Below are positions 1-64,000 of a DNA stretch of 64,000 nt, piece by piece. The notes under the pieces are model-generated. The model did not search any database and was not told where the DNA came from. It worked only from the letters and a program-made list of their open reading frames with translations. Source of the stretch: Fidelibacterota bacterium. GTDB lineage: Bacteria > Fidelibacterota > Marinisomatia > SCGC-AAA003-L08 > TS1B11. Each line of letters begins with the position of its first letter. The first letter of the stretch is position 1. The position numbers and the translations under genes were made by a program. The stretch is taken from NCBI GenBank assembly GCA_020354025.1, contig CP070638.1, forward strand, positions 3,129,984-3,193,983. The letters are read 5' to 3'.

Positions 1-406
1 TATGAATCTTATATAGCTGAATGCGGCGTTCAAGAGCGCTGATGCGATCCGTCAGAGACTCTTTACTCCAAGAGACAGCACCTAATGACTTCTTCTTTAA
101 CTTCCTCCACCTACTGAATCCCCGTACGGCAAAAACCACAAAAAAGATGAAGTAAGAAGCCAAGAATATTTCTAGAAGATAGATAACGGGATAATTGCCA
201 AAAGCGGTGGTTAATAGAGAAGTTAGTGACCCAAGAATCGCTGTAAAGAAGCCGAAAAATATTGCAGCCCAAAACAAGGTGGATTGGTGCTGTTCGAATT
301 CAGCTAAAGGTAGTAGTGGAATACCAGCTCCCTTGGGATCGAGCAGCCTTAGTGCTGTTTTCGTGTCAAACACTCTTTCCTGGTTTTCATTTTTCATAAC
401 AGTCAT
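1..406 (-). CDS. Small two-helix membrane protein, C-terminus cut by window edge
   Basis: An open frame runs from an ATG at 406 leftward off the window, so the stop is not seen. The visible 135 residues begin MTVMKNENQERVFDTKTA, then carry two hydrophobic segments (about residues 47-70 and 77-97) joined by a short loop, followed by a basic stretch rich in Arg and Lys and the start of a probable coiled coil (a SLTDRISALERRIQ-like segment). The purine-rich GAGGAG sits very close to the ATG at 406 and about 11 nt before an in-frame ATG at 397, so either could be the start. This architecture (N-terminal soluble part, two helices, terminal coiled coil) is seen in many unrelated small membrane proteins, and I do not recognise the family. 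The coding call rests on the uninterrupted frame, the ribosome binding site and the ordered hydrophobicity. Confidence 0.65.
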   Translation of the reverse strand, partial: MTVMKNENQERVFDTKTALRLLDPKGAGIPLLPLAEFEQHQSTLFWAAIFFGFFTAILGSLTSLLTTAFGNYPVIYLLEIFLASYFIFFVVFAVRGFSRWRKLKKKSLGAVSWSKESLTDRISALERRIQLYKIH

Positions 407-811
407 TTCTCCTCTATAACTTATTGATATTGCATTCCTGCCTATTCCTTATCGGACTTTCCAAGATATTCTTAAGTATCGTAATTCAAAGCATTAAAAA
501 CACAAATACCCCTCGGCGATAAAAAGTACTATTATTACTAGCACGAAGCAAATGTAATGTGCAGTTGGGATGGCCCGGGCAGTATTGTGGATTCAAAACG
601 GAAAGAGAGCTGTTTATGCTGCAGAAGTGCCTGGTATTAGCTTTTTCTTCTCGCGAGTACCGTCGATATTCTCCTCAGGACTTCATAGAAGCTTTTATGC
701 GATGCAAATGATCCAGCGGATGCAGTTCTCCAAGCACGGAGCCATTTTCTTCATAGGCATTATTCCCCCTTGTTGTGTAGATTTACGTAACTAGATACTG
801 GAGGGTTTGCA
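407..811. other. Gene-free stretch upstream of the 812 gene
   Basis: This 400-base AT-rich stretch separates the leftward membrane-protein gene from the rightward secreted-protein gene, so it should hold both promoters. I see no convincing -35/-10 pair, no strong hairpin and no RNA gene. A 74-codon open frame at 570-794 has no ribosome binding site and no plausible protein composition. Confidence 0.4.
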
Positions 812-1603
812 TTGTTAAAGGTCTTGCACAACCGTCGCCATTTTGTTTTCATTATGACAGCAGGGATTTTTCTGCTGACCGCCCTCCTCTACCCCCAGCA
901 GTCTGCCCACACGGAGTATTATCGCAGCGAAATGAAATTCCGGCAAGGTATCAAGCTGTTCCCCTTCGAGATCCACGAGGCTGATTACTTGAAGGTAGTC
1001 CATGATGACCAGGGCTTCGTACGATTCATGAGCTGGCATACCAAGGAGGATTCGCTGATCAAAATCCGCTTATACGAATACTGGGAGGATGACAACTCCG
1101 TTAAGCGCCTGCTGGAACTGACGCCCGACAGTCTCATCATCCGGGAGGTCCTCTTCGGCGATGAGCCCCGGTCGCGAGAGTTTATCGAGTATGCCTACGG
1201 GGTGGAATTCGTGCCCGACTTCCGAAACCGTTTCACTGAGGTAAGGGTGGATTCCGCCTTCAGGGTCGTGTCCTACAAGTTCATGAGTGCCCAAGGACAG
1301 CTGATCGGAGCCGCATTCCTGGACTACGACAGCCTGGGCTTCCTTACTAATGAGACCTGGTTCCAGGGAGAAAAAATGAGGCGGGTGCGGGAGTTCCGAT
1401 ACATTTTCCACCGAGATACTGGCGAACAGGAGGTGATCGAGCGGGGGCGGGAAGGACAGGTTGTCAGCCACGTGCGAATCAAGACCGACCCACATAAGAA
1501 AACCGGTTGGGGCTTGGGAGTGGATGTGGAAGAGCTGCTAGATACGACAACTGTCAAGCCTGAGACGGTACCACCGGATAGCGATAATGTGAAAGTGAAG
1601 TAA
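812..1603 (+). CDS. Secreted protein of unknown function
   Basis: A 263-residue protein starting at TTG 812, supported by a GGAGGG ribosome binding site at 800-805. Residues 1-32 form a Sec-type signal: a basic start (LHNRRHF), a hydrophobic core and a likely cleavage region around residues 28-33. The mature part is rich in aromatic and charged residues arranged in short alternating stretches (for example residues 60-90 and 150-200), suggesting a beta-rich fold, and ends in an acidic/Pro tail. I cannot assign a family. It stands alone, convergent with the leftward genes that follow. The codon use resembles that of the neighbouring genes, so it looks like a native gene and not a chance frame. 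Confidence 0.7.
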   Translation: MLKVLHNRRHFVFIMTAGIFLLTALLYPQQSAHTEYYRSEMKFRQGIKLFPFEIHEADYLKVVHDDQGFVRFMSWHTKEDSLIKIRLYEYWEDDNSVKRLLELTPDSLIIREVLFGDEPRSREFIEYAYGVEFVPDFRNRFTEVRVDSAFRVVSYKFMSAQGQLIGAAFLDYDSLGFLTNETWFQGEKMRRVREFRYIFHRDTGEQEVIERGREGQVVSHVRIKTDPHKKTGWGLGVDVEELLDTTTVKPETVPPDSDNVKVK

Positions 1604-1639
1604 AAGTTACTGCCTGAGCTACATCGCCGACAATTTCAC

Positions 1640-2206
1640 CTACAGCAAGTATGGAATAAACAGCTTCGTCTTTTCCATATACGCGACATAGTCATCGCCG
1701 AAGCGCTGGAGGTTCTCCACTTCCTCGGTCCTGGCCGTGGCGATTAGGGCCGCTGTGGCCGCTAGGGCCAGGCCAATACTCAGGAGTGATGGATCCTTCA
1801 GGCAGATGCCCCAGACCAAACAGAGCAGAGAGCTGTAGAGTGGGTGGCGGATGTAGCGATAAGCCCCCACCCTGACCAACTTTGTGGTATCCTCAATATT
1901 TTCCCTGGGCTGGCCGACAACGCGCAGCAGATAGAAACCGTGTATCACCAGGAGAAGGGAGGCCGTCAGCAGAGCCCATGATACAATGTGCAGGGGCGTA
2001 AAGGGAGCGACGAACCAGTGGTCAACATTGAGCACGAGTAGCCCCAGAATAGCCATGAAGGCGAAGAAGCGCGGAAAACCGTGCGATCTGGGTCGGCGCA
2101 GGGCAGGCCAGGAGACCATGACAATCAACAAAGCCGCGACGCTGAAAATGATGCCCTTGATTATGCTCAGGACGCTAATCGCGTCAATCCTTCGCTCACC
2201 TCCCAC
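1640..2206 (-). CDS. Isoprenylcysteine carboxyl methyltransferase-like integral membrane methyltransferase
   Basis: A 188-residue membrane protein with about five hydrophobic helices. The C-terminal half carries the hallmark of the ICMT/PEMT-like (NnrU-related) methyltransferases: the YRYIRHPLYSSLL segment near residues 116-128, where Arg-His-Pro binds S-adenosylmethionine at the membrane face, followed by a conserved Glu-rich segment (RTEEVENLQRFGDDYVAYM). Bacterial members methylate varied small or lipid substrates, and the substrate here is unknown. The start is a GTG at 2206, inside the last codons of the upstream dehydrogenase gene (overlap about 40 nt). A GGAGGTGA lies just inside this start, so a shorter start is possible. 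The overlap indicates cotranscription with the dehydrogenase. Confidence 0.8.
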   Translation of the reverse strand: MGGERRIDAISVLSIIKGIIFSVAALLIVMVSWPALRRPRSHGFPRFFAFMAILGLLVLNVDHWFVAPFTPLHIVSWALLTASLLLVIHGFYLLRVVGQPRENIEDTTKLVRVGAYRYIRHPLYSSLLCLVWGICLKDPSLLSIGLALAATAALIATARTEEVENLQRFGDDYVAYMEKTKLFIPYLL

Positions 2207-3012
2207 AACCGCGAGGCCAGGATTGCATCGTTGGATGCTCTGGATGATCTGACTACCCGCCGTTTGGTGAAATACTTCCCGGTTACACCTTCCACCTCTG
2301 GGGATGAAGCCAGATAGATAACCGTATCTGCCCCTTTCTCCGGACTGTGCATGAAAGGCCGCCAGAGCTTGTTGGTCATTAGCCCCTTGAAGCCGGTATA
2401 TTCCCGTCCGAAGTCCGAAACCACCATGCCTGGCTCTAGGCAGTTGACGGTAACACCACTCCCTTGGAGCCGTCGGGCCAGTTCGTAAGTGAACAGTATA
2501 TTGGCCAGCTTGGACTGATTGTAGGCGCGGTCCATGCTGTAATTTCGCTGACCCATGAGGTCATCGAAGTTGATCTTGCCCCAGCGGTGCACCATGGAGG
2601 CTACGTTTACGATCCGGGCCGGGGCACTGCTTTTGAGAGTATCCAACAATAGATTTGTGAGCAGGAAGGGGGCTAGGTGGTTCACCGCAAGAGTTGTCTC
2701 GAAGCTATCTTCCGTCAGTGTATGGCGGCGCTTGGTGAGACCGGCATTGTTCACCAAGACGTGCAGGGCGGTATGCCGCCGAGTCACTTCTCCCGCCACC
2801 TGGCGCACTGCCTCTAGGGATGCAAGATCGGCCACAATGACCTCAATGGCTGTGTTACCTGTCCCGGTGATGATCTCTTCCCGGGTGTTCTCGCCCAGCT
2901 GCCGGTTCCGGCAGTGGATGATAACAGTTGCCCCCTTCAGGGCCAGTCCCAAGGCGGTGGCTTTGCCTATGCCCCGGTTGGCTCCGGTGATGAGGCAGAC
3001 TTTTTCCTTCAT
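2167..3012 (-). CDS. Short-chain dehydrogenase/reductase, retinol-dehydrogenase-like
   Basis: A 281-residue classical-type SDR. The Rossmann cofactor motif TGANRGIG is at residues 9-16, an NNAG motif follows (LVNNAGLT), and the catalytic Tyr and Lys are in YNQSK at 164-168, with the active-site Ser in the preceding NVASMVH segment. The Arg and His residues after beta-2 (IIHCRN) favour NADP(H). Length and the segment order match the RDH/WW-oxidoreductase-like group, which in bacteria act on lipid-like or aromatic carbonyls. The substrate cannot be read from the sequence. The gene overlaps the 3'-adjacent membrane methyltransferase gene, so the two are probably cotranscribed. Confidence 0.85.
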   Translation of the reverse strand: MKEKVCLITGANRGIGKATALGLALKGATVIIHCRNRQLGENTREEIITGTGNTAIEVIVADLASLEAVRQVAGEVTRRHTALHVLVNNAGLTKRRHTLTEDSFETTLAVNHLAPFLLTNLLLDTLKSSAPARIVNVASMVHRWGKINFDDLMGQRNYSMDRAYNQSKLANILFTYELARRLQGSGVTVNCLEPGMVVSDFGREYTGFKGLMTNKLWRPFMHSPEKGADTVIYLASSPEVEGVTGKYFTKRRVVRSSRASNDAILASRLWEVSEGLTRLAS

Positions 3013-3091
3013 GGCCGGGTGTATGGCGGCCTAATACCCTGCCCCGGGCAGGGTCCTATGCCCGAGCTGTGTCAGCAGGGCTCTCTATGGC

Positions 3092-3376
3092 CTACACGTC
3101 GGCCATCAGCTGATCAAACTCACTTACCGGTACTGCCGGTGATGTGGAGAAGGAAATACCGGTATGCTTGCTCAGAGCGACGGATGCCTGTATGGCGTGC
3201 TGTGTGTCGGGGAAATCAATAATCAGTATCAGGTCCTGCTCGCCCATCAGGGCGAACATACTATTCACTTTACCGCCGTACCGAGCGATTAGCTTCTCGG
3301 CGTCGCTGGTCCGCTCTGCACCTATGTCCTCCAGAGCGTCGGCTGAGTAGATGCCGAACATGAAGAAAGTTGCCAT
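3092..3376 (-). CDS. GYD-domain protein (paralog of the 10095 gene)
   Basis: A 94-residue protein of the GYD family (small ferredoxin-like alpha/beta proteins of unknown function). The frame is open further upstream, but the ATG at 3376 is chosen because AAAGGAG lies 8-9 nt before it and because the paralog at 10095 starts at the same alignment position. Shared blocks are the start (xFMFGxYxxxAL), the central G-G-x-V-x-SMxALxGEQDLxxIxDFPD stretch, and the end (TSPAVxVxEFDxxMA). Family members of this size usually form oligomers; no catalytic residues are established. It sits downstream of the dehydrogenase cluster on the same strand but behind its own ribosome binding site. Confidence 0.85.
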   Translation of the reverse strand: MATFFMFGIYSADALEDIGAERTSDAEKLIARYGGKVNSMFALMGEQDLILIIDFPDTQHAIQASVALSKHTGISFSTSPAVPVSEFDQLMADV

Positions 3377-3633
3377 AGCTCGTTCTCCTTTCTGTGATTG
3401 CCTAATACTTGATGGTGAATATAGACCATTTGCCGCTTTCAGCAAAGGGAAACCTGCTGACCTGCTCTGAGTATCGACAAACTACTCCCGCAACTTTTGG
3501 TCTTGTAGTTGCCGCCATGTTATCGGTCTCCAGGGTGAGGAATACCTCCGACTTAATCAATCACACTGGCGAATGGCTTGTAGATTCTCAAGTAGTTGTC
3601 GAAGAGCTGATCGTGTTCAAGAAAAAATGTCTG

Positions 3634-4341
3634 TCAGGCAATTGCCACATGAGAGGTCTTGGCTGTATCCATGCTATGGCGATCGTCCAGCATTTCTTTG
3701 ATACAAAGAATCTGAAATGCATATCGTGGATATTTAGTAGTTATTATCTGGGTCAGAAAAGAGATTCTCCGCCAAAAAAAGGTTGGGCGCCATCGTATCT
3801 GTGCCCGTTCTCCCCTTAATGTCTTCCAGCCGTTAATTCCAATTACCCGAAAGCTCATTGCCTTCATTTCTTCAATTTCCCAACCAGAAAGATGGATCTG
3901 ATATTGGTTGCCGTCATAAGCGCGTTGTGGCAAGAATCCGTTGGGAGTGTAGACAATAACTTTCTTCCTGGCTACTCTCTCCATCATTGAGATCAGTTTT
4001 AAGCCGTCTTCCTTCGAGAGATGCTCGATCAGATCATAGGCCAGAACACAATCAAATGAGTTCTCTTCGAATTCTGTATCGATTTCAAGAACGTTCATTA
4101 GTCGATATTCATCATGGATTTTTTTACCTTCACTCTTTTTTAACGAGGGTTTAAAGTAATCAACCCCCACGGTATATTGCAGCGCAGCTGCAAATTCCTG
4201 GATCGGGGAGCTGGCGCCACAGCCTAAATCCAGTAGAGTCTCGCAGCTTCCGATGATTTCTTTCGCCAATATTTTGTGCGAATGATTTTGAAAGTGTCCA
4301 AAGATGACACGATCAAGTTTTATGCTGGCTTCCTTAATCAT
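3634..4341 (-). CDS. Class I SAM-dependent methyltransferase
   Basis: A 235-residue methyltransferase of the UbiE/Methyltransf_11 type. Motif I, which binds S-adenosylmethionine, is LLDLGCGASS at residues 36-45. The acidic residue of motif II is in VGVDYFKP, and motif IV is FDCVLAYDLIEHL, the usual pattern before the EH-x-L turn. Everything needed for catalysis appears present, but the substrate-binding C-terminal part (aromatic-rich, with WRPTFFWRRI) gives no substrate. Neighbours on the same strand are unrelated. Its coding sequence is more AT-rich than the flanking genes, which may indicate separate acquisition. Confidence 0.8.
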   Translation of the reverse strand: MIKEASIKLDRVIFGHFQNHSHKILAKEIIGSCETLLDLGCGASSPIQEFAAALQYTVGVDYFKPSLKKSEGKKIHDEYRLMNVLEIDTEFEENSFDCVLAYDLIEHLSKEDGLKLISMMERVARKKVIVYTPNGFLPQRAYDGNQYQIHLSGWEIEEMKAMSFRVIGINGWKTLRGERAQIRWRPTFFWRRISFLTQIITTKYPRYAFQILCIKEMLDDRHSMDTAKTSHVAIA

Positions 4342-4457
4342 GTAGATGTCCAGATATGTACTTCACGTTCATTTCCTGCTGTCATGAGCTTTCCACGAAG
4401 TACTGTTTAATGCGGCAGCCTTGTTATCGGTCTCTGGAGCGAGGATGACCTATGGCT

Positions 4458-5078
4458 TCATGAACCGCGTTGACGGACGGCATTTTCCAGCATTTTCCGA
4501 ATGGATTGCAGCTCCAGCAGGATTTGTTGAAGACGGTCCTCGCTCACCTGTTGAGTTGCAGGCTCCGCTACAGCTATCGCTTCTGCCAAAGGATGCAGAT
4601 TCCTGACTTTTTCACGCAATTGCTGCAGTAAATCATCCCATTGCATCAGACCGGCCAGCTGCCCTTCGTAGCCCGTCACGGTCTGAGACTGACCCGCGGT
4701 CTGGATGCGAATTGCACCGATACCCAGGAAACGGTCATAAAGCGAACGATGCAGCATGAAATCTGTGATAGCACGGTATGGTATGTTTTGTTGGATTTTA
4801 GTCAAGATACCTTTATGGATGGTGATCCTGTCTTCTTCAATGACGTAGGCGAGGTTCCTTATCCATAAAGCTACAATCGGAGCTGCTATGGCCCACATGA
4901 TTAGGATAAGCCCGAAGGTGATTGGCCAGAGAACCGCGGTTACTTGTCTGAAAGTTGCGCCTCCCATTAAAGGAACGATGAATTGTAGGAGAATAGCAGC
5001 TAAAACCAGTCCCAAAGATACGGAGAGTAGAATTAGCCACTGCTTAACCAACAGCTTTCTATGGGGTTTAATCTGCAT
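4458..5078 (-). CDS. Bacterial-PH-domain membrane protein (YdbS/bPH_2 family)
   Basis: A 206-residue protein with two transmembrane helices (about residues 14-36 and 47-71), then a bacterial PH-like domain (about 75-140, beginning NLAYVIEEDRITIHKGIL and containing the typical Y-R-A-I-T-D and IRIQTAG strands). It ends in a helical, Gln/Glu/Leu-rich tail (about 165-205) that should form a coiled coil. Members of this family sit in the cytoplasmic membrane with the PH domain in the cytoplasm. Their function is mostly unknown, with links to envelope stress. The start at ATG 5078 gives a basic N-terminus before the first helix. It stands alone on the minus strand. Confidence 0.8.
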   Translation of the reverse strand: MQIKPHRKLLVKQWLILLSVSLGLVLAAILLQFIVPLMGGATFRQVTAVLWPITFGLILIMWAIAAPIVALWIRNLAYVIEEDRITIHKGILTKIQQNIPYRAITDFMLHRSLYDRFLGIGAIRIQTAGQSQTVTGYEGQLAGLMQWDDLLQQLREKVRNLHPLAEAIAVAEPATQQVSEDRLQQILLELQSIRKMLENAVRQRGS

Positions 5079-5203
5079 GGTTTTGTCCTCTTGGATAATT
5101 AGTTTACACTGATAGTGATTTCAACCGTCACGCCGACAATATCCGGCTTGACGGATGGCCTTCATTTTTCCTCCCAAACGCGCAGGAGGCTTCGTCATTC
5201 TCG

Positions 5204-5755
5204 CTACGGTTGGCGGCCTTTTACCTTCTGGCTCCGTACCTTGATTTTTGGTTTGAGGCTTTTCCGGATACGCAGGGAGACCGGGCATTCACTGAAGCGT
5301 CGGGGTACGCACTCTACCCGATACAGCTTGCCGCCATATGTCACAGTTTTAGCGTCCAGCAGGTACCGGCCACTGGGCTTCTGGGTGAAACGCAGCCACT
5401 TACCCTCTTCGAAACTCACATCCAGCCACCGGTCACCAGCTGTAATCACGACTCCTGGTGTGTGTCGGCGTATTTTAACCTGATCAACATAGCGCGTGTC
5501 CAGTTTCGGCTTCCTGCGCGGTTCGGGAGGGGGGCTCTCCCGGGTTTCACTTACGGCGGTGAAGATCAGTGTGTGGCTGGTGTAGAACTGCACCCGTTTC
5601 AGCTCGTCAACGGAGAGCTGGTCGGCTTTGCGGATCTGATCGGTAAATTCGGTCAACCTGTAGGTCAGACAACCGCTGAGCAGCAACGCTGCCAAGGCTA
5701 GTAGACCTATTCGGATCGATAGTGTCAGACCGCGTACCTTGAGCAGGGTAGCCAT
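5204..5755 (-). CDS. Lipoprotein of unknown function
   Basis: A 183-residue protein with a type II signal: basic start, hydrophobic core and the lipobox LLSG before Cys29, so it is predicted to be lipid-anchored. The mature part contains a PPPEPRRKPKLD hinge and a basic C-terminus (many Arg/Lys). The start ATG at 5755 overlaps by one base (TGATG) the stop of an 11-codon open frame at 5755-5790 that has the strong AGGAGG ribosome binding site; the lipoprotein gene itself has none. It may therefore depend on translational coupling. No family recognised. Confidence 0.7.
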   Translation of the reverse strand: MATLLKVRGLTLSIRIGLLALAALLLSGCLTYRLTEFTDQIRKADQLSVDELKRVQFYTSHTLIFTAVSETRESPPPEPRRKPKLDTRYVDQVKIRRHTPGVVITAGDRWLDVSFEEGKWLRFTQKPSGRYLLDAKTVTYGGKLYRVECVPRRFSECPVSLRIRKSLKPKIKVRSQKVKGRQP

Positions 5756-5790
5756 CAGACGGAAGTCGAAGTTGGTTTATGGGTATCCAT
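5755..5790 (-). CDS. Eleven-codon leader frame coupled to the lipoprotein gene
   Basis: ATG at 5790 follows an AGGAGG with 7-nt spacing and reads MDTHKPTSTSV then TGA. The TGA overlaps the ATG of the lipoprotein gene in the arrangement TGATG. This is the classic geometry for translational coupling, and it supplies the only ribosome binding site for the downstream gene. It could instead reflect a frameshift in what was once a longer N-terminus, or the peptide may have no role of its own. Seen directly: the site, the frame and the overlap. The coupling is inferred. Confidence 0.5.
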   Translation of the reverse strand: MDTHKPTSTSV

Positions 5791-6053
5791 GGGGAAGACC
5801 TCCTGGTTTTGATAAAGCAAGTTAGCCATCAAGGAGAAACATCGGTAGAACTCCCTCTTAAAGTAATCGTGGCTTAAGGTGTTGGTGGCAAAGTATGGGG
5901 AGGGGTGAGAGCTGATGGCTATAATAGAACTCACCGGTTCTTGATGTAGGTCTCACCTATTGGGCTACCTGTCCTTAGCGCAGCGGGGACGCCCGGGTTC
6001 CCTTCCCTCCATGGACCTGGGACCACGGATAATGGGTTGCGGACCATGATCAG

Positions 6054-6686
6054 CTAAGCACCCTCATTTAATCCTGCCATTTGGTCAAACTCCACCCGCG
6101 GCTGCTTTAAGGCCTTATTTCGTATACGCTTGATAATGCTGTAGGCTCTAGCGGTCGGTATGTCCGAAAAACTGGCGAAGTCGAACGTCTTGAACAGTTC
6201 CAGCACGGCAAATTGCTGCTCCATGCGGTCTTTGCCCGTGTCTTCCATCCGCCAGAACAGAAAATCCAGTCCCTGGTCCAGGATCTTGCGCCTGCCTCCC
6301 CGTCTTGGTAGGTAGTGCTCATACTGCCGCTTGGCAACAGTGATCTTACGCTCCAGGTCGCTCCTGCCCATGCCCAGCCACACATTCAGCGTCTCGTTCT
6401 TGTACATACTTTCAAGAGCATCCAGTATCTGTTTCCACTCCTCCTTGAAGTGTTGCGCGTCCATCTCGGAGATTTTAGGTTGCTCGTCAGGATCAGAGCA
6501 CAGATAGGGCACGATCCACGCCGCTATCTTCTGCATCTCCTCGCGATCGCTGCCCAATCCGGACCGGTCGATCCACCGATTTATCTTGTTATATATCTCA
6601 TCGAAATGATCAAGCCAACGAACATAGAACCGGGGGTGGGCATTGACTTTGAGAATATTCTCGATGTGAGCTGGTATTTTTGCCAT
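6054..6686 (-). CDS. Conserved-looking hypothetical soluble protein
   Basis: A 210-residue, mostly helical, charged protein with no signal peptide and no membrane segment. It is rich in Trp (several around residues 24, 38, 57, 84, 103 and 145) and ends with a run of Lys/Arg (IIKRIRNKALKQPR) before an acidic tail. The start ATG at 6686 gives MAKIPAHIENIL. A GGGGGCTAT region precedes it, so the ribosome binding site is only moderate. I do not recognise the family. The codon use is typical of the window, the frame is long, and it stands between two sizeable intergenic stretches, so it is likely a real single-gene unit. Confidence 0.6.
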   Translation of the reverse strand: MAKIPAHIENILKVNAHPRFYVRWLDHFDEIYNKINRWIDRSGLGSDREEMQKIAAWIVPYLCSDPDEQPKISEMDAQHFKEEWKQILDALESMYKNETLNVWLGMGRSDLERKITVAKRQYEHYLPRRGGRRKILDQGLDFLFWRMEDTGKDRMEQQFAVLELFKTFDFASFSDIPTARAYSIIKRIRNKALKQPRVEFDQMAGLNEGA

Positions 6687-7488
6687 CGTATAGCCCCCTT
6701 CGGATCGTCACTGGAAAGGATGGCGGGATAGAACTGGTGACTGCCAATTGCCCGCACTATATAGTATTATACACTGACTCTCTCAATTTTTCAAGGGCAA
6801 AATAAATTTAATTTTGGCTCCGGGCCTGAAAGGAGGGGGAAAGGAGGGAAGGGGGACGGCACATCCGAGCCAGTCGCAGGTGAGGATTTACAGAAAACCG
6901 CCCCCCAGAGGAATTCATCTCGTAAAAAAAATATATTGGCGGCATGTCGCCTATTACACTACTTTAGACAGACGCTGCCGTCAATTTACATTATATTGAG
7001 CTGCCCGGCAAGTATTGTTTGGCCTGTAATAAATGACAGCACGGCATTATTTCCCAGCCGCTGAGTGTTTGCTCAGCTGTGCCTATATGCACGCCGTCCA
7101 GTTGCCTTGACGGATCCATCTCTCAAAGGTGGATAGAGGGAAGTCAACCTCATCACCATACGTCTCAGGGATGCGCCGTATGCGCCAAACTCTCAGCTGG
7201 GTGATTTAGAGCTAGGGATTAGAGCCTTGGGATTGTGTACATTATTAATTGAATATTAAAGAGTGATGTATGTTGGGAGTTGATGGATGACTACTAGGAA
7301 CTCGGGACTCATTCACCATCCCTGATACCCCTTCGTGGCATCCACCCAGATCCTCTAAAATGCTACCTTCTCGATCACCTGTGACGTAACCTGAGGGTTG
7401 CAGTAATGAACATCTGGACAACCTTTTGATCTCAATTAAGTCTTACCTGATATCTATCAGTCGCACATAATAGCATAAGGAGAGAAAC
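6687..7488. other. Long gene-free stretch before pepF
   Basis: About 800 bases without a credible gene. It contains a purine tract (6825-6860), an AT-rich patch (6920-6990), several short inverted repeats, and at 7205-7310 words of a degenerate intergenic repeat family also seen at 9380-9480 and 44935-45050. Just before pepF there is a CTGATA-TC-TATCAG dyad at 7447-7460 and a CATAAT at 7466-7471 that could be part of a promoter. I see no RNA gene that I can name. Confidence 0.4.
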
Positions 7489-9378
7489 GTGAACAGCCTG
7501 ACCCATCGTTTTCTAGCTCTGTTTTACACTGGTCTCGTCCTACTGGTGGGGAACACCCATCTTACTGCCCAACAGACCGGTGCCGTGCCTACCCGCGACC
7601 AAGTGGAGGAGCAGTACACTTGGAACGTTACCGATCTGTTCGAGTCTGATGAGGCTTGGGAGGATGCCTTCAAGGAGGCTGATGGCCTCATTGGTGGGTT
7701 TGACCAGTACGAGGGGCAGCTAGGCAAGTCTGGAAAGACGCTGCTGGCCGCCCTTAAGCATGGCGAAAAAACCTATATGCTCTTCGAGCGCCTTTATTCT
7801 TACGCCGCCCGTAAACGTGATGAAGACTTGGGCAACACCACCTATCAGGCCATGGCTCAGCGAATGCAGGGGCTCTATACCAAACTGGCCAACGCCACCG
7901 CCTTCATGGACCCTGAAATCATCGCCGTCGCTGATAAGAAACTGCAGCGATTCATTCGCAGGGAGAAGGATCTACAGCTGTATGATTTTTATCTGGATAA
8001 CCTGCGGCGATCCAGAGCGCATATCCTGCCCAAAGAGCAGGAGGAACTGCTGGCTCTGGCTGGCGAAGTCACCAGCGGCCCCAACAACGCTTTCGGCATG
8101 CTCACCAACGCCGACTTCAAATGGGGGACTATCAAGGATGAAAAGGGCAATGACGTCGAGATGTCCAGCGGCCGGTACTACTATTTCATGACTTCCGGCG
8201 ACCGCCGCGTGCGCCACGATGCCTACAAGGAGCTGTACGTACCGTATCGAGGTCACGTCAATACTATGACCGCGATGCTTACTACCCAGATCAAGCGGGA
8301 TATCTTTTATACCAGGGCGCGAAAATACGACAGCTCCCTGGAAGCCGCCCTGGATGGGCCCAATATCCCCGTGTCGGTCTACCATAACTTGGTGAACACC
8401 ATCAATGACAACCTGGTACCGTTGCAGCGATGGGCATCAATCAAGAAGCGGGTGCTGGGCATAAAGGAACTGCATCCCTACGACACCTATGCTCCCCTGT
8501 TCCCAGAGGTGGAGAAAAAGTACACCTACGAAGAAGCCCAGGCAATGATCAAGGAAGCCCTTATGCCTCTGGGTGACAAGGTACAAACAATCCTGGACAA
8601 GGCCTTCGCCGAACGTTGGATCGACGTTTACGAAAACAAGGGTAAGCGGAGTGGTGCATACTCGGCGGGGATCTACGGGGTGCATCCTTATATCCTTATT
8701 AACTTCAACGGCACGCTGAACTCGGTGATGACCCTGGCGCACGAACTGGGGCACACCATCCACTCGTACCTCTCCAATGAGACCCAACCGTACATCTATG
8801 CCGACTACGCCACCTTCAACGCCGAGGTAGCCTCCACTACCAATGAGGCCTTGCTAATGGACTACCTCCTGGCCCGGGCTGAGAGCGATGCGGAGAAGCT
8901 GTCTCTGCTGCAGCAATACGTGCAGGATATCGGTAGCACTTTCTACCGACAGACTCGCTTCGCCGAGTTCGAGCTGGCTGCTCACCAGCTGGTAGAGAAC
9001 GACGAGCCCCTCACCCACGAGGTAATCAGTAAGCTCTTCGGTGAGATGTACCAGAAGTACTGGGGGCCCGAGATGGTAGTGGATAACGATGAGGCGCTGT
9101 CTTGGTCACGCATACCTCACTTCTACTATACATACTATGTCTACACCTATGCCACCTCGTTCGCCGCTTCGCAGATGGTTGCCCGGCGCATACGTGAGGA
9201 AGGGCAGCCAGCCGTGGATGACTTTCTGAAGTTCCTCTCAAGCGGCGGCTCGGACTATCCTATAAACCTGCTGAAAATCGCCGGAGTAGACATGTCCACT
9301 CCAGCTCCCATCGAGGCCACCGCTGCCAAAATGGACGAGCTGCTTGATCAGATAGAAGCGATCCTAGCCCGCAAATAA
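7489..9378 (+). CDS. pepF: Oligoendopeptidase F, M3B metallopeptidase, exported form
   Basis: A 629-residue zinc peptidase of the PepF/M3B family, which cleaves short peptides of roughly 7-17 residues. The zinc site is HELGH at residues 418-422 (His418, Glu419, His422) with the third ligand Glu446 in the conserved AEVAST segment. The N-terminal M3-type helical domain (NVTDLFESDEAWEDAF onwards) is complete. Residues 1-28 form a Sec signal peptide (hydrophobic core then TAQQ), so unlike the cytoplasmic enzymes of lactic bacteria this one should act in the periplasm or outside. The start is GTG 7489, chosen for the AAGGAG 8 nt upstream. It is monocistronic, with a dyad and a possible promoter just upstream. 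Confidence 0.93.
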   Translation: MNSLTHRFLALFYTGLVLLVGNTHLTAQQTGAVPTRDQVEEQYTWNVTDLFESDEAWEDAFKEADGLIGGFDQYEGQLGKSGKTLLAALKHGEKTYMLFERLYSYAARKRDEDLGNTTYQAMAQRMQGLYTKLANATAFMDPEIIAVADKKLQRFIRREKDLQLYDFYLDNLRRSRAHILPKEQEELLALAGEVTSGPNNAFGMLTNADFKWGTIKDEKGNDVEMSSGRYYYFMTSGDRRVRHDAYKELYVPYRGHVNTMTAMLTTQIKRDIFYTRARKYDSSLEAALDGPNIPVSVYHNLVNTINDNLVPLQRWASIKKRVLGIKELHPYDTYAPLFPEVEKKYTYEEAQAMIKEALMPLGDKVQTILDKAFAERWIDVYENKGKRSGAYSAGIYGVHPYILINFNGTLNSVMTLAHELGHTIHSYLSNETQPYIYADYATFNAEVASTTNEALLMDYLLARAESDAEKLSLLQQYVQDIGSTFYRQTRFAEFELAAHQLVENDEPLTHEVISKLFGEMYQKYWGPEMVVDNDEALSWSRIPHFYYTYYVYTYATSFAASQMVARRIREEGQPAVDDFLKFLSSGGSDYPINLLKIAGVDMSTPAPIEATAAKMDELLDQIEAILARK

Positions 9379-9483
9379 ACTCAAGACTAGAGGCTGGGAA
9401 TTAGAAGTATTGCTGGTTGAAAATTGAAGAGTGCTGCGCGCCGATTGCTAACCGCTGGCGGCTGAAAACTAGGGACTCGGTAC
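9379..9483. repeat. Degenerate intergenic repeat words
   Basis: The gap between pepF and the leftward small gene is built from words such as AACTAGGGACTCGG and TGAAAATTGAAGAGTG, which recur with variation at 7205-7310, 30168-30192 and 44935-45050. The function is unknown; it resembles decayed dispersed repeat DNA more than regulatory sequence. Confidence 0.35.
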
Positions 9484-9762
9484 CTACTCTTTCCTTGTCA
9501 GCCACGCCCGCAGCAGTCGGCTGGCCTCTTCAGGATTCTCTTCGACAAACTTCAGAACCTCTTTCATCATCCGGTCCCGGGTCTCCAGTTTAGCTTGGGC
9601 CTCTGGGGAGAGCTTGGACAGGAAGGCATCGGAGGTCACCTCCACCGTACCACGCACCGTCGTACGGGGAGCAGGTGGGGGTATATCGCGCTGAGAAGTG
9701 GCTGGTGCCTTTACGGTTTTAGGCACGAATGGCTTTGCCTGCTTCTTGCTGCGTTTTGACAT
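9484..9762 (-). CDS. Small basic protein with a helical C-terminus resembling FliF/FliG-type tails
   Basis: A 92-residue frame from ATG 9762 (the frame is open to 9804, with alternative starts at 9774 and 9804 and no strong ribosome binding site for any). The N-terminal third is basic and Pro-rich (MSKRSKKQAKPFVPK); the C-terminal third is amphipathic helix (RDRMMKEVLKFVEENPEEA and onward, ending LLRAWLTRKE). The last 25 residues resemble the C-terminal helix of flagellar M-ring protein FliF (pattern E-x-P-E-x-x-x-x-L-L-R-x-W-L), which binds FliG. No flagellar gene is near, so this may be coincidence. A small stand-alone protein of unknown role. Confidence 0.5.
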   Translation of the reverse strand: MSKRSKKQAKPFVPKTVKAPATSQRDIPPPAPRTTVRGTVEVTSDAFLSKLSPEAQAKLETRDRMMKEVLKFVEENPEEASRLLRAWLTRKE

Positions 9763-10094
9763 GATTATCTTCATAAAGGTAGTTGGCCGCTGGAGGATTG
9801 TCAAGCCATGATGTCCGACTTAGTACGATGTAGAAGGTGGGCCGCAGGTGTTATCGGCCTACTGCACCCGCGATATCATGTCGGTACAGGAAAATTCTGA
9901 TCCGGCTAACTCGATTCTGTTCTCCTTTCATGTTGACAGGTGCGATTTTATATTCCGGGTGGGATACCATAGTCTATAATAGTCCGGGGAGTATACGTCG
10001 GTGACCGCGACGCTGGGACAAAATAGGCTACTCCTCGGGCATTAAGTCACTATGGACAACACGGGTAACACTGACCCGGAAAGGAGGACAAAAT

Positions 10095-10379
10095 ATGATT
10101 ACCTGCTTTATGTTCGGGAAGTATACCACCGAAGCCTTGAAGGAGATCACCCCGGATCGCACTATGAAGGCCGTTATCCTCATCGAAGAGCTGGGGGGGA
10201 GAGTCACCTCCATGTATGCGCTGCTGGGTGAACAGGACCTGGTTTTTATCGTCGATTTCCCTGATATCAACCAGGCTCTAAAGACCTCGGTTGCCCTGAG
10301 CAATCTCATCGGCATCCCCTTCACAACTTCCCCGGCGGTGACCGTGGAGGAGTTCGATGCCATGATGGCCGAGCTGTAA
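10095..10379 (+). CDS. GYD-domain protein (paralog of the 3092 gene)
   Basis: A 94-residue GYD-family protein, same length as its paralog at 3092-3376 and alignable without gaps. The start ATG 10095 has an AAAGGAGG ribosome binding site 7 nt upstream. Identical or similar blocks include the FMFGxY start, the SMYALLGEQDLVFIVDFPD centre and the TSPAVTVEEFDAMMAEL end. The function is unknown. Two copies 7 kb apart on opposite strands suggest an old duplication; the DNA flanking the two copies is not obviously similar. Confidence 0.88.
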   Translation: MITCFMFGKYTTEALKEITPDRTMKAVILIEELGGRVTSMYALLGEQDLVFIVDFPDINQALKTSVALSNLIGIPFTTSPAVTVEEFDAMMAEL

Positions 10380-10670
10380 GCTAAGCTGATCGGCAAGGAA
10401 TACTTACCAGAGCAAGCCGCTGATACCAGTACGCGCGGTGATAGGCAATATCGTAAAACCGCAGCAGGGTACTGTAATTTTTTATAACGGGTACCGAACA
10501 TAGAAGTTTGAGATAATTGTGGATAGATGCTGTCAATCATATATTAATGGTGAAGTATATGCTGAAAGCGCTGCCCGGCCTGCGTGATACTCGCCTGACG
10601 AACTGATACCTGCCCTGTAGTTATTATGTCTCTAAAGCTTAGTCACACTACTGCCTGTCCTTGCTAGCCT
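10380..10670. other. Gene-free stretch between the GYD gene and the rRNA methyltransferase
   Basis: About 290 bases, AT-rich towards 10470-10560. No clear hairpin terminator, promoter or RNA gene stands out. Confidence 0.35.
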
Positions 10671-11495
10671 ATGCCCCTCTCCCAGCGCGCATTCAAAGAC
10701 CTCCGTGCCCTCCGGCTGAAGAAGCACCGCCGGGGACAAGGCCGCTGCCTGGTGGAAGGCGCGCGGCTGGCAGCGGAAGCCCTGCGTTCCTCCATGGGTG
10801 TGCAGCAAGTATTGGTGACAGCCGGATTTACCCGGTCAGAGGCCTGGCCGGCTATTGAAGCCGGAGTGAGGACGCGGGGATCGGAGCCGGTCTTTCTCAC
10901 AGACACCCAGGCCGAGCAACTGGCCGATACCCGGCATCCCCAGGGGGTTTTCGCCGTGGTCAGTCTGCCCGTCGAGCCTCCCCGGCCGGAGCAGCTGTAT
11001 CAGCCGCCCATATTTATCCTGGACGATATCGCCGATCCGGGCAACCTTGGCACCCTCCTGCGCACCGCTGACTGGTTCGGTGTCCCCTCGGTATGGGTTA
11101 GTTCGAAGAGCGCCGACATCTACAATCCCAAAGTCTTCCGGGGTGGTATGGGCGCCCATTTCCACCTTCCCAGCCTCTGGCAAGGGGACATGACTGCCTG
11201 TGCTGGACAGCTCGCGGACAGAGGTATCGCCCTCTTGGGGGCAGCATTGGGCGGTAGGTCCCTGGATCAGTTCAAACCGCCGGGCAAGGCCTGGGCGCTG
11301 GTGGTTGGCAGCGAGGCCCGCGGCCTGAGCACCTTCTGGCGGGAACAACTGGATGAAGCTATTACTATCCCCGGCTCAGGTCAGGCCGAAAGCCTCAACG
11401 CGGCGGTGGCGGGCGGGATTATTCTACATTACCTTTTGCATTCCAGCAGCTTTGTTGAGGAGCGATGTGATCCAGCAGTAACTGGTTGTCCATGA
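10671..11495 (+). CDS. SpoU/TrmH-family RNA 2'-O-ribose methyltransferase
   Basis: A 274-residue SPOUT methyltransferase. An N-terminal substrate-binding domain of the L30e-like kind (about residues 1-95, with the typical KKHRRGQGRCLVEG beginning) is followed by the trefoil-knot catalytic domain. Motif 1 is in DDIADPGNLGTLLRTADWFG, motif 2 in ALVVGSEARGL, and motif 3 in IPGSGQAESLNAAVA, which together build the S-adenosylmethionine site and include the catalytic Arg of motif 1. Members modify 23S rRNA (RlmB-like) or tRNA (TrmH); I cannot decide which. The start ATG 10671 lacks a strong ribosome binding site. The following membrane-protein gene begins 31 nt downstream and may be cotranscribed. 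Confidence 0.88.
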   Translation: MPLSQRAFKDLRALRLKKHRRGQGRCLVEGARLAAEALRSSMGVQQVLVTAGFTRSEAWPAIEAGVRTRGSEPVFLTDTQAEQLADTRHPQGVFAVVSLPVEPPRPEQLYQPPIFILDDIADPGNLGTLLRTADWFGVPSVWVSSKSADIYNPKVFRGGMGAHFHLPSLWQGDMTACAGQLADRGIALLGAALGGRSLDQFKPPGKAWALVVGSEARGLSTFWREQLDEAITIPGSGQAESLNAAVAGGIILHYLLHSSSFVEERCDPAVTGCP

Positions 11496-11526
11496 AGTTG
11501 TGTCAACCTCGGGGTGAACGATAGAC

Positions 11527-12834
11527 ATGGGCTCTCTGAAACAACGCCTCACATCCCTCGATGCTTTCCGGGGTCTAACCATTGTCGGTATGATCCTGAT
11601 TAACAATCCCGGCAGCTGGTCCTACATCTACGCGCCGCTGCGTCATGCAGAATGGAACGGCCAGACTCCCACCGATTGGGTCTTTCCCTTCTTCCTGTTC
11701 ATCATGGGAGTGGCCATGGCGCTGTCGCTAAGGGTGCGCATCGAGTCCGGCCAGAACCGGGCTGTAGTGTGGTTGAAGATCCTCAAACGCACAATCCTCC
11801 TCTTCGCCCTGGGACTGGCCTTGTCTGCCTTCCGAACCTATAGTGTGTCCCTGGTCCGGTTCATTATTATTTTCCTCTGCTTGTTTGTACTGGGCGTTGC
11901 CGTTTGGCTCTATCTGCGTTTCCGATTTGAGGACTCCGAACAGCGCAATGCTGCGGTCCGGCGAATGCTCAACGGCGCCCTCCCGTTCGTGATCATCGGC
12001 GTGATCCTGGCCGGATGCTATTCCTTCAATTTCGCCACCGCCCGTATCCCGGGCGTACTCCAGCGTATCGCTGTATGCTATCTGGTAGTATCGGCCGTAT
12101 TGGTGCTCTTTCCCCGGCTCCGGGATCAATGGCTGCTCATGGGCGGCCTCATCCTGGCCTATCTGCTGATTATGTACGGGCTGGACGTTCCGGGGCACGG
12201 CCGAGGTGTCCTGACCCCTGAGGGACACGCCAGTGGCTATATCGACCGCCTTGTACTCGGAGAAAATCATATCTGGCGCGGCAGTAAGATATATGATCCG
12301 GAGGGCTTGGTATCCACGCTGCCGGCTATTCTTAGCGTTTTCCTCGGTCTCCAGTTCGGCGGGGTGATCATCAGATTCAAAAGCCATCAGGATCGCGTTT
12401 TTCAATGGCTTCTCTGGGGTAGCATTCTCTTGATAACCGGGATATTACTGGATTATGTCATTCCCATAAATAAACAGCTGTGGACTCCCAGTTATTCCAT
12501 CTTCATGGCTGGCCTGGCGGGACTTTTCCTGGGTATCATCTATTGGCTTATCGAGATTAAGGAGTGGAAAAAGTGGTCCACGCCCTTTATCATGCTGGGG
12601 ATGAATCCACTGATCATATTCTGGATGTCCGGATTTATGGTCCGTAACCTGATACTTGTCAAGATAGCCACCGGGGACGGAGAGTCATCCGTGTGGAGCC
12701 TGATATACACCAGGGGCTTTACCACCTGGCTGCCTGACTATCCTTCATCATTGGCCTTTGCCCTGGCCAACGTCGCCTTCTGGTTGCTGGTCGCCTGGGG
12801 GATGTACCGGTGGCGGTGGTTTGTAAAGATCTAG
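11527..12834 (+). CDS. HGSNAT-like (DUF5009) acyltransferase-type membrane protein
   Basis: A 435-residue integral membrane protein with about ten to twelve helices. It begins with the family hallmark RLTSLDAFRGLTIVGMI (residues 8-24), followed by an NNPGSW and W-NGQ-TPTDWVFPFFLFIMG region. These match the bacterial relatives of heparan-alpha-glucosaminide N-acetyltransferase, which transfer acetyl groups across the membrane to sugars. The bacterial substrates are unknown, but cell-envelope or imported glycans are likely. The start ATG 11527 sits 31 nt after the rRNA methyltransferase gene. It is read in the same direction, but the functional link is not obvious. Confidence 0.82.
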   Translation: MGSLKQRLTSLDAFRGLTIVGMILINNPGSWSYIYAPLRHAEWNGQTPTDWVFPFFLFIMGVAMALSLRVRIESGQNRAVVWLKILKRTILLFALGLALSAFRTYSVSLVRFIIIFLCLFVLGVAVWLYLRFRFEDSEQRNAAVRRMLNGALPFVIIGVILAGCYSFNFATARIPGVLQRIAVCYLVVSAVLVLFPRLRDQWLLMGGLILAYLLIMYGLDVPGHGRGVLTPEGHASGYIDRLVLGENHIWRGSKIYDPEGLVSTLPAILSVFLGLQFGGVIIRFKSHQDRVFQWLLWGSILLITGILLDYVIPINKQLWTPSYSIFMAGLAGLFLGIIYWLIEIKEWKKWSTPFIMLGMNPLIIFWMSGFMVRNLILVKIATGDGESSVWSLIYTRGFTTWLPDYPSSLAFALANVAFWLLVAWGMYRWRWFVKI

Positions 12835-12889
12835 GCCCCTTCTGAGGCGCCGGCTTTTTTCATTTGGAATGACGCCCGGGAAATAGAAC

Positions 12890-12918
12890 GCCCTCCGCCA
12901 TCAAGCTGTGGGGAGGGC
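12890..12918 (-). terminator. Probable terminator of mdh
   Basis: Read on the minus strand, a GCCCTCC/GGAGGGC stem with a 15-nt loop lies about 30 nt after the mdh stop and is followed by a short T-rich tail (GTTCTATTT). The tail is only moderately U-rich. Confidence 0.5.
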
Positions 12919-12947
12919 ATCCTGTAGGGATATATGAGTAGGGCAGG

Positions 12948-13944
<997 letters not shown>

Positions 13945-13967
13945 GCATGATTATAAGTCTAGTGTGT

Positions 13968-14225
13968 TCAGTTGGGCGGGTATACGGATACTTGTTTTTT
14001 GGCTCGCCCTTTATGCTCGAATTTAACTACGCCATCTATTTTTGAGAAGAGGGTATCGTCGCCCCCTCTCCCTACGTTTCGCCCTGGATGGAACCTGGTT
14101 CCGCGCTGCTTGATCAGGATGGACCCTGCGGTTACTGTTTGGCCGTCAAAGCGCTTGACCCCCAAACGTTTACTGTGGCTGTCGCGTCCATTTTTTGAGC
14201 TGCCTACTCCTTTTTTATGTGCCAT
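13968..14225 (-). CDS. rpmA: Large ribosomal subunit protein bL27
   Basis: An 85-residue bL27. It starts directly with [16 protein letters not shown], so the flexible N-terminal arm that reaches the peptidyl-transferase centre is in its mature form without the cleaved extension known from Firmicutes. The [21 protein letters not shown] core and the C-terminal G-x-V-x-FE motif are intact. The gene follows rplU by 45 nt, the usual rplU-rpmA order. No obgE follows, unlike in many bacteria. Confidence 0.97.
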
Positions 14226-14270
14226 GGCTATAGATTCCTGGTTTCGAGTTCTTTGTTCAAGTTATCCTGT

Positions 14271-14969
14271 TCAGCTGCCGCTGGCCTTCTTTTTTACGGC
14301 TGATTTTGGGGCCGTACCTTTTTTCTTATCGGAGGATTTGCTGGCCGTGGTAGCCTTTTTGGATGCTGCTGTTTTGTCCTTGACTGCTGATTTCTTTGTC
14401 GTTGTCGCCTTTTTGGATTCGGTTGCTTCAACGGCTCCTGGTGACTTCTTAGTCGCGGTAGCCTTTTTAGGTGCTGGTGCCTTACCGGTGGTGGAAGATT
14501 TTTTTTCGGCGGCTGGTTTTCCGGCGGTTTTCTTGGCGGGAGTTGTCTTTTTAGTCGCGGCGGTTTTACCGCTGGTCTTTGCTGCGGCTTCTGCAGGTTT
14601 TTTCCCGGTCTCGGCTTTAACAGGAGGCTTGGACTCCGCCAAATTAATACCGTTGATACGCAGCATGCTGTATCCCTGACGGTGTCCGGCCTTTTTCCGA
14701 TACCCCTTCCGGCGGCGGAACTTGAAGACAATGATTTTACGCTCACGGCCGTGCCCGAGAATAGTGGCATCGACCGAGGCACCCGCTACCGTCGGAGAGC
14801 CGAAGTGCGTGGCACTGCCGTCATTCAGCAGGAGAACCCGCTCAAGCTGTACGTTGGCGCCGGCATCCCCTCTGGTACTGGGGACCTTGAGCTCCTGTCC
14901 CTCCGCTATCCGGAACTGCTTCCCGCCGATGTCCACTACTGCGTATCCTGCATTCATTTTCTTGTTCAT
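14271..14969 (-). CDS. rplU: Large ribosomal subunit protein bL21 with a long Lys/Ala-rich tail
   Basis: A 232-residue bL21; the normal family length is about 100-105. Residues 7-110 are a complete bL21 (AVVDIGGKQFRIAEGQ start, FRRRKGYRKKAGHRQGY end, which binds 23S rRNA). Residues 111-232 are an extension made almost only of Lys, Ala, Thr, Ser and Pro in KKTTPAKKTAGKP-type repeats, like histone H1 tails. Similar tails exist on ribosomal proteins in scattered bacteria; here it should be disordered and strongly cationic. The start could be ATG 14969 or ATG 14957; neither has a strong ribosome binding site. It is the first gene of the rplU-rpmA operon. Confidence 0.95.
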   Translation of the reverse strand: MNKKMNAGYAVVDIGGKQFRIAEGQELKVPSTRGDAGANVQLERVLLLNDGSATHFGSPTVAGASVDATILGHGRERKIIVFKFRRRKGYRKKAGHRQGYSMLRINGINLAESKPPVKAETGKKPAEAAAKTSGKTAATKKTTPAKKTAGKPAAEKKSSTTGKAPAPKKATATKKSPGAVEATESKKATTTKKSAVKDKTAASKKATTASKSSDKKKGTAPKSAVKKKASGS

Positions 14970-15019
14970 CTGGAACTACTTACTTTTTCTCCAAAGATTC
15001 CTGCTTCGAAAAGCCTGCT

Positions 15020-15049
15020 AGCTTAGGCGAAATTGAGTGGGATAGTCAA
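15020..15049 (-). promoter_or_regulatory. Possible promoter of rplU-rpmA
   Basis: On the minus strand TTGACT (15044-15049) is followed after 18 nt by TAAGCT (15020-15025), about 50 nt upstream of the rplU start. The -35 is good and the -10 is weak. Confidence 0.4.
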
Positions 15050-15236
15050 GCTCTAGATATCCAGCGGATGTTCCCTTGGAATAATAATATGAAATTCTGG
15101 TATTCTTTCAGGAAACCTCCATTTCGGTAGTAAACAGGTACTCTTGATCAAACTTCCTTGGCTGATACCACTGAAGTGGCATTCGTGCGTCATAACATCC
15201 TAGTATTCCACAACTTGAGTCGTGGACTAACCCTGG

Positions 15237-16181
15237 CTATAATCTAATGACCCGCCGGACACTGCTGGTCCGGAAGGAAGCGAAGACTCCCAAGCCCCCT
15301 TCGATCCCCTGGGACCTGCCCGTATCCCCCTCGCCCAGGAAAAAGAAGCTCATCTCTTCGTAGTCCGCTATGTCGCTGCCGTAAAAGTAGTTATAGTACC
15401 GTTCGTCCATGGCCGTAACTGCGATTTCCACTTCCTCGTAGGGGCTGAGAGTATCTGACCATTCCCAGCATTCGGGAACGATTTGGAAAGTCCAGGACGA
15501 ATCATGGCGGACAATGGCCTCTTCCCACACGTAACAGGACTGCATCCAATAAAGAGACTCCTCGACAGACTCAATTTTAACCCGCACATAATCAGTCACC
15601 GGATTCCAGACCACGTTGAAGAGCTCCCCCGACTGCAGCGTATCGGAAAGCTGGTCTACCTTGATCTCTACCGGTGGCGGGATAGTGCAGCTACCGCTCA
15701 CCTGCAAACCGCCGGGGGTCTCCACTTTCAGCTCATAGGTCACGCCGGCCTGGGGAACGAAGGCGATATCAACAGGACTGTAGCGTCCCGCGTGGTTCAC
15801 AGACCACACATCGAACCCATTACTAGCGTACTGCGTTGAGTCATACACAAATGGGTAGGTGACGGCACCGTCAGATAGCGTTACCTCGGCATCGGTGACC
15901 TTGATACGGGAAATCCACGGGCGCTCGAGATAGCAAAAAGTGGTGTCGTAATATTCATCATAGTAGCATACCGTATCCGGATCACCGTACTCGACGCTGG
16001 AACCTTCCAACGGCAGGGTACGCATGACCAGGATCTCTACTGTGCCGCCTTCATCAGGAGACAGGATTGCCAGCACGTTCAGCTGGGGCTCGAAATCCTC
16101 CGATTCCACTAGGACCGATTGCCAGCCCTCGCAACCCAGACAGAGGACCAGGAGCAATACGGCTGAAAGCCTAAAACTCAT
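15237..16181 (-). CDS. DUF4249-type outer-membrane lipoprotein
   Basis: A 314-residue lipoprotein from ATG 16181 (the frame is open to 16295, but this start follows a GGGGTG and produces a clean signal). The type II signal ends LCLG-Cys17. The mature part opens with the family-like segment about 'LNVLAILSPDEGGTVEILVMRT', continues with Ig-like beta strands (TDAEVTLSDGA, YELKVETPGG) and ends in an acidic, aromatic stretch. DUF4249 proteins are found in FCB bacteria next to TonB-dependent receptors and are thought to act as surface partners for uptake. Here the gene overlaps the receptor gene by 11 nt, supporting exactly that pairing. Confidence 0.82.
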   Translation of the reverse strand: MSFRLSAVLLLVLCLGCEGWQSVLVESEDFEPQLNVLAILSPDEGGTVEILVMRTLPLEGSSVEYGDPDTVCYYDEYYDTTFCYLERPWISRIKVTDAEVTLSDGAVTYPFVYDSTQYASNGFDVWSVNHAGRYSPVDIAFVPQAGVTYELKVETPGGLQVSGSCTIPPPVEIKVDQLSDTLQSGELFNVVWNPVTDYVRVKIESVEESLYWMQSCYVWEEAIVRHDSSWTFQIVPECWEWSDTLSPYEEVEIAVTAMDERYYNYFYGSDIADYEEMSFFFLGEGDTGRSQGIEGGLGVFASFRTSSVRRVIRL

Positions 16182-18759
16182 AGCGCACCCCGAAACTCGG
16201 GAAAAATGGAAACATGGGAATAGCCGTGCGCTGGATACCCAGATCCTGGTCGGTTTCCCAGTCATATTTCTCCGAGTAAAAATACTGGAAAACATTCATA
16301 TGGTTGAAAACGTTGAGGATTTGAATGTAGGTCTCCTTGAATCCACCGTTCCACCATGGCCGCCGTTTAACGAAACTGACGTCCCAACGATGGTAGGCCG
16401 GGTAACGGGCTGAGTTTTTCTTACCCACCAGGAACCTGGTATACGAAGCCTCATAGTCCTCTACCTGATAATATTTCTCCTCATAGGCTCTGTACCGCCC
16501 CAGAACGGGTGTGTATGGATTGCCGGTAGCGAAGCTGTAGGCCGTGCTGAAGTGCCATTTGTCCGTCAGCTGCCAGTCGGCCACCAGGTTGAGGGTGTGG
16601 GTGCGGTCGTACTTGGGATGATGCCAGCCGTATTCTTCGGTATGCCAGCGGGTCTGGGCATAGGTATAGCCAATCCAACCGCGAACCTTACCTGAGGTCT
16701 TCTTGGCCAGGAATTCCAGCCCATGAGCTGCGGCCTTGGCGTCGTAGAACTTGCTGAAGACCTCTTCCGATCCCGGCGTGGCATCGGGCCCCATGAAGAA
16801 GACGTAGCCCTGCTTGAGGTACACGAGGTTGGCGAATGTCTTGTAGTACACTTCCGCCTTCAGCAGCAGGTCCCGCTCGGAGAGGTGTTCGATCCCGGTG
16901 ATGAGGTGGTCCGAAGAAGGTGCTGGTTGGTCCTGCGGAGCTGGCAGCCACAGGTCAATAACGCGGAAGTTCTCATCGCCGGGGTTGGCGGTGATCAGGT
17001 ACTGGTAATAGCGCCCGGCTGAGGCGGTGAGGGCCAGGTCTGAGCGCAGGAAAAACTTGGCACCCAGGCGCGGCTCCAGGTTCCAACCCTTATGAAGACT
17101 GTAGCTCGAGGCCCGCAGGCCCACCTTCACCAGCAGCTGGGGCGAGAGCCGCCACTTGTCCTCCAGATAAACCGCCCGCTCAATAGGGTGGTGCTCAATC
17201 CAGAGGGAAGTGTCCGTCCGGGTAAAAGATGTATCGCTATTGGATATACTCGTCTGAAATATCCACCCCATGTTGAAGTTCAGCCACTTCTGCTCGGCAC
17301 CCACTACAATGATGTGACGGTTATTGGGCAGAAAGGTGAGCTCGGCTCGGGCTGTGCGGTCCTCCACCAGGTCGAAAATGTCGAAACCGAGTTCCTCGGT
17401 GCTTTGCTCTACCTCGCCGCTGGAATTCTCGGTCTCCTCGTAGGTATGTTCTCTGATGGCAATCCCGTACCGGAATCGGCTGCCCGCCAGGTAGACCTTG
17501 GACACCAAGTGGGGTGAGGCTACCCAGCGCCAGGTGAGGCTACTGGTGGTGTTGCCCCAGCTCCAGTCCAGGTTGAAGCGTGACCGGTAGTAGACTTGTT
17601 CTCCGTTCCCGTTATATACCCGGCCCGACCAGGCATCTTCATATTCATCTTCGTCCTCGACGGCCAGGATATCTCGTCCCTTGAAAGTGCTGACCGTAAG
17701 CCGGTGGCGATTACCTAGGTCCAGGTTGGCCTTGGCTTGGTAGTCATAGAAATAGTAGGGGAAACCGACGAATTCGGGATTCTTGCTCATGCCGGTGGCC
17801 GCCCCGACCAGGTCGACGATCTTGTCAAAGTAGGTGCGGCGGCCGGCCAGCATGAAGGAACCCTTCACCGGTCCAACCTTCGGCAGCGGCCCCTCGATCA
17901 GCGCTTTGGAGGATATCAATGATATATTCGCCTTGGCGGAGTAGTCCATGGCATTGCCATCGCGGTTGATGATCTCCAGCACCGATCCCATTCGCCCACC
18001 GTATCGGGCTGGAAAGCCACCGGCAATGAACTCCGCCTCCTTGATGGCATCGGTGTTGAAGGTGGAAAATACGCCCCCCAGGTGAAAGGGATTGTAGATG
18101 GTGATGCCGTCCAGTAGGATGAGGTTCTGGTCAGGTGTGCTGCCCCGCACGTACATGGCGCTGGAGTAGTCGCTAACCGACTGGACTCCCGGCAGCAGCT
18201 GGAGCGTGCGGAACACGTCGGCCTCCACGAACGCTGGCGCCACCTGTATCTCGCGGGTGTCTAGGATAACGGTGCTTACCTCCACCGACTGTCGGAATCG
18301 CTGGCGCTGGGCGGTGATTGTGACTTCTTCCCCTGCCAGAACCGTCGGGGTTAGCCGGAAGTCGAGCCGTGCGGACGGCCGTTCCCTCAGGTCCACCGTC
18401 TGCCGTGCTGGCTCGTAGCCGATGATGGAGGCGACCACCGTGACCGTATCCAGTGGTGCCCCGGTAATCACATAATAGCCATCCCGGTTGGTGGCTGAGC
18501 CCCGGGTCGTGCCCCGGACAAATACATTGACGAACGAAAGGCTCTCGCTGTTGGTGCTGTCCCTGACGAAACCGCTGATTGTGCCCGTCTGGGCGATTCT
18601 CTCCTGTGCGGTCCCCGTTAGGGCGTGAACGGGGACTAGGATTAGAGCCAGGCCTAACGTGGCCGGAATGACTACGTGAAAACCCTGCCGGAATCTACTG
18701 CAGCATGGTGTCGTGGCGGTTTTCATCAGATAAACGATTGGTAAACCGAATATAATCAT
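16171..18759 (-). CDS. TonB-dependent outer-membrane receptor with carboxypeptidase-regulatory-like N-domain
   Basis: About 862 residues. After the signal sequence come a CarboxypepD_reg-like beta-sandwich (GTISGFVRDSTNSESL, about residues 58-140), a TonB plug (VRGSTPDQNLILLDGITIYN region) and a 22-strand-type barrel ending in the aromatic GVRYEF terminus required for outer-membrane insertion. The ATG at 18759 is preferred because AAGGTGG lies 6 nt upstream; an ATG at 18726 would give a more conventional signal peptide. Either start lies inside the end of ksgA. The ligand is unknown. It is paired with the overlapping DUF4249 lipoprotein gene. Confidence 0.9.
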   Translation of the reverse strand: MIIFGLPIVYLMKTATTPCCSRFRQGFHVVIPATLGLALILVPVHALTGTAQERIAQTGTISGFVRDSTNSESLSFVNVFVRGTTRGSATNRDGYYVITGAPLDTVTVVASIIGYEPARQTVDLRERPSARLDFRLTPTVLAGEEVTITAQRQRFRQSVEVSTVILDTREIQVAPAFVEADVFRTLQLLPGVQSVSDYSSAMYVRGSTPDQNLILLDGITIYNPFHLGGVFSTFNTDAIKEAEFIAGGFPARYGGRMGSVLEIINRDGNAMDYSAKANISLISSKALIEGPLPKVGPVKGSFMLAGRRTYFDKIVDLVGAATGMSKNPEFVGFPYYFYDYQAKANLDLGNRHRLTVSTFKGRDILAVEDEDEYEDAWSGRVYNGNGEQVYYRSRFNLDWSWGNTTSSLTWRWVASPHLVSKVYLAGSRFRYGIAIREHTYEETENSSGEVEQSTEELGFDIFDLVEDRTARAELTFLPNNRHIIVVGAEQKWLNFNMGWIFQTSISNSDTSFTRTDTSLWIEHHPIERAVYLEDKWRLSPQLLVKVGLRASSYSLHKGWNLEPRLGAKFFLRSDLALTASAGRYYQYLITANPGDENFRVIDLWLPAPQDQPAPSSDHLITGIEHLSERDLLLKAEVYYKTFANLVYLKQGYVFFMGPDATPGSEEVFSKFYDAKAAAHGLEFLAKKTSGKVRGWIGYTYAQTRWHTEEYGWHHPKYDRTHTLNLVADWQLTDKWHFSTAYSFATGNPYTPVLGRYRAYEEKYYQVEDYEASYTRFLVGKKNSARYPAYHRWDVSFVKRRPWWNGGFKETYIQILNVFNHMNVFQYFYSEKYDWETDQDLGIQRTAIPMFPFFPSFGVRYEF

Positions 18760-19507
18760 CAACCGCCACCTTTTCAGCCCTTAGCTCAGCCAGACTCAGA
18801 TCGGTAAGAATGTCCTGGACCGGGAGTCTTTTGAGAGCATTGGCCAGCTTCTTACGCCGCTGACCGAAGGCTAGTCGCACAACCCGCGCAAATAGCTCCT
18901 CATCGGCAATGGTTCCGTGTCCCTGCTGTGGCTCCAGATGCACTAGTGTTGAATCCACCTTCGGCCGGGGCCGGAAGACAGCAGCGGACAGCTTGAAGCA
19001 GCGCCGCACGGCACAATATGCCTGCACCATCACCGACAGTCGCCCGTAGACCTTGCCGCCCGGCGCGGCCGTTAGCCGCTCAGCTACCTCTTTCTGGATG
19101 ATAAAATGCGCGTCCAGCCACCGCCCCCGGTGCTCCAGCAGCCGGAATATGAGGGGCGAGGTAATGTTATAAGGCAGACTGCCGTAAACGCGAGATCCAA
19201 GCGGAAGGAGCGCCTCAAAGTCCGCCTCCAGGATGTCGCTATGAATGATTGTCACGTTCGGTGGGACCAGCGCCCGGAGCGGTTCCACCAGCAGGGGATC
19301 GATTTCCACGGCCGTCAATGAGCCGGCTCTCTTGGACAACGGCAGGGTCAGCTCCCCGTGGCCGGGACCGATCTCCAGGAACACGTCCTCCGGCTGGGGA
19401 TCGATAGTCGCCACGACCTTGCGGATCAGGTTGGGATCGGTCAGGAAGTGCTGCCCCCAGCGCTTGCGGGCGGGGGGACGCGATAGCAGCTTAGCCACTG
19501 CTTCCAT
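18695..19507 (-). CDS. ksgA: 16S rRNA dimethyladenosine transferase KsgA/RsmA
   Basis: A 270-residue enzyme that dimethylates the two adjacent adenosines in the 3'-terminal helix of 16S rRNA late in small-subunit assembly. It opens with the family start KRWGQHFLTDPNLI. Motif I is LEIGPGHG at 44-51, the acidic residue of motif II is in VEIDP, and the C-terminal domain (FRPRPKVDSTLV) is complete. Motif IV, normally NLPY with Asn contacting the target base, reads SLPYNI at 110-115, an Asn-to-Ser change. The gene overlaps tatD by 17 nt upstream and the TonB receptor downstream, so it is part of the metG-tatD-ksgA unit. Confidence 0.94.
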   Translation of the reverse strand: MEAVAKLLSRPPARKRWGQHFLTDPNLIRKVVATIDPQPEDVFLEIGPGHGELTLPLSKRAGSLTAVEIDPLLVEPLRALVPPNVTIIHSDILEADFEALLPLGSRVYGSLPYNITSPLIFRLLEHRGRWLDAHFIIQKEVAERLTAAPGGKVYGRLSVMVQAYCAVRRCFKLSAAVFRPRPKVDSTLVHLEPQQGHGTIADEELFARVVRLAFGQRRKKLANALKRLPVQDILTDLSLAELRAEKVAVDDYIRFTNRLSDENRHDTMLQ

Positions 19508-20273
19508 TCGGCAATCTGAACAGCTCCTGCGCGTTTGCCGTCGTTGTTCGCGTCACTTCCTCCAGCGTGGTCCCGCAGATACCGGCGATCTTCTCCGCCA
19601 CGTGGCGCACAAAAGCCGGCTCGTTGGCCTTTCCCCGGTGGGGAACTGGCGCCAGGTAGGGGCAGTCGGTCTCGACCATGACGCGTTCCAATCCAACCGC
19701 CTTGAGCACCGACTCGTTCCGGTTCTTGCCATAGGTGACCGTGCCGGTGAAGGAGATGTGAAAGCCGAAGTCTATGGCTATACGGGCAAATTCGGGCGTT
19801 GACGAGAAGCAATGCAGCACACCTTTTGCGTGCCCCGCCGCCTGCATGGTGGCTAGTAGGTCATCGTCAGCCCGGCGGTTGTGCACCACTACCGGCAGGT
19901 CCAGGGAGCGGGCCAGTTCCAGCTGCCCCTGGAAAAGGGCGCGCTGCACCTCCGGGGGACTTTGGTTGCGTACGTAGTCTAGGCCTGTCTCACCGATTGC
20001 CACTACCTTATTGTGGGTGGCTAGGGATTCCAGGTTATGCAGTGCCTCAGGTGGAGCGTCTTCTGCGTCGTGAGGGTGAATCCCCACTGCAGCCCAAACC
20101 TTAGGATAAGTCTCGGCGATGGTTACGGCCTGCTCCGAGGTGGGTAGGTCCAATCCCACGCAGATGATGGCGCCAATCCCGGTCTCCTCCGCCCGCTGGA
20201 GTACTTGGTCCAGCCGATCAGCATAGTCTTCGTGGAACAGGTGAGCGTGGGTGTCGATTAACTGGGGCGTCAT
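19491..20273 (-). CDS. tatD: TatD-family metal-dependent hydrolase/DNase
   Basis: A 260-residue TIM-barrel amidohydrolase-type protein. The metal ligands are all visible: His9 and His11 (DTHAH), Glu in AIGETGLDY, His in VVHNRRADDD, His in VLHCFSS and Asp in VETDCPYLAP. TatD enzymes are 3'-5' exonucleases or DNases implicated in DNA repair, and the YcfH type acts on D-aminoacyl-tRNA or DNA ends. The order metG-tatD-ksgA is widespread in bacteria. Here 23 nt separate it from metG and its stop overlaps ksgA, consistent with one operon. Confidence 0.93.
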   Translation of the reverse strand: MTPQLIDTHAHLFHEDYADRLDQVLQRAEETGIGAIICVGLDLPTSEQAVTIAETYPKVWAAVGIHPHDAEDAPPEALHNLESLATHNKVVAIGETGLDYVRNQSPPEVQRALFQGQLELARSLDLPVVVHNRRADDDLLATMQAAGHAKGVLHCFSSTPEFARIAIDFGFHISFTGTVTYGKNRNESVLKAVGLERVMVETDCPYLAPVPHRGKANEPAFVRHVAEKIAGICGTTLEEVTRTTTANAQELFRLPNGSSG

Positions 20274-20296
20274 ATAGGCGCTCCCTAATAGAAAAA

Positions 20297-22177
20297 CTAT
20301 CCGATCCTTAATCCTGCGGGCATCTCTGGATCATCCACCGTCGCCAGCACTAGTTTTCCGTCCTTACCTTCAGCGGCCAGTAGCATCCCCCGGCTCTCCT
20401 CACCCCTGATTTTCACGGGTTGTAGGTTGGCAACCACAACGATGCGGCGGCCGGTTAGCTGCTCCGGCTCGTAATGCTGGGCGATGCCGGCGACGATCTG
20501 GCGCTCTTCCTCCCCTAGGGAGATGCCTAGCTTGAGCAGCTTGTCGGTACCTGCTACTCTCTCCGCCGCCATCACCTCCGCCACCCGCAGGTCTACCTTC
20601 TGAAAATCGTCGAAGGTGACCACGTTCTCGGGCTGCTCCTCCGGTGGCTCTGCTTGGCTGGCCGCTGTTAATGTATCCAGGCGTGGGAACGGGATCTCAC
20701 CCTCACCAAGAGGCGTTCCCGGACGTAACCGGCCCCAGGCAAAATCGTTCAGGGATACCTTCTCTGCCCCTATCATCCGGCGTATGGCCTCCATGCGGTT
20801 GGGCATCACCGGATGCAACAGCTGGGCGGCGATGCGCAGGGCCTCGGCGGCATGATACAGCGAATTGCCTGCTAGGTCTTTATCTGCCTTGATCTGGTGC
20901 CATGGCTGGGTCTGTTCCAGGTAGGTGTTTACCTGCCGTACCAGCTCCATGATGCCCTCGATGGCCTCGTGCAGCCGCATCTCGCTGATTAGCTGCGGCA
21001 CCTGACGTACAATCTCCTCGGCACCGGTTTTCAGGGCTTCGTCGAAGGTCGTATCGGCCGGCTGCTTAAGACCGGGCACACGCGCCTCGAAGTGCCGCCG
21101 GATGAACTTGGCGATGCGGTTCGCCAGGTTGCCCAGGTCGTTGGCCAGGTCACTGTTGTAGCGCCGCTCAAAGGCCTCGGGAGTGAAACTGGCGTCCTGA
21201 CCTAATACCATGTCCCGCATTAGGTAGTAGCGCACCGGGTCCACGCCCACCAGGTCGATCAGGTCCAGCGGCCGCACGACGTTCCCCAGCGACTTGGACA
21301 TCTTCTCCTCGCCCATCAGCCACCAGCCGTGGGCGAAAATCGTCCGGGGCAGGGGGATTCCCGCCGCCATCAGCATCGTCGGCCAGTAGACAGCGTGGGT
21401 CGTCAGGATGTCCTTGCCGATCAGGTGCACGTCCGCTGGCCACCAGTCCTTGAATCGCTTATCGTCCTCGGTATAGCCCACGGCGGATACGTAGTTGGTC
21501 AGCGCGTCGAACCAGACGTAGTTCACGTAGTCGGGATCAAACGGCAGCTCCACTCCCCACGTCAGCCGGGACTTGGGCCGCGAGATGCATAGGTCACCCA
21601 ACGGCTTGCGCAAAAAGCCCAGCACCTCGTTGCGCCGGGTCTCGGGCTGGATGAACTCCGGGTGCTCCTGAATGTGCTCGATGAGCCGCTCCTGGTAGGC
21701 CGACATGCGGAAAAACCAGTTCCGCTCCTTGACCTTCTCCACCTGCCGGAATTCCCCCGAGTCCAGTTCCTTCTTGGTGATGAACCGCTCCTCGGAGACC
21801 GAGTACCACCCCTCGTACTCGTCTTGGTACAGCTCGCCCTTGTCGTGTAGGGCCTGTAGCAGCCTTTGCACTACCGCCGTGTGCCGCTTCTCGGTGGTGC
21901 GGATGAAGTCGTCGTTGGAGATGTGCAGCCGTCGCCACAGCTCTTGGAAACGGACCACATACTCGTCGCAGTGGGCCCGGGGATCAGTGTTCCTGGACTG
22001 GGCCGCCTGCTGGACCTTCAGGCCGTGCTCGTCTGTGCCGGTCAGGAAATGCACCTCGTCTCCCAGGGTGCGGTGGTAGCGCGCCAGAACGTCCGCCAGG
22101 ATGGTCGTATAGGCGTGGCCGATGTGCGGCAGGTCGTTCACGTAGTAGATTGGCGTAGTGACGTAGAACTTGGGCAT
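20297..22177 (-). CDS. metG: Methionyl-tRNA synthetase with C-terminal tRNA-binding domain
   Basis: A 626-residue class I synthetase that charges tRNA-Met. HIGH is at residues 18-21 (DLPHIGHAYTT), and the KMSKS loop is at 292-296 (EEKMSKSLGN). Between the two Rossmann halves the usual zinc-knuckle cysteines are missing (the segment reads EGWYSVSEERF), so this is the zinc-free MetG2-like type. Residues about 515-626 form the OB-fold EMAPII/Arc1p-like domain (DLRVAEVMAAERVAGTDKLL), which dimerises the enzyme and binds tRNA. It is the first gene of the unit that continues into tatD and ksgA. Confidence 0.95.
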   Translation of the reverse strand: MPKFYVTTPIYYVNDLPHIGHAYTTILADVLARYHRTLGDEVHFLTGTDEHGLKVQQAAQSRNTDPRAHCDEYVVRFQELWRRLHISNDDFIRTTEKRHTAVVQRLLQALHDKGELYQDEYEGWYSVSEERFITKKELDSGEFRQVEKVKERNWFFRMSAYQERLIEHIQEHPEFIQPETRRNEVLGFLRKPLGDLCISRPKSRLTWGVELPFDPDYVNYVWFDALTNYVSAVGYTEDDKRFKDWWPADVHLIGKDILTTHAVYWPTMLMAAGIPLPRTIFAHGWWLMGEEKMSKSLGNVVRPLDLIDLVGVDPVRYYLMRDMVLGQDASFTPEAFERRYNSDLANDLGNLANRIAKFIRRHFEARVPGLKQPADTTFDEALKTGAEEIVRQVPQLISEMRLHEAIEGIMELVRQVNTYLEQTQPWHQIKADKDLAGNSLYHAAEALRIAAQLLHPVMPNRMEAIRRMIGAEKVSLNDFAWGRLRPGTPLGEGEIPFPRLDTLTAASQAEPPEEQPENVVTFDDFQKVDLRVAEVMAAERVAGTDKLLKLGISLGEEERQIVAGIAQHYEPEQLTGRRIVVVANLQPVKIRGEESRGMLLAAEGKDGKLVLATVDDPEMPAGLRIG

Positions 22178-22693
22178 GGCTCCGCTTCAATATAGCAAAT
22201 CTATGGCCTTGAATTTAGGCATTTGTTATCGAGGGTACGAGGGGGGAATAACGATCAACGAATGGTGATCCGACCGGTGTAGCGCAACGCGAATGGAGCA
22301 TTGACGACTTGTAACTGCTTTCGCGCACCAGGCGCACCAGGCGCACCAGGCGAACGACAAACCTCCGTTTCTGACGTATATTCCGGCGTTATGCTGACGC
22401 TGTCGCCATACCGCCCCTGTCTCGCTGCTCAGGGTCTCATCTGCATCTTGCGCTATGCACTTGGCATTCTGCCAGCTAACGGATCAATCCGCCAGCTGGC
22501 GCATCATTCTTTCTCCGGCCTCTCGTCGGGAAAAATCTCTATAGTGCAGAAAAATAGTGGGATTTTGCGGAATTTTCAACCGCCGCTCACTGGAGGGCCG
22601 CGTTATGCTTCCAATGGCTGATGGCTTGCTTGTCTGGGGCGGAGAATCGTGGACGGACCGCTGATCCCGTCAATATCAGGAGCGTTTCAGCTC
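22178..22693. other. Intergenic stretch holding repeat copy A
   Basis: About 500 bases between metG and the DUF5916 gene. Most of it (22320-22576) is a repeat described separately. The remainder shows no gene and no clear terminator. The promoter of the metG operon should lie near 22200-22260, but no good -35/-10 pair is visible. Confidence 0.4.
22320..22576 (+). repeat. Dispersed intergenic repeat, copy A
   Basis: Begins with 9-bp tandem units (GCGCACCAG three times, then GCGAACGAC), continues with a conserved stretch containing GTTATGCTGACGCTGTC and CCGCCCCTGTCTCGCTGCTC, and ends in a conserved AT-rich block containing TCGGGAAAAATCTCTATAG. The inverted copy B is at 30259-30492. Between the conserved blocks the two copies differ in length and sequence. 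Confidence 0.75.
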
Positions 22694-24736
22694 TCACAGC
22701 ACCCAGGAGAGTTTGGTGAATAGTGTATGCCCCTGGTCGGACCGGGTGCCGAAGCGGGAGGTGCCCCGCTGGTAGGCAACCTGCAGGGAACCGAATGGCG
22801 GCAGGAATCGCCAGACTACAACGACCTGAACGTTATGCTTATTGATGGCTGAATGGGTTTGGTAAAAGAGTTTGAGGTATAAGTCCTTGTTGAAGTAATA
22901 GTTGGAACGTAGTGCGTGAATCGTGGTGCCTCTATCATCCGGGTCTTCCGGCTCAGGATCAAGCCAGAGTCTTTCCAGGTCATAGCTGGCGTTCCAGGCG
23001 TCGGTGATCTTGAAATTTGCCTGGACGCCAAACAGACGCAGGTCGCTGTCCTCGTTGCGTCCCAACCCGTAGGATATTCCAGCTGAGCGGCCTGCCCGTG
23101 TATCGTAGCCAACCGTCAGATTCGCTTCGTAGTTGCGAAAGTCCTTTTCGTAGCGCTTAAACTCATCATTGTAGGACAAGTCCATTTCCCACTTATTTGT
23201 GAAGGCCACATCGCATTCGGCGTCCAGCACCCAACTCCTTAAGGTGCCCGCCTGGCTCCAATAGCGGTTGTAGTTGACTCCGGCATCGATTTCCTCTACC
23301 AGTCCTCCCTGCAGCCAGAAGGTATGGGACAGGTTGGTGTCGAACTCCTTCCGGTTGTCGTCGCGGATGAAGCCGACGGCATTCATATTCTCCATCAGTC
23401 CGTTGCCCCAATGGGAGTATCGCACGTGGAAATGGCTGGTGGCGTTATCGAAGGCAGGCCGGATGAACCAGGCCGTTACACCGTCGTTCGTGGCACCGTG
23501 GGCGCGGACAAATTGGGCCGTGGCCCCCAGGGTCTCCGTGAAGAATAGGGTGGCATCGAAACCTATCGATCCCTGGTTGGCACCGCCGTACGCCCGGTTG
23601 GCGGCGAGGAAGCCGATGTTGGAGGAACCGAACACACCCTTCTTGGCCCGCACTACCGTATACGTGGCGGCAGAGCTGCTTGAATCGTCATCAATCAGCT
23701 TCGACTGAGTACCAATGAGGGCTAGGTCCCAGGAACCGGTTTTACCGGTGAGCTTGGCGCCCCAGGGGATGTCACCAATCCGCCGGGAGTAAAACTGCCC
23801 TATCCGTTGGTCGAATAGCTCCGCCCCCTCAAGGAAAAAGGGGCGCTTCTCAGCGATGCGCAGCTCGAAACGGGTAAGGTTTATCTGTTCGACATCGGCT
23901 TCGACGGTGGCGAAGTCTGGATTGATGGTCAGATCGGAACCGAAGTTGCTGCTGAGACGGTAGCGCAGGTCCAGGCCGGCCCTTCCCTCTAGCGGTTGCC
24001 CTTCTTCGGCCTGGGACAGCGCGTAGGGAATGATTTCATGGCGCTTGACCCGGCCCTGAAGATCCAGGCCGGTGAGTTCTCCGAATTGCGAGACCCGAAA
24101 TGCGTTCTCCAATGGACCAGCCCAGAAACTCTCCTCCAGCTGTCTGGGGTAGTAGCGGCCGAGGTTCAGCCCCCAGGTGCGGCCTTCTCCACCCTGAAAC
24201 TTGAGGATGCGGAAGGGAATGGCGAATTCAGCGGTCCAGCCAACCGATGTTCGAGCAGCGGCAGAGAGCCAGGTCGCATCCCACTCCTCGTCCTTGGAAC
24301 GGCCATTGTCAGCTACCTTGCCATCGGCTTGGGTGCCGAGGGTGTTGGTCGTGAAATACGTGCAGCTATTATTGTCGTTGAAAGTATCGAGCATGATGAT
24401 AGCGGCATCGTCATCATCGAGTTCGCCGTCGCGCTTGATGATAGCGGCGGCAATCGCTTCCGGCTCGGGATCATGGCATATGAAGGCGACGTAAAGGGCC
24501 TCATCGCCGTAACCGATATGTGCGACCGTATACAGGAGAGAGGGTCGGCCGTGCTCCGGCTCAAACTGGATGAATCCCTCGATAGGTTCGGCCAGCTGCC
24601 AGACATCCTCGTCTACTTTACCGTCTATTTCAGGTGGTTTTGGAAATCTCGCCGCCTGGATAGACTTGACTATCCGGCCTTGGGCGACAGCTGCTGTGAA
24701 CGCAACCAGCAGCAAGGGGAAAATCCATGTTCGCAT
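22694..24736 (-). CDS. DUF5916 protein with N-terminal CBM9-like domain
   Basis: About 680 residues from ATG 24736, chosen for AGGAG 4 nt upstream and a clean signal peptide (MRTWIFPLLLVAFTAAVAQG). The first domain (PEIDGKVDEDVWQLAEPI onward, to about residue 210) is the carbohydrate-binding CBM9/DOMON-like module; the rest is the DUF5916 beta-barrel-like region (NPDFATVEADVEQINLTRFE, then EKRPFFLEGAELF). Proteins of this family are outer-membrane or surface proteins in FCB bacteria, and their ligand is unknown. The C-terminus (TLFTKLSWVL) ends in an aromatic-hydrophobic strand, as in outer-membrane barrels. Apparently monocistronic. Confidence 0.87.
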   Translation of the reverse strand: MRTWIFPLLLVAFTAAVAQGRIVKSIQAARFPKPPEIDGKVDEDVWQLAEPIEGFIQFEPEHGRPSLLYTVAHIGYGDEALYVAFICHDPEPEAIAAAIIKRDGELDDDDAAIIMLDTFNDNNSCTYFTTNTLGTQADGKVADNGRSKDEEWDATWLSAAARTSVGWTAEFAIPFRILKFQGGEGRTWGLNLGRYYPRQLEESFWAGPLENAFRVSQFGELTGLDLQGRVKRHEIIPYALSQAEEGQPLEGRAGLDLRYRLSSNFGSDLTINPDFATVEADVEQINLTRFELRIAEKRPFFLEGAELFDQRIGQFYSRRIGDIPWGAKLTGKTGSWDLALIGTQSKLIDDDSSSSAATYTVVRAKKGVFGSSNIGFLAANRAYGGANQGSIGFDATLFFTETLGATAQFVRAHGATNDGVTAWFIRPAFDNATSHFHVRYSHWGNGLMENMNAVGFIRDDNRKEFDTNLSHTFWLQGGLVEEIDAGVNYNRYWSQAGTLRSWVLDAECDVAFTNKWEMDLSYNDEFKRYEKDFRNYEANLTVGYDTRAGRSAGISYGLGRNEDSDLRLFGVQANFKITDAWNASYDLERLWLDPEPEDPDDRGTTIHALRSNYYFNKDLYLKLFYQTHSAINKHNVQVVVVWRFLPPFGSLQVAYQRGTSRFGTRSDQGHTLFTKLSWVL

Positions 24737-24931
24737 GAGACTCCTGGTCGTTTTCGTTAGATAAAAGGGCACAAAACGTATAATTGATCAGTGACATTTC
24801 AAAGCTCAAATTGTTCTGCAGGTGATGAATCGGTCAGGTAGCACTGCCCGGGCGCTGAAAAACAAGTATTCTCCCGGAAACCTTACCGGAACCTAGCTGT
24901 ATCTCCACTGTCGGCCGGTGGTGACTCCCGG

Positions 24932-27322
24932 CTAGATTCGTCCCACCGATTCACGCAGAGAGCGGGCTGAGGCATGGAGCTCGTCGAATGTCATGCTGCG
25001 CATGAAGAGAATACCCTTGGTAGCTCTCAAGCGAGGTGTATTATGTTGGTACCAGAATTCCGGACCGAGGGCCGTACGCAGCATCTGGAACTGTTCCACC
25101 AGGATCCGCTGTACCAGCTCTGAGAAGGGGCCTTCGTATTCATAGCTGGGAAATGAGGCGTCCCGTTGGGTCAGGTAGCAGGTCTTGAAGATGTAATTGA
25201 CAATGGCCATGGAGTTGATAGAAACCGGCACGTACATGTTGGCTTCGCCGGGATGAAACCGATGCCACACGTTACGGTATCCCCAGATCTCGAGTCGTTT
25301 CCTGTCTGTCGGCGACAGTTCCTCCAGATGCGTCGTAATGGCCTCCAGTACCTTGTAGTGGGTGTCGGGGCCACTGGCCTCGGGATCGAAGGCCAGAGTG
25401 AGGATGTCTGGCTTCACGTCAGCGAACAGTTCCCGGATAGGAGGAATGTCAGCGTGCACTGTCGGGTCTTCGGTAAAATATTCCCCCTTATAAAAGGCTA
25501 GACGCAGGTGGTGGATATACTGGGCATCGAAGCCATAATGGGCCCATACTAGGTCTTCCTCGAATTCCCGAAGCATGCCTTTCAAAGTCTGGATATCTTC
25601 AGGGTCTTTCTCACCCGGATGCCGGTTGCGTATATCGTCCAGTATCTGCCCCATACGCTCTTGGATACCGGCGGGATCCTCTTCACCATAGATGTCCATC
25701 ACGGCCCCGATTATGCGCCTGGAGACGCACGCCTTCTGGATATCCTCACTCCCGGAAACCACTCCGGTAAGGAAATCACTGGCGTCATGCACACGCAGAT
25801 GGTCGGGGGGCAACATAAAGTAGCCAGATTCCCAGCGTTTTATGAAGTCCCAGTGCAAGAGGTAGCCCAGGGCGTCGTATAGAACCCGCTGAATGTAGGC
25901 GTTAGGGATAGAGGTGAATCCGGAGGTCATGATGGCGAAATGGTGCTGGTTAGTTATGGATCGCACCTGATGGATTATTGACGGCAAGTATCCCAGCAGG
26001 ATGTCATCGTGGTGGGGTCCCGTATGGAGGAAACACTTGTCGGTCTGAGTTTCAGCGCCCTTGTTCAGGCGGGATAAGATCAGTTCCAGGGCGGCGTCTT
26101 TGAGCATTGCCGGTGTCCAGCCTCGGATTTCGAGGATTGTCAAGCAGTAGGGATCATCTGAGACCTGCCTGGCAGTGAGGTTGGTGATGGGAGTCTGGTA
26201 CTTCAGGGAAAGGTCCATGGTTGCCCGGACTACGTCATCTTCAGCGTAGGTGGCCCTGCTTCGGAACTTTTGCAGCGTCCGTTGAGGAAGTTTTACCGCC
26301 GCGCCTTTTGTCAGGTATATGCGGGCGTTTTTCACCTGCTGGAGAACGGAGGCAGGGTTGATGATGCTGGCCGGTCCGGTGATAACCTTGGCCAGGATGG
26401 TCGCTTTGGCTTCACCCGCAGCCATGATCAGCGCAATCACCTCTGGATTATATGTGATGGTTCCCAACCCGATGGTCATAACCGCTTTTTTGGCTGAGAT
26501 TTCGATGCCGCCCAGGTCAGTAGCCGAGACCGCCTGGGTTTCGAAGTTGGTATAGGTGAGGCGAGTGGTGGAGTAAAAGTCCGAGCCACGCACGTTAAAG
26601 GCAATGTGGCCGTCGGGTCCGATGCCCCCCAGGAAAAAACCGATGCCTCCCAGCTCGCGGATTTTATGTTCATATTCCTGGGCGAAGGCATCCAGCTGGA
26701 AAATGGCCTCTCGCTGAATGGCTTCTGCATCGCTGCGCGGGGTGCGGGTCCGCAGGCTCAGATCTATGAACTGGTCGGGGAAAATGTCCTTGACACTCAA
26801 ACCCTCCGGCCAGGTCAGCCGGTCTAAATCCATGAGCAAAGCCCGCTCCATATCAAATCCAAAGGGCTTCAGATAATGGCGCTTGATGTAGGCGATGAAG
26901 CTGTTGGGGTGATCGCTGGGCATCGGGAAAAATTCGTCGATCTGGACGAAAGTCAGCCGGGAAAAATCCGGCTTCTCGGGTAACAGCCTATACTGATTCA
27001 GCAGGGTCTGCTTCTCCGGGACATCCCAGTTTTCAAGGAAGTGGTGCATCCAACGGATAAAGTATTCCGGCGTCTTACCCGTGGGCAGGCTCACAACTCC
27101 CTCCGGGTTATGCTGAACCCATTCAATGAACCGGAGTGCCATTATGCGTCCCAGCTCAGGGAAACTATCCACCTCGATGACAGGGATATGTTCGTCTTCA
27201 TAGCGGCGGAACAGCCACTGATCCTTCAATACTTCTTCCAGCTGTGACTTCTGGAGTTGGGTGTTCTTCATTTTAATTTTGCTAGTTGCCATATTAGAAT
27301 AACCTGAACGAGTCCGTTCCAT
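24932..27322 (-). CDS. NagB-like/LmbE-like (PIG-L) fusion protein
   Basis: A 796-residue two-domain protein. Residues about 45-360 resemble glucosamine-6-phosphate deaminase NagB (SLPTGKTPEYF; GIGPDGHIAFN with Asp237 and His239). Residues about 425-640 resemble the LmbE/PIG-L de-N-acetylases (TGPHHDDILLG, His437-Asp440). Similar fusions are known in Bacteroidota, often annotated as glucosamine-6-phosphate deaminase. The NagB catalytic triad normally includes a Glu five residues after the His (NEPGS); here that position is Val244 (NVRGS), so deaminase activity is doubtful. An in-frame ATG at 27292 is an alternative start; neither has a strong ribosome binding site. A role in amino-sugar recycling is likely. 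Confidence 0.85.
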   Translation of the reverse strand: MERTRSGYSNMATSKIKMKNTQLQKSQLEEVLKDQWLFRRYEDEHIPVIEVDSFPELGRIMALRFIEWVQHNPEGVVSLPTGKTPEYFIRWMHHFLENWDVPEKQTLLNQYRLLPEKPDFSRLTFVQIDEFFPMPSDHPNSFIAYIKRHYLKPFGFDMERALLMDLDRLTWPEGLSVKDIFPDQFIDLSLRTRTPRSDAEAIQREAIFQLDAFAQEYEHKIRELGGIGFFLGGIGPDGHIAFNVRGSDFYSTTRLTYTNFETQAVSATDLGGIEISAKKAVMTIGLGTITYNPEVIALIMAAGEAKATILAKVITGPASIINPASVLQQVKNARIYLTKGAAVKLPQRTLQKFRSRATYAEDDVVRATMDLSLKYQTPITNLTARQVSDDPYCLTILEIRGWTPAMLKDAALELILSRLNKGAETQTDKCFLHTGPHHDDILLGYLPSIIHQVRSITNQHHFAIMTSGFTSIPNAYIQRVLYDALGYLLHWDFIKRWESGYFMLPPDHLRVHDASDFLTGVVSGSEDIQKACVSRRIIGAVMDIYGEEDPAGIQERMGQILDDIRNRHPGEKDPEDIQTLKGMLREFEEDLVWAHYGFDAQYIHHLRLAFYKGEYFTEDPTVHADIPPIRELFADVKPDILTLAFDPEASGPDTHYKVLEAITTHLEELSPTDRKRLEIWGYRNVWHRFHPGEANMYVPVSINSMAIVNYIFKTCYLTQRDASFPSYEYEGPFSELVQRILVEQFQMLRTALGPEFWYQHNTPRLRATKGILFMRSMTFDELHASARSLRESVGRI

Positions 27323-27512
27323 GCAGAAACAGGTGATTATTAATTCATGAATTTACCACCCCGGCAACGGTGTGGTCGCAAAATGAAGCGGGACGCAGAA
27401 TTGTGTTAGGGAATTATCCGGCAGATGGTATCGTTCGGTTGGTTATAGCAGATACGTTGACTTTTTCCTATCTTGCATAGGATAGTTCGCCTTAAAATCC
27501 GGGCGTCATTTC

Positions 27513-27989
27513 ATGAAGCTTTACATCAAGTCCCTCAGCAAAATCGCCGAACAATTCTACGCCGATCACGGGCACTTTCACGCCGGTGACGCTGGCCTGG
27601 ACCTGTTTGTCCTTGAGAATCAGACCTTTGAGGCGGGGGAGACCGGGGCGCTTCACTTGGGTATCCAATGCGAGCCGGAAAATGGCCGGGCCTACCTGCT
27701 GATGCCGCGGTCATCCATCTCCAGTACCCCCCTACGCATGGCTAACTCTATTGGTCTAATAGACGGCGGCTATCGTGGCGAGATTATTGCGATGTGCGAT
27801 AACATCAAGGATGTACCTTATACCGTTCACCAAGGGGACCGACTTTTCCAGTTAGTGGCGCTGGATGGTTCGTCTATCGAGTACGAGCTCCGGGAGGAGC
27901 TGTCTACTACTACCCGAGGTGGCGGTGGATTCGGTAGTACAGGCCTGCCCGGGACTACTCGTGATTCCACCCCCGGCAAGGGGTTTTGA
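27513..27989 (+). CDS. dut: dUTP diphosphatase
   Basis: A 158-residue trimeric dUTPase, which hydrolyses dUTP to dUMP and pyrophosphate. All five motifs are in order: AGDAGLDL (24-31), PRSS (65-68), IDGGYRGE (83-90, with the uracil-gating Tyr87), GDRLFQLV (108-115) and the C-terminal P-loop-like RGGGGFGSTG (135-144). A short extra tail of about 14 residues follows motif V. The stop lies 7 nt upstream of the CIRCE operator of groESL, so readthrough from dut into groES would also be subject to HrcA. Confidence 0.94.
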   Translation: MKLYIKSLSKIAEQFYADHGHFHAGDAGLDLFVLENQTFEAGETGALHLGIQCEPENGRAYLLMPRSSISSTPLRMANSIGLIDGGYRGEIIAMCDNIKDVPYTVHQGDRLFQLVALDGSSIEYELREELSTTTRGGGGFGSTGLPGTTRDSTPGKGF

Positions 27990-27995
27990 AATTTT

Positions 27996-28022
27996 TTAGC
28001 ACTCCTACCATGAGAGTGCTAA
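27996..28022 (+). promoter_or_regulatory. CIRCE operator (HrcA binding site) of groESL
   Basis: A perfect match to the consensus: TTAGCACTC, nine spacer bases, GAGTGCTAA. It lies 115 nt upstream of the groES start. HrcA represses groESL through this site and releases it under heat stress. The hrcA gene is not in the window. Confidence 0.95.
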
Positions 28023-28137
28023 AAAATCCTTCCTCAAGGTAGTAATCAAATATAAATTCACGGCTGCTCAAACCTGAATTCTAATTGCTTGTGTTAATAA
28101 CTGACTGAAAATCTTGAGAAATCATAGGAGTAAACAT

Positions 28138-28422
28138 ATGAACCTGAAACCTCTTCAAGATCGTGTGGTAGTAAGACCCGCTGAAGCGGAGGAAGTCAGC
28201 AAGGGTGGAATAATCCTGCCCGATACCGCCAAGGAAAAGCCCCAGCAGGGGGAAGTTATGGCGGTTGGACCCGGGAAAGTGGGCGACAGCGGCGAGATCA
28301 TCAAACCCCAGGTCAAGAAAGGTGACAAGATCCTGTACGGCAAGTACTCCGGTACCGAGATCACCGTGGATGGTGAGGAATATATCATCGTGCGCGAAAG
28401 CGATATTTTCGCCATTTTATAG
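28138..28422 (+). CDS. groES: Co-chaperonin GroES
   Basis: A 94-residue GroES (Cpn10), the lid of the GroEL folding chamber. The ATG at 28138 is chosen over an in-frame upstream start at 28114 because TAGGAG lies 7 nt before it and the protein then begins [12 protein letters not shown], the usual start. The mobile loop (residues about 17-34, [18 protein letters not shown]) with its GGIxLP GroEL-contact motif and the roof region are intact. It is separated by 39 nt from groEL, under CIRCE control. Confidence 0.97.
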
Positions 28423-30093
<1,671 letters not shown>

Positions 30094-30127
30094 GCCTCCA
30101 GTTCCTTTACCGGAATCATATAAGCGA

Positions 30128-30164
30128 GCCGGCCCTTCTCCACCAGAGGGGGGCCGGTTTTTTA
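30128..30164 (+). terminator. Rho-independent terminator of groESL
   Basis: A CCGGCCC/GGGCCGG stem with a loop of about 15 nt, followed directly by a T-run, 35 nt after the groEL stop. Confidence 0.85.
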
Positions 30165-30258
30165 TTGAGGCCTGAGACCCGGGACTCGAGAAGAAGCGGC
30201 GGCGGCGGGCAAAAGAGAGGGAACCGCCGGGAGCAAAAGGGGCAGCAAGGACCGGCAC

Positions 30259-30492
30259 AAAATTCCGCAAAATCCCACTATTTTTCTGCACTATAGAGAT
30301 TTTTCCCGACGAGAAGCCGGATAAAAAGTGTAAAAAACTAAATGCATGGCGCAAGACGCGGATAAGGTCCTGAGCAGCGAGACAGGGGCGGCATAATGAC
30401 AGCGTCAGCATAACGCCCGAATATACGCCAGCAATGGATGTTTGTCGTTCGCCTGGTGCGCCTGGTGCGCGAGGTGCGCCTGGTGCGCGAAA
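30259..30492 (-). repeat. Dispersed intergenic repeat, copy B (inverted relative to copy A)
   Basis: Read on the minus strand it starts with 9-bp units (GCGCACCAG with one variant GCGCACCTC), contains the same GTTATGCTGACGCTGTC and CTGTCTCGCTGCTCAGG words as 22320-22576, and ends with the same block around TCGGGAAAAATCTCTATAG. The identical stretch at that end exceeds 50 bases, so the copies are recent or selected. Confidence 0.75.
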
Positions 30493-30598
30493 AACACTCA
30501 CTTCCGCCTATGGCGGGGCGGGGAGACCTCACCCCTCCCGACGCAAAGGCCCCCACGCAAGGTCGGGGCAAGCGGGACAGGCTCTCACTGCGTGTAGT

Positions 30599-30622
30599 CC
30601 CCTCTCCGTTAACGGAGAGGGG
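30599..30622. repeat. Perfect 24-base palindrome
   Basis: CCCCTCTCCGTT followed immediately by its reverse complement, with no loop. A related but imperfect hairpin lies at 32696-32717 in the paralogous stretch before argS. It is a candidate REP-like element or protein-binding site. Confidence 0.7.
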
Positions 30623-30722
30623 CTTTACGGAGTACCCGGGGATTTGGACAAGCAGGTGGAAGGACGTGAACGTCCTCTCCAGGTGCTTCCCCGGTTCTAT
30701 TCCCGGCCGTGAACGGCCAGGC

Positions 30723-30895
30723 CAGTCGTCAGTCGCCGGTCCCCAGCTACAGGCAACGGGCCAGGCTCGCCGTAGGCGGCTACGCCGAGGCCTTTACATC
30801 CGCTCCGGTGCGGTGATGCCCAGGATGGCCAGTCCGTTGGCCAGGGTGCGGCGGCAGGCTTCGACGAGGCTCAGACTATTGGGCGACAGTTCACT
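30723..30895 (-). pseudogene. Detached 3' end of an argS gene plus its downstream flank
   Basis: 30797-30895 on the minus strand reads MSELSPNSLSLVEACRR and continues to the same 17-residue end as the intact ArgS (ending ITAPERM). The following 75 bases match the DNA downstream of the intact argS (32750-32828). The first twelve residues differ from the intact gene (SPNSLSLV against SAARLVIT) yet remain a plausible ArgS sequence, so it may come from a divergent argS allele. Only the last 34 codons remain, too short to be functional. Confidence 0.75.
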
Positions 30896-31928
30896 CATTA
30901 TCAGTCGGTTTTAATTTCTCAATAAAACTTGCATCAACCCAGTAAATGTTACCCCAGCCATTCATGATACTTTCCTGAATTTCTATCAGCTCTGCATAGG
31001 TGTACTTTTTTTCTTTAATATCGTTCTCGTTATAAGGTCTGATATAACCTACAAAGAACAGATACTTTCCGTCCGGGGAAAGCTGAGGCCAGCTGGAACC
31101 GTTACCAATAGTATTGATCTTTGGCCCGAGATTTATTGCTGGTCCCCACGTATCATCACGTTGACGATAACTGATATAGAGGTCCTCCCTGCCAAATCCG
31201 CCAGGTCGTCTCGAAACGAAAATAACAAATCTTTCATCAGGATCTACAGTCGGACTGTGATTAGGGTGGGGATCGTTGTGTGGGAAATTAACATTTGGTC
31301 CAAGAGATTCATATTTCTGATATTTTCCATCCACAAATCTCGAACGGACAATGCCCCACCCTTGAGGCATCGTATCAAGAGGACCGGTAAGATAAAGATT
31401 TCCGCTGCGGGCTTCATGCACTTCATTTACAACACTGCCTGGATTATCTATAGTGTTTAGTCTGAGCAACCGGGGCTCACCCCAGCCATTCTCAGTTTTG
31501 TCAACTACCCAGGCTTTGGAAGGCTGTTCACCCTGTGCAGAAAAAAAGTACAGGCGCTTTCCATCCGGAGATATTGAATTGATATGGTTATATGTAGCTA
31601 AATTAAATGGTGCCAGTTCCGGCCGGGTCCATACACCGTTTACCTGCTTCATATGTAAAACAACAATAATCCTTGGCGTCCGACCTTCATTGATGGCCGT
31701 TGACCAGAAAAGTTCTTTACCATCTGGAGTAAATACAGCACCGCTGTGTTCCCAGTACACATCGGAGACTATACCAGGAGCAAACAACTCCGGAACATCC
31801 CCGGGAGGTTTCATACCCAGATAAGGTCCTTCCAGAACCGGAGTATCAGATGTTTGCTCTTCAGTATTTGAATCGCAGCCAACAAAGGCCACTGCTAATA
31901 TTACTACCAGTGCCAGGATATTTCTCAT
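30891..31928 (-). CDS. PD40/WD40-like beta-propeller lipoprotein (TolB-type repeats)
   Basis: A 345-residue lipoprotein. The type II signal ends AFVG-Cys18 (MRNILALVVILAVAFVGCD). The mature part carries repeated SPDGKxLYFFS or TPDGKELFWS-type units (about residues 65, 122, 228 and 290), typical of PD40/WD40-like propellers such as TolB. It is anchored in the periplasm or at the surface; the ligand is unknown. The base composition is clearly more AT-rich than its neighbours, and the gene lies between two copies of the argS 3' end, so it probably arrived by insertion. Its stop overlaps the start of the argS fragment. Confidence 0.8.
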   Translation of the reverse strand: MRNILALVVILAVAFVGCDSNTEEQTSDTPVLEGPYLGMKPPGDVPELFAPGIVSDVYWEHSGAVFTPDGKELFWSTAINEGRTPRIIVVLHMKQVNGVWTRPELAPFNLATYNHINSISPDGKRLYFFSAQGEQPSKAWVVDKTENGWGEPRLLRLNTIDNPGSVVNEVHEARSGNLYLTGPLDTMPQGWGIVRSRFVDGKYQKYESLGPNVNFPHNDPHPNHSPTVDPDERFVIFVSRRPGGFGREDLYISYRQRDDTWGPAINLGPKINTIGNGSSWPQLSPDGKYLFFVGYIRPYNENDIKEKKYTYAELIEIQESIMNGWGNIYWVDASFIEKLKPTDNE

Positions 31929-32377
31929 TTCATCCTCTTAAATTTGAATTTTATCATTCATTGGCACATTTATATATTTTATAGCCGCATAACTACTATT
32001 TATGAAGAATTACTCCGGGCCAATGAATCCTGTTATGGGGTCTGTACCCATACCAGAACATAATGCCATCTTCTGATTAATCCAATAAAGCACAGAACTC
32101 GGATCGATAGTGCTTGCCTAATAACATTAAAAAGGAAAATTAGCGATATCAAACTAGTGTCCGGCCCGAATTGCGTCCAAACAGCATTATCAGAAATAAC
32201 TGTAACTCCATAGCCCTTGTAAAGCTAATCATTTTATCCCTACCTGAGGAAATATTCCAGAAGCTTCTCGCATCCACCTTGTAGCTTAATATCCAGCGTC
32301 CATCACCGGATCATTCGCGCCGTGGAGTGAGGACCAGGTGACCGGTATCAAGTGAGCGGAGAGACGACCTCACCCCT

Positions 32378-32486
32378 CCCGACGCAAAGGTCCCCGACGC
32401 AAGGTCCCCGACGTAAAGTCCCCGACGTAAAGTCCCCGACGTAAAGTCGGGACAGGCGGGACAGGCGGGACGGGCGGGGCAAGCGG
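32378..32486. repeat. Tandem 14-bp and 9-bp repeats
   Basis: First about four to five units of GTCCCCGACGTAAA (with variants), then four units of GGGACAGGC-type 9-mers. Units of the same two kinds appear once or twice at 30535-30580. Confidence 0.75.
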
Positions 32487-32695
32487 GCTCCCGACGCAGG
32501 GGTCGGGACGGGCGGGCTTCGGGGGAGATCCGTCTTATAAAAGAAACACCGGACAGGCAGGGAGAGTGGCAGCGGGGGAGGATAACCTCCCCGCCTACGG
32601 CGGGACTAGGAGCCCCGCCTACGGACGGGGCTAAAGCACCCTCCCGGCGATTGCCGGGTCCCCTGAATCACTCACGCCTGTCACTTGCGTGACTT

Positions 32696-32717
32696 CCCCT
32701 CTCTCGAGAGAGAGGGG
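32696..32717. repeat. CCCCTCTCTC/GAGAGAGGGG hairpin
   Basis: Ten-base arms with a two-base loop. It is similar in sequence and setting to the perfect palindrome at 30599-30622. Confidence 0.6.
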
Positions 32718-32828
32718 AAATGTAGCAGGGGGCTGATCTCCCCGCCTACGGCGGGACCAGTCGTCAGTCGTCGGCCCCCAGCCACAGGCAACGGGCCAGG
32801 CTCGCCGCAGGCGGCTACGCCGAGGCCT

Positions 32829-34460
32829 TTACATCCTCTCCGGGGCGGTGATGCCCAGGATGGCCAGTCCGTTGGCCAGGGTGCGGCGGCAGGCTTCGGT
32901 GATCACCAGGCGGGCGGCGCTGAGCTCCCGATCATCGGTGACGACCCGCGCCACGGTATAATACCGGTGGTAGGCCGTGGCCAGTTCCTGGAGGAAGTTG
33001 GCCATCGTCTGCGGTTCCAGGCTGCGGTGCACCTGCTGGACGACTTCCGGGAACCACCAGAGCAGGTGCATCAGCGTCCGGGCTTCGGGCAGGGCCAGCA
33101 GCTGCAGCGGGGCGCTATCCGGCTCCAGCCGGTAGCCGAAAGCCTCGGCGCGTTTGCCGATGTTCACCATCCGGGCGTGGGCGTATTGCAGGTAGTAGAC
33201 CGGGTTCTCATCCGAGGTCTTACGGGCCAGATCCAGGTCAAATTGCAGGTGGGAGTCCATACCGCGCATGACAAAGAAATAGCGTACCACATCGCGGCCT
33301 ACCTCGGCGATCAGCTCCTCCAGGGTAACGAAGGTGGCCTTACGGGTAGACATCTTCACCTGCTGGCCGCCGTGGACCAGGGTGACAAACTGGTGGATGA
33401 GCACGCGGATATTGCCGGTGTCATATCCCAGCCCCTGCACTCCGGCCAGCACGTCGGGATAGGTATCCTGGTGATCGGCGCCGAAGATGTCAACCGCCAG
33501 GTCATACCCGCGCTGGAGCTTATCGGCGTGGTAAGCGATGTCGGGAAGGCGGTAGGTGGGCTCGCCGCTGCTCTTGATCAGGACGCGGTCTTCCGGTCGG
33601 TCCAGTGCGGTGGCTTTCAGCCAGGTGGCGCCGTCTTTGCGGTAGACCAGGTCTTTCTTTTCCAAGGCGGATACCACATCGTCCAGGGCACCGGACTCGT
33701 AAAGGCTGTGTTCATTGAAGTAGTTGTCGAATGTCACGCCCAGCCGGTCGAGAACGCTGTTAATGTCCTGGAAGATGGCCTCCTCGGCCGCTGTCGTAAA
33801 GGGAGCGGTATCGGTTTCATCAACCAGAGCATCGCCGTCCTTTTCCACCATTGTCCGGGCGATGTCGCGGATATATTCACCCTCGTAGCCTCCTTCCGGC
33901 AGCCCGGCGTCCCTGCCGAGGAGCTCCAGGTAGCGGGCCTGCACCGACTCCCCCAGCAGACGCATCTGCCGACCGGCATCGTTATAATAGTATTCCCGGT
34001 CCACCTGGTAGCCGTTCCACGACAGAATATTACTTACGGTATCTCCCAGGATGGCGCCCCGGCCGTGGCCTACGGTCAGGGGCCCGGTGGGATTGGCGCT
34101 GACAAACTCCACCAGGGCCCGCCGGCCCCCGCCGATGGTGGATTTGCCATAGTCCTTTCCCTGCTCCAGAACAGTGAGGAGGTGCTGCCGGAGATAATCA
34201 TCCGCCAGGAAGAAGTTCAAGAAACCGGGAGCTGCCACCTCGACCCTGGTGATGATCCTGCCATCCAGTGACAGGCGGGCTTTGAGCTCTTCGGCGACGG
34301 CAAGCGGTGGCTTGGCCGCCTGCCGGGCACAGACCAGGGGAACGTTGGTCGCCAGGTCGCCGTGACCGGCCTGCCGGGGCCGGTCCAGCTGAATATAGTC
34401 CGGTTCAATCCCCATCTCTTCGAGGGCCTTGGCCAATTGGGTGCGTAATCGAGGTATCAT
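32829..34460 (-). CDS. argS: Arginyl-tRNA synthetase
   Basis: A 543-residue class I synthetase that needs tRNA-Arg to activate arginine. The N-terminal Add1-like domain (residues about 1-85) is followed by the catalytic core with the HIGH-equivalent GHGRG at 131-135 within SANPTGPLTVGH, and by a KMSTR loop (VKMSTRKATF) that stands in for KMSKS. The C-terminal anticodon-binding DALR domain is complete, ending ITAPERM. The start ATG 34460 overlaps the rsfS stop by 4 nt. It is the last gene of the mnmA-to-argS operon. A second copy of its final 34 codons lies 2 kb away (30797-30895). Confidence 0.96.
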   Translation of the reverse strand: MIPRLRTQLAKALEEMGIEPDYIQLDRPRQAGHGDLATNVPLVCARQAAKPPLAVAEELKARLSLDGRIITRVEVAAPGFLNFFLADDYLRQHLLTVLEQGKDYGKSTIGGGRRALVEFVSANPTGPLTVGHGRGAILGDTVSNILSWNGYQVDREYYYNDAGRQMRLLGESVQARYLELLGRDAGLPEGGYEGEYIRDIARTMVEKDGDALVDETDTAPFTTAAEEAIFQDINSVLDRLGVTFDNYFNEHSLYESGALDDVVSALEKKDLVYRKDGATWLKATALDRPEDRVLIKSSGEPTYRLPDIAYHADKLQRGYDLAVDIFGADHQDTYPDVLAGVQGLGYDTGNIRVLIHQFVTLVHGGQQVKMSTRKATFVTLEELIAEVGRDVVRYFFVMRGMDSHLQFDLDLARKTSDENPVYYLQYAHARMVNIGKRAEAFGYRLEPDSAPLQLLALPEARTLMHLLWWFPEVVQQVHRSLEPQTMANFLQELATAYHRYYTVARVVTDDRELSAARLVITEACRRTLANGLAILGITAPERM

Positions 34461-34846
34461 GTACCGGAGTCAGTGATCTCTGATACTTTCGCATCAGCCC
34501 ACAGGTGCTCAAGGCGGTAGTAGTCACGGCTTTCCGGCAGGAAAACGTGGGCTACCACGTCAATATAATCGATCAGCACCCATGAGAGCTTGTCGTAGCC
34601 TTCAATATGGAATGGTTTTGTGTCCTCAGATCGTATCTCTTCGTTCAAGTGATCGACAATGGCTTTTACCTGCATGTCCGATTCACCAGTACCCACTACA
34701 AAAAAGTCAGTAACAGAAGTGAGCCCTCTCAGATCCATAATGATCACTTCCCTGGCCTTCTTGTCCAGCATCAAGTCGGCTGACCGTGAAGCCAGGTCCC
34801 GGGGACTAAGCTCCCGGTTGCTGATGTGGCGTGATTCAGCTGGCAT
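34457..34846 (-). CDS. rsfS: Ribosome silencing factor RsfS
   Basis: A 129-residue RsfS (Iojap/YbeB family), which binds uL14 and prevents subunit joining in stationary phase. The family core is present: VIIMDLRGLTSVTDFFVVGTG, the KPFHIEGYDKLSWVLIDYIDVVAHVF segment and the Y-Y-x-L-E-x-L-W-x-D-A-K end. A short N-terminal arm precedes it. It overlaps argS by 4 nt downstream and follows the LytR_C gene by about 40 nt. Confidence 0.94.
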   Translation of the reverse strand: MPAESRHISNRELSPRDLASRSADLMLDKKAREVIIMDLRGLTSVTDFFVVGTGESDMQVKAIVDHLNEEIRSEDTKPFHIEGYDKLSWVLIDYIDVVAHVFLPESRDYYRLEHLWADAKVSEITDSGT

Positions 34847-34888
34847 CTGGACCGAGGATTGGATAGAGTATAAACGCGGTAGGAACGG

Positions 34889-35494
34889 TTATTGACCGGA
34901 TGAGATAATTTCCCGATAAGAGGTTAAAGTGGCAAAGTCCTGGCCTAACACTACAGTTACGTCCAGTTGGAGGGAGGGATCAGGCATATTTTCAACGGCG
35001 TTAGGCTCCACACCCAGAGTCTGGGCTACGAGTCGGGCCCGGTCAAAGTCTTTCCCGCGGCTGACTACCAGGGTGCGCGGGTAATCATATCGTTGGGCAT
35101 TGGTGAATCGTACTACATCGTAGCCATAGCGGCGCAGGTAGTTAGTGAATTCATTCGCCATGCCGGGGATACCGCAGCCGTTGAGTACTTCTACTTCGAT
35201 CCGGTTGTCAGTGAAGGCAGTCTCGAGGTTCTCCGATTCTAAATTGCCGGGTTGAATGGTAAGTAGGCGTGCCCGGTCAGCCAGGTCTTCGCCGGCGAGA
35301 TTCATCTCGATCCCTGAACGGGTAGTAAGGGCGGAGATGATGAAACCCACCACCAGCAGCCCCATAACCATAAGGGTCAGGTTGAACAGCCAATGCTGAA
35401 GATCGAGTTTGCGCCCGCGCACAGGCCGCTGAGCACGGATAAAAGGAGAACGTGAGCTAGAGGTGGTTCGCTTGCGGCGTCTCGTAGAGACCAA
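34889..35494 (-). CDS. Membrane-anchored LytR C-terminal-domain protein
   Basis: A 201-residue protein with a basic N-terminus, one transmembrane helix (about 35-57) and a periplasmic LytR_C domain (about 92-190), which opens IEVEVLNGCGIPGMANEFTN and contains the Y-D-V and R-T-L-V-V-S-R-G-K strands. This domain is common at the C-terminus of LytR-CpsA-Psr proteins and also alone; it is thought to bind cell-wall components. The start is TTG 35494, three bases after the stop of the preceding gene, so translation is probably coupled. It sits in the mnmA-argS operon, just before rsfS. Confidence 0.85.
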   Translation of the reverse strand: MVSTRRRKRTTSSSRSPFIRAQRPVRGRKLDLQHWLFNLTLMVMGLLVVGFIISALTTRSGIEMNLAGEDLADRARLLTIQPGNLESENLETAFTDNRIEVEVLNGCGIPGMANEFTNYLRRYGYDVVRFTNAQRYDYPRTLVVSRGKDFDRARLVAQTLGVEPNAVENMPDPSLQLDVTVVLGQDFATLTSYREIISSGQ

Positions 35495-35497
35495 CCC

Positions 35498-36016
35498 CTA
35501 TGGTTCCATGTTATCAGGGTGATTCGGTGCCTGGCGGTTCTGCATTTGCCTATGCATGGGACGGTAATAGGGATAGTAATAGCGCATGGGGGGCAGGTTT
35601 GAGATTCCAAGATGGACCTTCACGCTTCTGAATGGCTGCCAATCCAAGCCCGCCTGGTAGAAAATCTGGAGATTATTACCGCCTGGCTGAAGTGCTCCCA
35701 TGGTTCCAGGCTGGACGAGGTCAATCCTGCTGCTTAATAAAACATTGCTAGCAATCAGATACCGCATTTGGTTGGTGTAAACGCTCAGGCTAGAAGCTCC
35801 CGGGCCCAGTCCGCTGCCTGAAAGGAGCGAGATAGAAAAACCGTGAGTCATACTGAAGCGCTGAGGATCAAACCAGGAAGGGCTGGCAATGGACTTCAGT
35901 GGCGAGGCCGGCGTAACCAGGGGGAGGTCGGATTTGAGCTGACCCAGGAGGCTCGAGGTGAGTATCAACAGGATCGGTAAAAACGATCGATGAAGCTTAG
36001 TTAAAGACCTTTGCAT
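35498..36016 (-). CDS. Secreted beta-rich protein of unknown function
   Basis: A 172-residue protein with a signal peptide (hydrophobic 13-25, then LLGQ) and a mature part with alternating strands (FSMTHGFSISLLSGSG, MRYLIASNVLLSSRIDL, NLQIFYQAGLDWQP) that look like short outer-membrane or surface beta segments, ending in a Tyr/Pro/His/Arg/Asn-rich tail (YYYPYYRPMHRQ). It overlaps glmU by 20 nt upstream and is followed by the LytR_C gene after three bases. I do not recognise a named family. The operon position suggests an envelope role. Confidence 0.7.
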   Translation of the reverse strand: MQRSLTKLHRSFLPILLILTSSLLGQLKSDLPLVTPASPLKSIASPSWFDPQRFSMTHGFSISLLSGSGLGPGASSLSVYTNQMRYLIASNVLLSSRIDLVQPGTMGALQPGGNNLQIFYQAGLDWQPFRSVKVHLGISNLPPMRYYYPYYRPMHRQMQNRQAPNHPDNMEP

Positions 36017-36737
36017 GAACTCTCCTCAGTTCTTCCATGGTATTAATCCCAAGAATTTCTCTATAATTGTCTGCCTTTTCAATAGCGACGAGCTGATTTT
36101 GTTCCCGTAGAATATACAAAACATCAGGCAGATAATACTCATTTTGTTTATTATTATTTTTAACCAGCGGCAGAGTAGCGAACAGGGCTTCGGCGTCGAA
36201 GATGTAAATTCCGCCATTTATCTCGCGGATGGCCCGTTCTTCGTCGGTGGCGTCCTTCTCCTCTACCACCCGCAGCAGGTGTCCATTGTTATCTTTGATG
36301 ACTCGTCCATAACCGGTGGGATCATCCAATTCCGCTGTGAGCATAGTGGCCTTGGCTCCGGTCTGTTCATGGTGCCGGCAGAGGATCTTGATAGTGCGGG
36401 CTGTTACGCCGGGAACGTCTCCAGAAAGGACTAATATGCCCCCATTGAACCTTGACAGGATAGAGCGAGTCTGCTCCACAGCGTGAGCGGTACCAAGTGG
36501 CTTGTCCTGGAGGACAAAAGTTACCCCCCTCTCTTCCAGGGACGACTCGATTTGTTTGTGTCCCAGGCCTACTGTCAGCACGATGGGTTCCGCACCTACC
36601 TCCCGCGCGGTGTCTACCACCCAATGGACCATGGGACGGCCGCCTACTTCATGAAGGACTTTCGGCAGCTCCGACTTCATGCGTTTACCCCTGCCGGCGG
36701 ACAGAATAACCGCAGCTAGCTTGCAGGAGGACATCAA
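35997..36737 (-). CDS. UDP-GlcNAc pyrophosphorylase domain protein (GlmU N-terminal half)
   Basis: A 246-residue nucleotidyltransferase. The signature LAAVILSAGRGKRMKSELPK (residues 7-26) and the L-x-G-D-x-P metal-binding segment (LVLSGDVPGV) match the N-terminal uridyltransferase domain of GlmU, which makes UDP-GlcNAc from UTP and GlcNAc-1-P. The left-handed beta-helix acetyltransferase domain of bifunctional GlmU (about 200 further residues) is absent and does not follow in any frame, so acetylation must be done elsewhere. The start overlaps mnmA by 4 nt. Confidence 0.88.
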   Translation of the reverse strand: MMSSCKLAAVILSAGRGKRMKSELPKVLHEVGGRPMVHWVVDTAREVGAEPIVLTVGLGHKQIESSLEERGVTFVLQDKPLGTAHAVEQTRSILSRFNGGILVLSGDVPGVTARTIKILCRHHEQTGAKATMLTAELDDPTGYGRVIKDNNGHLLRVVEEKDATDEERAIREINGGIYIFDAEALFATLPLVKNNNKQNEYYLPDVLYILREQNQLVAIEKADNYREILGINTMEELRRVHAKVFN

Positions 36738-37828
36738 GCGCCGTTCTCTCTAAGAATGACTCCCCCACCCATGAGTACCTCACCGTCGTAGAAAACTGCC
36801 GACTGGCCGGGTGTGATGGCCAGTTGGGGCTTTTCGAACTCCAGGCGGAGCGTGTCCTTCGCAGGTATCAATCGTGCCGGGGCACCGGGGGAATTGTAGC
36901 GTACCTGCGCGTGTATCTGCACGGGAGCCGCTGGGGGATCCACCAACCAGTTCAGGCTGCCGACCTCACAGGCGGATGCGAGCAAAGCAGACCGGGGAGC
37001 CACGGTGATGCGATTGGCGGCCGGATCCAGTGACTTAACGTACAGGGGTTCATGGTGTGCGATGCCTAATCCGCGGCGCTGTCCGATAGTAAAGTATGCA
37101 TACCCGGGGTGTTGGCCTATTACCTGCCCGGTCTCGTCAACGATCTCGCCTTCGCCTACCTTTGCCAGCTGACCATTGGTGTATTCCCTGAGGAACCGGC
37201 GATAGTCATTGTCAGCCACGAAGCAGATTTCCTGGCTTTCGGGTACATCGGCGGTGACCAGTCCTTGATCCCGGGCCATCTGGCGTACCTGATCCTTGGT
37301 CATCCCGCCCAGTGGCAGAAGGGTCTCTGCCAGGGTTTCCCGGGGGATATCCCAGAGGACGTAGGACTGGTCCTTACGGGCGTCCACTCCTTTAAGCAGG
37401 CGTGGTATTCCGTCAGGGCCAGTCTCAATCCGGGCATAATGACCGGTAGTGATCATCCCGGCGCCCAGCTGGTCCGCTTGGTCGAATAGCATACCCCATC
37501 TGACGCGGCTGTTGCACCGAATGCACGGATTGGGTGTCCGGCCTTTCAGGTACTCGCTAACAAAGTCATCCACGACAGTTGTGCGGAAAATGTCCTGAAA
37601 GTCAAGGGTATAGTGGGTTATGCCCAGATCGACACACACATCCCGGGCATAATTTATGCCTTCCACTGAGCAGCACGTACTCTCTCCAACCGGACGGCCT
37701 CCCATAACGTCGTAATCCCAGAGCTTCATTGTCACGCCGACGGCTTCGTAGCCCGCGTCAAGTACCTTCAGCAGGGCTACAGAACTGTCTACTCCACCGG
37801 ACATAGCTACTATGACGCGCTTGTTCAT
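36734..37828 (-). CDS. mnmA: tRNA-specific 2-thiouridylase MnmA
   Basis: A 364-residue enzyme that places sulfur on U34 of tRNA-Lys, -Glu and -Gln. The PP-loop SGGVDSS is at 10-16, the catalytic Cys102 is in GRTPNPCIRCN and Cys202 in SQEICFVAD, so both cysteines of the persulfide mechanism are present. The central and C-terminal beta domains (RRGLGIAHHEPLYV onward) are complete. It is the first gene of the operon that continues with the GlmU N-domain gene. The ATG 37828 lacks a strong ribosome binding site. Confidence 0.95.
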   Translation of the reverse strand: MNKRVIVAMSGGVDSSVALLKVLDAGYEAVGVTMKLWDYDVMGGRPVGESTCCSVEGINYARDVCVDLGITHYTLDFQDIFRTTVVDDFVSEYLKGRTPNPCIRCNSRVRWGMLFDQADQLGAGMITTGHYARIETGPDGIPRLLKGVDARKDQSYVLWDIPRETLAETLLPLGGMTKDQVRQMARDQGLVTADVPESQEICFVADNDYRRFLREYTNGQLAKVGEGEIVDETGQVIGQHPGYAYFTIGQRRGLGIAHHEPLYVKSLDPAANRITVAPRSALLASACEVGSLNWLVDPPAAPVQIHAQVRYNSPGAPARLIPAKDTLRLEFEKPQLAITPGQSAVFYDGEVLMGGGVILRENGA

Positions 37829-37958
37829 GTTACAGGTTGATGGATCTGTGTCGCCAATCCCTTGTCTTCAGCTGCGAGCCGACAACGACTGATGGCCGAT
37901 AACTAGCGAATAAACCAAAGATGAGCATAGACTCAGGAGGTCTTACCGATTGGCAGCG

Positions 37959-38801
37959 TCAGGAGGCGGGGAATTCTACGGTGAGACCTTGATAAGCCGC
38001 GGTGGTATGGGGGAAAACCTGGCGGGCCCGCTGCTCCATATCGAACACATCATAGTCGGAATAGTTAGGGCTGAAGTGGAATAGGAACAGCTCCTTAACC
38101 CCGGCCTCCTCGGCGACATTGACGCATTCTTCCCATGAGCTGTGTCCCCAGGAACGGTGTAAGGGCAAATCATCCCGATGAAAATGGCTGTCGTGAATCA
38201 GGACATCGGCGTCCCGACATAATTCCAGGACAGCTGGTACCAGTCTGTCCTTGGTGTGTTCAATGTCAGTTACGTAGCCGACTACAAACCCGTTCACTTC
38301 CAATCGATAGCTCATGGCACCGTTGGGATGAGGATGGCGGGTGCAGTGCATGGTCATGTCTTCACCGAAGCTGTGCCGGCCTGGCTCCAATTCAATGAAG
38401 GTCAGCTGGGCATTAATGTCCTCGATTTCCAGGGGGAAATAGGGAGACATGAACAGACACCGGATGGTTTTCTCCAAAGTGCTCCCAGCCCGTTTTGGTC
38501 CGTATATGTAGACATTGGCGAAAGGCTGATGTATCGGTGTAAAATAGGGTAGACCGATGATGTGGTCCCAATGGGTATGGGATAAAAACAAGTGAACATC
38601 GTAGGGGGCTTCATGCTGGCGGCCAATGAAATTGCCAACACCACGGACGCCGGTGCCCCCATCGAAAATGATATGAGCGCCATTGGAGGGGGTAATTTCC
38701 ACACAAGAGGTATCGCCGCCGATGCGGAATTTATCTGAGTCTGCCGTGGGGATCGATCCACGAACACCCCAAAATTGAATTCTGTGTGTTCCGTTTTTCA
38801 C
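37959..38801 (-). CDS. MBL-fold metallohydrolase, phosphodiesterase/RNase Z-like
   Basis: A 280-residue cytoplasmic metallo-beta-lactamase-fold protein. The metal site HTHWDH is at 75-80 (LFLSHTHWDHIIGL), further ligands are in THPHPN- and HDSHF-type segments, and a C-terminal HFSPNYSDYD carries the last His. The opening RIQFWGVRGSIPT is typical of the group annotated as cyclic-nucleotide phosphodiesterase or RNase Z-like enzymes. The substrate is undetermined. It stands alone on the minus strand, divergent from the ASPIC protein gene. Confidence 0.85.
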   Translation of the reverse strand: MKNGTHRIQFWGVRGSIPTADSDKFRIGGDTSCVEITPSNGAHIIFDGGTGVRGVGNFIGRQHEAPYDVHLFLSHTHWDHIIGLPYFTPIHQPFANVYIYGPKRAGSTLEKTIRCLFMSPYFPLEIEDINAQLTFIELEPGRHSFGEDMTMHCTRHPHPNGAMSYRLEVNGFVVGYVTDIEHTKDRLVPAVLELCRDADVLIHDSHFHRDDLPLHRSWGHSSWEECVNVAEEAGVKELFLFHFSPNYSDYDVFDMEQRARQVFPHTTAAYQGLTVEFPAS

Positions 38802-39220
38802 TGGAAACGCTTCCTGATTATCGAGTATGTATTAGAATCTCTACGCTATAAAATCAATTAGTTTACCTTTGATCAAACTATATATCAAAATAATAAATTC
38901 ACCTTGTGATTGTAAAGCCTTTATTCCTGGTTACGTTGCCTGCATTCCTCTCACCGATGTATTGGCGAGGGATAGCTTTCTTCTCATGCTGCGGTACTTT
39001 ATTAGGTAAGTTTACGCACATTCCGGCATATCACCAGTTGTGTCATGCTGGTTCGCTGTCATGATAATCCAGCAGCTGGTGACCGAATTTCAATCGGTAC
39101 TGAATGCAAGGTGGACAGCTATTCACAGATGACAGCCTTATGACGGTTAGTCACTCCAGCGGATCAGTCGGAATGCCGGATCAAATGAGGCGGTTTCCAG
39201 TTAAAGCTCCTAGTTCAATA
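38802..39220. other. Divergent intergenic stretch
   Basis: About 420 bases between the leftward MBL gene and the rightward ASPIC gene. An AT-rich segment contains TTGATC (38869-38874) and TAATAA (38891-38896) with 16-nt spacing, a possible rightward promoter, though more than 300 nt before the start codon. No RNA gene seen. Confidence 0.35.
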
Positions 39221-41380
39221 ATGGAAAGTTACCGCAATATAAAGACAGGAAGTGTGATCTACGCCATAGTTTGGGCGTTGAGTCTAGGATGCTCCGCGGC
39301 CCAGCTGCTGGGGCAGACCAGCCTCAGCTGGCGTGATGTTACCGAGGAACTGGGCATCGCTTCACCCGGCAGACTGCCCCCTTCGGGATGGTATCCACCG
39401 ACGGAGACCTTCAAAGGACATGCGGTGCCCTTTGACGTTGACCGCGACGGAGATCTTGACCTGCTCCTGACCTACGGCCCGCATGTGGCTGATTCACTAT
39501 ATTCGGGGCTGAACAGCCTTTACCGCAACGATGACACGGCCTGGGTAGATGTAACCGCGGAGACTGGGCTGGCCCGGTTCCCACCAGCGGGTAATGCAGC
39601 CGTGGGGGATGTGAACGGAGACGGATTCCCGGACCTCTATCTATGCCTGTTCGGAACCGATCGGCTCCTTCTAAACGAAAACGGCCGAAGGTGGCACGAT
39701 ATGACCAACTCAGCGGGCATCTCGAATGACTATTGGGCGACAGATGCGGTCTTCTTCGATGCCAACCATGACGGCTTCCTGGACCTGTACGTTGCCAATT
39801 ATCTTGATTATCCCCGTGGTGATATTCCATCATGCTTCGACGCTAGAACCCGTCAGCGCACTACCTGCGATCCCATGATGTTTGAACCGGCACCTAACCG
39901 ATTGTTTCTTAGCGACAGTATTGGCAGGTTTCACGAAGCAACGACAATTATGGGTCTGGCAGATACCACCAGCAGGTCTCTGGCAGTGGAGTTGCTGGAT
40001 GCCAACGGTGACGGATACCTGGATCTCTTTATTCTTTCTCACAGCTCACCCAATCTGTTGTATCTGGGTGGCGCCGATTCAGGTTTGGATGAGGTGGGAT
40101 TCTTATCTGGCGTAGCCTTAGCACCGGACGGCTCGGAACCTGAGTGGAGCCAAGTCCTGGTCCTGGACGCTGACCAGAACGGTCATACAGACCTGATGTT
40201 TGCCCGCCGTGATGGGGAGATTCATCTGCTACTCAACAATGGGCATGGTCTATTCTTCGAGGGACACTATCAGACCGGTCTATTTCAGCCCCGCTCCCCC
40301 TTCCGGGCTACTGCGGCCGTGGCGCTTGATGTAGACTTCAACAGCACTATCGACCTAATCTTGGCTGATCAATGGTATAAATACGTGACAGACACACTGA
40401 CTCCTGACATGGTTATAGTTGATTCACTTAGTATCTCCACCGACTCTCTCTTCGAATCCCCCTCTGATTCCCCCGTCGATTCCGCTCAAGCTCACCCGGG
40501 CTCACCGGAGATCCAGTTTGGAATCAGCGAGGCCGAGATGCAAAAGAAGGCCCAGAGTGACAAGCCACCGCGGATCCTGTTAAGCGATGAACAGAACCGT
40601 TTCCATTCTGCTGATGTAGAAGCACCGATGATACTGGACAAAGCGTTGCTGGTACCTCGGCTGACACCATCGGTCGAAGAGGATACTAGCCTACTATTCA
40701 TGGCCGAGGATACGCTGGGGCAACTTTTATTCCCCGTGGGACCTGTTGAGGAGTCTTATAACCGGGTTGCCTTTTATTTGCCAGCGGAGCCAGCGCATGC
40801 TGATACAGCCCTGAGTGTACCCAGTCCCGACTCTGATAATTTCGGCCAATCCCGATTTATCGTTGATAGCGGTTACGGGGATACAGTTGCATTCGAGTCA
40901 AGCCTTTTAGGTGGTTTTGATTCTACGCTGGTCGATATGACCACCATTTCTACTGCCGCTCCCAGGGCTGATTTACCCGATTTTCTTGAATTGGATACCC
41001 TTAGGATCTTTCAGGAAGCGGAGCGGTTTGTCCCAGTAGATCTTACCGGCGATGGTATCGAGGAGATGATTGCCACCTATCCGATAGGATTGTTCCGCAT
41101 CTGGAAAAGGGTATTGGAAAAGAAACCCTGGTTCATCGGACTGTGGCTGAGAACCGAGCAAGCTGGTGTTACACCTGTAGGTGCCAAGATCACCATAAGC
41201 AGTGGTAATATCTCCCGTAGTTATCTGGTGACCGATCCCAATCCAGTCAGCTTCTATTTTCCTTGGTCCGCATTGTCAGCGGACGTGCTGGTAAGATGGC
41301 CTGATGGTCATGAAAATCATTACTCTGAAATCACCGCAAATCGGACTCATATACTGACGAGGAGGGCATTAGAACGATAG
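39221..41380 (+). CDS. Secreted FG-GAP/VCBS protein with ASPIC/UnbV C-terminus
   Basis: About 719 residues from ATG 39221 (the frame is open to 39104, but this start gives a clean signal peptide ending SAAQLLGQ). Residues about 50-360 hold FG-GAP/VCBS calcium-binding propeller repeats (DVDRDGDLDLL, DVNGDGFPDLY, DANHDGFLDLY, DANGDGYLDLF, DADQNGHTDLM). A Ser/Asp/Pro-rich, low-complexity region (about 400-600) interrupts the fold, and the last 70 residues are an ASPIC/UnbV module (VLVRWPDGHENHY). Such proteins are secreted and common in FCB bacteria and Planctomycetes; their role is unclear. A long TPR protein gene follows at 47 nt. Confidence 0.85.
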   Translation: MESYRNIKTGSVIYAIVWALSLGCSAAQLLGQTSLSWRDVTEELGIASPGRLPPSGWYPPTETFKGHAVPFDVDRDGDLDLLLTYGPHVADSLYSGLNSLYRNDDTAWVDVTAETGLARFPPAGNAAVGDVNGDGFPDLYLCLFGTDRLLLNENGRRWHDMTNSAGISNDYWATDAVFFDANHDGFLDLYVANYLDYPRGDIPSCFDARTRQRTTCDPMMFEPAPNRLFLSDSIGRFHEATTIMGLADTTSRSLAVELLDANGDGYLDLFILSHSSPNLLYLGGADSGLDEVGFLSGVALAPDGSEPEWSQVLVLDADQNGHTDLMFARRDGEIHLLLNNGHGLFFEGHYQTGLFQPRSPFRATAAVALDVDFNSTIDLILADQWYKYVTDTLTPDMVIVDSLSISTDSLFESPSDSPVDSAQAHPGSPEIQFGISEAEMQKKAQSDKPPRILLSDEQNRFHSADVEAPMILDKALLVPRLTPSVEEDTSLLFMAEDTLGQLLFPVGPVEESYNRVAFYLPAEPAHADTALSVPSPDSDNFGQSRFIVDSGYGDTVAFESSLLGGFDSTLVDMTTISTAAPRADLPDFLELDTLRIFQEAERFVPVDLTGDGIEEMIATYPIGLFRIWKRVLEKKPWFIGLWLRTEQAGVTPVGAKITISSGNISRSYLVTDPNPVSFYFPWSALSADVLVRWPDGHENHYSEITANRTHILTRRALER

Positions 41381-41426
41381 AGGGGCGTCCAGTAGGGATT
41401 GTTCCGGGATGAATTCAGAATGCTAA

Positions 41427-43172
41427 ATGAAAATTGTAGAGTGCAAAGTGAATAGGATTGTATGGCCGGCTATCAGCACGTTGTTGCTAGTAGTTGTGGT
41501 TAGTGGCCAGATTCGTGATCCGTACGCCGATGCCTTGCGGTATTTCGAATTGGGCAGGTATGAGCAGGCGGCAACAAGTCTTCAGAAAATCCTTGAACGC
41601 GAGCCTGAGTGTATGGAGTGCTATGACCTGCTGGCCCGCATAGCGACTTCTCAGGGGGATGACAGTCTGGCTGCTGCCTGGTACCGTCGGGCGTCGGAAA
41701 TAGAGCCGGACAACGCGACTCTTTATCAGAAGCTCGGTTTTGCCGAGCATCGAGCGGGGAATCTGCTGCGGGCTGTCGACGACTTGGAGCGTAGCCTGCA
41801 GCTGAATCCTGCCAGTGGGGAAACCTACTTCGCCCTTGGAAATGTCTGGTACGACTTGGAGGCATTGGAACAGGCAAAGGCGAGCTACCGCCAAGCCCTC
41901 GCTTTGGACAGTACAGCAGCGGCGTACCACTTTCAACTGGGTATGGTCTATTTCAAGACTGACCTACCTGATTCAGCCCTGATTGAGTTCCAAGCGACCT
42001 ATCAGCTGTACCCCAAATATTCTCTGGCTTATGAATTCGCCGCCAATATCCTGATAAAGGAAAGCCGGTGGCCGGAAGTTGTGGATGTGTTAGAGCGGGG
42101 ACTGGCTTCCGCGCCGGAGACCAGAGTTACACGCTACTGGCTGGGGCGGGGTCACCTGGAGATGGGGAATTTTCAGCGTGCCGTGGAACTCTTGGGTGGA
42201 TACGTGATTCGGTATAAAGACCACATCGGTGCCCGATATAATTACGGTCTGGCATTGTATGAAATTGGCGAGTATGAGGAGGCTGTGACGCAATTGTGTA
42301 CTGTCACGGTGCACCTGCCGGACCTGTTGAAAGCCCAACTTTATCTAGGCCGTTCCCTAAGCGGCCTTGACCGGGATTCACTGGCTTTCGCTGTATTTGA
42401 TTCCCTTCTGTTCAAAGACTCGACTTACTACGAGGTGTGGATCTATCGTGGAGATATCGACCTTAAACGGGACCGCTACCCACAAGCAATGGCGCAATAC
42501 GTACTGGCTGGCAAACTCCGTCCCGACCGGTGGGAAGCGTACCATCGCCAGGCCTTGGCCCATTACCTCCAGGGGCAGTATGAGGCCGCCGAACTGCAGC
42601 TATTCGGCGCGTTGATTCGCAAAGACAGCCTGTCTACCTCAAGTGATACGAGCGGAGTTCACTCGATAGGTTCCGCGGTAATCTACGGTCTCCTGGGTGA
42701 CGTGGCCGCCGCTATGGGAGAGGACGATTTCTCGACATACTACTACAGCATGGTACTACGGCTGGAGCCGGAGAACATCGCTGCGCGGGCGAAGTTGGTT
42801 GATGCCCTGATCCGGCGACAGATGTGGCGGGTAGCCTTGGCGGAGTTAGGCTGGTTCTACGAGCGGGACCGGCGCAATGAAACTGTACTTTATCGTTTAG
42901 GGCGGGTGTCGCATGCCTATGGAGACACCACCGCTACCCGACAATATATGGACGAATTCCGAACACGGCACAACCGGCGCCGCGAGCGGGAACGTCTGGA
43001 GCTCCGGATCAGCCTGGACCGGCGTAATCCTCGGCATTACCGGGAACTCGGCTGGTATTACCGCCGGTTGGAAAACTACAGCCGGGCGCGGCTCTACTTC
43101 CGCCAGGCCGTAGCCTTGGGTGATACAACCCTGCCTGCTAGCCTGTATATGGATGAAGGCGAAGGGCCGTAA
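41427..43172 (+). CDS. Exported TPR-repeat protein
   Basis: A 581-residue protein with an N-terminal hydrophobic segment (about 12-28, signal or anchor) and then tetratricopeptide repeats along almost the whole length, about a dozen. Examples are the ALRYFELGRYEQAATSLQKI, AAWYRRASEIEPDNATLYQK and MVYFKTDLPDSALIEFQATY units with the typical W/L-G-Y-A-F-A-P spacing. TPR arrays bind other proteins. Reading directly behind a secreted ASPIC/UnbV protein gene is a recurrent arrangement, so the two products may work together. The start ATG 41427 lacks a clear ribosome binding site. Confidence 0.85.
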   Translation: MKIVECKVNRIVWPAISTLLLVVVVSGQIRDPYADALRYFELGRYEQAATSLQKILEREPECMECYDLLARIATSQGDDSLAAAWYRRASEIEPDNATLYQKLGFAEHRAGNLLRAVDDLERSLQLNPASGETYFALGNVWYDLEALEQAKASYRQALALDSTAAAYHFQLGMVYFKTDLPDSALIEFQATYQLYPKYSLAYEFAANILIKESRWPEVVDVLERGLASAPETRVTRYWLGRGHLEMGNFQRAVELLGGYVIRYKDHIGARYNYGLALYEIGEYEEAVTQLCTVTVHLPDLLKAQLYLGRSLSGLDRDSLAFAVFDSLLFKDSTYYEVWIYRGDIDLKRDRYPQAMAQYVLAGKLRPDRWEAYHRQALAHYLQGQYEAAELQLFGALIRKDSLSTSSDTSGVHSIGSAVIYGLLGDVAAAMGEDDFSTYYYSMVLRLEPENIAARAKLVDALIRRQMWRVALAELGWFYERDRRNETVLYRLGRVSHAYGDTTATRQYMDEFRTRHNRRRERERLELRISLDRRNPRHYRELGWYYRRLENYSRARLYFRQAVALGDTTLPASLYMDEGEGP

Positions 43173-43204
43173 GGGATTGGCGACTGATCGAGGGTGCATT
43201 CAGG

Positions 43205-44929
43205 TCAGGGGGAGCGCGGATTTTTTCTTCTGTGCCACAGGATAAAAATGGCCGCTATTAGCAGCACTCCCGCCCCCACGAGCCGGAAGGTGGTAAGATT
43301 GGCTGGGGTTGTTGTGGCCAGAGTGGCCGTGATGAATCCTACGATGCCTTCACCGCCCATAATGCCAGCCGCCAGGACAACGCCGGCGCGTGCCCAGTCC
43401 GGGTGGGAGCGGTCCACCCAGGCGCGAATAATCCCTCCCAAGGCTATTACGAAGCTCAGCGGCCAACCGAGAAAGATGCCGATACCCATAGGTATGAGTA
43501 GAACTAGCGGTTCCGCTGGCTGATCTACTCGCCGACGCTTGTAATACCACCGCAGACCTTCCAGTAGAAAAGCCGCTCCAATAGTGCCGAAGAAGGTTGG
43601 CAGGTGGATAAGGCCGGAAAAAGTATTGAACACTATTCTAGCCTGGGGTGCCGGTAGGTTAGCGGTAAACAGCTCTGGGACGAAAGTGTCCCGGATGATG
43701 GCTATAAGGATTGGCATGGCTGGGATAATAACCGCCACGGCGAAGAGGTCCGCGCGAACGATGTACCGGTTGGGCGTGCCCACCACCTGAGCCGACTTGA
43801 AGTCGTGGCCGATGTCGCCGGCAACAGCCGTTGTAACTGCCACATAGAAGGCGATGACATACTTTGCCGGCTCCGGCAGGGGCAGATGGAACAGGGCGTA
43901 AACCCCAGCAACCAGAAAGGCTGCCAGGATGCCGAACTGCTCCAAGGGGTCCAGGTTGGTGGTGCCTGTGAGCTGGGCTGCCACCGGTACCAGTATCCAG
44001 GCTAGTGCCAGGGCAATAACAGCGCCCCACCACGTTACTCCAGCAGTAATTAAAAGGATCAATCCTGCAACGGTAAGCCCAAGGACCGGGATACGGAAAT
44101 CGTCCTTAACAACTAGATCAGTCAGGCCGCGTAGTTGGCCGTGGAAAATGAGCTGGGCAAGTCCTGAGCCCAAGACCAGACCCATGCCAATATTCTGAGC
44201 CCACAGCTCTGGTGTGATGCCCTCGCTGATGCTGAGGCGGGTAACCACCAGGCCGCCAATGGGCACGAGGACAGCGAGGCCGATGACGGCTCCTGCCAAC
44301 CAGTTGATGCCGGTCCTGACTCCAAGAATGTAGCCAGCTCCGACTCCCATGGGAGCTATCATAAACGGCAGCAGCACGGACCCGAGGGTTACTGCTATGA
44401 TATAAAGATCGAGCTGGTCCCGCAGTAGAGTAAAAACGCCGGTTAGCAGACCGGCCAGCACCACGAAGGAAAAAAGAGCGCCGCGGTCAAAACCCTCCCG
44501 GATGAGCTCCCCACCTGCTTGTCCAGCCGGGTAGGGCAAGGCCGCCTCCTCAATGTAGCGGGATCGCACCCGCTCCGAGAGCAGGACGCCTAATAATCCT
44601 CCGGCACCGGCCAGCAGGCTGAGTAGCCAGACCGATGGCAATCCTCCAGCTGGTGGGCTGGATGGCTGTAAGTACAATCCCGGGAGGACGAATGCCACAG
44701 CGGCGGCCATGAGACCACCGATGGTACCCCCGGCCTGAGCCATATTGACCTCGTGCCGGGTGACATGTCTAGAGAACAGGCGTAGCAGACCAGCCGACAC
44801 AACGATTGAAAACACGATCGGCCAGGGCATAGCTCCCAGCTTCATCGAGATGTACGCACTGGTAAAAAAGAGGAACAGGGTAACTATCAGGATTGTGGTG
44901 AAGATTTTCAGATATGTTAGCAGGTGCAT
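43205..44929 (-). CDS. OPT/YSL-family oligopeptide or metal-chelate transporter
   Basis: A 574-residue integral membrane protein with about 14-16 hydrophobic helices. The family signature is near the N-terminus: SAYISMKLGAMPWPIVFSI, then EVNMAQAGGTIGGLMAAAVAF, where the bacterial OPT consensus has N-x-x-Q-x-x-x-x-A. OPT proteins are secondary transporters of small peptides, glutathione or metal chelates in the cytoplasmic membrane. The substrate is not readable. It is monocistronic; the upstream gap contains degenerate intergenic repeat words. Confidence 0.87.
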   Translation of the reverse strand: MHLLTYLKIFTTILIVTLFLFFTSAYISMKLGAMPWPIVFSIVVSAGLLRLFSRHVTRHEVNMAQAGGTIGGLMAAAVAFVLPGLYLQPSSPPAGGLPSVWLLSLLAGAGGLLGVLLSERVRSRYIEEAALPYPAGQAGGELIREGFDRGALFSFVVLAGLLTGVFTLLRDQLDLYIIAVTLGSVLLPFMIAPMGVGAGYILGVRTGINWLAGAVIGLAVLVPIGGLVVTRLSISEGITPELWAQNIGMGLVLGSGLAQLIFHGQLRGLTDLVVKDDFRIPVLGLTVAGLILLITAGVTWWGAVIALALAWILVPVAAQLTGTTNLDPLEQFGILAAFLVAGVYALFHLPLPEPAKYVIAFYVAVTTAVAGDIGHDFKSAQVVGTPNRYIVRADLFAVAVIIPAMPILIAIIRDTFVPELFTANLPAPQARIVFNTFSGLIHLPTFFGTIGAAFLLEGLRWYYKRRRVDQPAEPLVLLIPMGIGIFLGWPLSFVIALGGIIRAWVDRSHPDWARAGVVLAAGIMGGEGIVGFITATLATTTPANLTTFRLVGAGVLLIAAIFILWHRRKNPRSP

Positions 44930-45104
44930 TGTTGGTTAATAATTGAATGTTGAATAATGAATTTTAGGAATGGATAATAGATTCTGGATGGCTGCCCTGA
45001 GTCTGACGAAGGGCTAGTTCCTGGGTGTTGGATATTAGAGACTCAAACTCACAACTAGTACCTCATCGTTCGTACGTAGAAAGTAAAGGTCAGCTCTCCG
45101 GTCA
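44930..45104. repeat. Degenerate intergenic repeat words
   Basis: Contains TTAATAATTGAATGTTGAATAATG and GATATTAGAGACTCAAACTC-like words similar to those at 7205-7310 and 9380-9480. No gene. Confidence 0.35.
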
Positions 45105-45782
45105 TTACCATATGTGAGCCGAGGCTACTACCCGCCCAATAATGAAGATTTCGGTTCCCAATTCCTTGCTGCTGACGGTAAATGGTGGATAGACAGTACC
45201 GTTTTCGCTGAACACCTGGATAAGACCGCCAGGCAGGTGCTGCACGTATTTAACCAGCAGTTCATCCTCGATGCGGATGACGTAGGCTTTGCCGCTGACG
45301 ATTTCAGTCTGGCTTAGATCTATCAAGACAAAATCGCCTTCGCGCAGGACTTTTTCCATAGAGTCACCTATCACATCCACTAAGGCCAGATTCTTCGAAT
45401 TCAGACCCCTTTCGTTGATCCAATCCCTTCTAAAGGCCACCGAGCCAACTACATCTTCGCCAACAACGAAGGTGCCGTGTCCTGCACCGACCCGGACATC
45501 ATAGCGGTTTACCAGCACCAGTTCCTGGTCTTCAGGCCGGGATAGCTCGGTGCGGAACATCCCGCCATCCCCGGTAAGCAGCCATGTTATGTTAAATCCC
45601 AGTTTATCCAGTGCGCCTACGACGCTGGATGGTAGATCGGCTCGTCCGCGCTCGTAATTGGCGATGTCATAACGCTTGAGACCAAAACGGGCAGCAAAGG
45701 TAGTCTGAGTTTCTCCCAGGTGGGTTCTAATGTATCTCAGGCGACTGCCCATTCTGGCGTGTTTATTAGTTGTAGTGACCAT
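45105..45782 (-). CDS. Phage-type repressor, HTH_XRE plus S24 LexA-like peptidase
   Basis: A 225-residue cI/LexA-type regulator. Residues about 17-66 are an XRE helix-turn-helix (LRYIRTHLGETQTTFAARFG). Residues about 100-220 are an S24 serine-lysine peptidase with Ser141 (VIGDSMEKVLREGD) and Lys178 (LLVKYV). A plausible self-cleavage Ala-Gly lies at 100-101 (VGAGHGTF). All catalytic residues are present, so RecA-stimulated self-cleavage and SOS induction are likely. It is divergent from the DUF3164 gene, with palindromes between them (45800-46006) that are candidate operators. Confidence 0.9.
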   Translation of the reverse strand: MVTTTNKHARMGSRLRYIRTHLGETQTTFAARFGLKRYDIANYERGRADLPSSVVGALDKLGFNITWLLTGDGGMFRTELSRPEDQELVLVNRYDVRVGAGHGTFVVGEDVVGSVAFRRDWINERGLNSKNLALVDVIGDSMEKVLREGDFVLIDLSQTEIVSGKAYVIRIEDELLVKYVQHLPGGLIQVFSENGTVYPPFTVSSKELGTEIFIIGRVVASAHIW

Positions 45783-46061
45783 TTCTCCTATTGCAATGAG
45801 TAATTATTACACATTACATTATCACTGGGAAAAGGTGGCATGAAACCTTCCAACAGACTTATCCAACCGGACACTTTCCTATTTTCTTTCGATAGAGAAG
45901 TATGTCTATTCCCAATATTTAGAGACAGTGCCACTGTCGGATATGCCAGCGAAGCTCCTGCCGATCGCATAATAAAACCGAATCAACGTTACCACTCGAA
46001 GGTAACAATCTGAATCGTCTGCTTCAATCCAAAAATGCAGAATCAAGGAAAAGGAGTCATT
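45783..46061. promoter_or_regulatory. Divergent control region with palindromes
   Basis: Between the repressor and DUF3164 genes lie three dyads: GTAATTATTAC (45800-45810), GACAGTG-C-CACTGTC (45924-45938, 15 bp, perfect), and GTTACC-N7-GGTAAC (45988-46006). They differ in sequence, so at most one or two are sites for the repressor. The 45924 dyad is central in the interval and the best operator candidate. Confidence 0.55.
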
Positions 46062-46775
46062 ATGACACAATCAGGTCAACAACGTAGGACAGCAGCTAGA
46101 AGTACATCGCGAGGGGTGCTGAAATCCACTGTAGATCGCCAGGGCAGTTGGATTGATGGACAAGGCCGGGCTGTACCTCCCCGGTATATTGATCCGGTGG
46201 TGAAAGCGCGGGATCGACTGGTGCGTCGCATTGCATCCAAGACGCAGCGCCTCCATGAGCAGATGTCGGTGGTGAAGGCAGAGGTGCTGGCCCTGGTGGA
46301 CGAATACCTGGCCCAGGTGGCGGCCGGGTATGACGAGAACTGGAAAGGCAACGCCGAGCTGGTCACCTTCGACGGACGGCTGAAGGTTGAGGTGAAAATT
46401 AGCGAGGCGCTGGAGTTCGATGAGCGGTTACAGCTGGCCAAACAGAAGATTGACCACTGCCTTCGCAGCTGGACCGGCAACGCCCGCGCAGAGGTGCGTG
46501 CTATCATCAACCAAGCCTTCCAGGTGGACAGTAAAGGGCGCATCAACATACGCTCCATACTCACGCTGAGGCAGCTCAAGTTCGACGATCCGGTTTGGAG
46601 CGAGGGTATGGCTCTCATTGCCGACAGCCTCCGTATCCGCACTACCCGTCGCTACGTGAATGTGTACCAAAGACACACTAGCACGGACCGCTTTGAGCTA
46701 CTGGCGCTTAACTGGAGTGCGCTGGGGGGAGTTGAAATCAAGGAAAGAGACAATGGCGATAACAGTGGGCAATAG
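46062..46775 (+). CDS. DUF3164-family protein, Mu-like phage early gene
   Basis: A 237-residue protein from ATG 46062, chosen for AAGGAG 7 nt upstream (the frame is open to 46035). The DUF3164 core is visible: SWIDGQGRAVPPRYIDPVVK near residue 33, a helical middle (VKARDRLVRRIASKTQRLHE) and the conserved KVEVKISEALEFDERLQ and IRTTRRYVNVYQR segments. DUF3164 genes are typical of the early region of Mu-like transposable phages; the function is unknown. It is followed after 63 nt by an excisionase-type HTH gene. No transposase A or B gene is near. Confidence 0.85.
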   Translation: MTQSGQQRRTAARSTSRGVLKSTVDRQGSWIDGQGRAVPPRYIDPVVKARDRLVRRIASKTQRLHEQMSVVKAEVLALVDEYLAQVAAGYDENWKGNAELVTFDGRLKVEVKISEALEFDERLQLAKQKIDHCLRSWTGNARAEVRAIINQAFQVDSKGRINIRSILTLRQLKFDDPVWSEGMALIADSLRIRTTRRYVNVYQRHTSTDRFELLALNWSALGGVEIKERDNGDNSGQ

Positions 46776-46838
46776 CACGAGTCTGTTGATCGGTGCTGGC
46801 GTTATGAATAGTGAAAAGACAAGCGAGCAGGGAGCGAT

Positions 46839-47060
46839 ATGGAGGACAACGACGGTTTCAACCTGATGATCGAGATGATCAACCGGCAGCGGCTGTATCG
46901 AACCGGGGAGGTGGCCGCTCTGATGGGTTGCTCGGTGCGCTACGTGCAGCTGCTGGTGGAGCTGGGTCATCTGGAGGCACTGCGGATGGGACGGATAATC
47001 CGCATCCCCGGTCTCTCACTGGTGCGCTTCATCGAGAAACACAAGGAGTGGGATGGGTGA
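46839..47060 (+). CDS. Excisionase/MerR-type helix-turn-helix protein
   Basis: A 73-residue single-domain DNA-binding protein. The winged HTH of the excisionase (HTH_17) type is complete: LYRTGEVAALMGCSVRYVQL for the helix-turn-helix, then the wing (LEALRMGRIIRIPGLSLVRFI). The start ATG 46839 is preceded by a weak GGGAG. It is the third gene of the phage-like module and could direct excision or regulate the early genes. Confidence 0.85.
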   Translation: MEDNDGFNLMIEMINRQRLYRTGEVAALMGCSVRYVQLLVELGHLEALRMGRIIRIPGLSLVRFIEKHKEWDG

Positions 47061-47364
47061 GATCAAATGTAAAATGAAGAGAAAGAATTTGTGGGATTAG
47101 GTGGTCGACGGTTTGTTGCTTGCTGTCAGAGGTCAGTGGATGGGTGCAGCTTCCGCACTCACCTTTGACAACACGTGTCTCCCTATCTCTCTAAAGAGAG
47201 CCGGGGAGGAGATAGCAAAGGGTGCTGTGAATGAAGCGTCTGCGAAAGCTTGGTAAAGGAATACGTCTCTCTTAGATTTTAGCGTGAAATTTCCAAAATA
47301 CTCTGAATAGGAGATGTACTGTGATAACGTATGATATTACTTTTGCATCTGAAGAGGGAACATA
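47061..47364. other. Gene-free stretch with nested inverted repeats
   Basis: About 300 bases. CTCTCT-AA-AGAGAG at 47187-47200 lies inside a longer CTATCTC/GAGATAG dyad (47183-47215), similar in style to the CT/GA hairpins at 30599 and 32696. No gene seen. Confidence 0.45.
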
Positions 47365-47607
47365 ATGGAAGAAGAGGCTAGAAGGAAGATTGCAGAGATC
47401 ATGGGAGAAATGACTTGCCCAAAAGACTTCAATTGTGCAGAATCAGGATTTGAAGAGCTGTGCAGTGCAGGAAACGTTGGATTGGAGTCATACCTCGAAT
47501 GTCTCGAACCCGATGCGAGGTACTGCACGTTTAATTTGCCTTTCGGCAACCATTATTACTGTCGATGTCCGCTCCGGATGTATCTCGCCCAGACACTGAA
47601 GATTTGA
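47365..47607 (+). CDS. Cysteine-rich mini-protein of unknown function
   Basis: An 80-residue protein with seven cysteines (18, 24, 33, 46, 54, 66, 68) and a conserved-looking layout: MTCPKDFNCAESGFEELC, GLESYLEC, then CTF-x-x-x-FG-x-x-YYCRCPLR. The even spacing suggests metal or iron-sulfur binding, or disulfides. There is no signal peptide, so metal binding is more likely. I recall similar small proteins in deltaproteobacteria, all without a function; this cannot be confirmed here. The start ATG 47365 follows a GAGGG. It is probably not part of the phage module. Confidence 0.75.
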   Translation: MEEEARRKIAEIMGEMTCPKDFNCAESGFEELCSAGNVGLESYLECLEPDARYCTFNLPFGNHYYCRCPLRMYLAQTLKI

Positions 47608-47990
47608 AATCAAGAAGGGGGTGTAGGACAATTCAATGCACTGGACTCCGAGACAGTCACTGGTACGGCCGGGGGAATAGTCTTTGAGGCTAGTGGTCCG
47701 GATACGCACTGCTGCGCCGGACAAGTCAGTTGTTAGGATTCAGCCCGATTGCTGCTGCTGAATCCCGCTCCTAGTCCTTCAGGAAGCGAGACTAAAGACG
47801 GGGCACCGTCGAGAAAACGGAAAAAGCATCAGAACCGGTTGCATGGCACTCCCCGGTATGCATTTAACGGACTGACAACAGACCAGGTATCTGGCCGTTA
47901 GTCCAGGATCCGATCCCTCCTCAAACGAAGTAGGCTTGATTAGGCCGATTCCTGTGTTAAATTGCGGCACGGGTTGTATCCAATAACTAA
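47608..47990. other. Gene-free stretch before the 48 kb RNA
   Basis: About 380 bases without a credible gene on either strand. A 63-codon minus-strand frame at 47779-47970 lacks a ribosome binding site. The promoter of the RNA at 47991-48123 should lie here, but no clear consensus is visible. Confidence 0.35.
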
Positions 47991-48007
47991 CGAAAGGAGG
48001 TGGTCCA

Positions 48008-48052
48008 TTGTCTAGTAAACATTGGGCGCTGGCCTCCGCTGGTGCGCTTTAG
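48008..48052 (+). CDS. 14-codon ORF behind an extended Shine-Dalgarno
   Basis: TTG 48008 to TAG 48052, encoding MSSKHWALASAGAL. The ribosome binding site is unusually long. Whether the peptide matters or only the ribosome binding is unknown. Confidence 0.4.
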   Translation: MSSKHWALASAGAL

Positions 48053-48086
48053 AGGCATTCGGCGCGCCAGCCGCCCAGCCTAAGCT

Positions 48087-48123
48087 GAAGCCCCCGGGCC
48101 TGTGCCGGGGGCTTCTTCGTTTA
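48087..48123 (+). terminator. Strong rho-independent terminator
   Basis: An 11-bp perfect stem GAAGCCCCCGG/CCGGGGGCTTC with loop GCCTGTG and tail TTCGTTTA. Confidence 0.85.
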
Positions 48124-48232
48124 TGGCCTGTGGTCCGTCTACGCTTCGCTGCGCCGGACTAGTAAGCAATCAATTGTCCGAGGTCCGTGATCAATCTCCA
48201 GCTCCAAATCCCAAGTCCCCAAACGATCCTCG

Positions 48233-49006
48233 CTAGGAGCCATGCCCTTCACCCTCCCCGGCCATTATCTCGTGGGCGAGGTCGCGGTAGTCGCGGGCGC
48301 CTGTGCATTGACTGTCGTAGAGGGTGATGGGCTGGCCTTGTGAGGGTGCTTCGGCCAGGCGGACATTCTCCCGGATTTCCACTTTGAATACGAGGTCGCC
48401 GAAGCGGCTGCGCAGTTCCTGTACTATGTTCTTGGAGTGACGGGTCCGGGAATCCACGCGGCAAGCCAGGATGCCGGTGATCCGCAGTTCGGGATTCAGG
48501 TGGTTCCTGAGACTCTCCACTGAGGTGATGACCCGATCCACACTAGGCAAGGCTAGGTGGTGGGCTTCTATAGGGATCAGCACTTCCTCGACGCCGATCA
48601 GGGCGTTGGCTGTCAGGATGCCCAGGGCTGGGGGACAATCCACGATCAGGTAATCCCATTGGCCGTGTGGGAGGGACGTCATGGTCTTACTGAAGATCTG
48701 CACCGTACCCACTTCCCAGGACAGAACCTTTTCGGCGCCGAGGAGCCAGGTAGAGGCCGGCACCAGGTTTACGCCCATTACGGCGGTCGGACGTACCAGT
48801 TCTACCAGGGAACGAACGCTGATGAATATATCGGCAATACCCCGGCCGGCATCCTTAATACCAAACCAATTGGTGGCCGTTCCCTGGGGGTCCATATCCA
48901 CCACCAGCACCCGCCGCCCGTACTCCGCTATGGCTGCCGAGAGGCTGACGGTTGTGGTGGTCTTGCCGCTGCCGCCTTTCTGATTGAAAACCGCGATGCT
49001 TCTCAC
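48233..49006 (-). CDS. ParA/Soj-family ATPase, orphan
   Basis: A 257-residue deviant-Walker ATPase. KGGSGKTT is at 10-17 (with the signature Lys10), the switch VDMDPQGTATNWFG follows, and Walker B is LIVDCPPALGILT. ParA proteins form dynamic gradients that segregate DNA or position large cargo, normally with ParB. No parB gene or parS-like site is visible nearby, so this is an orphan, either a cargo-positioning type or one acting with a distant ParB. The start ATG 49006 lacks a strong ribosome binding site. It is convergent with the putative RNA. Confidence 0.9.
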   Translation of the reverse strand: MRSIAVFNQKGGSGKTTTTVSLSAAIAEYGRRVLVVDMDPQGTATNWFGIKDAGRGIADIFISVRSLVELVRPTAVMGVNLVPASTWLLGAEKVLSWEVGTVQIFSKTMTSLPHGQWDYLIVDCPPALGILTANALIGVEEVLIPIEAHHLALPSVDRVITSVESLRNHLNPELRITGILACRVDSRTRHSKNIVQELRSRFGDLVFKVEIRENVRLAEAPSQGQPITLYDSQCTGARDYRDLAHEIMAGEGEGHGS

Positions 49007-49067
49007 GGGATAACGTCTCGTCCGGCACGGTTATTAAGCCGGTAAACAGCCAAACCAGATCTCTTAG

Positions 49068-50309
49068 TTAGTATACCGCCTGTCCTTTAGAATCGGTCTT
49101 GATGAGCCATAAGTCGCCGCTACCGGCACCGAAGGAGTAGGTCTGCCCGGCAATGATATAGCCACCATCGGTAGTAGGCTGCACCGAAAGCCCGAAATCC
49201 AGGCTGTGGCCGCCGTAGGTGCGGTTCCATTCCTCCTGTCCGTCAGCGTCGGTCTTGATCAGCCAGATATCGCTACTCCCGGCACCGAAGGAAAGGGTTG
49301 TGCCTACGAGAATATAGCCACCGTCAGGGACTTCGTGGACTGTATTCCCCCAATCCCATTCCGGGCCGCCGAAGGTCCTGGTCCAATCTGTGCGGCCATC
49401 AGGCCCCAGCTTAATCAGCCATACATCACTCTCGCCCGCCCCGGAAGAAGTCGTGGAACCCACCACGATATACCCTCCATCAGAGGTCGTCTGTACAAAG
49501 TGGCCTTCTTCGTAGCCCTTGCCTCCAAACATCAGCCTCCATTGCGCTGTCCCGGCGGAGTCGGTCTTTATAAGCCAGAGATCATCGTTGCCAACACTGC
49601 CAGATATCGTCGCCCCGGTTATAATGTAACCGCCGTCAGCGGTAGGTTGAATACAGTTGCCGTAGTCGTTCTCGATCCCACCATAGGTGCGATTCCACTC
49701 CTCAGTCCCTCGGGCGTCGGTCTTAACGAGCCAGAGGTCGCCGCCACCGGCTCCGCGTGAGTCGGTCCAGCCGGTGATGATAAAGCCGCCATCGCTTGTC
49801 TGCCGGACAGAACGGCCCCAGTCCCAGCCGCCGCCACCAAAGGTTTCGCTCCATAGCCGCCGCCCGTTGCCATTGGTCTTTATCAGTTGCACATCATAAT
49901 TGTTGGGACCCGACGATAGTATGGTGCCAACGATGATGAATCCACCGTCAACGGTTTCCTGGAGAGATTCCCCGCCCTCGTACTGGCCTGTGGCAATCCC
50001 AAAAGTCCGGGACCATTGCTCCGCGCCTTCCGGGTCTACCTTTACCAGCCAGGTGTTCCAGTCCCCATCACCGAAGGAAGCAGTCATACCGGTGATTATG
50101 TAGCCGCCGTCGCTAGTCTGTTGCACGCAACTGCCCTCATCCAGGTTATCGCCACCGAATGTACGCCTGAAACTGATCTGACGCCGAGGAAACTGCGAAG
50201 GTTCGGCCCCGTAAAGTACAGCCCCTACGTCCGTCCTGACGGTGGGCAGGAAAACAAGGTACACCAGAAAACCAAAGCCGAACTGATTTAGTACTGTCCT
50301 GGTTGGCAT
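49068..50309 (-). CDS. Secreted seven-repeat beta-propeller protein
   Basis: A 413-residue protein with a signal peptide (about 1-30) and then seven tandem repeats of about 50 residues filling the rest. Each reads R-T-F/Y-G-G..., S/T-x-DGGYIIxGxT, SxGAGxxDxWLIK, TDxxGxxxW. Seven units fit one complete seven-bladed propeller. Repeats 3 to 7 are very similar, indicating recent internal duplication. Similar delta-60-type repeat proteins are secreted by FCB bacteria; the ligand is unknown. It lies upstream of parA on the same strand, 61 nt away, but a link is not obvious. Confidence 0.85.
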   Translation of the reverse strand: MPTRTVLNQFGFGFLVYLVFLPTVRTDVGAVLYGAEPSQFPRRQISFRRTFGGDNLDEGSCVQQTSDGGYIITGMTASFGDGDWNTWLVKVDPEGAEQWSRTFGIATGQYEGGESLQETVDGGFIIVGTILSSGPNNYDVQLIKTNGNGRRLWSETFGGGGWDWGRSVRQTSDGGFIITGWTDSRGAGGGDLWLVKTDARGTEEWNRTYGGIENDYGNCIQPTADGGYIITGATISGSVGNDDLWLIKTDSAGTAQWRLMFGGKGYEEGHFVQTTSDGGYIVVGSTTSSGAGESDVWLIKLGPDGRTDWTRTFGGPEWDWGNTVHEVPDGGYILVGTTLSFGAGSSDIWLIKTDADGQEEWNRTYGGHSLDFGLSVQPTTDGGYIIAGQTYSFGAGSGDLWLIKTDSKGQAVY

Positions 50310-50373
50310 GGCCTAAGTTACAAACTATGAACCATGCCGTCTTGATTTTTACCGTATATGTGGAATAGCTGTT

Positions 50374-50388
50374 CTCCCTGCGAGGGAG
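50374..50388. repeat. CTCCCT-GCG-AGGGAG hairpin
   Basis: A small perfect hairpin between the propeller gene and the disordered-protein gene. Similar CT/GA hairpins are at 30599, 32696 and 47187. No T-run. Confidence 0.5.
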
Positions 50389-50466
50389 GAAATCCTTATG
50401 CCGGCAGGCGTGGTATGGTAGACTGGGGAAATGTAACTGACGTGTGAAAAGGGAGACTGGTAGAAG

Positions 50467-52443
50467 CTATCGGATAAACAGCTCCATCACGGTACGGCGC
50501 TCATTGGGTTCGCTGGTCCGGTTTTCCATTTGCTGAAGTTCGTAGGCCGTGACGGCTCTTGCCTGTAACTGCTCAAACTCCTCGGTCTCTTCTCCAGGCG
50601 GAGCCAGCGGCCTGGCTTCATTGGCCTGGTTTTCGGTGAAGACCTCTCGCGGGGGTCTACCTTCTGCAGCGCCTGGCGGGGCGGCTTCCGGTGGGACCGC
50701 TTCAGGCGGGTTCACTCCGGGACCGTTCTCTTCTTCCTCCCCCGTTTCAGCAGTGAAACCAGCCCTAAGAGCCTGAGGTGCTTCTGGTGCTCCTCCGGGT
50801 CTACCGACCTGTCCGGGTTCGCCGGCTCCTGGACGCGCGACTGCCGGATTGGCCTCAGCAGGTCCCGGGGCTGCAGCGGGTATCTCCCGAGCTGCTCCCG
50901 GTGGAGGTTCAATTGGCGCTGGGACTGTGGCTCTTAGCTCCGCGTCTGCCGCCTCAGCGGGAGTAGCCCTTATAGCGGCGGCTCGCTCACTGGGTGTTTC
51001 CGGTGGCTCCGGTGTCGGAGGAGCTGGATTTGCAGTCGGTTCCTCCTCTTCTAATGCGGCCTGAAGATCGGCCAGCCTTGGAACAGCCTGACCTGGATTA
51101 CCGCCCAGCGGTGCTGCTGGTTCGTTTACTAGGAGGTTCGGTGCTTCCGGTTCCAGAGGATTTGCGGGTGGGGTAACACCCAACGCAGGTGCGGCAGCGG
51201 GCCGGACATTCTCACCGATTCCCCCTCCAGGCCCTTCAGTCGCGGCACCTGTGAGACGGTTGGCCGGTATCGCCTGCTGACCAGGATTCACCTGTCCTAC
51301 CAGTGGTCGTTGCTCGAGTCGAGTATTGCCAATTCCACCCTGGTCAAGCGCGCTCCGACCAGCACCCAACGGAGTCTGCTGGTCTGTGGTAAGGAAGTCG
51401 TTTTCCAGTCTGTTGGTTTGGTTGCCCGCATTAGTCACCCGCCGGATATCATCGGTACCTACTCCAGCACGCAATGCGTTGTCAGATTCATCCAGGGCTC
51501 CGGGATTTCCCCGTCTAACTAGTTCACCTTGCTCCAGCTGGGTAGTGCCGATCCTGTTCCCACCACGCGTGATACGGTTAGCGGCCAGCGGTGTTCGCTG
51601 ATCGGTGTTGAGGATATTGTTTCCCGGATTCTCCACACGCCTTTGCACTCGCGCTAGTGGACCTTGTTCGGGTCGTGTAACGCCAGCATCCCCCTGTCGA
51701 ATCAGAGCGGCACCAGCACCAAAACCTGGTCGTTCTGCGGGATTATTGCGGCTAGCAGGTGCCGTGTTTCTGCCTATGGCCAATCCCTGGTTGGCTGCGT
51801 CAGCGGGCGTGGTCACTAGGTTGGCTGGTCCCCGGTTCATGTTGAGGGCGTTGCCCAGGGCGGTCTGTTCAAAGCTGGCCGCCATACGAATGCCATCCAG
51901 TCGGGGAGGCTCCCGGTTGGCAATGATAGTTGGTTGGGCACCGGCCTGAAACCCGGGTCGTTCGGCTGTCCTTGCCGCGGTAGGAGCCGCAGCGGCTCCC
52001 GCGCCACCACCTCTGCCCTGCCGGGTACCGCGTTCAAGTCCAACGGGAATGGTCACAACTCCGCGTCGTTCCTCACCACCGCCTCCGGCTTGTCCGGCCT
52101 GGTTAGCTTCACGGAAACCCGGCAATGCCTGACGGAACTGCTGTCGCAGTGCGGCGCGGCCACGCGGGGCTGCTTCGGCGTCTCGATCCGGCTCTGCCGC
52201 TGCCTCCGGTTCGCGGGTCTCAGCGGTACGTCTTGCTCGCTGACTGAGTTCTACGAGGAAGGCGGGTCTCGGGCGTTGCCGTTCACGGGCAAAGGCAGCC
52301 CTTAACTGACCCCTTCCCCTTCTGCGTCCTGGACGGGTGACCTCTTCGGCCTGATCGGAGTTATTCTCCTCAGTAGGCTCAAAAACCGGGGTTGGATTGA
52401 ACCCGGCTACCTGGTCAGTGAGATTGATTGTATCGGTCATCAC
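50467..52443 (-). CDS. Large low-complexity, probably disordered protein
   Basis: A 658-residue protein dominated by Pro, Ala, Gly, Arg, Glu and Asn with almost no Cys, Trp or Tyr, no signal peptide and no membrane segment. An N-terminal stretch (1-120) alternates basic and acidic runs; the middle (about 250-400) has decayed tandem repeats of the kind LNTDQRTPLAANRI, LTTDQQTPLGAGRS and RLEQRPLVGQ; the C-terminal third is Pro/Ala/Glu-rich, ending in an ordered-looking helix (AVTAYELQQMENRTSEPNER, ending MELFIR). The frame is uninterrupted over 2 kb, so it is under selection as protein. Family unknown; a structural or scaffolding role is conceivable. Confidence 0.6.
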   Translation of the reverse strand: MMTDTINLTDQVAGFNPTPVFEPTEENNSDQAEEVTRPGRRRGRGQLRAAFARERQRPRPAFLVELSQRARRTAETREPEAAAEPDRDAEAAPRGRAALRQQFRQALPGFREANQAGQAGGGGEERRGVVTIPVGLERGTRQGRGGGAGAAAAPTAARTAERPGFQAGAQPTIIANREPPRLDGIRMAASFEQTALGNALNMNRGPANLVTTPADAANQGLAIGRNTAPASRNNPAERPGFGAGAALIRQGDAGVTRPEQGPLARVQRRVENPGNNILNTDQRTPLAANRITRGGNRIGTTQLEQGELVRRGNPGALDESDNALRAGVGTDDIRRVTNAGNQTNRLENDFLTTDQQTPLGAGRSALDQGGIGNTRLEQRPLVGQVNPGQQAIPANRLTGAATEGPGGGIGENVRPAAAPALGVTPPANPLEPEAPNLLVNEPAAPLGGNPGQAVPRLADLQAALEEEEPTANPAPPTPEPPETPSERAAAIRATPAEAADAELRATVPAPIEPPPGAAREIPAAAPGPAEANPAVARPGAGEPGQVGRPGGAPEAPQALRAGFTAETGEEEENGPGVNPPEAVPPEAAPPGAAEGRPPREVFTENQANEARPLAPPGEETEEFEQLQARAVTAYELQQMENRTSEPNERRTVMELFIR

Positions 52444-52994
52444 TCAACTTATGGTCAAAACGTCCGATAATAAGAAAGCCAACAACTGGAAGGACCGACA
52501 ACCAGGGATGTTTAAGCCACATTCGTCAGAACCTTCCGGTTGTTGGCCTCTTATAATACAAACCATTGCTTCTCAAGACACAGCTCCTGTCTCAGGTGCT
52601 GTGCCCTGTCGCTCTACCGGTGTTTAAACGTATATAAGAATTCCGGCAAATGCAAGCTTTATTTAGCCTATTTCGGGGTAATTGCTGTAATTTCATACAC
52701 TCCTGTATCCGCAGGTCCCCCCTCGGTTTCTGTGCCACTATTCACAAGCATGCCCTCGCTGGCAATTATTATATCGACAGATCTTTAAATGTAGCAAAAG
52801 CCGAAATGCTGGAAAATATTACAGCCTATAACACCATCTGCCAATAACCTGAAGAAGCCTTCCTCATTCTCGTATTTAGCAGCCAGACAGGTGTTTCTCT
52901 GTTTAATTTCTTTTTTGCAGCTAGATTCAGCCTGGTTATGCACCTCGGCTATCTCGGGTGGCTTATTGAATGATTATAATAGGGGACTTACACG
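52444..52994. other. Intergenic stretch with a long imperfect inverted repeat
   Basis: About 550 bases. 52470-52493 and 52532-52554 form an inverted repeat of about 22 bp (GCCAACAACTGGAAGG-like arms with one G-U pair). The rest is AT-rich and empty. Confidence 0.5.
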
Positions 52995-53378
52995 ATTAAC
53001 GACAGACTACTCAAGCCACTGCTGATCGGTGCTGGTACAGTGTGTGTCGGGTTGGGAATGCTGGGAATTTTTCTCCCCCTGCTGCCTACAACGCCCTTTT
53101 TGCTGCTTGCGGCTGCCTGCTACATCCGCAGCTCGGATAAATTCTACCACTGGCTGATAGCCAACAGGTGGTTTGGCAGGTATATCAGGAATTACCGGGA
53201 AGGAAGGGGAGTTCCTCTCTCTACCAAGGTTATTGCGATTGGCTTGCTATGGATTACGATAGGTTATTCAGTCTTTTTTATGGTCGATATCCTGGCGCTA
53301 AGGATATTACTGATCCTGATTGCCGTCGGAGTGACCACACACCTCGTTTTGTTGAAGACCTACCGACGGCACAAATAA
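52995..53378 (+). CDS. YbaN/DUF454-family membrane protein
   Basis: About 127 residues if started at ATT 52995; the first ordinary start codon is GTG 53040, which would remove part of the first helix. The DUF454 signature is complete: GLGMLGIFLPLLPTTPFLLLAAACYIRSS near the N-terminus, then KFYHWLIANRWFGRYIRNYREG and two more hydrophobic segments (LLWITIGYSVFFMVDI, LRILLILIAVGVT). Members are small inner-membrane proteins of unknown function. Homologs normally begin about 15 residues before VGLG, which points to the ATT (or ACG 52992) behind AGGGG at 52981-52985. Confidence 0.8.
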   Translation: MNDRLLKPLLIGAGTVCVGLGMLGIFLPLLPTTPFLLLAAACYIRSSDKFYHWLIANRWFGRYIRNYREGRGVPLSTKVIAIGLLWITIGYSVFFMVDILALRILLILIAVGVTTHLVLLKTYRRHK

Positions 53379-53430
53379 TACCATAACCGGGTTTCAACCA
53401 GGCTTGGGATCAGGAGGCCGTCATTTCGTC

Positions 53431-54171
53431 TTAATTCACATCTCGAATCCGCACTTCAATTCCCTCTTCTCCTTTCAATAGTTCCACCAGCCTGGCGGTA
53501 TCGGTGCTGCCGTAGTGATATGGATAGAGGATTTTAGGCCTGAACGCTTTAGCGGCATCCGCCACCATCTCGGGTGTCATCGTGTAGGGCAGATTCATCG
53601 GCAGAAAGGCGACGTCGATCCCCTTGAGTGCTTTCATCTCCGGCGTATTCTCAGTGTCACCGGCCACATAGACTCGCTTATCACCAAATGTGATCACGTA
53701 ACCGTTCCCTTCACCCCGGGGATGATAGGGATTCCCGCTATCGCGCTTATGAACGATGTTGTACGCCGGGACAGCTTCTATTTTTAATCCGCCAACGGAC
53801 TTGACGTCACCATTATTCATCACGATGCCGCCTTGCACCACTTCGGCGCATTTCCCGCTCAGCACAATATCCGTGTCATCTTTGCGCAGAATCTCTATTA
53901 CTTCTGAATCGAGGTGGTCTCCATGCTGGTGGGTTACCAGGATCAAGTCAGCCTGAGGCATTTTAGTATAGTCGGCCTCACGAGATACCGGGTCCATGTG
54001 GATGGTCTTTCCGTTGAAGGTAAACATCAACGTACCGTGACCTATGAAGGTGATCTTCAGGTCACCGGCGGAGGTCTTGATGATATCCTCTTCGAACTCA
54101 TCGGTGGCAAGTCCGATCGATATCAAGCCGCAGACCAGGACGGCTGTAAATAAAAGAACATTATTCACCAT
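53431..54171 (-). CDS. Exported MBL-fold hydrolase, UlaG-like
   Basis: A 246-residue protein of the UPF0173/UlaG metallo-beta-lactamase group. A signal peptide (1-22) directs it to the periplasm, unusual for this group. The metal site is HQHGDH at 81-86 (ILVTHQHGDHLDSE), with further ligands in AYNIVHKRD-like and VYVAGDTENT (Asp) segments and in YPYHYGSTDT (His). All zinc ligands seem to be present. The substrate is unknown. The gene is alone, convergent with the ybaN-like gene. Confidence 0.85.
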   Translation of the reverse strand: MVNNVLLFTAVLVCGLISIGLATDEFEEDIIKTSAGDLKITFIGHGTLMFTFNGKTIHMDPVSREADYTKMPQADLILVTHQHGDHLDSEVIEILRKDDTDIVLSGKCAEVVQGGIVMNNGDVKSVGGLKIEAVPAYNIVHKRDSGNPYHPRGEGNGYVITFGDKRVYVAGDTENTPEMKALKGIDVAFLPMNLPYTMTPEMVADAAKAFRPKILYPYHYGSTDTARLVELLKGEEGIEVRIRDVN

Positions 54172-54557
54172 CTGCTCCTCCTATTTGTACGTCCTTCATA
54201 ACCAATAGGCTAAATGGAATTTAACAATAAAAGGAATAATGCTCCATCACCACTCGCCACCTACCGAGGTAATCCGGCTCAGGCCGCCTCTCGCTTCATT
54301 GCTCAACGGAAGTCTAGCCGTGCGTATCCAATCAGTATCCGGTTGCGGGAAGATTTAAGGCTGAAAACAATGGTCTTTCCTGGCTGAGATCGGTCCACAG
54401 ATAACGAGCAGGATAGGGCGTCACCAAATCCGCGTCATTCTAACCTTTTGGTCTCCATTACCTGGTCGAAGAGGATAAAGTCCATCGGATCCGTTGAATA
54501 CTTGGGTAGACCACGCTCGGACTGATTTTCTCTAAGCCGCTACTTACTTGTGTTTAT

Positions 54558-54590
54558 ACATTAATATTTTGAATGTGTCGACATTAATAT
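54558..54590 (+). promoter_or_regulatory. Direct repeat upstream of the susC promoter
   Basis: ACATTAATAT occurs at 54558-54567 and 54581-54590, 23 bp apart (about two helical turns), immediately upstream of the -35 box. A regulator binding site is likely. Confidence 0.5.
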
Positions 54591-54591
54591 A

Positions 54592-54620
54592 TTGACTTCA
54601 GACTAATAATTATCTATACT
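54592..54620 (+). promoter_or_regulatory. Sigma-70-type promoter of susC
   Basis: TTGACT (54592-54597), 17-nt spacer, TATACT (54615-54620). This is the best promoter match in the window, 68 nt before the susC start. Confidence 0.7.
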
Positions 54621-54687
54621 CCGAGCGCAAGCCAGAAAAATTTGAAGCATGGGGGTAGCCTCTTTCACTAATTAAAGGAGACGTATA

Positions 54688-57639
54688 ATGAGAGTCAAGG
54701 TCTATTTAATTGGTCTAGCAGTGAGCCTGTTGTGCGTCGGGCAATTAACTGGCCAGGAACATCGGGTTACCGGGCACGTGATTTCCGGAGAGGACAGGGC
54801 TCCGCTGCACGGAGTAAATATTGTTGTGCAAGGTACAGAATTGGGGACCGTTACTGATGCCTATGGGCTGTATGTGCTGGAAGATATTTCAGGTGAGGAT
54901 ATATTGGTATTCTCATTTATTGGGTATCAGATAGAGGAAACTTCCATCGATAATCGTGAGGTGATTGATATCGTCATGACACCCCAGGCTCTTTCCGGGG
55001 AAGACGTGGTGGTGATCGGGTATGGTACCCAGCAACGCAGAGATCTTACCAGTTCTATTTTCTCATTGAAGGAGGGGAGTTTTACAAAGGGTGCGACCAC
55101 CGATCTTCAGTCACTGCTTCAAGCCCGGGTGCCGGGCGTGGTCATCACTGCGAACAATGGTGACATTGGAAGCGAACCCCAGGTCCGTATCCGGGGTGGT
55201 ACCTCTGTGACCGCCGGCAACGGTCCTATGATTGTGATTGATGGGGTACCCATTGATAATTCGTCAGCGATGCCTGACGGTGTCGAGATCTCAAATGGTA
55301 CCCGGGATAATCCTCTGGGCATGGTGAACCCGAACGATATCGCCTCCATAGACATATTAAAAGACGCTTCGGCGGCGGCCATTTATGGGGCCCGGGGCGG
55401 GAACGGCGTGATTCTGATTACCACCAAGCAAGCAGAAGCCGGCGCCCTATCTATGACTTACGATGGCTATACCAGTACTTCGACCGTGTCTAAGACATTA
55501 GACCTTTTGACTGCCGCGGAATACAAGGCTTATTCGGATAAGGTTGGCGCAACCCCCGACATGGAAGACGCCGACACTGACTGGCAGGATGAGATTTTCA
55601 GGACGGCCGTTTCCCAGAATCATAATCTTGCCTTCGGTGGAGGCACCCAGCTCTCCCGGTATCTGGTTTCATTGAACTATCTGGATGAGCAGGGCATTGT
55701 GTTGAATTCCTCACGGCAGCGATATTCACTCCGCTTGAATGTCAACCATAGAATGCTCGATGAAAAACTGCGCTTGGGATTGGGCATTAATCCCACCTTC
55801 GTCAAGCGCAATAATACTCCGTATAACCAAAGTGCGGGCTACTATGGCGGAGTGTTTACAAATGCCCTCAAGATGAATCCCACTCACCCGGTGAAAAACG
55901 AAGATGGATCATATTATGAATGGGCGACCACAACTATCCGGAATCCGGTTGCCCTGGCTAACGAAGTCGAGGATATTTCCGAGAGCATACGTATCTTTTT
56001 GAATGCAACCGCAGAATATGAATTCATCCCGGGATTAAGCGCAAAGGTAAACCTGGGATTGGATCGATCCGGCACCTCCCGGTCTACCTATGAACCGAGG
56101 TCGTTACCCTATGCGGCAGCCTTTGGCGGGAGAGCTGATGCCAGAAATAACAATCGGCAAGCTACCCTATTTGAGTCGGCGCTGAATTATAAAGCGGATA
56201 TCGGCGCCTCGCAACTGGAGGCCTGGGCCGGCTATACCTTCCAGGAGTTCGAGAATGCGGGATTTGGAGCGGTTGCTCAAGACTTTGTCACCGATGCCTG
56301 GTCATACAATAACATCGGAGGGGGAGCCAATTTTACCGAACGACCGTTTTCCTTCAGAGATAAAAACCGGCTGATCTCTTTCCTCGGACGGGTAAATCTT
56401 AGTATTGCTGATAGGTTTCTGATCAGTGCCGCCCTCCGCCGCGAAGGGTCTTCCCGCTTTGGAGCCGATAATAAATGGGGTCTGTTCCCCTCCGGGTCTG
56501 TCGGATTCCGTGTCACTGAAGACTTGAAAGTCAGGGCAAGCTATGGCATCGCCGGAAACCAGGACATCGGGAATTATCGCTCCCTGGTTACCCTTGGCCC
56601 GGGATACCGTGCCGTTATCGGGGATCAGGCAATGACCGGTGTTGCCGCGACCCAGCTGGCCAATCCCGATCTGAAATGGGAGGAAACCAGCCAGCTGAAC
56701 CTGGGGCTGGACTTCAGTTTCAACCGGGACAGAATTTCCGGTTCAGTCGATGTGTACACCAAAACGACCACCGATTTATTACTCGAGTTTGACGTTCCGC
56801 AGCCGGCGGTGGTCACCACCAGGCTGGATAATGTGGGAGAGGTATCCAACAAGGGGATTGAGCTAATGCTGAATACGGTGAATATCTCCACCCCGGATCT
56901 CTTCTGGCGGACCAGCTTGAACTTTGCCATGAACAGAAATGAAGTGGTCAGCTTGGGTCCTGATCCGGATAAATATATCATGACCGGTAATGTCGGTGGC
57001 GCCGGGTTAAGCGATGTACAAGCCCAGGTTATCATCCCCGGTGAACCATTAGGAACATTCCTGGGGTTTCGTTTCTATGGATATGATGCTGAAGGACAGG
57101 AAATATTAATAGATCCTGACGTTGCCGGAGCTGACACACTTGGACCCCTGAAGGATGGTAGGCACATTCTGGGCAATGCTCAGCCGGACTTTACCTTCGG
57201 TATCTCGAACATCATAAATTACAAGGGCATAGACTTCCGGTTCTTCATCCAGGGTGTGCAGGGAGTGGATATTTTGAATAATACCCGTCTGGAGTATCAG
57301 CGGCCTTCCAACGTCTTCAATGGCATTAATGCCTTTGCGGAAGTGAGGGATGAGGTGGATGCCGGATTGGATCCTGAAGCGGCGGTTGCCTATACAGATA
57401 TGTTCATAGAAGACGGATCGTTCATCCGGCTGCAGAATGTCACCCTTGGATACACCTTCAGTACTGGCAGGTTCAGAAACTTACGGCTCTACGTGAGTGG
57501 TGATAACCTGTTTATACTGACCAAATACAAGGGGTATGATCCGGAAGTCAGCACCGATACAGGGTATGGCTTGGGGATTGACTACACCAACTATCCTCGA
57601 GCCCGGACCTTTACTCTTGGCTTAAGCGTTGGATTATAA
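54688..57639 (+). CDS. SusC/RagA-family TonB-linked outer-membrane transporter
   Basis: A 983-residue SusC-type protein. A signal peptide (1-22) is followed by a CarboxypepD_reg-like domain (HRVTGHVISGEDRAPLHGVN), the family signature VVVIGYGTQ near residue 106, the TonB plug with IRGG and DASAAAIYGARGGNGVI, and the barrel, ending in an aromatic-hydrophobic strand (ARTFTLGLSVGL). With SusD it imports oligosaccharides or other large nutrients across the outer membrane. AAAGGAG precedes ATG 54688. It is followed by susD at 36 nt. A promoter and direct repeats lie just upstream. Confidence 0.95.
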   Translation: MRVKVYLIGLAVSLLCVGQLTGQEHRVTGHVISGEDRAPLHGVNIVVQGTELGTVTDAYGLYVLEDISGEDILVFSFIGYQIEETSIDNREVIDIVMTPQALSGEDVVVIGYGTQQRRDLTSSIFSLKEGSFTKGATTDLQSLLQARVPGVVITANNGDIGSEPQVRIRGGTSVTAGNGPMIVIDGVPIDNSSAMPDGVEISNGTRDNPLGMVNPNDIASIDILKDASAAAIYGARGGNGVILITTKQAEAGALSMTYDGYTSTSTVSKTLDLLTAAEYKAYSDKVGATPDMEDADTDWQDEIFRTAVSQNHNLAFGGGTQLSRYLVSLNYLDEQGIVLNSSRQRYSLRLNVNHRMLDEKLRLGLGINPTFVKRNNTPYNQSAGYYGGVFTNALKMNPTHPVKNEDGSYYEWATTTIRNPVALANEVEDISESIRIFLNATAEYEFIPGLSAKVNLGLDRSGTSRSTYEPRSLPYAAAFGGRADARNNNRQATLFESALNYKADIGASQLEAWAGYTFQEFENAGFGAVAQDFVTDAWSYNNIGGGANFTERPFSFRDKNRLISFLGRVNLSIADRFLISAALRREGSSRFGADNKWGLFPSGSVGFRVTEDLKVRASYGIAGNQDIGNYRSLVTLGPGYRAVIGDQAMTGVAATQLANPDLKWEETSQLNLGLDFSFNRDRISGSVDVYTKTTTDLLLEFDVPQPAVVTTRLDNVGEVSNKGIELMLNTVNISTPDLFWRTSLNFAMNRNEVVSLGPDPDKYIMTGNVGGAGLSDVQAQVIIPGEPLGTFLGFRFYGYDAEGQEILIDPDVAGADTLGPLKDGRHILGNAQPDFTFGISNIINYKGIDFRFFIQGVQGVDILNNTRLEYQRPSNVFNGINAFAEVRDEVDAGLDPEAAVAYTDMFIEDGSFIRLQNVTLGYTFSTGRFRNLRLYVSGDNLFILTKYKGYDPEVSTDTGYGLGIDYTNYPRARTFTLGLSVGL

Positions 57640-57675
57640 CCAGGAATTTCAAGTCTAATAAGGGAGCATGAGGCT

Positions 57676-59190
57676 ATGGGAAATAAGCACATAAACCATA
57701 AACTTCGTTTTCTGATGCCGTTCCTGTTGATCTTACCGCTATTCTGGAGCTGCATGGACCTTGAGGAAACACCCTACGATGTGGTAACGCCGGGTGAATA
57801 CTATCAGACAGAGGGTGAGTTAATCGCTGCGGTGATCCCGGTCTATAACAGTCTCGGGCTCGCTTCCTGGGATGGCCTTACAGGACTGCAGGATATCTCC
57901 TCGGATGCTATGGTCGTACCCACGCGTGGCGGAGACTGGGACGATGGAGGAATGTGGCGGGCACTACAGGAACATACCTGGACGCCCGTCCACCCCAGTA
58001 TTAGCAATGCATGGGAGAATGCCTATGGGGGCGTAGCGCGGGCGAACTCCACGCTGGATGCCCTGGGAAGAGCTGAACAGACACCACTGGTTAAGACCTT
58101 TATAGCGGAAGTGAAGGTTCTCAGGGCGCTTTATTATTGGTGGCTTATGGATCTGTTCGGCGCGGTACCCCTGGTCACCGATCCGGCCACAGACCCGGAC
58201 AATCCCCCAAGCCAGAGTACCCGAACAGAAGTGTACAATTTCATCGTGGCGGAGATCACGGCAGCACTGCCGGACCTAGAGGACACATTCACAGCCGGCA
58301 GCTACGGCCGGGTAACGACAGGGGTTGCTAATACCCTGCTGGCCACGGTATACCTGAATGCCGAGGTCTATACGGGAACGGCAAAGTGGACTGAATGTGT
58401 TGCCGCGTGTAACGCAGTGATCAATTCCGGTGAGTATGCGCTGATGCCCACTGTTGCGGACGTCTTCGCACTGGAAAACGAGGGACCCGGCAACACGGAG
58501 AATATCCTTGTAGTAGCTACGCTGCCAGCGGACGGAGTCACAGCTTACCGCCACATGGCAACCTTGCATTACAATCAGATACCCTCAAGTCCGTGGAACG
58601 GATTCGCCGTCCTGTCCGACTTCTATAATAAATACGATACCGACGATGACCGAAGAGACCAGATACTGGCAGGACAAGCATATGTGTTAGGCGGACCGAG
58701 CGCGGGCGACTCGGCCTTCGATCGTCAGGGCGAGCCACTGATTTTTACGGTGGACTTCCCCTTATTCGATGCCACCGAAGGAGATGGCCCGCGCGTCCTC
58801 AAGTGGCCGATCGATCCTAATATGAGCGGGTGGTTTGCCGGTAACGACTACGCCATTTTCCGTTACTCGCACGTTCTGCTCGCCAAAGCAGAAGCCCAGT
58901 ACATGCTAGGTAATACGGCTGACGCCTTAGCCCTGGTTAACCAGGTGAGGGAACGTGCGTTTGATCCTGATGAGGCACTTACAGCTGTCACTCTCGATGA
59001 TATCTTTGATGAGCGCGGCTATGAGTTCCTCTGGGAGGGATTCCGTCGTCAGGATCAGATCAGAACAGGAAAGTGGCTTGGTACGTGGTCATTACACGAG
59101 ACCCCAAGTGCTGAGTATACAGAACTCTATCCTATACCGCAGACTCAAATGGATGCAAATCCCAACCTGGTCCAGAATCCGGGATATTGA
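57676..59190 (+). CDS. SusD/RagB-family surface lipoprotein
   Basis: A 504-residue SusD partner. The type II signal ends LFWS-Cys26. The helical TPR-like fold has the usual landmarks: a SusD-like N-terminal part (MDLEETPYDVVTPGEYYQTE), the G-R-V-T-T-G-V-A-N region, and the C-terminal RagB/SusD part (YSHVLLAKAEAQYMLGNTADAL; DERGYEFLWEGFRRQD; YPIPQTQMDANPNLVQNPGY). It forms the lid of the SusC barrel and binds ligand. GGGAG precedes ATG 57676. A perfect hairpin follows at 59239-59275. Confidence 0.95.
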   Translation: MGNKHINHKLRFLMPFLLILPLFWSCMDLEETPYDVVTPGEYYQTEGELIAAVIPVYNSLGLASWDGLTGLQDISSDAMVVPTRGGDWDDGGMWRALQEHTWTPVHPSISNAWENAYGGVARANSTLDALGRAEQTPLVKTFIAEVKVLRALYYWWLMDLFGAVPLVTDPATDPDNPPSQSTRTEVYNFIVAEITAALPDLEDTFTAGSYGRVTTGVANTLLATVYLNAEVYTGTAKWTECVAACNAVINSGEYALMPTVADVFALENEGPGNTENILVVATLPADGVTAYRHMATLHYNQIPSSPWNGFAVLSDFYNKYDTDDDRRDQILAGQAYVLGGPSAGDSAFDRQGEPLIFTVDFPLFDATEGDGPRVLKWPIDPNMSGWFAGNDYAIFRYSHVLLAKAEAQYMLGNTADALALVNQVRERAFDPDEALTAVTLDDIFDERGYEFLWEGFRRQDQIRTGKWLGTWSLHETPSAEYTELYPIPQTQMDANPNLVQNPGY

Positions 59191-59238
59191 TGCTCGTGCG
59201 TTAGCAGGTTCTCATACATAGCGTTATCGCTCCTTTAT

Positions 59239-59275
59239 ATACGCAAGCGGCAGAAATTCTCTGCCGCTTGCGTAT
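59239..59275 (+). terminator. Perfect 16-bp hairpin after susD
   Basis: Arms 59239-59254 and 59260-59275, five-base loop, followed by TGTATATG, not a real T-run. It may terminate partially, or stabilise the susCD transcript against the downstream genes. Confidence 0.7.
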
Positions 59276-59373
59276 TGTATATGCCTAATGTATTTCTCCC
59301 CGGCACGTCGTCTTTACTACCCAATCCATCATTATTAGCGTGCGCTTACTTTTTTTTCTATAAATTACCTCCC

Positions 59374-62300
59374 ATGAACATCGTGAGGGCAATCTCACGT
59401 ATTGGTGGGATATGTTTTATTCTGCTGTTTTCCTGCAGTGAGAAACCGCTGACCATTCAGATCGATGACCTGTTTACCATGCTTCCTGATGATTACACCC
59501 ATCTGAAATTTGAAAACAGGTTAGTCGATGAGATAAATTATAATGTCTTTAAGTACCGCAATTATTATAACGGTGGCGGCGTGGCTATCGGGGATGTCAA
59601 CAATGATGGTCTGCCCGATGTGTACCTGGTCGCCAATTGGCGGCCTAATAAATTATTCCTGAACCAGGGCGATCTCGTGTTTAGGGATGTGACCAAGCAG
59701 GCAGGTGTGGCTGGAATCCATAACTGGTCCACTGGAGTATGTCTGGTTGATATCAATGGTGATAGGCGGCTCGATATATATGTCTGCAACTCGGGAAATA
59801 TCAAAGGTGACAACCGCGCCAATGAGCTTTTTGTCAATCAGGGGAATGAGAAAAATGGTGTTCCCGTCTTTATAGAAGCCGCCGCTGAATACGGAATCGA
59901 TTGTCAGGGATTTTCCTCCCAAGCTGCCTTTTTTGATTACGACAAAGATGGTGATCTAGATCTTTATGTACTCAATAATGCCTTTCGGGCTATCAGTACC
60001 TTTGACCTGTCAAATAATCTGCGCCATGAACGGGATCCCTACGGTGGAGATCGATTATATAGAAATGATCCTCCGATAAGCTCGGAACAGGCTCCCTCGA
60101 CCAGATCAGGGCGCAGATTTGTGGATGTCAGCGAAGAGGCAGGAATCTACGGGAGTGTTGTCGGATTTGGATTGGGAGTGATGGTCACCGACATTAATAA
60201 TGACCAATGGCTGGATATTTATGTGGCCAATGATTTTTTCGAGCGGGACTATATCTATATCAACAATCACGATGGTACCTTCAACGAGAAACTGGAAGAG
60301 ATGGTTAGGCACATAAGCAACTCTTCCATGGGCGGAGATATTGCCGACATCAATAATGATGGATTTATGGATATTTATGCAACCGACATGCTTCCTGAGG
60401 ATGATTACCGGTTGAAAACCACGTTCAGCTTCGAAACCTTCGATTTCAATAAAAAGATGATCGAATGGGGCTATTACCATCAGTTGTCACAGAATGTGCT
60501 TCAGTTAAACAGAGGATTTGATCCGCAGCATAATATGTCATTCAGCGAAATTGGACTGCTGGCCGGGGTAGCGGAGACCGATTGGAGCTGGGGAGCGATC
60601 ATTGTGGACCTGGACAATGACGGATTAAAGGATATCTTCGTCTCAAATGGAATATTTCGGGACGTCACGGATCAGGACTATCTTGCATATTTGATGCAGG
60701 AAGAAAATATGCGTGCAATCTTACGCGGCGACCGTATCGATTTTCCCGATTTAATACGAAAAATTCCCTCAAACAGACTCTCCAATTATGCTTTTCGCAA
60801 TAATGGAGACTTAACATTCTCTAACCAGGCCGAGGGATGGGGATTGGATATTCCGAGCTTCTCAAATGGTGCCGCTTACGGGGATCTCGATGGCGACGGT
60901 GATAATGATCTGGTAATTAATAATGTCAACCAACAAGCTTTTGTATTTCGAAACGAAACCGATTCCCTGACCGATAATCATTATTTAAAAGTGAAACTGG
61001 TAGGGGAGGGGATGAATCCTTTCGCCGTTGGATCGCGGGTTTCACTCAAGTGCGCGGACCAGCAGATCTTTGTCCTTGAGCAGCTGCCGATGAGAGGATT
61101 CCGGTCGTCCGTTGACTATGTCCTCACTTTCGGATTGGGAGAGCATGACCTGGTAGACACATTGATCGTTGATTGGCCTGATGGAACCCGGGGAATAACA
61201 GCAAATGTCGCTGCAGATCAGGTGGTTACTTTGTATCAGAGAGATGCGCAGCCGTATATAGAAAAACCTGACCGGGATGCAGACCCCGTCTTCCGGGATA
61301 TCACCGAGACGTTTCCTCTACGATATCGGCATGTCGAAAATGAATTTGTCGATTTTCATAGAGAGCCCCTCATCCCGCATCAGTTATCCACCGAGGGGCC
61401 TAAAATAGCCAAAGGCGATGTAAACAGCGATGGGCTGGAAGACTTATATATAGGGGGCAGTAAAGGATTTGCGGGGAAGTTACTTGTCCAGACGGCATCC
61501 GGAACCTTCAGGAGTACAAATGAACAGGTGTTCCAGGAAGCGAAAATCTCTGAAGACGCCGGGGTAGCGTTTTTCGATCCGGACGGCGACGGCGACCTGG
61601 ACCTTTACGTGGTCAGTGGCGGTAATGAGTATTCCCGGCGAGCACCAGCCCTCCTTGACCGGCTGTATATCAACAACGGTAGGGGGGTTTTCACTCAATC
61701 CAGCAGTTCTCTGCCCCGATTCTACGCCAGCGGATCCTGCGTCGCGCCGGGGGATTTTGATAGCGACGGAGACCAGGATTTATTTGTGGGCAGCCGCAGT
61801 ATCCCCTGGAAATATGGATTGACTCCCACCAGCTACCTGCTGGAAAATGACGGTGAGGGAACATATTCAGTGATCACCGGGGAGTATGCTCCCGGATTGG
61901 CGAACACGGGGATGGTGACCGATGCTGAATGGATTGATTATGATAAAGATGGAAACCTGGATCTGGTGGTGGTTGGTGAATGGATGCCGGTCACACTGTT
62001 CCAAAACACCGGGGATAGCTTGGTTAATGTCACCGGACGGGTTGGATTGGAGAAAACCAATGGTTGGTGGAATTGTGTGCTGGTTGATGATCTGAATGAG
62101 GATGGGTATGTTGATCTGGTGGTTGGCAATTTGGGGGAGAATTCCAAAATCCAGGTATCCCAGTCGGAGCCTGCGTCTATTTACATATCCGATTTTGACA
62201 GTAATGGACTGATCGAGCAGATACTATGCTTTTACAAGCTTGGGGAAAGTTATCCCATGCTTCTAAAACCGGATTTTATGAATCAACTGCCATATTTAAA

Positions 62301-62790
62301 TGAGAAATATCCCAAACATGCCGATTATGCCGCAAAGCGGGTAACAGAAATATTCACCGAAGAACAGGTGAACAAAGCAGTAGTAAAAAAGGCCTATACT
62401 TTCGCCACTACTCTGTTTTGCGGAAATGAGGACGGAACATTTCTGAAGCAGCCCCTCCCCGCGGAGGCTCAGTTTTCACCAGTTTATGCGATCATTGCCG
62501 GAGATTTCGATTCTGACGGCTCGAAAGACCTGCTACTGGCCGGAAATTTCTATGGCATCAAACCCCAGCTCGGGAGGTATGATGCCAGCTACGGCACTCT
62601 GTTGAGAGGAAATGGTGCAGGGGGATTTGCATCCGTGCCAATGTGGAACAGTGGATTATCCTTGACCAGCCAGGTTCGAGATATGGTTTCTCTAACCTAT
62701 CGAAATAAGCAAGAGGTGATTATCATTGCCAAGAATAATGACCGGATTCAGGTTTATGAGATCATGACTTTTCATAATGCTGAGTTTTAA
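59374..62790 (+). CDS. Giant FG-GAP/VCBS-ASPIC lipoprotein
   Basis: About 1138 residues from ATG 59374 (the frame is open to 59275, but this start gives a lipoprotein signal ending LLFS-Cys21). It carries many FG-GAP/VCBS calcium-binding units (DVNNDGLPDVY, DINGDRRLDIY, DYDKDGDLDLY, DINNDQWLDIY, DINNDGFMDIY, DLDNDGLKDIF, DLDGDGDNDLV), an ASPIC/UnbV module near 600 (LIVDWPDGTRG), then a second FG-GAP set (DPDGDGDLDLY, DFDSDGDQDLF, DYDKDGNLDLV). No strong ribosome binding site. In FCB bacteria such proteins often follow susCD; they may bind or process the imported ligand at the surface. Confidence 0.9.
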   Translation: MNIVRAISRIGGICFILLFSCSEKPLTIQIDDLFTMLPDDYTHLKFENRLVDEINYNVFKYRNYYNGGGVAIGDVNNDGLPDVYLVANWRPNKLFLNQGDLVFRDVTKQAGVAGIHNWSTGVCLVDINGDRRLDIYVCNSGNIKGDNRANELFVNQGNEKNGVPVFIEAAAEYGIDCQGFSSQAAFFDYDKDGDLDLYVLNNAFRAISTFDLSNNLRHERDPYGGDRLYRNDPPISSEQAPSTRSGRRFVDVSEEAGIYGSVVGFGLGVMVTDINNDQWLDIYVANDFFERDYIYINNHDGTFNEKLEEMVRHISNSSMGGDIADINNDGFMDIYATDMLPEDDYRLKTTFSFETFDFNKKMIEWGYYHQLSQNVLQLNRGFDPQHNMSFSEIGLLAGVAETDWSWGAIIVDLDNDGLKDIFVSNGIFRDVTDQDYLAYLMQEENMRAILRGDRIDFPDLIRKIPSNRLSNYAFRNNGDLTFSNQAEGWGLDIPSFSNGAAYGDLDGDGDNDLVINNVNQQAFVFRNETDSLTDNHYLKVKLVGEGMNPFAVGSRVSLKCADQQIFVLEQLPMRGFRSSVDYVLTFGLGEHDLVDTLIVDWPDGTRGITANVAADQVVTLYQRDAQPYIEKPDRDADPVFRDITETFPLRYRHVENEFVDFHREPLIPHQLSTEGPKIAKGDVNSDGLEDLYIGGSKGFAGKLLVQTASGTFRSTNEQVFQEAKISEDAGVAFFDPDGDGDLDLYVVSGGNEYSRRAPALLDRLYINNGRGVFTQSSSSLPRFYASGSCVAPGDFDSDGDQDLFVGSRSIPWKYGLTPTSYLLENDGEGTYSVITGEYAPGLANTGMVTDAEWIDYDKDGNLDLVVVGEWMPVTLFQNTGDSLVNVTGRVGLEKTNGWWNCVLVDDLNEDGYVDLVVGNLGENSKIQVSQSEPASIYISDFDSNGLIEQILCFYKLGESYPMLLKPDFMNQLPYLNEKYPKHADYAAKRVTEIFTEEQVNKAVVKKAYTFATTLFCGNEDGTFLKQPLPAEAQFSPVYAIIAGDFDSDGSKDLLLAGNFYGIKPQLGRYDASYGTLLRGNGAGGFASVPMWNSGLSLTSQVRDMVSLTYRNKQEVIIIAKNNDRIQVYEIMTFHNAEF

Positions 62791-62833
62791 GTAAAAAGAA
62801 GCTGTTTCTTAGTACAGACTGGAGTCCAGTATA

Positions 62834-64000
62834 ATGCAATTTTCAAATTTAAATCTTAGGTTGAGATATCTCTTGCGTCTGGCCGGGGTGTGCGCCTGTC
62901 TTATTGGCTGTTCCTTCCGACAAGGAGATTCCACTCAACCCTTATTTGAGAAGCTTACTCCAAAGGAAACCAACATCACATTCAAGAACACTCTTGAAGA
63001 AGAACCATTATTAAACGGCGTCAATTATCTCTATTTCTACGATGGAGGAGGGGTGGCAGTTGGGGATATCAACAATGATGGTCTGACGGATATTTATTTT
63101 ACTGCCAATATGCTCTCGAACCGCCTATATGTGAATAAAGGGAGTTTTCAATTTGAGGATATTACGGAAACGGCAAACGTGGGAGGAGGAGAAGAAGGGT
63201 GGTCCACAGGTGTCACCATGGCCGATGTCAATGGAGATGGATTCCTGGATATCTACGTGTGCCGGTCGAATTATCTGGGTAAACGAGGTGCGAATCAGCT
63301 CTTCATAAACAACGGAGATTTAACCTTTATTGAAAAGGCTGAGGAATATGGCCTCGATCATACCGGGCTGTCGAGACAGGCGGCTTTCTTTGATTACGAT
63401 CTGGATGGTGATCTCGATATGTACCTGTTGAATCACTCGGTACATTCAAAAGGGACCTATGGTGATACCAGATTGCGGGAAATCCGGGACTATGAAGCGG
63501 GGGATAAATTATATAATAATGAGAGCGGACGCTTTACAGATGTCACTGAAGCAGCAGGGATTTATGAGAGCGCCCTCGGGTACGGATTAGGGCTGGCTAT
63601 CGGCGACATTAATGGGGACGGATATCCGGATATTTACATATCAAATGATTTTCATGAGAATGACTATCTCTATTATAACGAAGGAGACGGAACGTTTACC
63701 GAAGCGTTGATCCATTCCATGGGGCACATTGCCAGTGCCTCCATGGGGAATGATTTAGCCGATTTTAACAATGATGGCCTGCTGGATGTGGTGGGATTGG
63801 ACATGTTCCCTGCGAAAGAGGAAATTCGCAAATCGTCAGTCAGTGCTGATCCCTATGATATTTATAACGTGAAGTTGCGATTCGGATATTATCACCAGTT
63901 CCGCAGGAATATGCTGCAACTGAACAGGGGACCTGCCATCAATAACAACACTGCGTTGAGGGCGGCATATCATATGTTCAGCGAAATCGGCCAACTGGCA
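62834..64000 (+). CDS. Second FG-GAP/VCBS-ASPIC lipoprotein, cut by window edge
   Basis: An open frame from ATG 62834 to the window end (389 codons, no stop). The type II signal ends LIG-Cys26. The layout follows its neighbour closely: GGGVAVGDINNDGLTDIYFT, MADVNGDGFLDIYVC, FDYDLDGDLDMYLLN, IGDINGDGYPDIYISNDF, LADFNNDGLLDVVGLDMFP, then the YYHQFRRNMLQLNRG segment. It is a tandem paralog of the 59374 gene, 43 nt downstream. The ASPIC module and the second half should lie beyond the window. Confidence 0.9.
   Translation, partial: MQFSNLNLRLRYLLRLAGVCACLIGCSFRQGDSTQPLFEKLTPKETNITFKNTLEEEPLLNGVNYLYFYDGGGVAVGDINNDGLTDIYFTANMLSNRLYVNKGSFQFEDITETANVGGGEEGWSTGVTMADVNGDGFLDIYVCRSNYLGKRGANQLFINNGDLTFIEKAEEYGLDHTGLSRQAAFFDYDLDGDLDMYLLNHSVHSKGTYGDTRLREIRDYEAGDKLYNNESGRFTDVTEAAGIYESALGYGLGLAIGDINGDGYPDIYISNDFHENDYLYYNEGDGTFTEALIHSMGHIASASMGNDLADFNNDGLLDVVGLDMFPAKEEIRKSSVSADPYDIYNVKLRFGYYHQFRRNMLQLNRGPAINNNTALRAAYHMFSEIGQLA

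Follow-up and report, generated by a model that had tools for sequence, protein, structure and literature searches.

The window analysed here, a stretch of 64,000 nucleotides from a Fidelibacterota genome, contains an isolated transcription unit whose elements are listed in Table 1. The free-standing RNA has a length of roughly 150 bases, and its transcription is expected to start near 47970, downstream of the putative promoter; in the family alignment, the relative G005 carries TTGACC at the position of the −35-like sequence. The Shine-Dalgarno (SD) sequence is of unusual extent. The perfect complement AAAGGAGGTGGTCC at 47993-48006 is lengthened by the G at 47992 to 15 nt of pairing with the universal 16S tail GGAUCACCUCCUUUC, which bears out the claim of a previous sequence-only reading that this segment is a 15-nt complement of the 16S rRNA 3′ end. 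The GGAGG core occupies 47996-48000, with a spacing of 7 nt to the start codon at 48008. At zero mismatches, AAAGGAGGTGRTCC occurred only once in the window, and AAGGAGGTGRTCC had a single exact occurrence in the entire 3.4 Mb genome. The sole 16S match in this single-contig genome (L010 8151-8650; G000:C1, about 2516150-2516649) corresponds to the first third and ends at model position 546, adjoining a run of 100 N; the rRNA gene is therefore broken by an assembly gap. Because the gap removes the 3′ end of the organism's 16S, the pairing was scored against the universal GGAUCACCUCCUUU(C) tail.

Table 1. Predicted elements of the RNA locus in the window
Feature	Position	Strand	Detail and basis
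Isolated transcription unit	47936-48123	+	promoter-like site, SD, mini-ORF, covarying hairpin, terminator
−35-like TTGATT	47936-47941	+	putative promoter, from sequence; 16 nt ahead of −10
−10-like TAAATT	47958-47963	+	putative promoter; kept in family alignment
Maximal SD GAAAGGAGGTGGTCC	47992-48006	+	complement of 16S 3′ tail, 15 nt, one G-U
14-codon ORF MSSKHWALASAGAL	48008-48052	+	translation; TTG start, TAG stop 48050-48052; length kept among relatives
SD-complementary CCTCC	48033-48037	+	codons 9-10; nucleotide-level invariance; place relative to stop
Conserved hairpin, stop codon in apical part	48024-48076	+	48024-48033/48066-48076 and 48037-48045/48055-48064; covariation
Intrinsic terminator	48087-48123	+	hairpin 48087-48115 and T-rich tail; terminator prediction, covariation

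The 14-codon ORF runs into the conserved hairpin, and the fold of the window RNA beats its own shuffles with a z of −3.7. No same-strand gene lies downstream of the RNA; the next gene, encoding ParA (48233-49006, minus strand), is convergent with it. This confirmed the earlier description of a self-contained RNA that carries a ribosome-binding site, a mini-ORF, a hairpin and a terminator and has no downstream gene on its strand. Cis-regulation of parA was rejected because of this orientation. A tRNA/tmRNA search of the window gave no match. A hairpin-forming repeat, GGTCCGNNTACGCNNNGCTGCGCCGGAC, is found on either side of the element at 47695-47722 and 48132-48159, 437 bases apart, with no further copy in the window. 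Just upstream, at 45105-47060, there is a phage-like remnant, with an S24-type repressor gene on the minus strand; its plus strand encodes a DUF3164 protein and a small HTH_17 protein. A phage origin of the RNA was considered and rejected, since the 22-nt box described below was present in just 7 of 2.9 million viral contigs.

Conservation and distribution of the RNA

A BLAST search with the region identified copies in 6 sister genomes, all from the same family. The family alignment displays an invariant SD core and also TTGTCT, CCTCC at codons 9-10 and the terminator; the TAAATT −10-like box was kept, and some members have a TTGA-like −35 sequence. The genes on either side vary among the 7 family genomes, which have no common neighbors around this stand-alone unit; what is conserved is therefore the RNA and not an operon. 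The seven copies were used to build a covariance model (R1), which was improved with two distant matches (R2). With a threshold of E < 1e-7, about 38 of the 171 class genomes, spread over five families, each yielded a single full-length copy, and the conserved downstream genes across the class are mostly convergent. Three congeners and one further family member (G001, G002, G003 and G010; the congener G003 is 96% complete) had no detectable copy, so the RNA is not indispensable. In the f13 relatives L253, L257, L261, L262, L267, L268 and L271, GGGGG replaces GGAGG in the SD core and pairs with CCUCC via one G-U.

In the 41-sequence alignment A7, both sides had changed in 28 of the 31 stem pairs of the hairpin and terminator. 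The covariation score was 0.446; shuffled alignments gave 0.176, with 0 of 500 reaching the real value, and sliding the helices gave no more than 0.111. This alignment was fitted to the model and thus leans toward the structure. A structure-free MAFFT alignment of seven sequences gave a score of 0.375 versus 0.235 (0 of 500 shuffles) with 11 pairs changed on both sides; as related sequences are not independent, these shuffle counts are not probabilities. The sequence-only reading had proposed conservation of the SD stretch and the hairpin in relatives as a test, and both were conserved. By this comparative evidence, the window locus is a real, conserved RNA and not a chance arrangement.

The 22-nt box GAAAGGAGGTGRTCCANTGTCT had at least 120 matches among 84,980 species genomes, where about 0.2 chance matches are expected by estimate. 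Among the matches listed, almost all were from Alphaproteobacteria, together with one from Gemmatimonadetes and one from a Nitrospinota contig. A looser pattern was found in 36 of 150 Gemmatimonadota genomes (1 of 150 for the reversed-pattern control) and in 36 of 190 Alphaproteobacteria (2 of 190 for the control), and exactly one copy was present in 13 of 15 genomes examined whole. Since the earlier patterns demanded TGTC, the alphaproteobacterial search was repeated without the second-codon constraint. This search yielded 38 sites, 33 of which had TCN at codon 2, with TCT, TCG, TCC and TCA all represented. Because an ORF of at most 35 codons opened at 28 of the 30 such loci that were read, the 13-nt perfect SD of Alphaproteobacteria is used almost only by such mini-ORFs. 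In Azospirillum and a similar copy (L053, L082 and L094), the SD box precedes a 57-59-codon ORF whose N-terminus resembles a signal peptide (MSHGASPVVAALFGLAALLTAGIANA...), which looks like an extension of the mini-ORF into a secreted protein. In Rhodobacterales (e.g. L011, L035 and L095), the RNA is often flanked by genes for a YhhQ-like transporter and an ArfB-like ribosome-rescue protein on the same strand.

The copies of Alphaproteobacteria, Gemmatimonadota and Nitrospinota share a maximal SD, a Ser codon at position 2, an ORF of 11-35 codons, a hairpin and a terminator, and are usually single-copy. Judged from these matches, the architecture appears in at least three phyla, or four if the phylum of the window is distinct from Nitrospinota. 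Similarity outside the box and the terminator is low, and the link between the clades may be common descent or convergence on 16S pairing.

No Rfam family matched in the window at the gathering threshold. The best match of the window copy was RF01867 (caulobacter sRNA CC2171), at 36.9 bits (E 1e-6) and under the cut-off of 75, which four alphaproteobacterial copies (L140, L142, L144 and L146) passed with 75.5-91.5 bits. The two RNAs resemble each other in the 5′ box (GAAAGGAGGUGAUCCAGUGUCU in CC2171, from which GAAAGGAGGUGGUCCAUUGUCU at 47992-48013 of the window differs at two positions), the stand-alone state, the structured middle and the terminator. However, the RF01867 helix CAUUGUC:GACAAUG is unformed in the window copy, being non-pairing in the cmscan alignment, and a hairpin from codon 6 is present instead; moreover, the Rfam entry describes a caulobacter sRNA gene without an ORF or an SD-complement. 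By score and layout, the window RNA is a below-threshold relative of the CC2171-type design, and some of the alphaproteobacterial copies are CC2171. A CC2171 homologue was seen by RNA-seq in Mesorhizobium huakuii (PMC5596092). In Caulobacter, two previously predicted ncRNAs, not named in the text, are translated, and an SD is found in only 24.6% of CDSs (PMC4117421).

A homologue of the actinobacterial Ms_IGR-5 RNA (RF02471) is ribosome-protected (PMC4974804). RF02471 has GGAAGGAGGUGGUCC near the 5′ end, a hairpin and a terminator, and may be a distant analogue; it scored 19.8 bits against the window copy, below its cut-off of 45. The model had no match anywhere in the control genomes, which makes that comparison uninformative. 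Translational attenuators and leader peptides, such as those of the ermC type, trpL and the attenuator sRNA rnTrpL, consist of a short ORF over mutually exclusive helices, whose fold is set by a terminating or stalled ribosome. The window RNA has a conserved short ORF overlapping a conserved hairpin and may form alternative helices of this kind, but it has no same-strand gene to control, and neither stall codons nor a conserved peptide were recognized. The lambda bar transcripts are minigene RNAs with a tiny ORF of about 2 codons that act by peptidyl-tRNA drop-off. They resemble the present RNAs in having a tiny ORF behind a ribosome-engaging SD, whereas the RNAs described here have 11-35 codons and are structured and conserved.

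The mini-ORF and the SD-complementary segment

The length of the mini-ORF is conserved within clades: 38 of 39 ORFs of the class have 14-16 codons, 6 of 7 in the window family have 14, with all three stop codons in use, and all 28 of Rhodobacterales have 18 (stops TAG 11, TAA 9 and TGA 8). The start codon varies among ATG, GTG and TTG. Substitutions were distributed about equally over codon positions 1, 2 and 3 and were mostly non-synonymous, and codon-position patterns in the window family, Rhodobacterales and the class revealed no purifying selection at the amino-acid level. All 39 of 39 ORFs have TCC as codon 10 and either ACC or GCC as codon 9, and the third positions of codons 9-10 never change; in the 15-codon ORFs, variation within codons 8-10 is limited to the first codon position. 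The only conserved peptide stretch, L-[AT]-S, therefore results from the fixed RNA sequence CTGRCCTCC, the third positions of which are almost invariant. As judged from this pattern, codons 9-10 are held as RNA and not as protein, which is the opposite of a coding constraint. These results suggest that it is the act of translation that counts, and not the tiny peptide.

A new feature to emerge from the comparison is a predicted SD-complementary segment in every RNA, whose distance from the stop codon is fixed in each clade; it usually lies 15-30 nt ahead of the stop, within the 5′ arm of the hairpin. Relative to the stop, the best complement was located at −27 to −20 in the class (CCTCC; 30 of 39 in one 10-nt bin), −23 to −16 in Gemmatimonadota (GATCGCC), −25 to −11 in Bradyrhizobium (CACCTC and GGATCGCC), −24 in Nitrospinota and −33 to −26 in MSHC-type alphaproteobacteria. 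Rhodobacterales are an exception, with CACCTCC or CATCTCC after the stop at +48 to +54. The real SD beat all 60 permuted SDs in seven of seven groups, in zones that had been selected from these very data. In f8 and f13, two distant families, the segment is paired in a hairpin with the 3′ arm GGAGGTCAGC, which is itself SD-like. Furthermore, pairing between the ORF and the post-stop region exceeded that of shuffles in Rhodobacterales (20.5 versus 11.9), Gemmatimonadota (19.0 versus 12.0) and MSHC alphaproteobacteria (18.4 versus 11.8). A terminating ribosome has its trailing edge about as far upstream of the stop codon as the SD-complement usually lies, and the complement would sit at the exit side of the ribosome as it terminates.

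All family members could pair the SD with CCTCC, but this pairing was predicted at 0.46 and 0.41 in two of them and near zero elsewhere. The predicted stable fold in most members is the hairpin, so that closure of the SD is retained as a possibility. In ensemble folding, the predicted accessibility of the SD did not differ from that of shuffles. Occlusion of the SD as the resting state was rejected, being unsupported by ensemble folding, and a first duplex test of it was weak. Since the SD is no more hidden than in shuffles, the resting state is probably one with the SD open and the hairpin closed.

Candidate functions and a proposed translation-gated RNA

The strong, well-spaced SD would suit a small mRNA whose 14-16-residue peptide is the functional molecule, the micropeptide of the sequence-only reading. 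The retention of Ser at codon 2 through four different codons in the unbiased alphaproteobacterial sample and an L-[TA]-S-x-G-like motif across much of the class also point that way, and ORF length was kept as that reading would have it. However, the amino acids differ by clade, non-synonymous changes outnumber synonymous ones, all three codon positions change alike, and the LTS/LAS motif is accounted for by the fixed RNA; a functional peptide is thus unlikely. A second suggestion of that reading, titration of ribosomes, would require that the maximal SD hold initiating 30S subunits and thereby lower the translation of weaker mRNAs. Such a decoy is compatible with an SD that matches almost all of the free 16S tail and with a usually single-copy locus that has a strong terminator, but it needs no fixed ORF length and leaves the covarying hairpin and the conserved SD-complement unexplained, and one RNA species would have to approach ribosomes in abundance, which makes it improbable.

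The mini-ORF, alternative helices and terminator also resemble an attenuator, and copies often lie upstream of the ArfB-like gene in Rhodobacterales and in some cases upstream of RNase R in Rhizobiales, as a cis-acting leader would. The next gene is convergent or unrelated in the window and in most relatives in the class, so that control of a downstream gene is already contradicted for the window's family and is very improbable overall. A separate question, of homology and not of function, is whether selection for maximal 16S pairing produced the same 14-17 nt repeatedly in otherwise unrelated RNAs. Little sequence is common to the clades beyond the 5′ box and the terminator, and the scores against CC2171 lie under the cut-off; on the other hand, the part of the box that is independent of 16S (NTGTCT, with Ser codon 2), the ORF size, the hairpin over the stop and the single-copy state all recur, and R1 matches alphaproteobacterial and Nitrospinota copies with E of 8e-12 to 8e-10. 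Convergence is therefore a doubtful account of the cross-phylum likeness.

Based on the anatomy, conservation, covariation, conserved ORF length, lack of amino-acid selection and stand-alone position, a translation-gated RNA is favored over these rivals, and the sensing of translation is the earlier suggestion that fits the comparative evidence best. The alignments show four predicted segments in one conserved unit: the maximal SD (segment 1), the SD-complement in the mini-ORF shortly before the stop (segment 2), a post-stop 3′ arm that pairs with the 5′ arm holding segment 2 (segment 3) and the terminator (segment 4). We tentatively propose, with slightly more doubt than confidence, a free-standing switch that resembles a translational attenuator lacking its downstream gene. 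The maximal SD would load ribosomes very efficiently; a ribosome would then run a short, fixed distance, melt the hairpin and terminate inside it. On reaching the stop, it would free the 3′ arm and, at its exit side, cover or release the SD-complement. A shortage of ribosomes would let the hairpin re-form or segment 2 close the SD, and the fold would thereby report initiation capacity. We infer that translation alters the fold and that the output, acting in trans, is the exposed 3′ arm or a changed stability of the RNA; the peptide would be a probable by-product. Cryo-EM of Staphylococcus aureus has shown SD pairing extended past the canonical core, and the ribosome can therefore accommodate longer-than-usual SD helices (PMC13009471).

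It is possible, though distinctly uncertain, that the RNAs of several phyla form one class of free-standing ribosome sensors, which would combine a maximal SD, their own anti-SD-like segment at the exit side of the terminating ribosome and a translation-released 3′ arm, and in which translation of a throw-away mini-ORF would set activity in trans. The alphaproteobacterial sRNA CC2171 has a name but no assigned function, and the present comparison indicates that this RNA is probably more than a plain non-coding one, with an anatomy tuned to the ribosome. If the proposal is true, cells would maintain a dedicated single-copy RNA that reads initiation capacity via the 16S tail.
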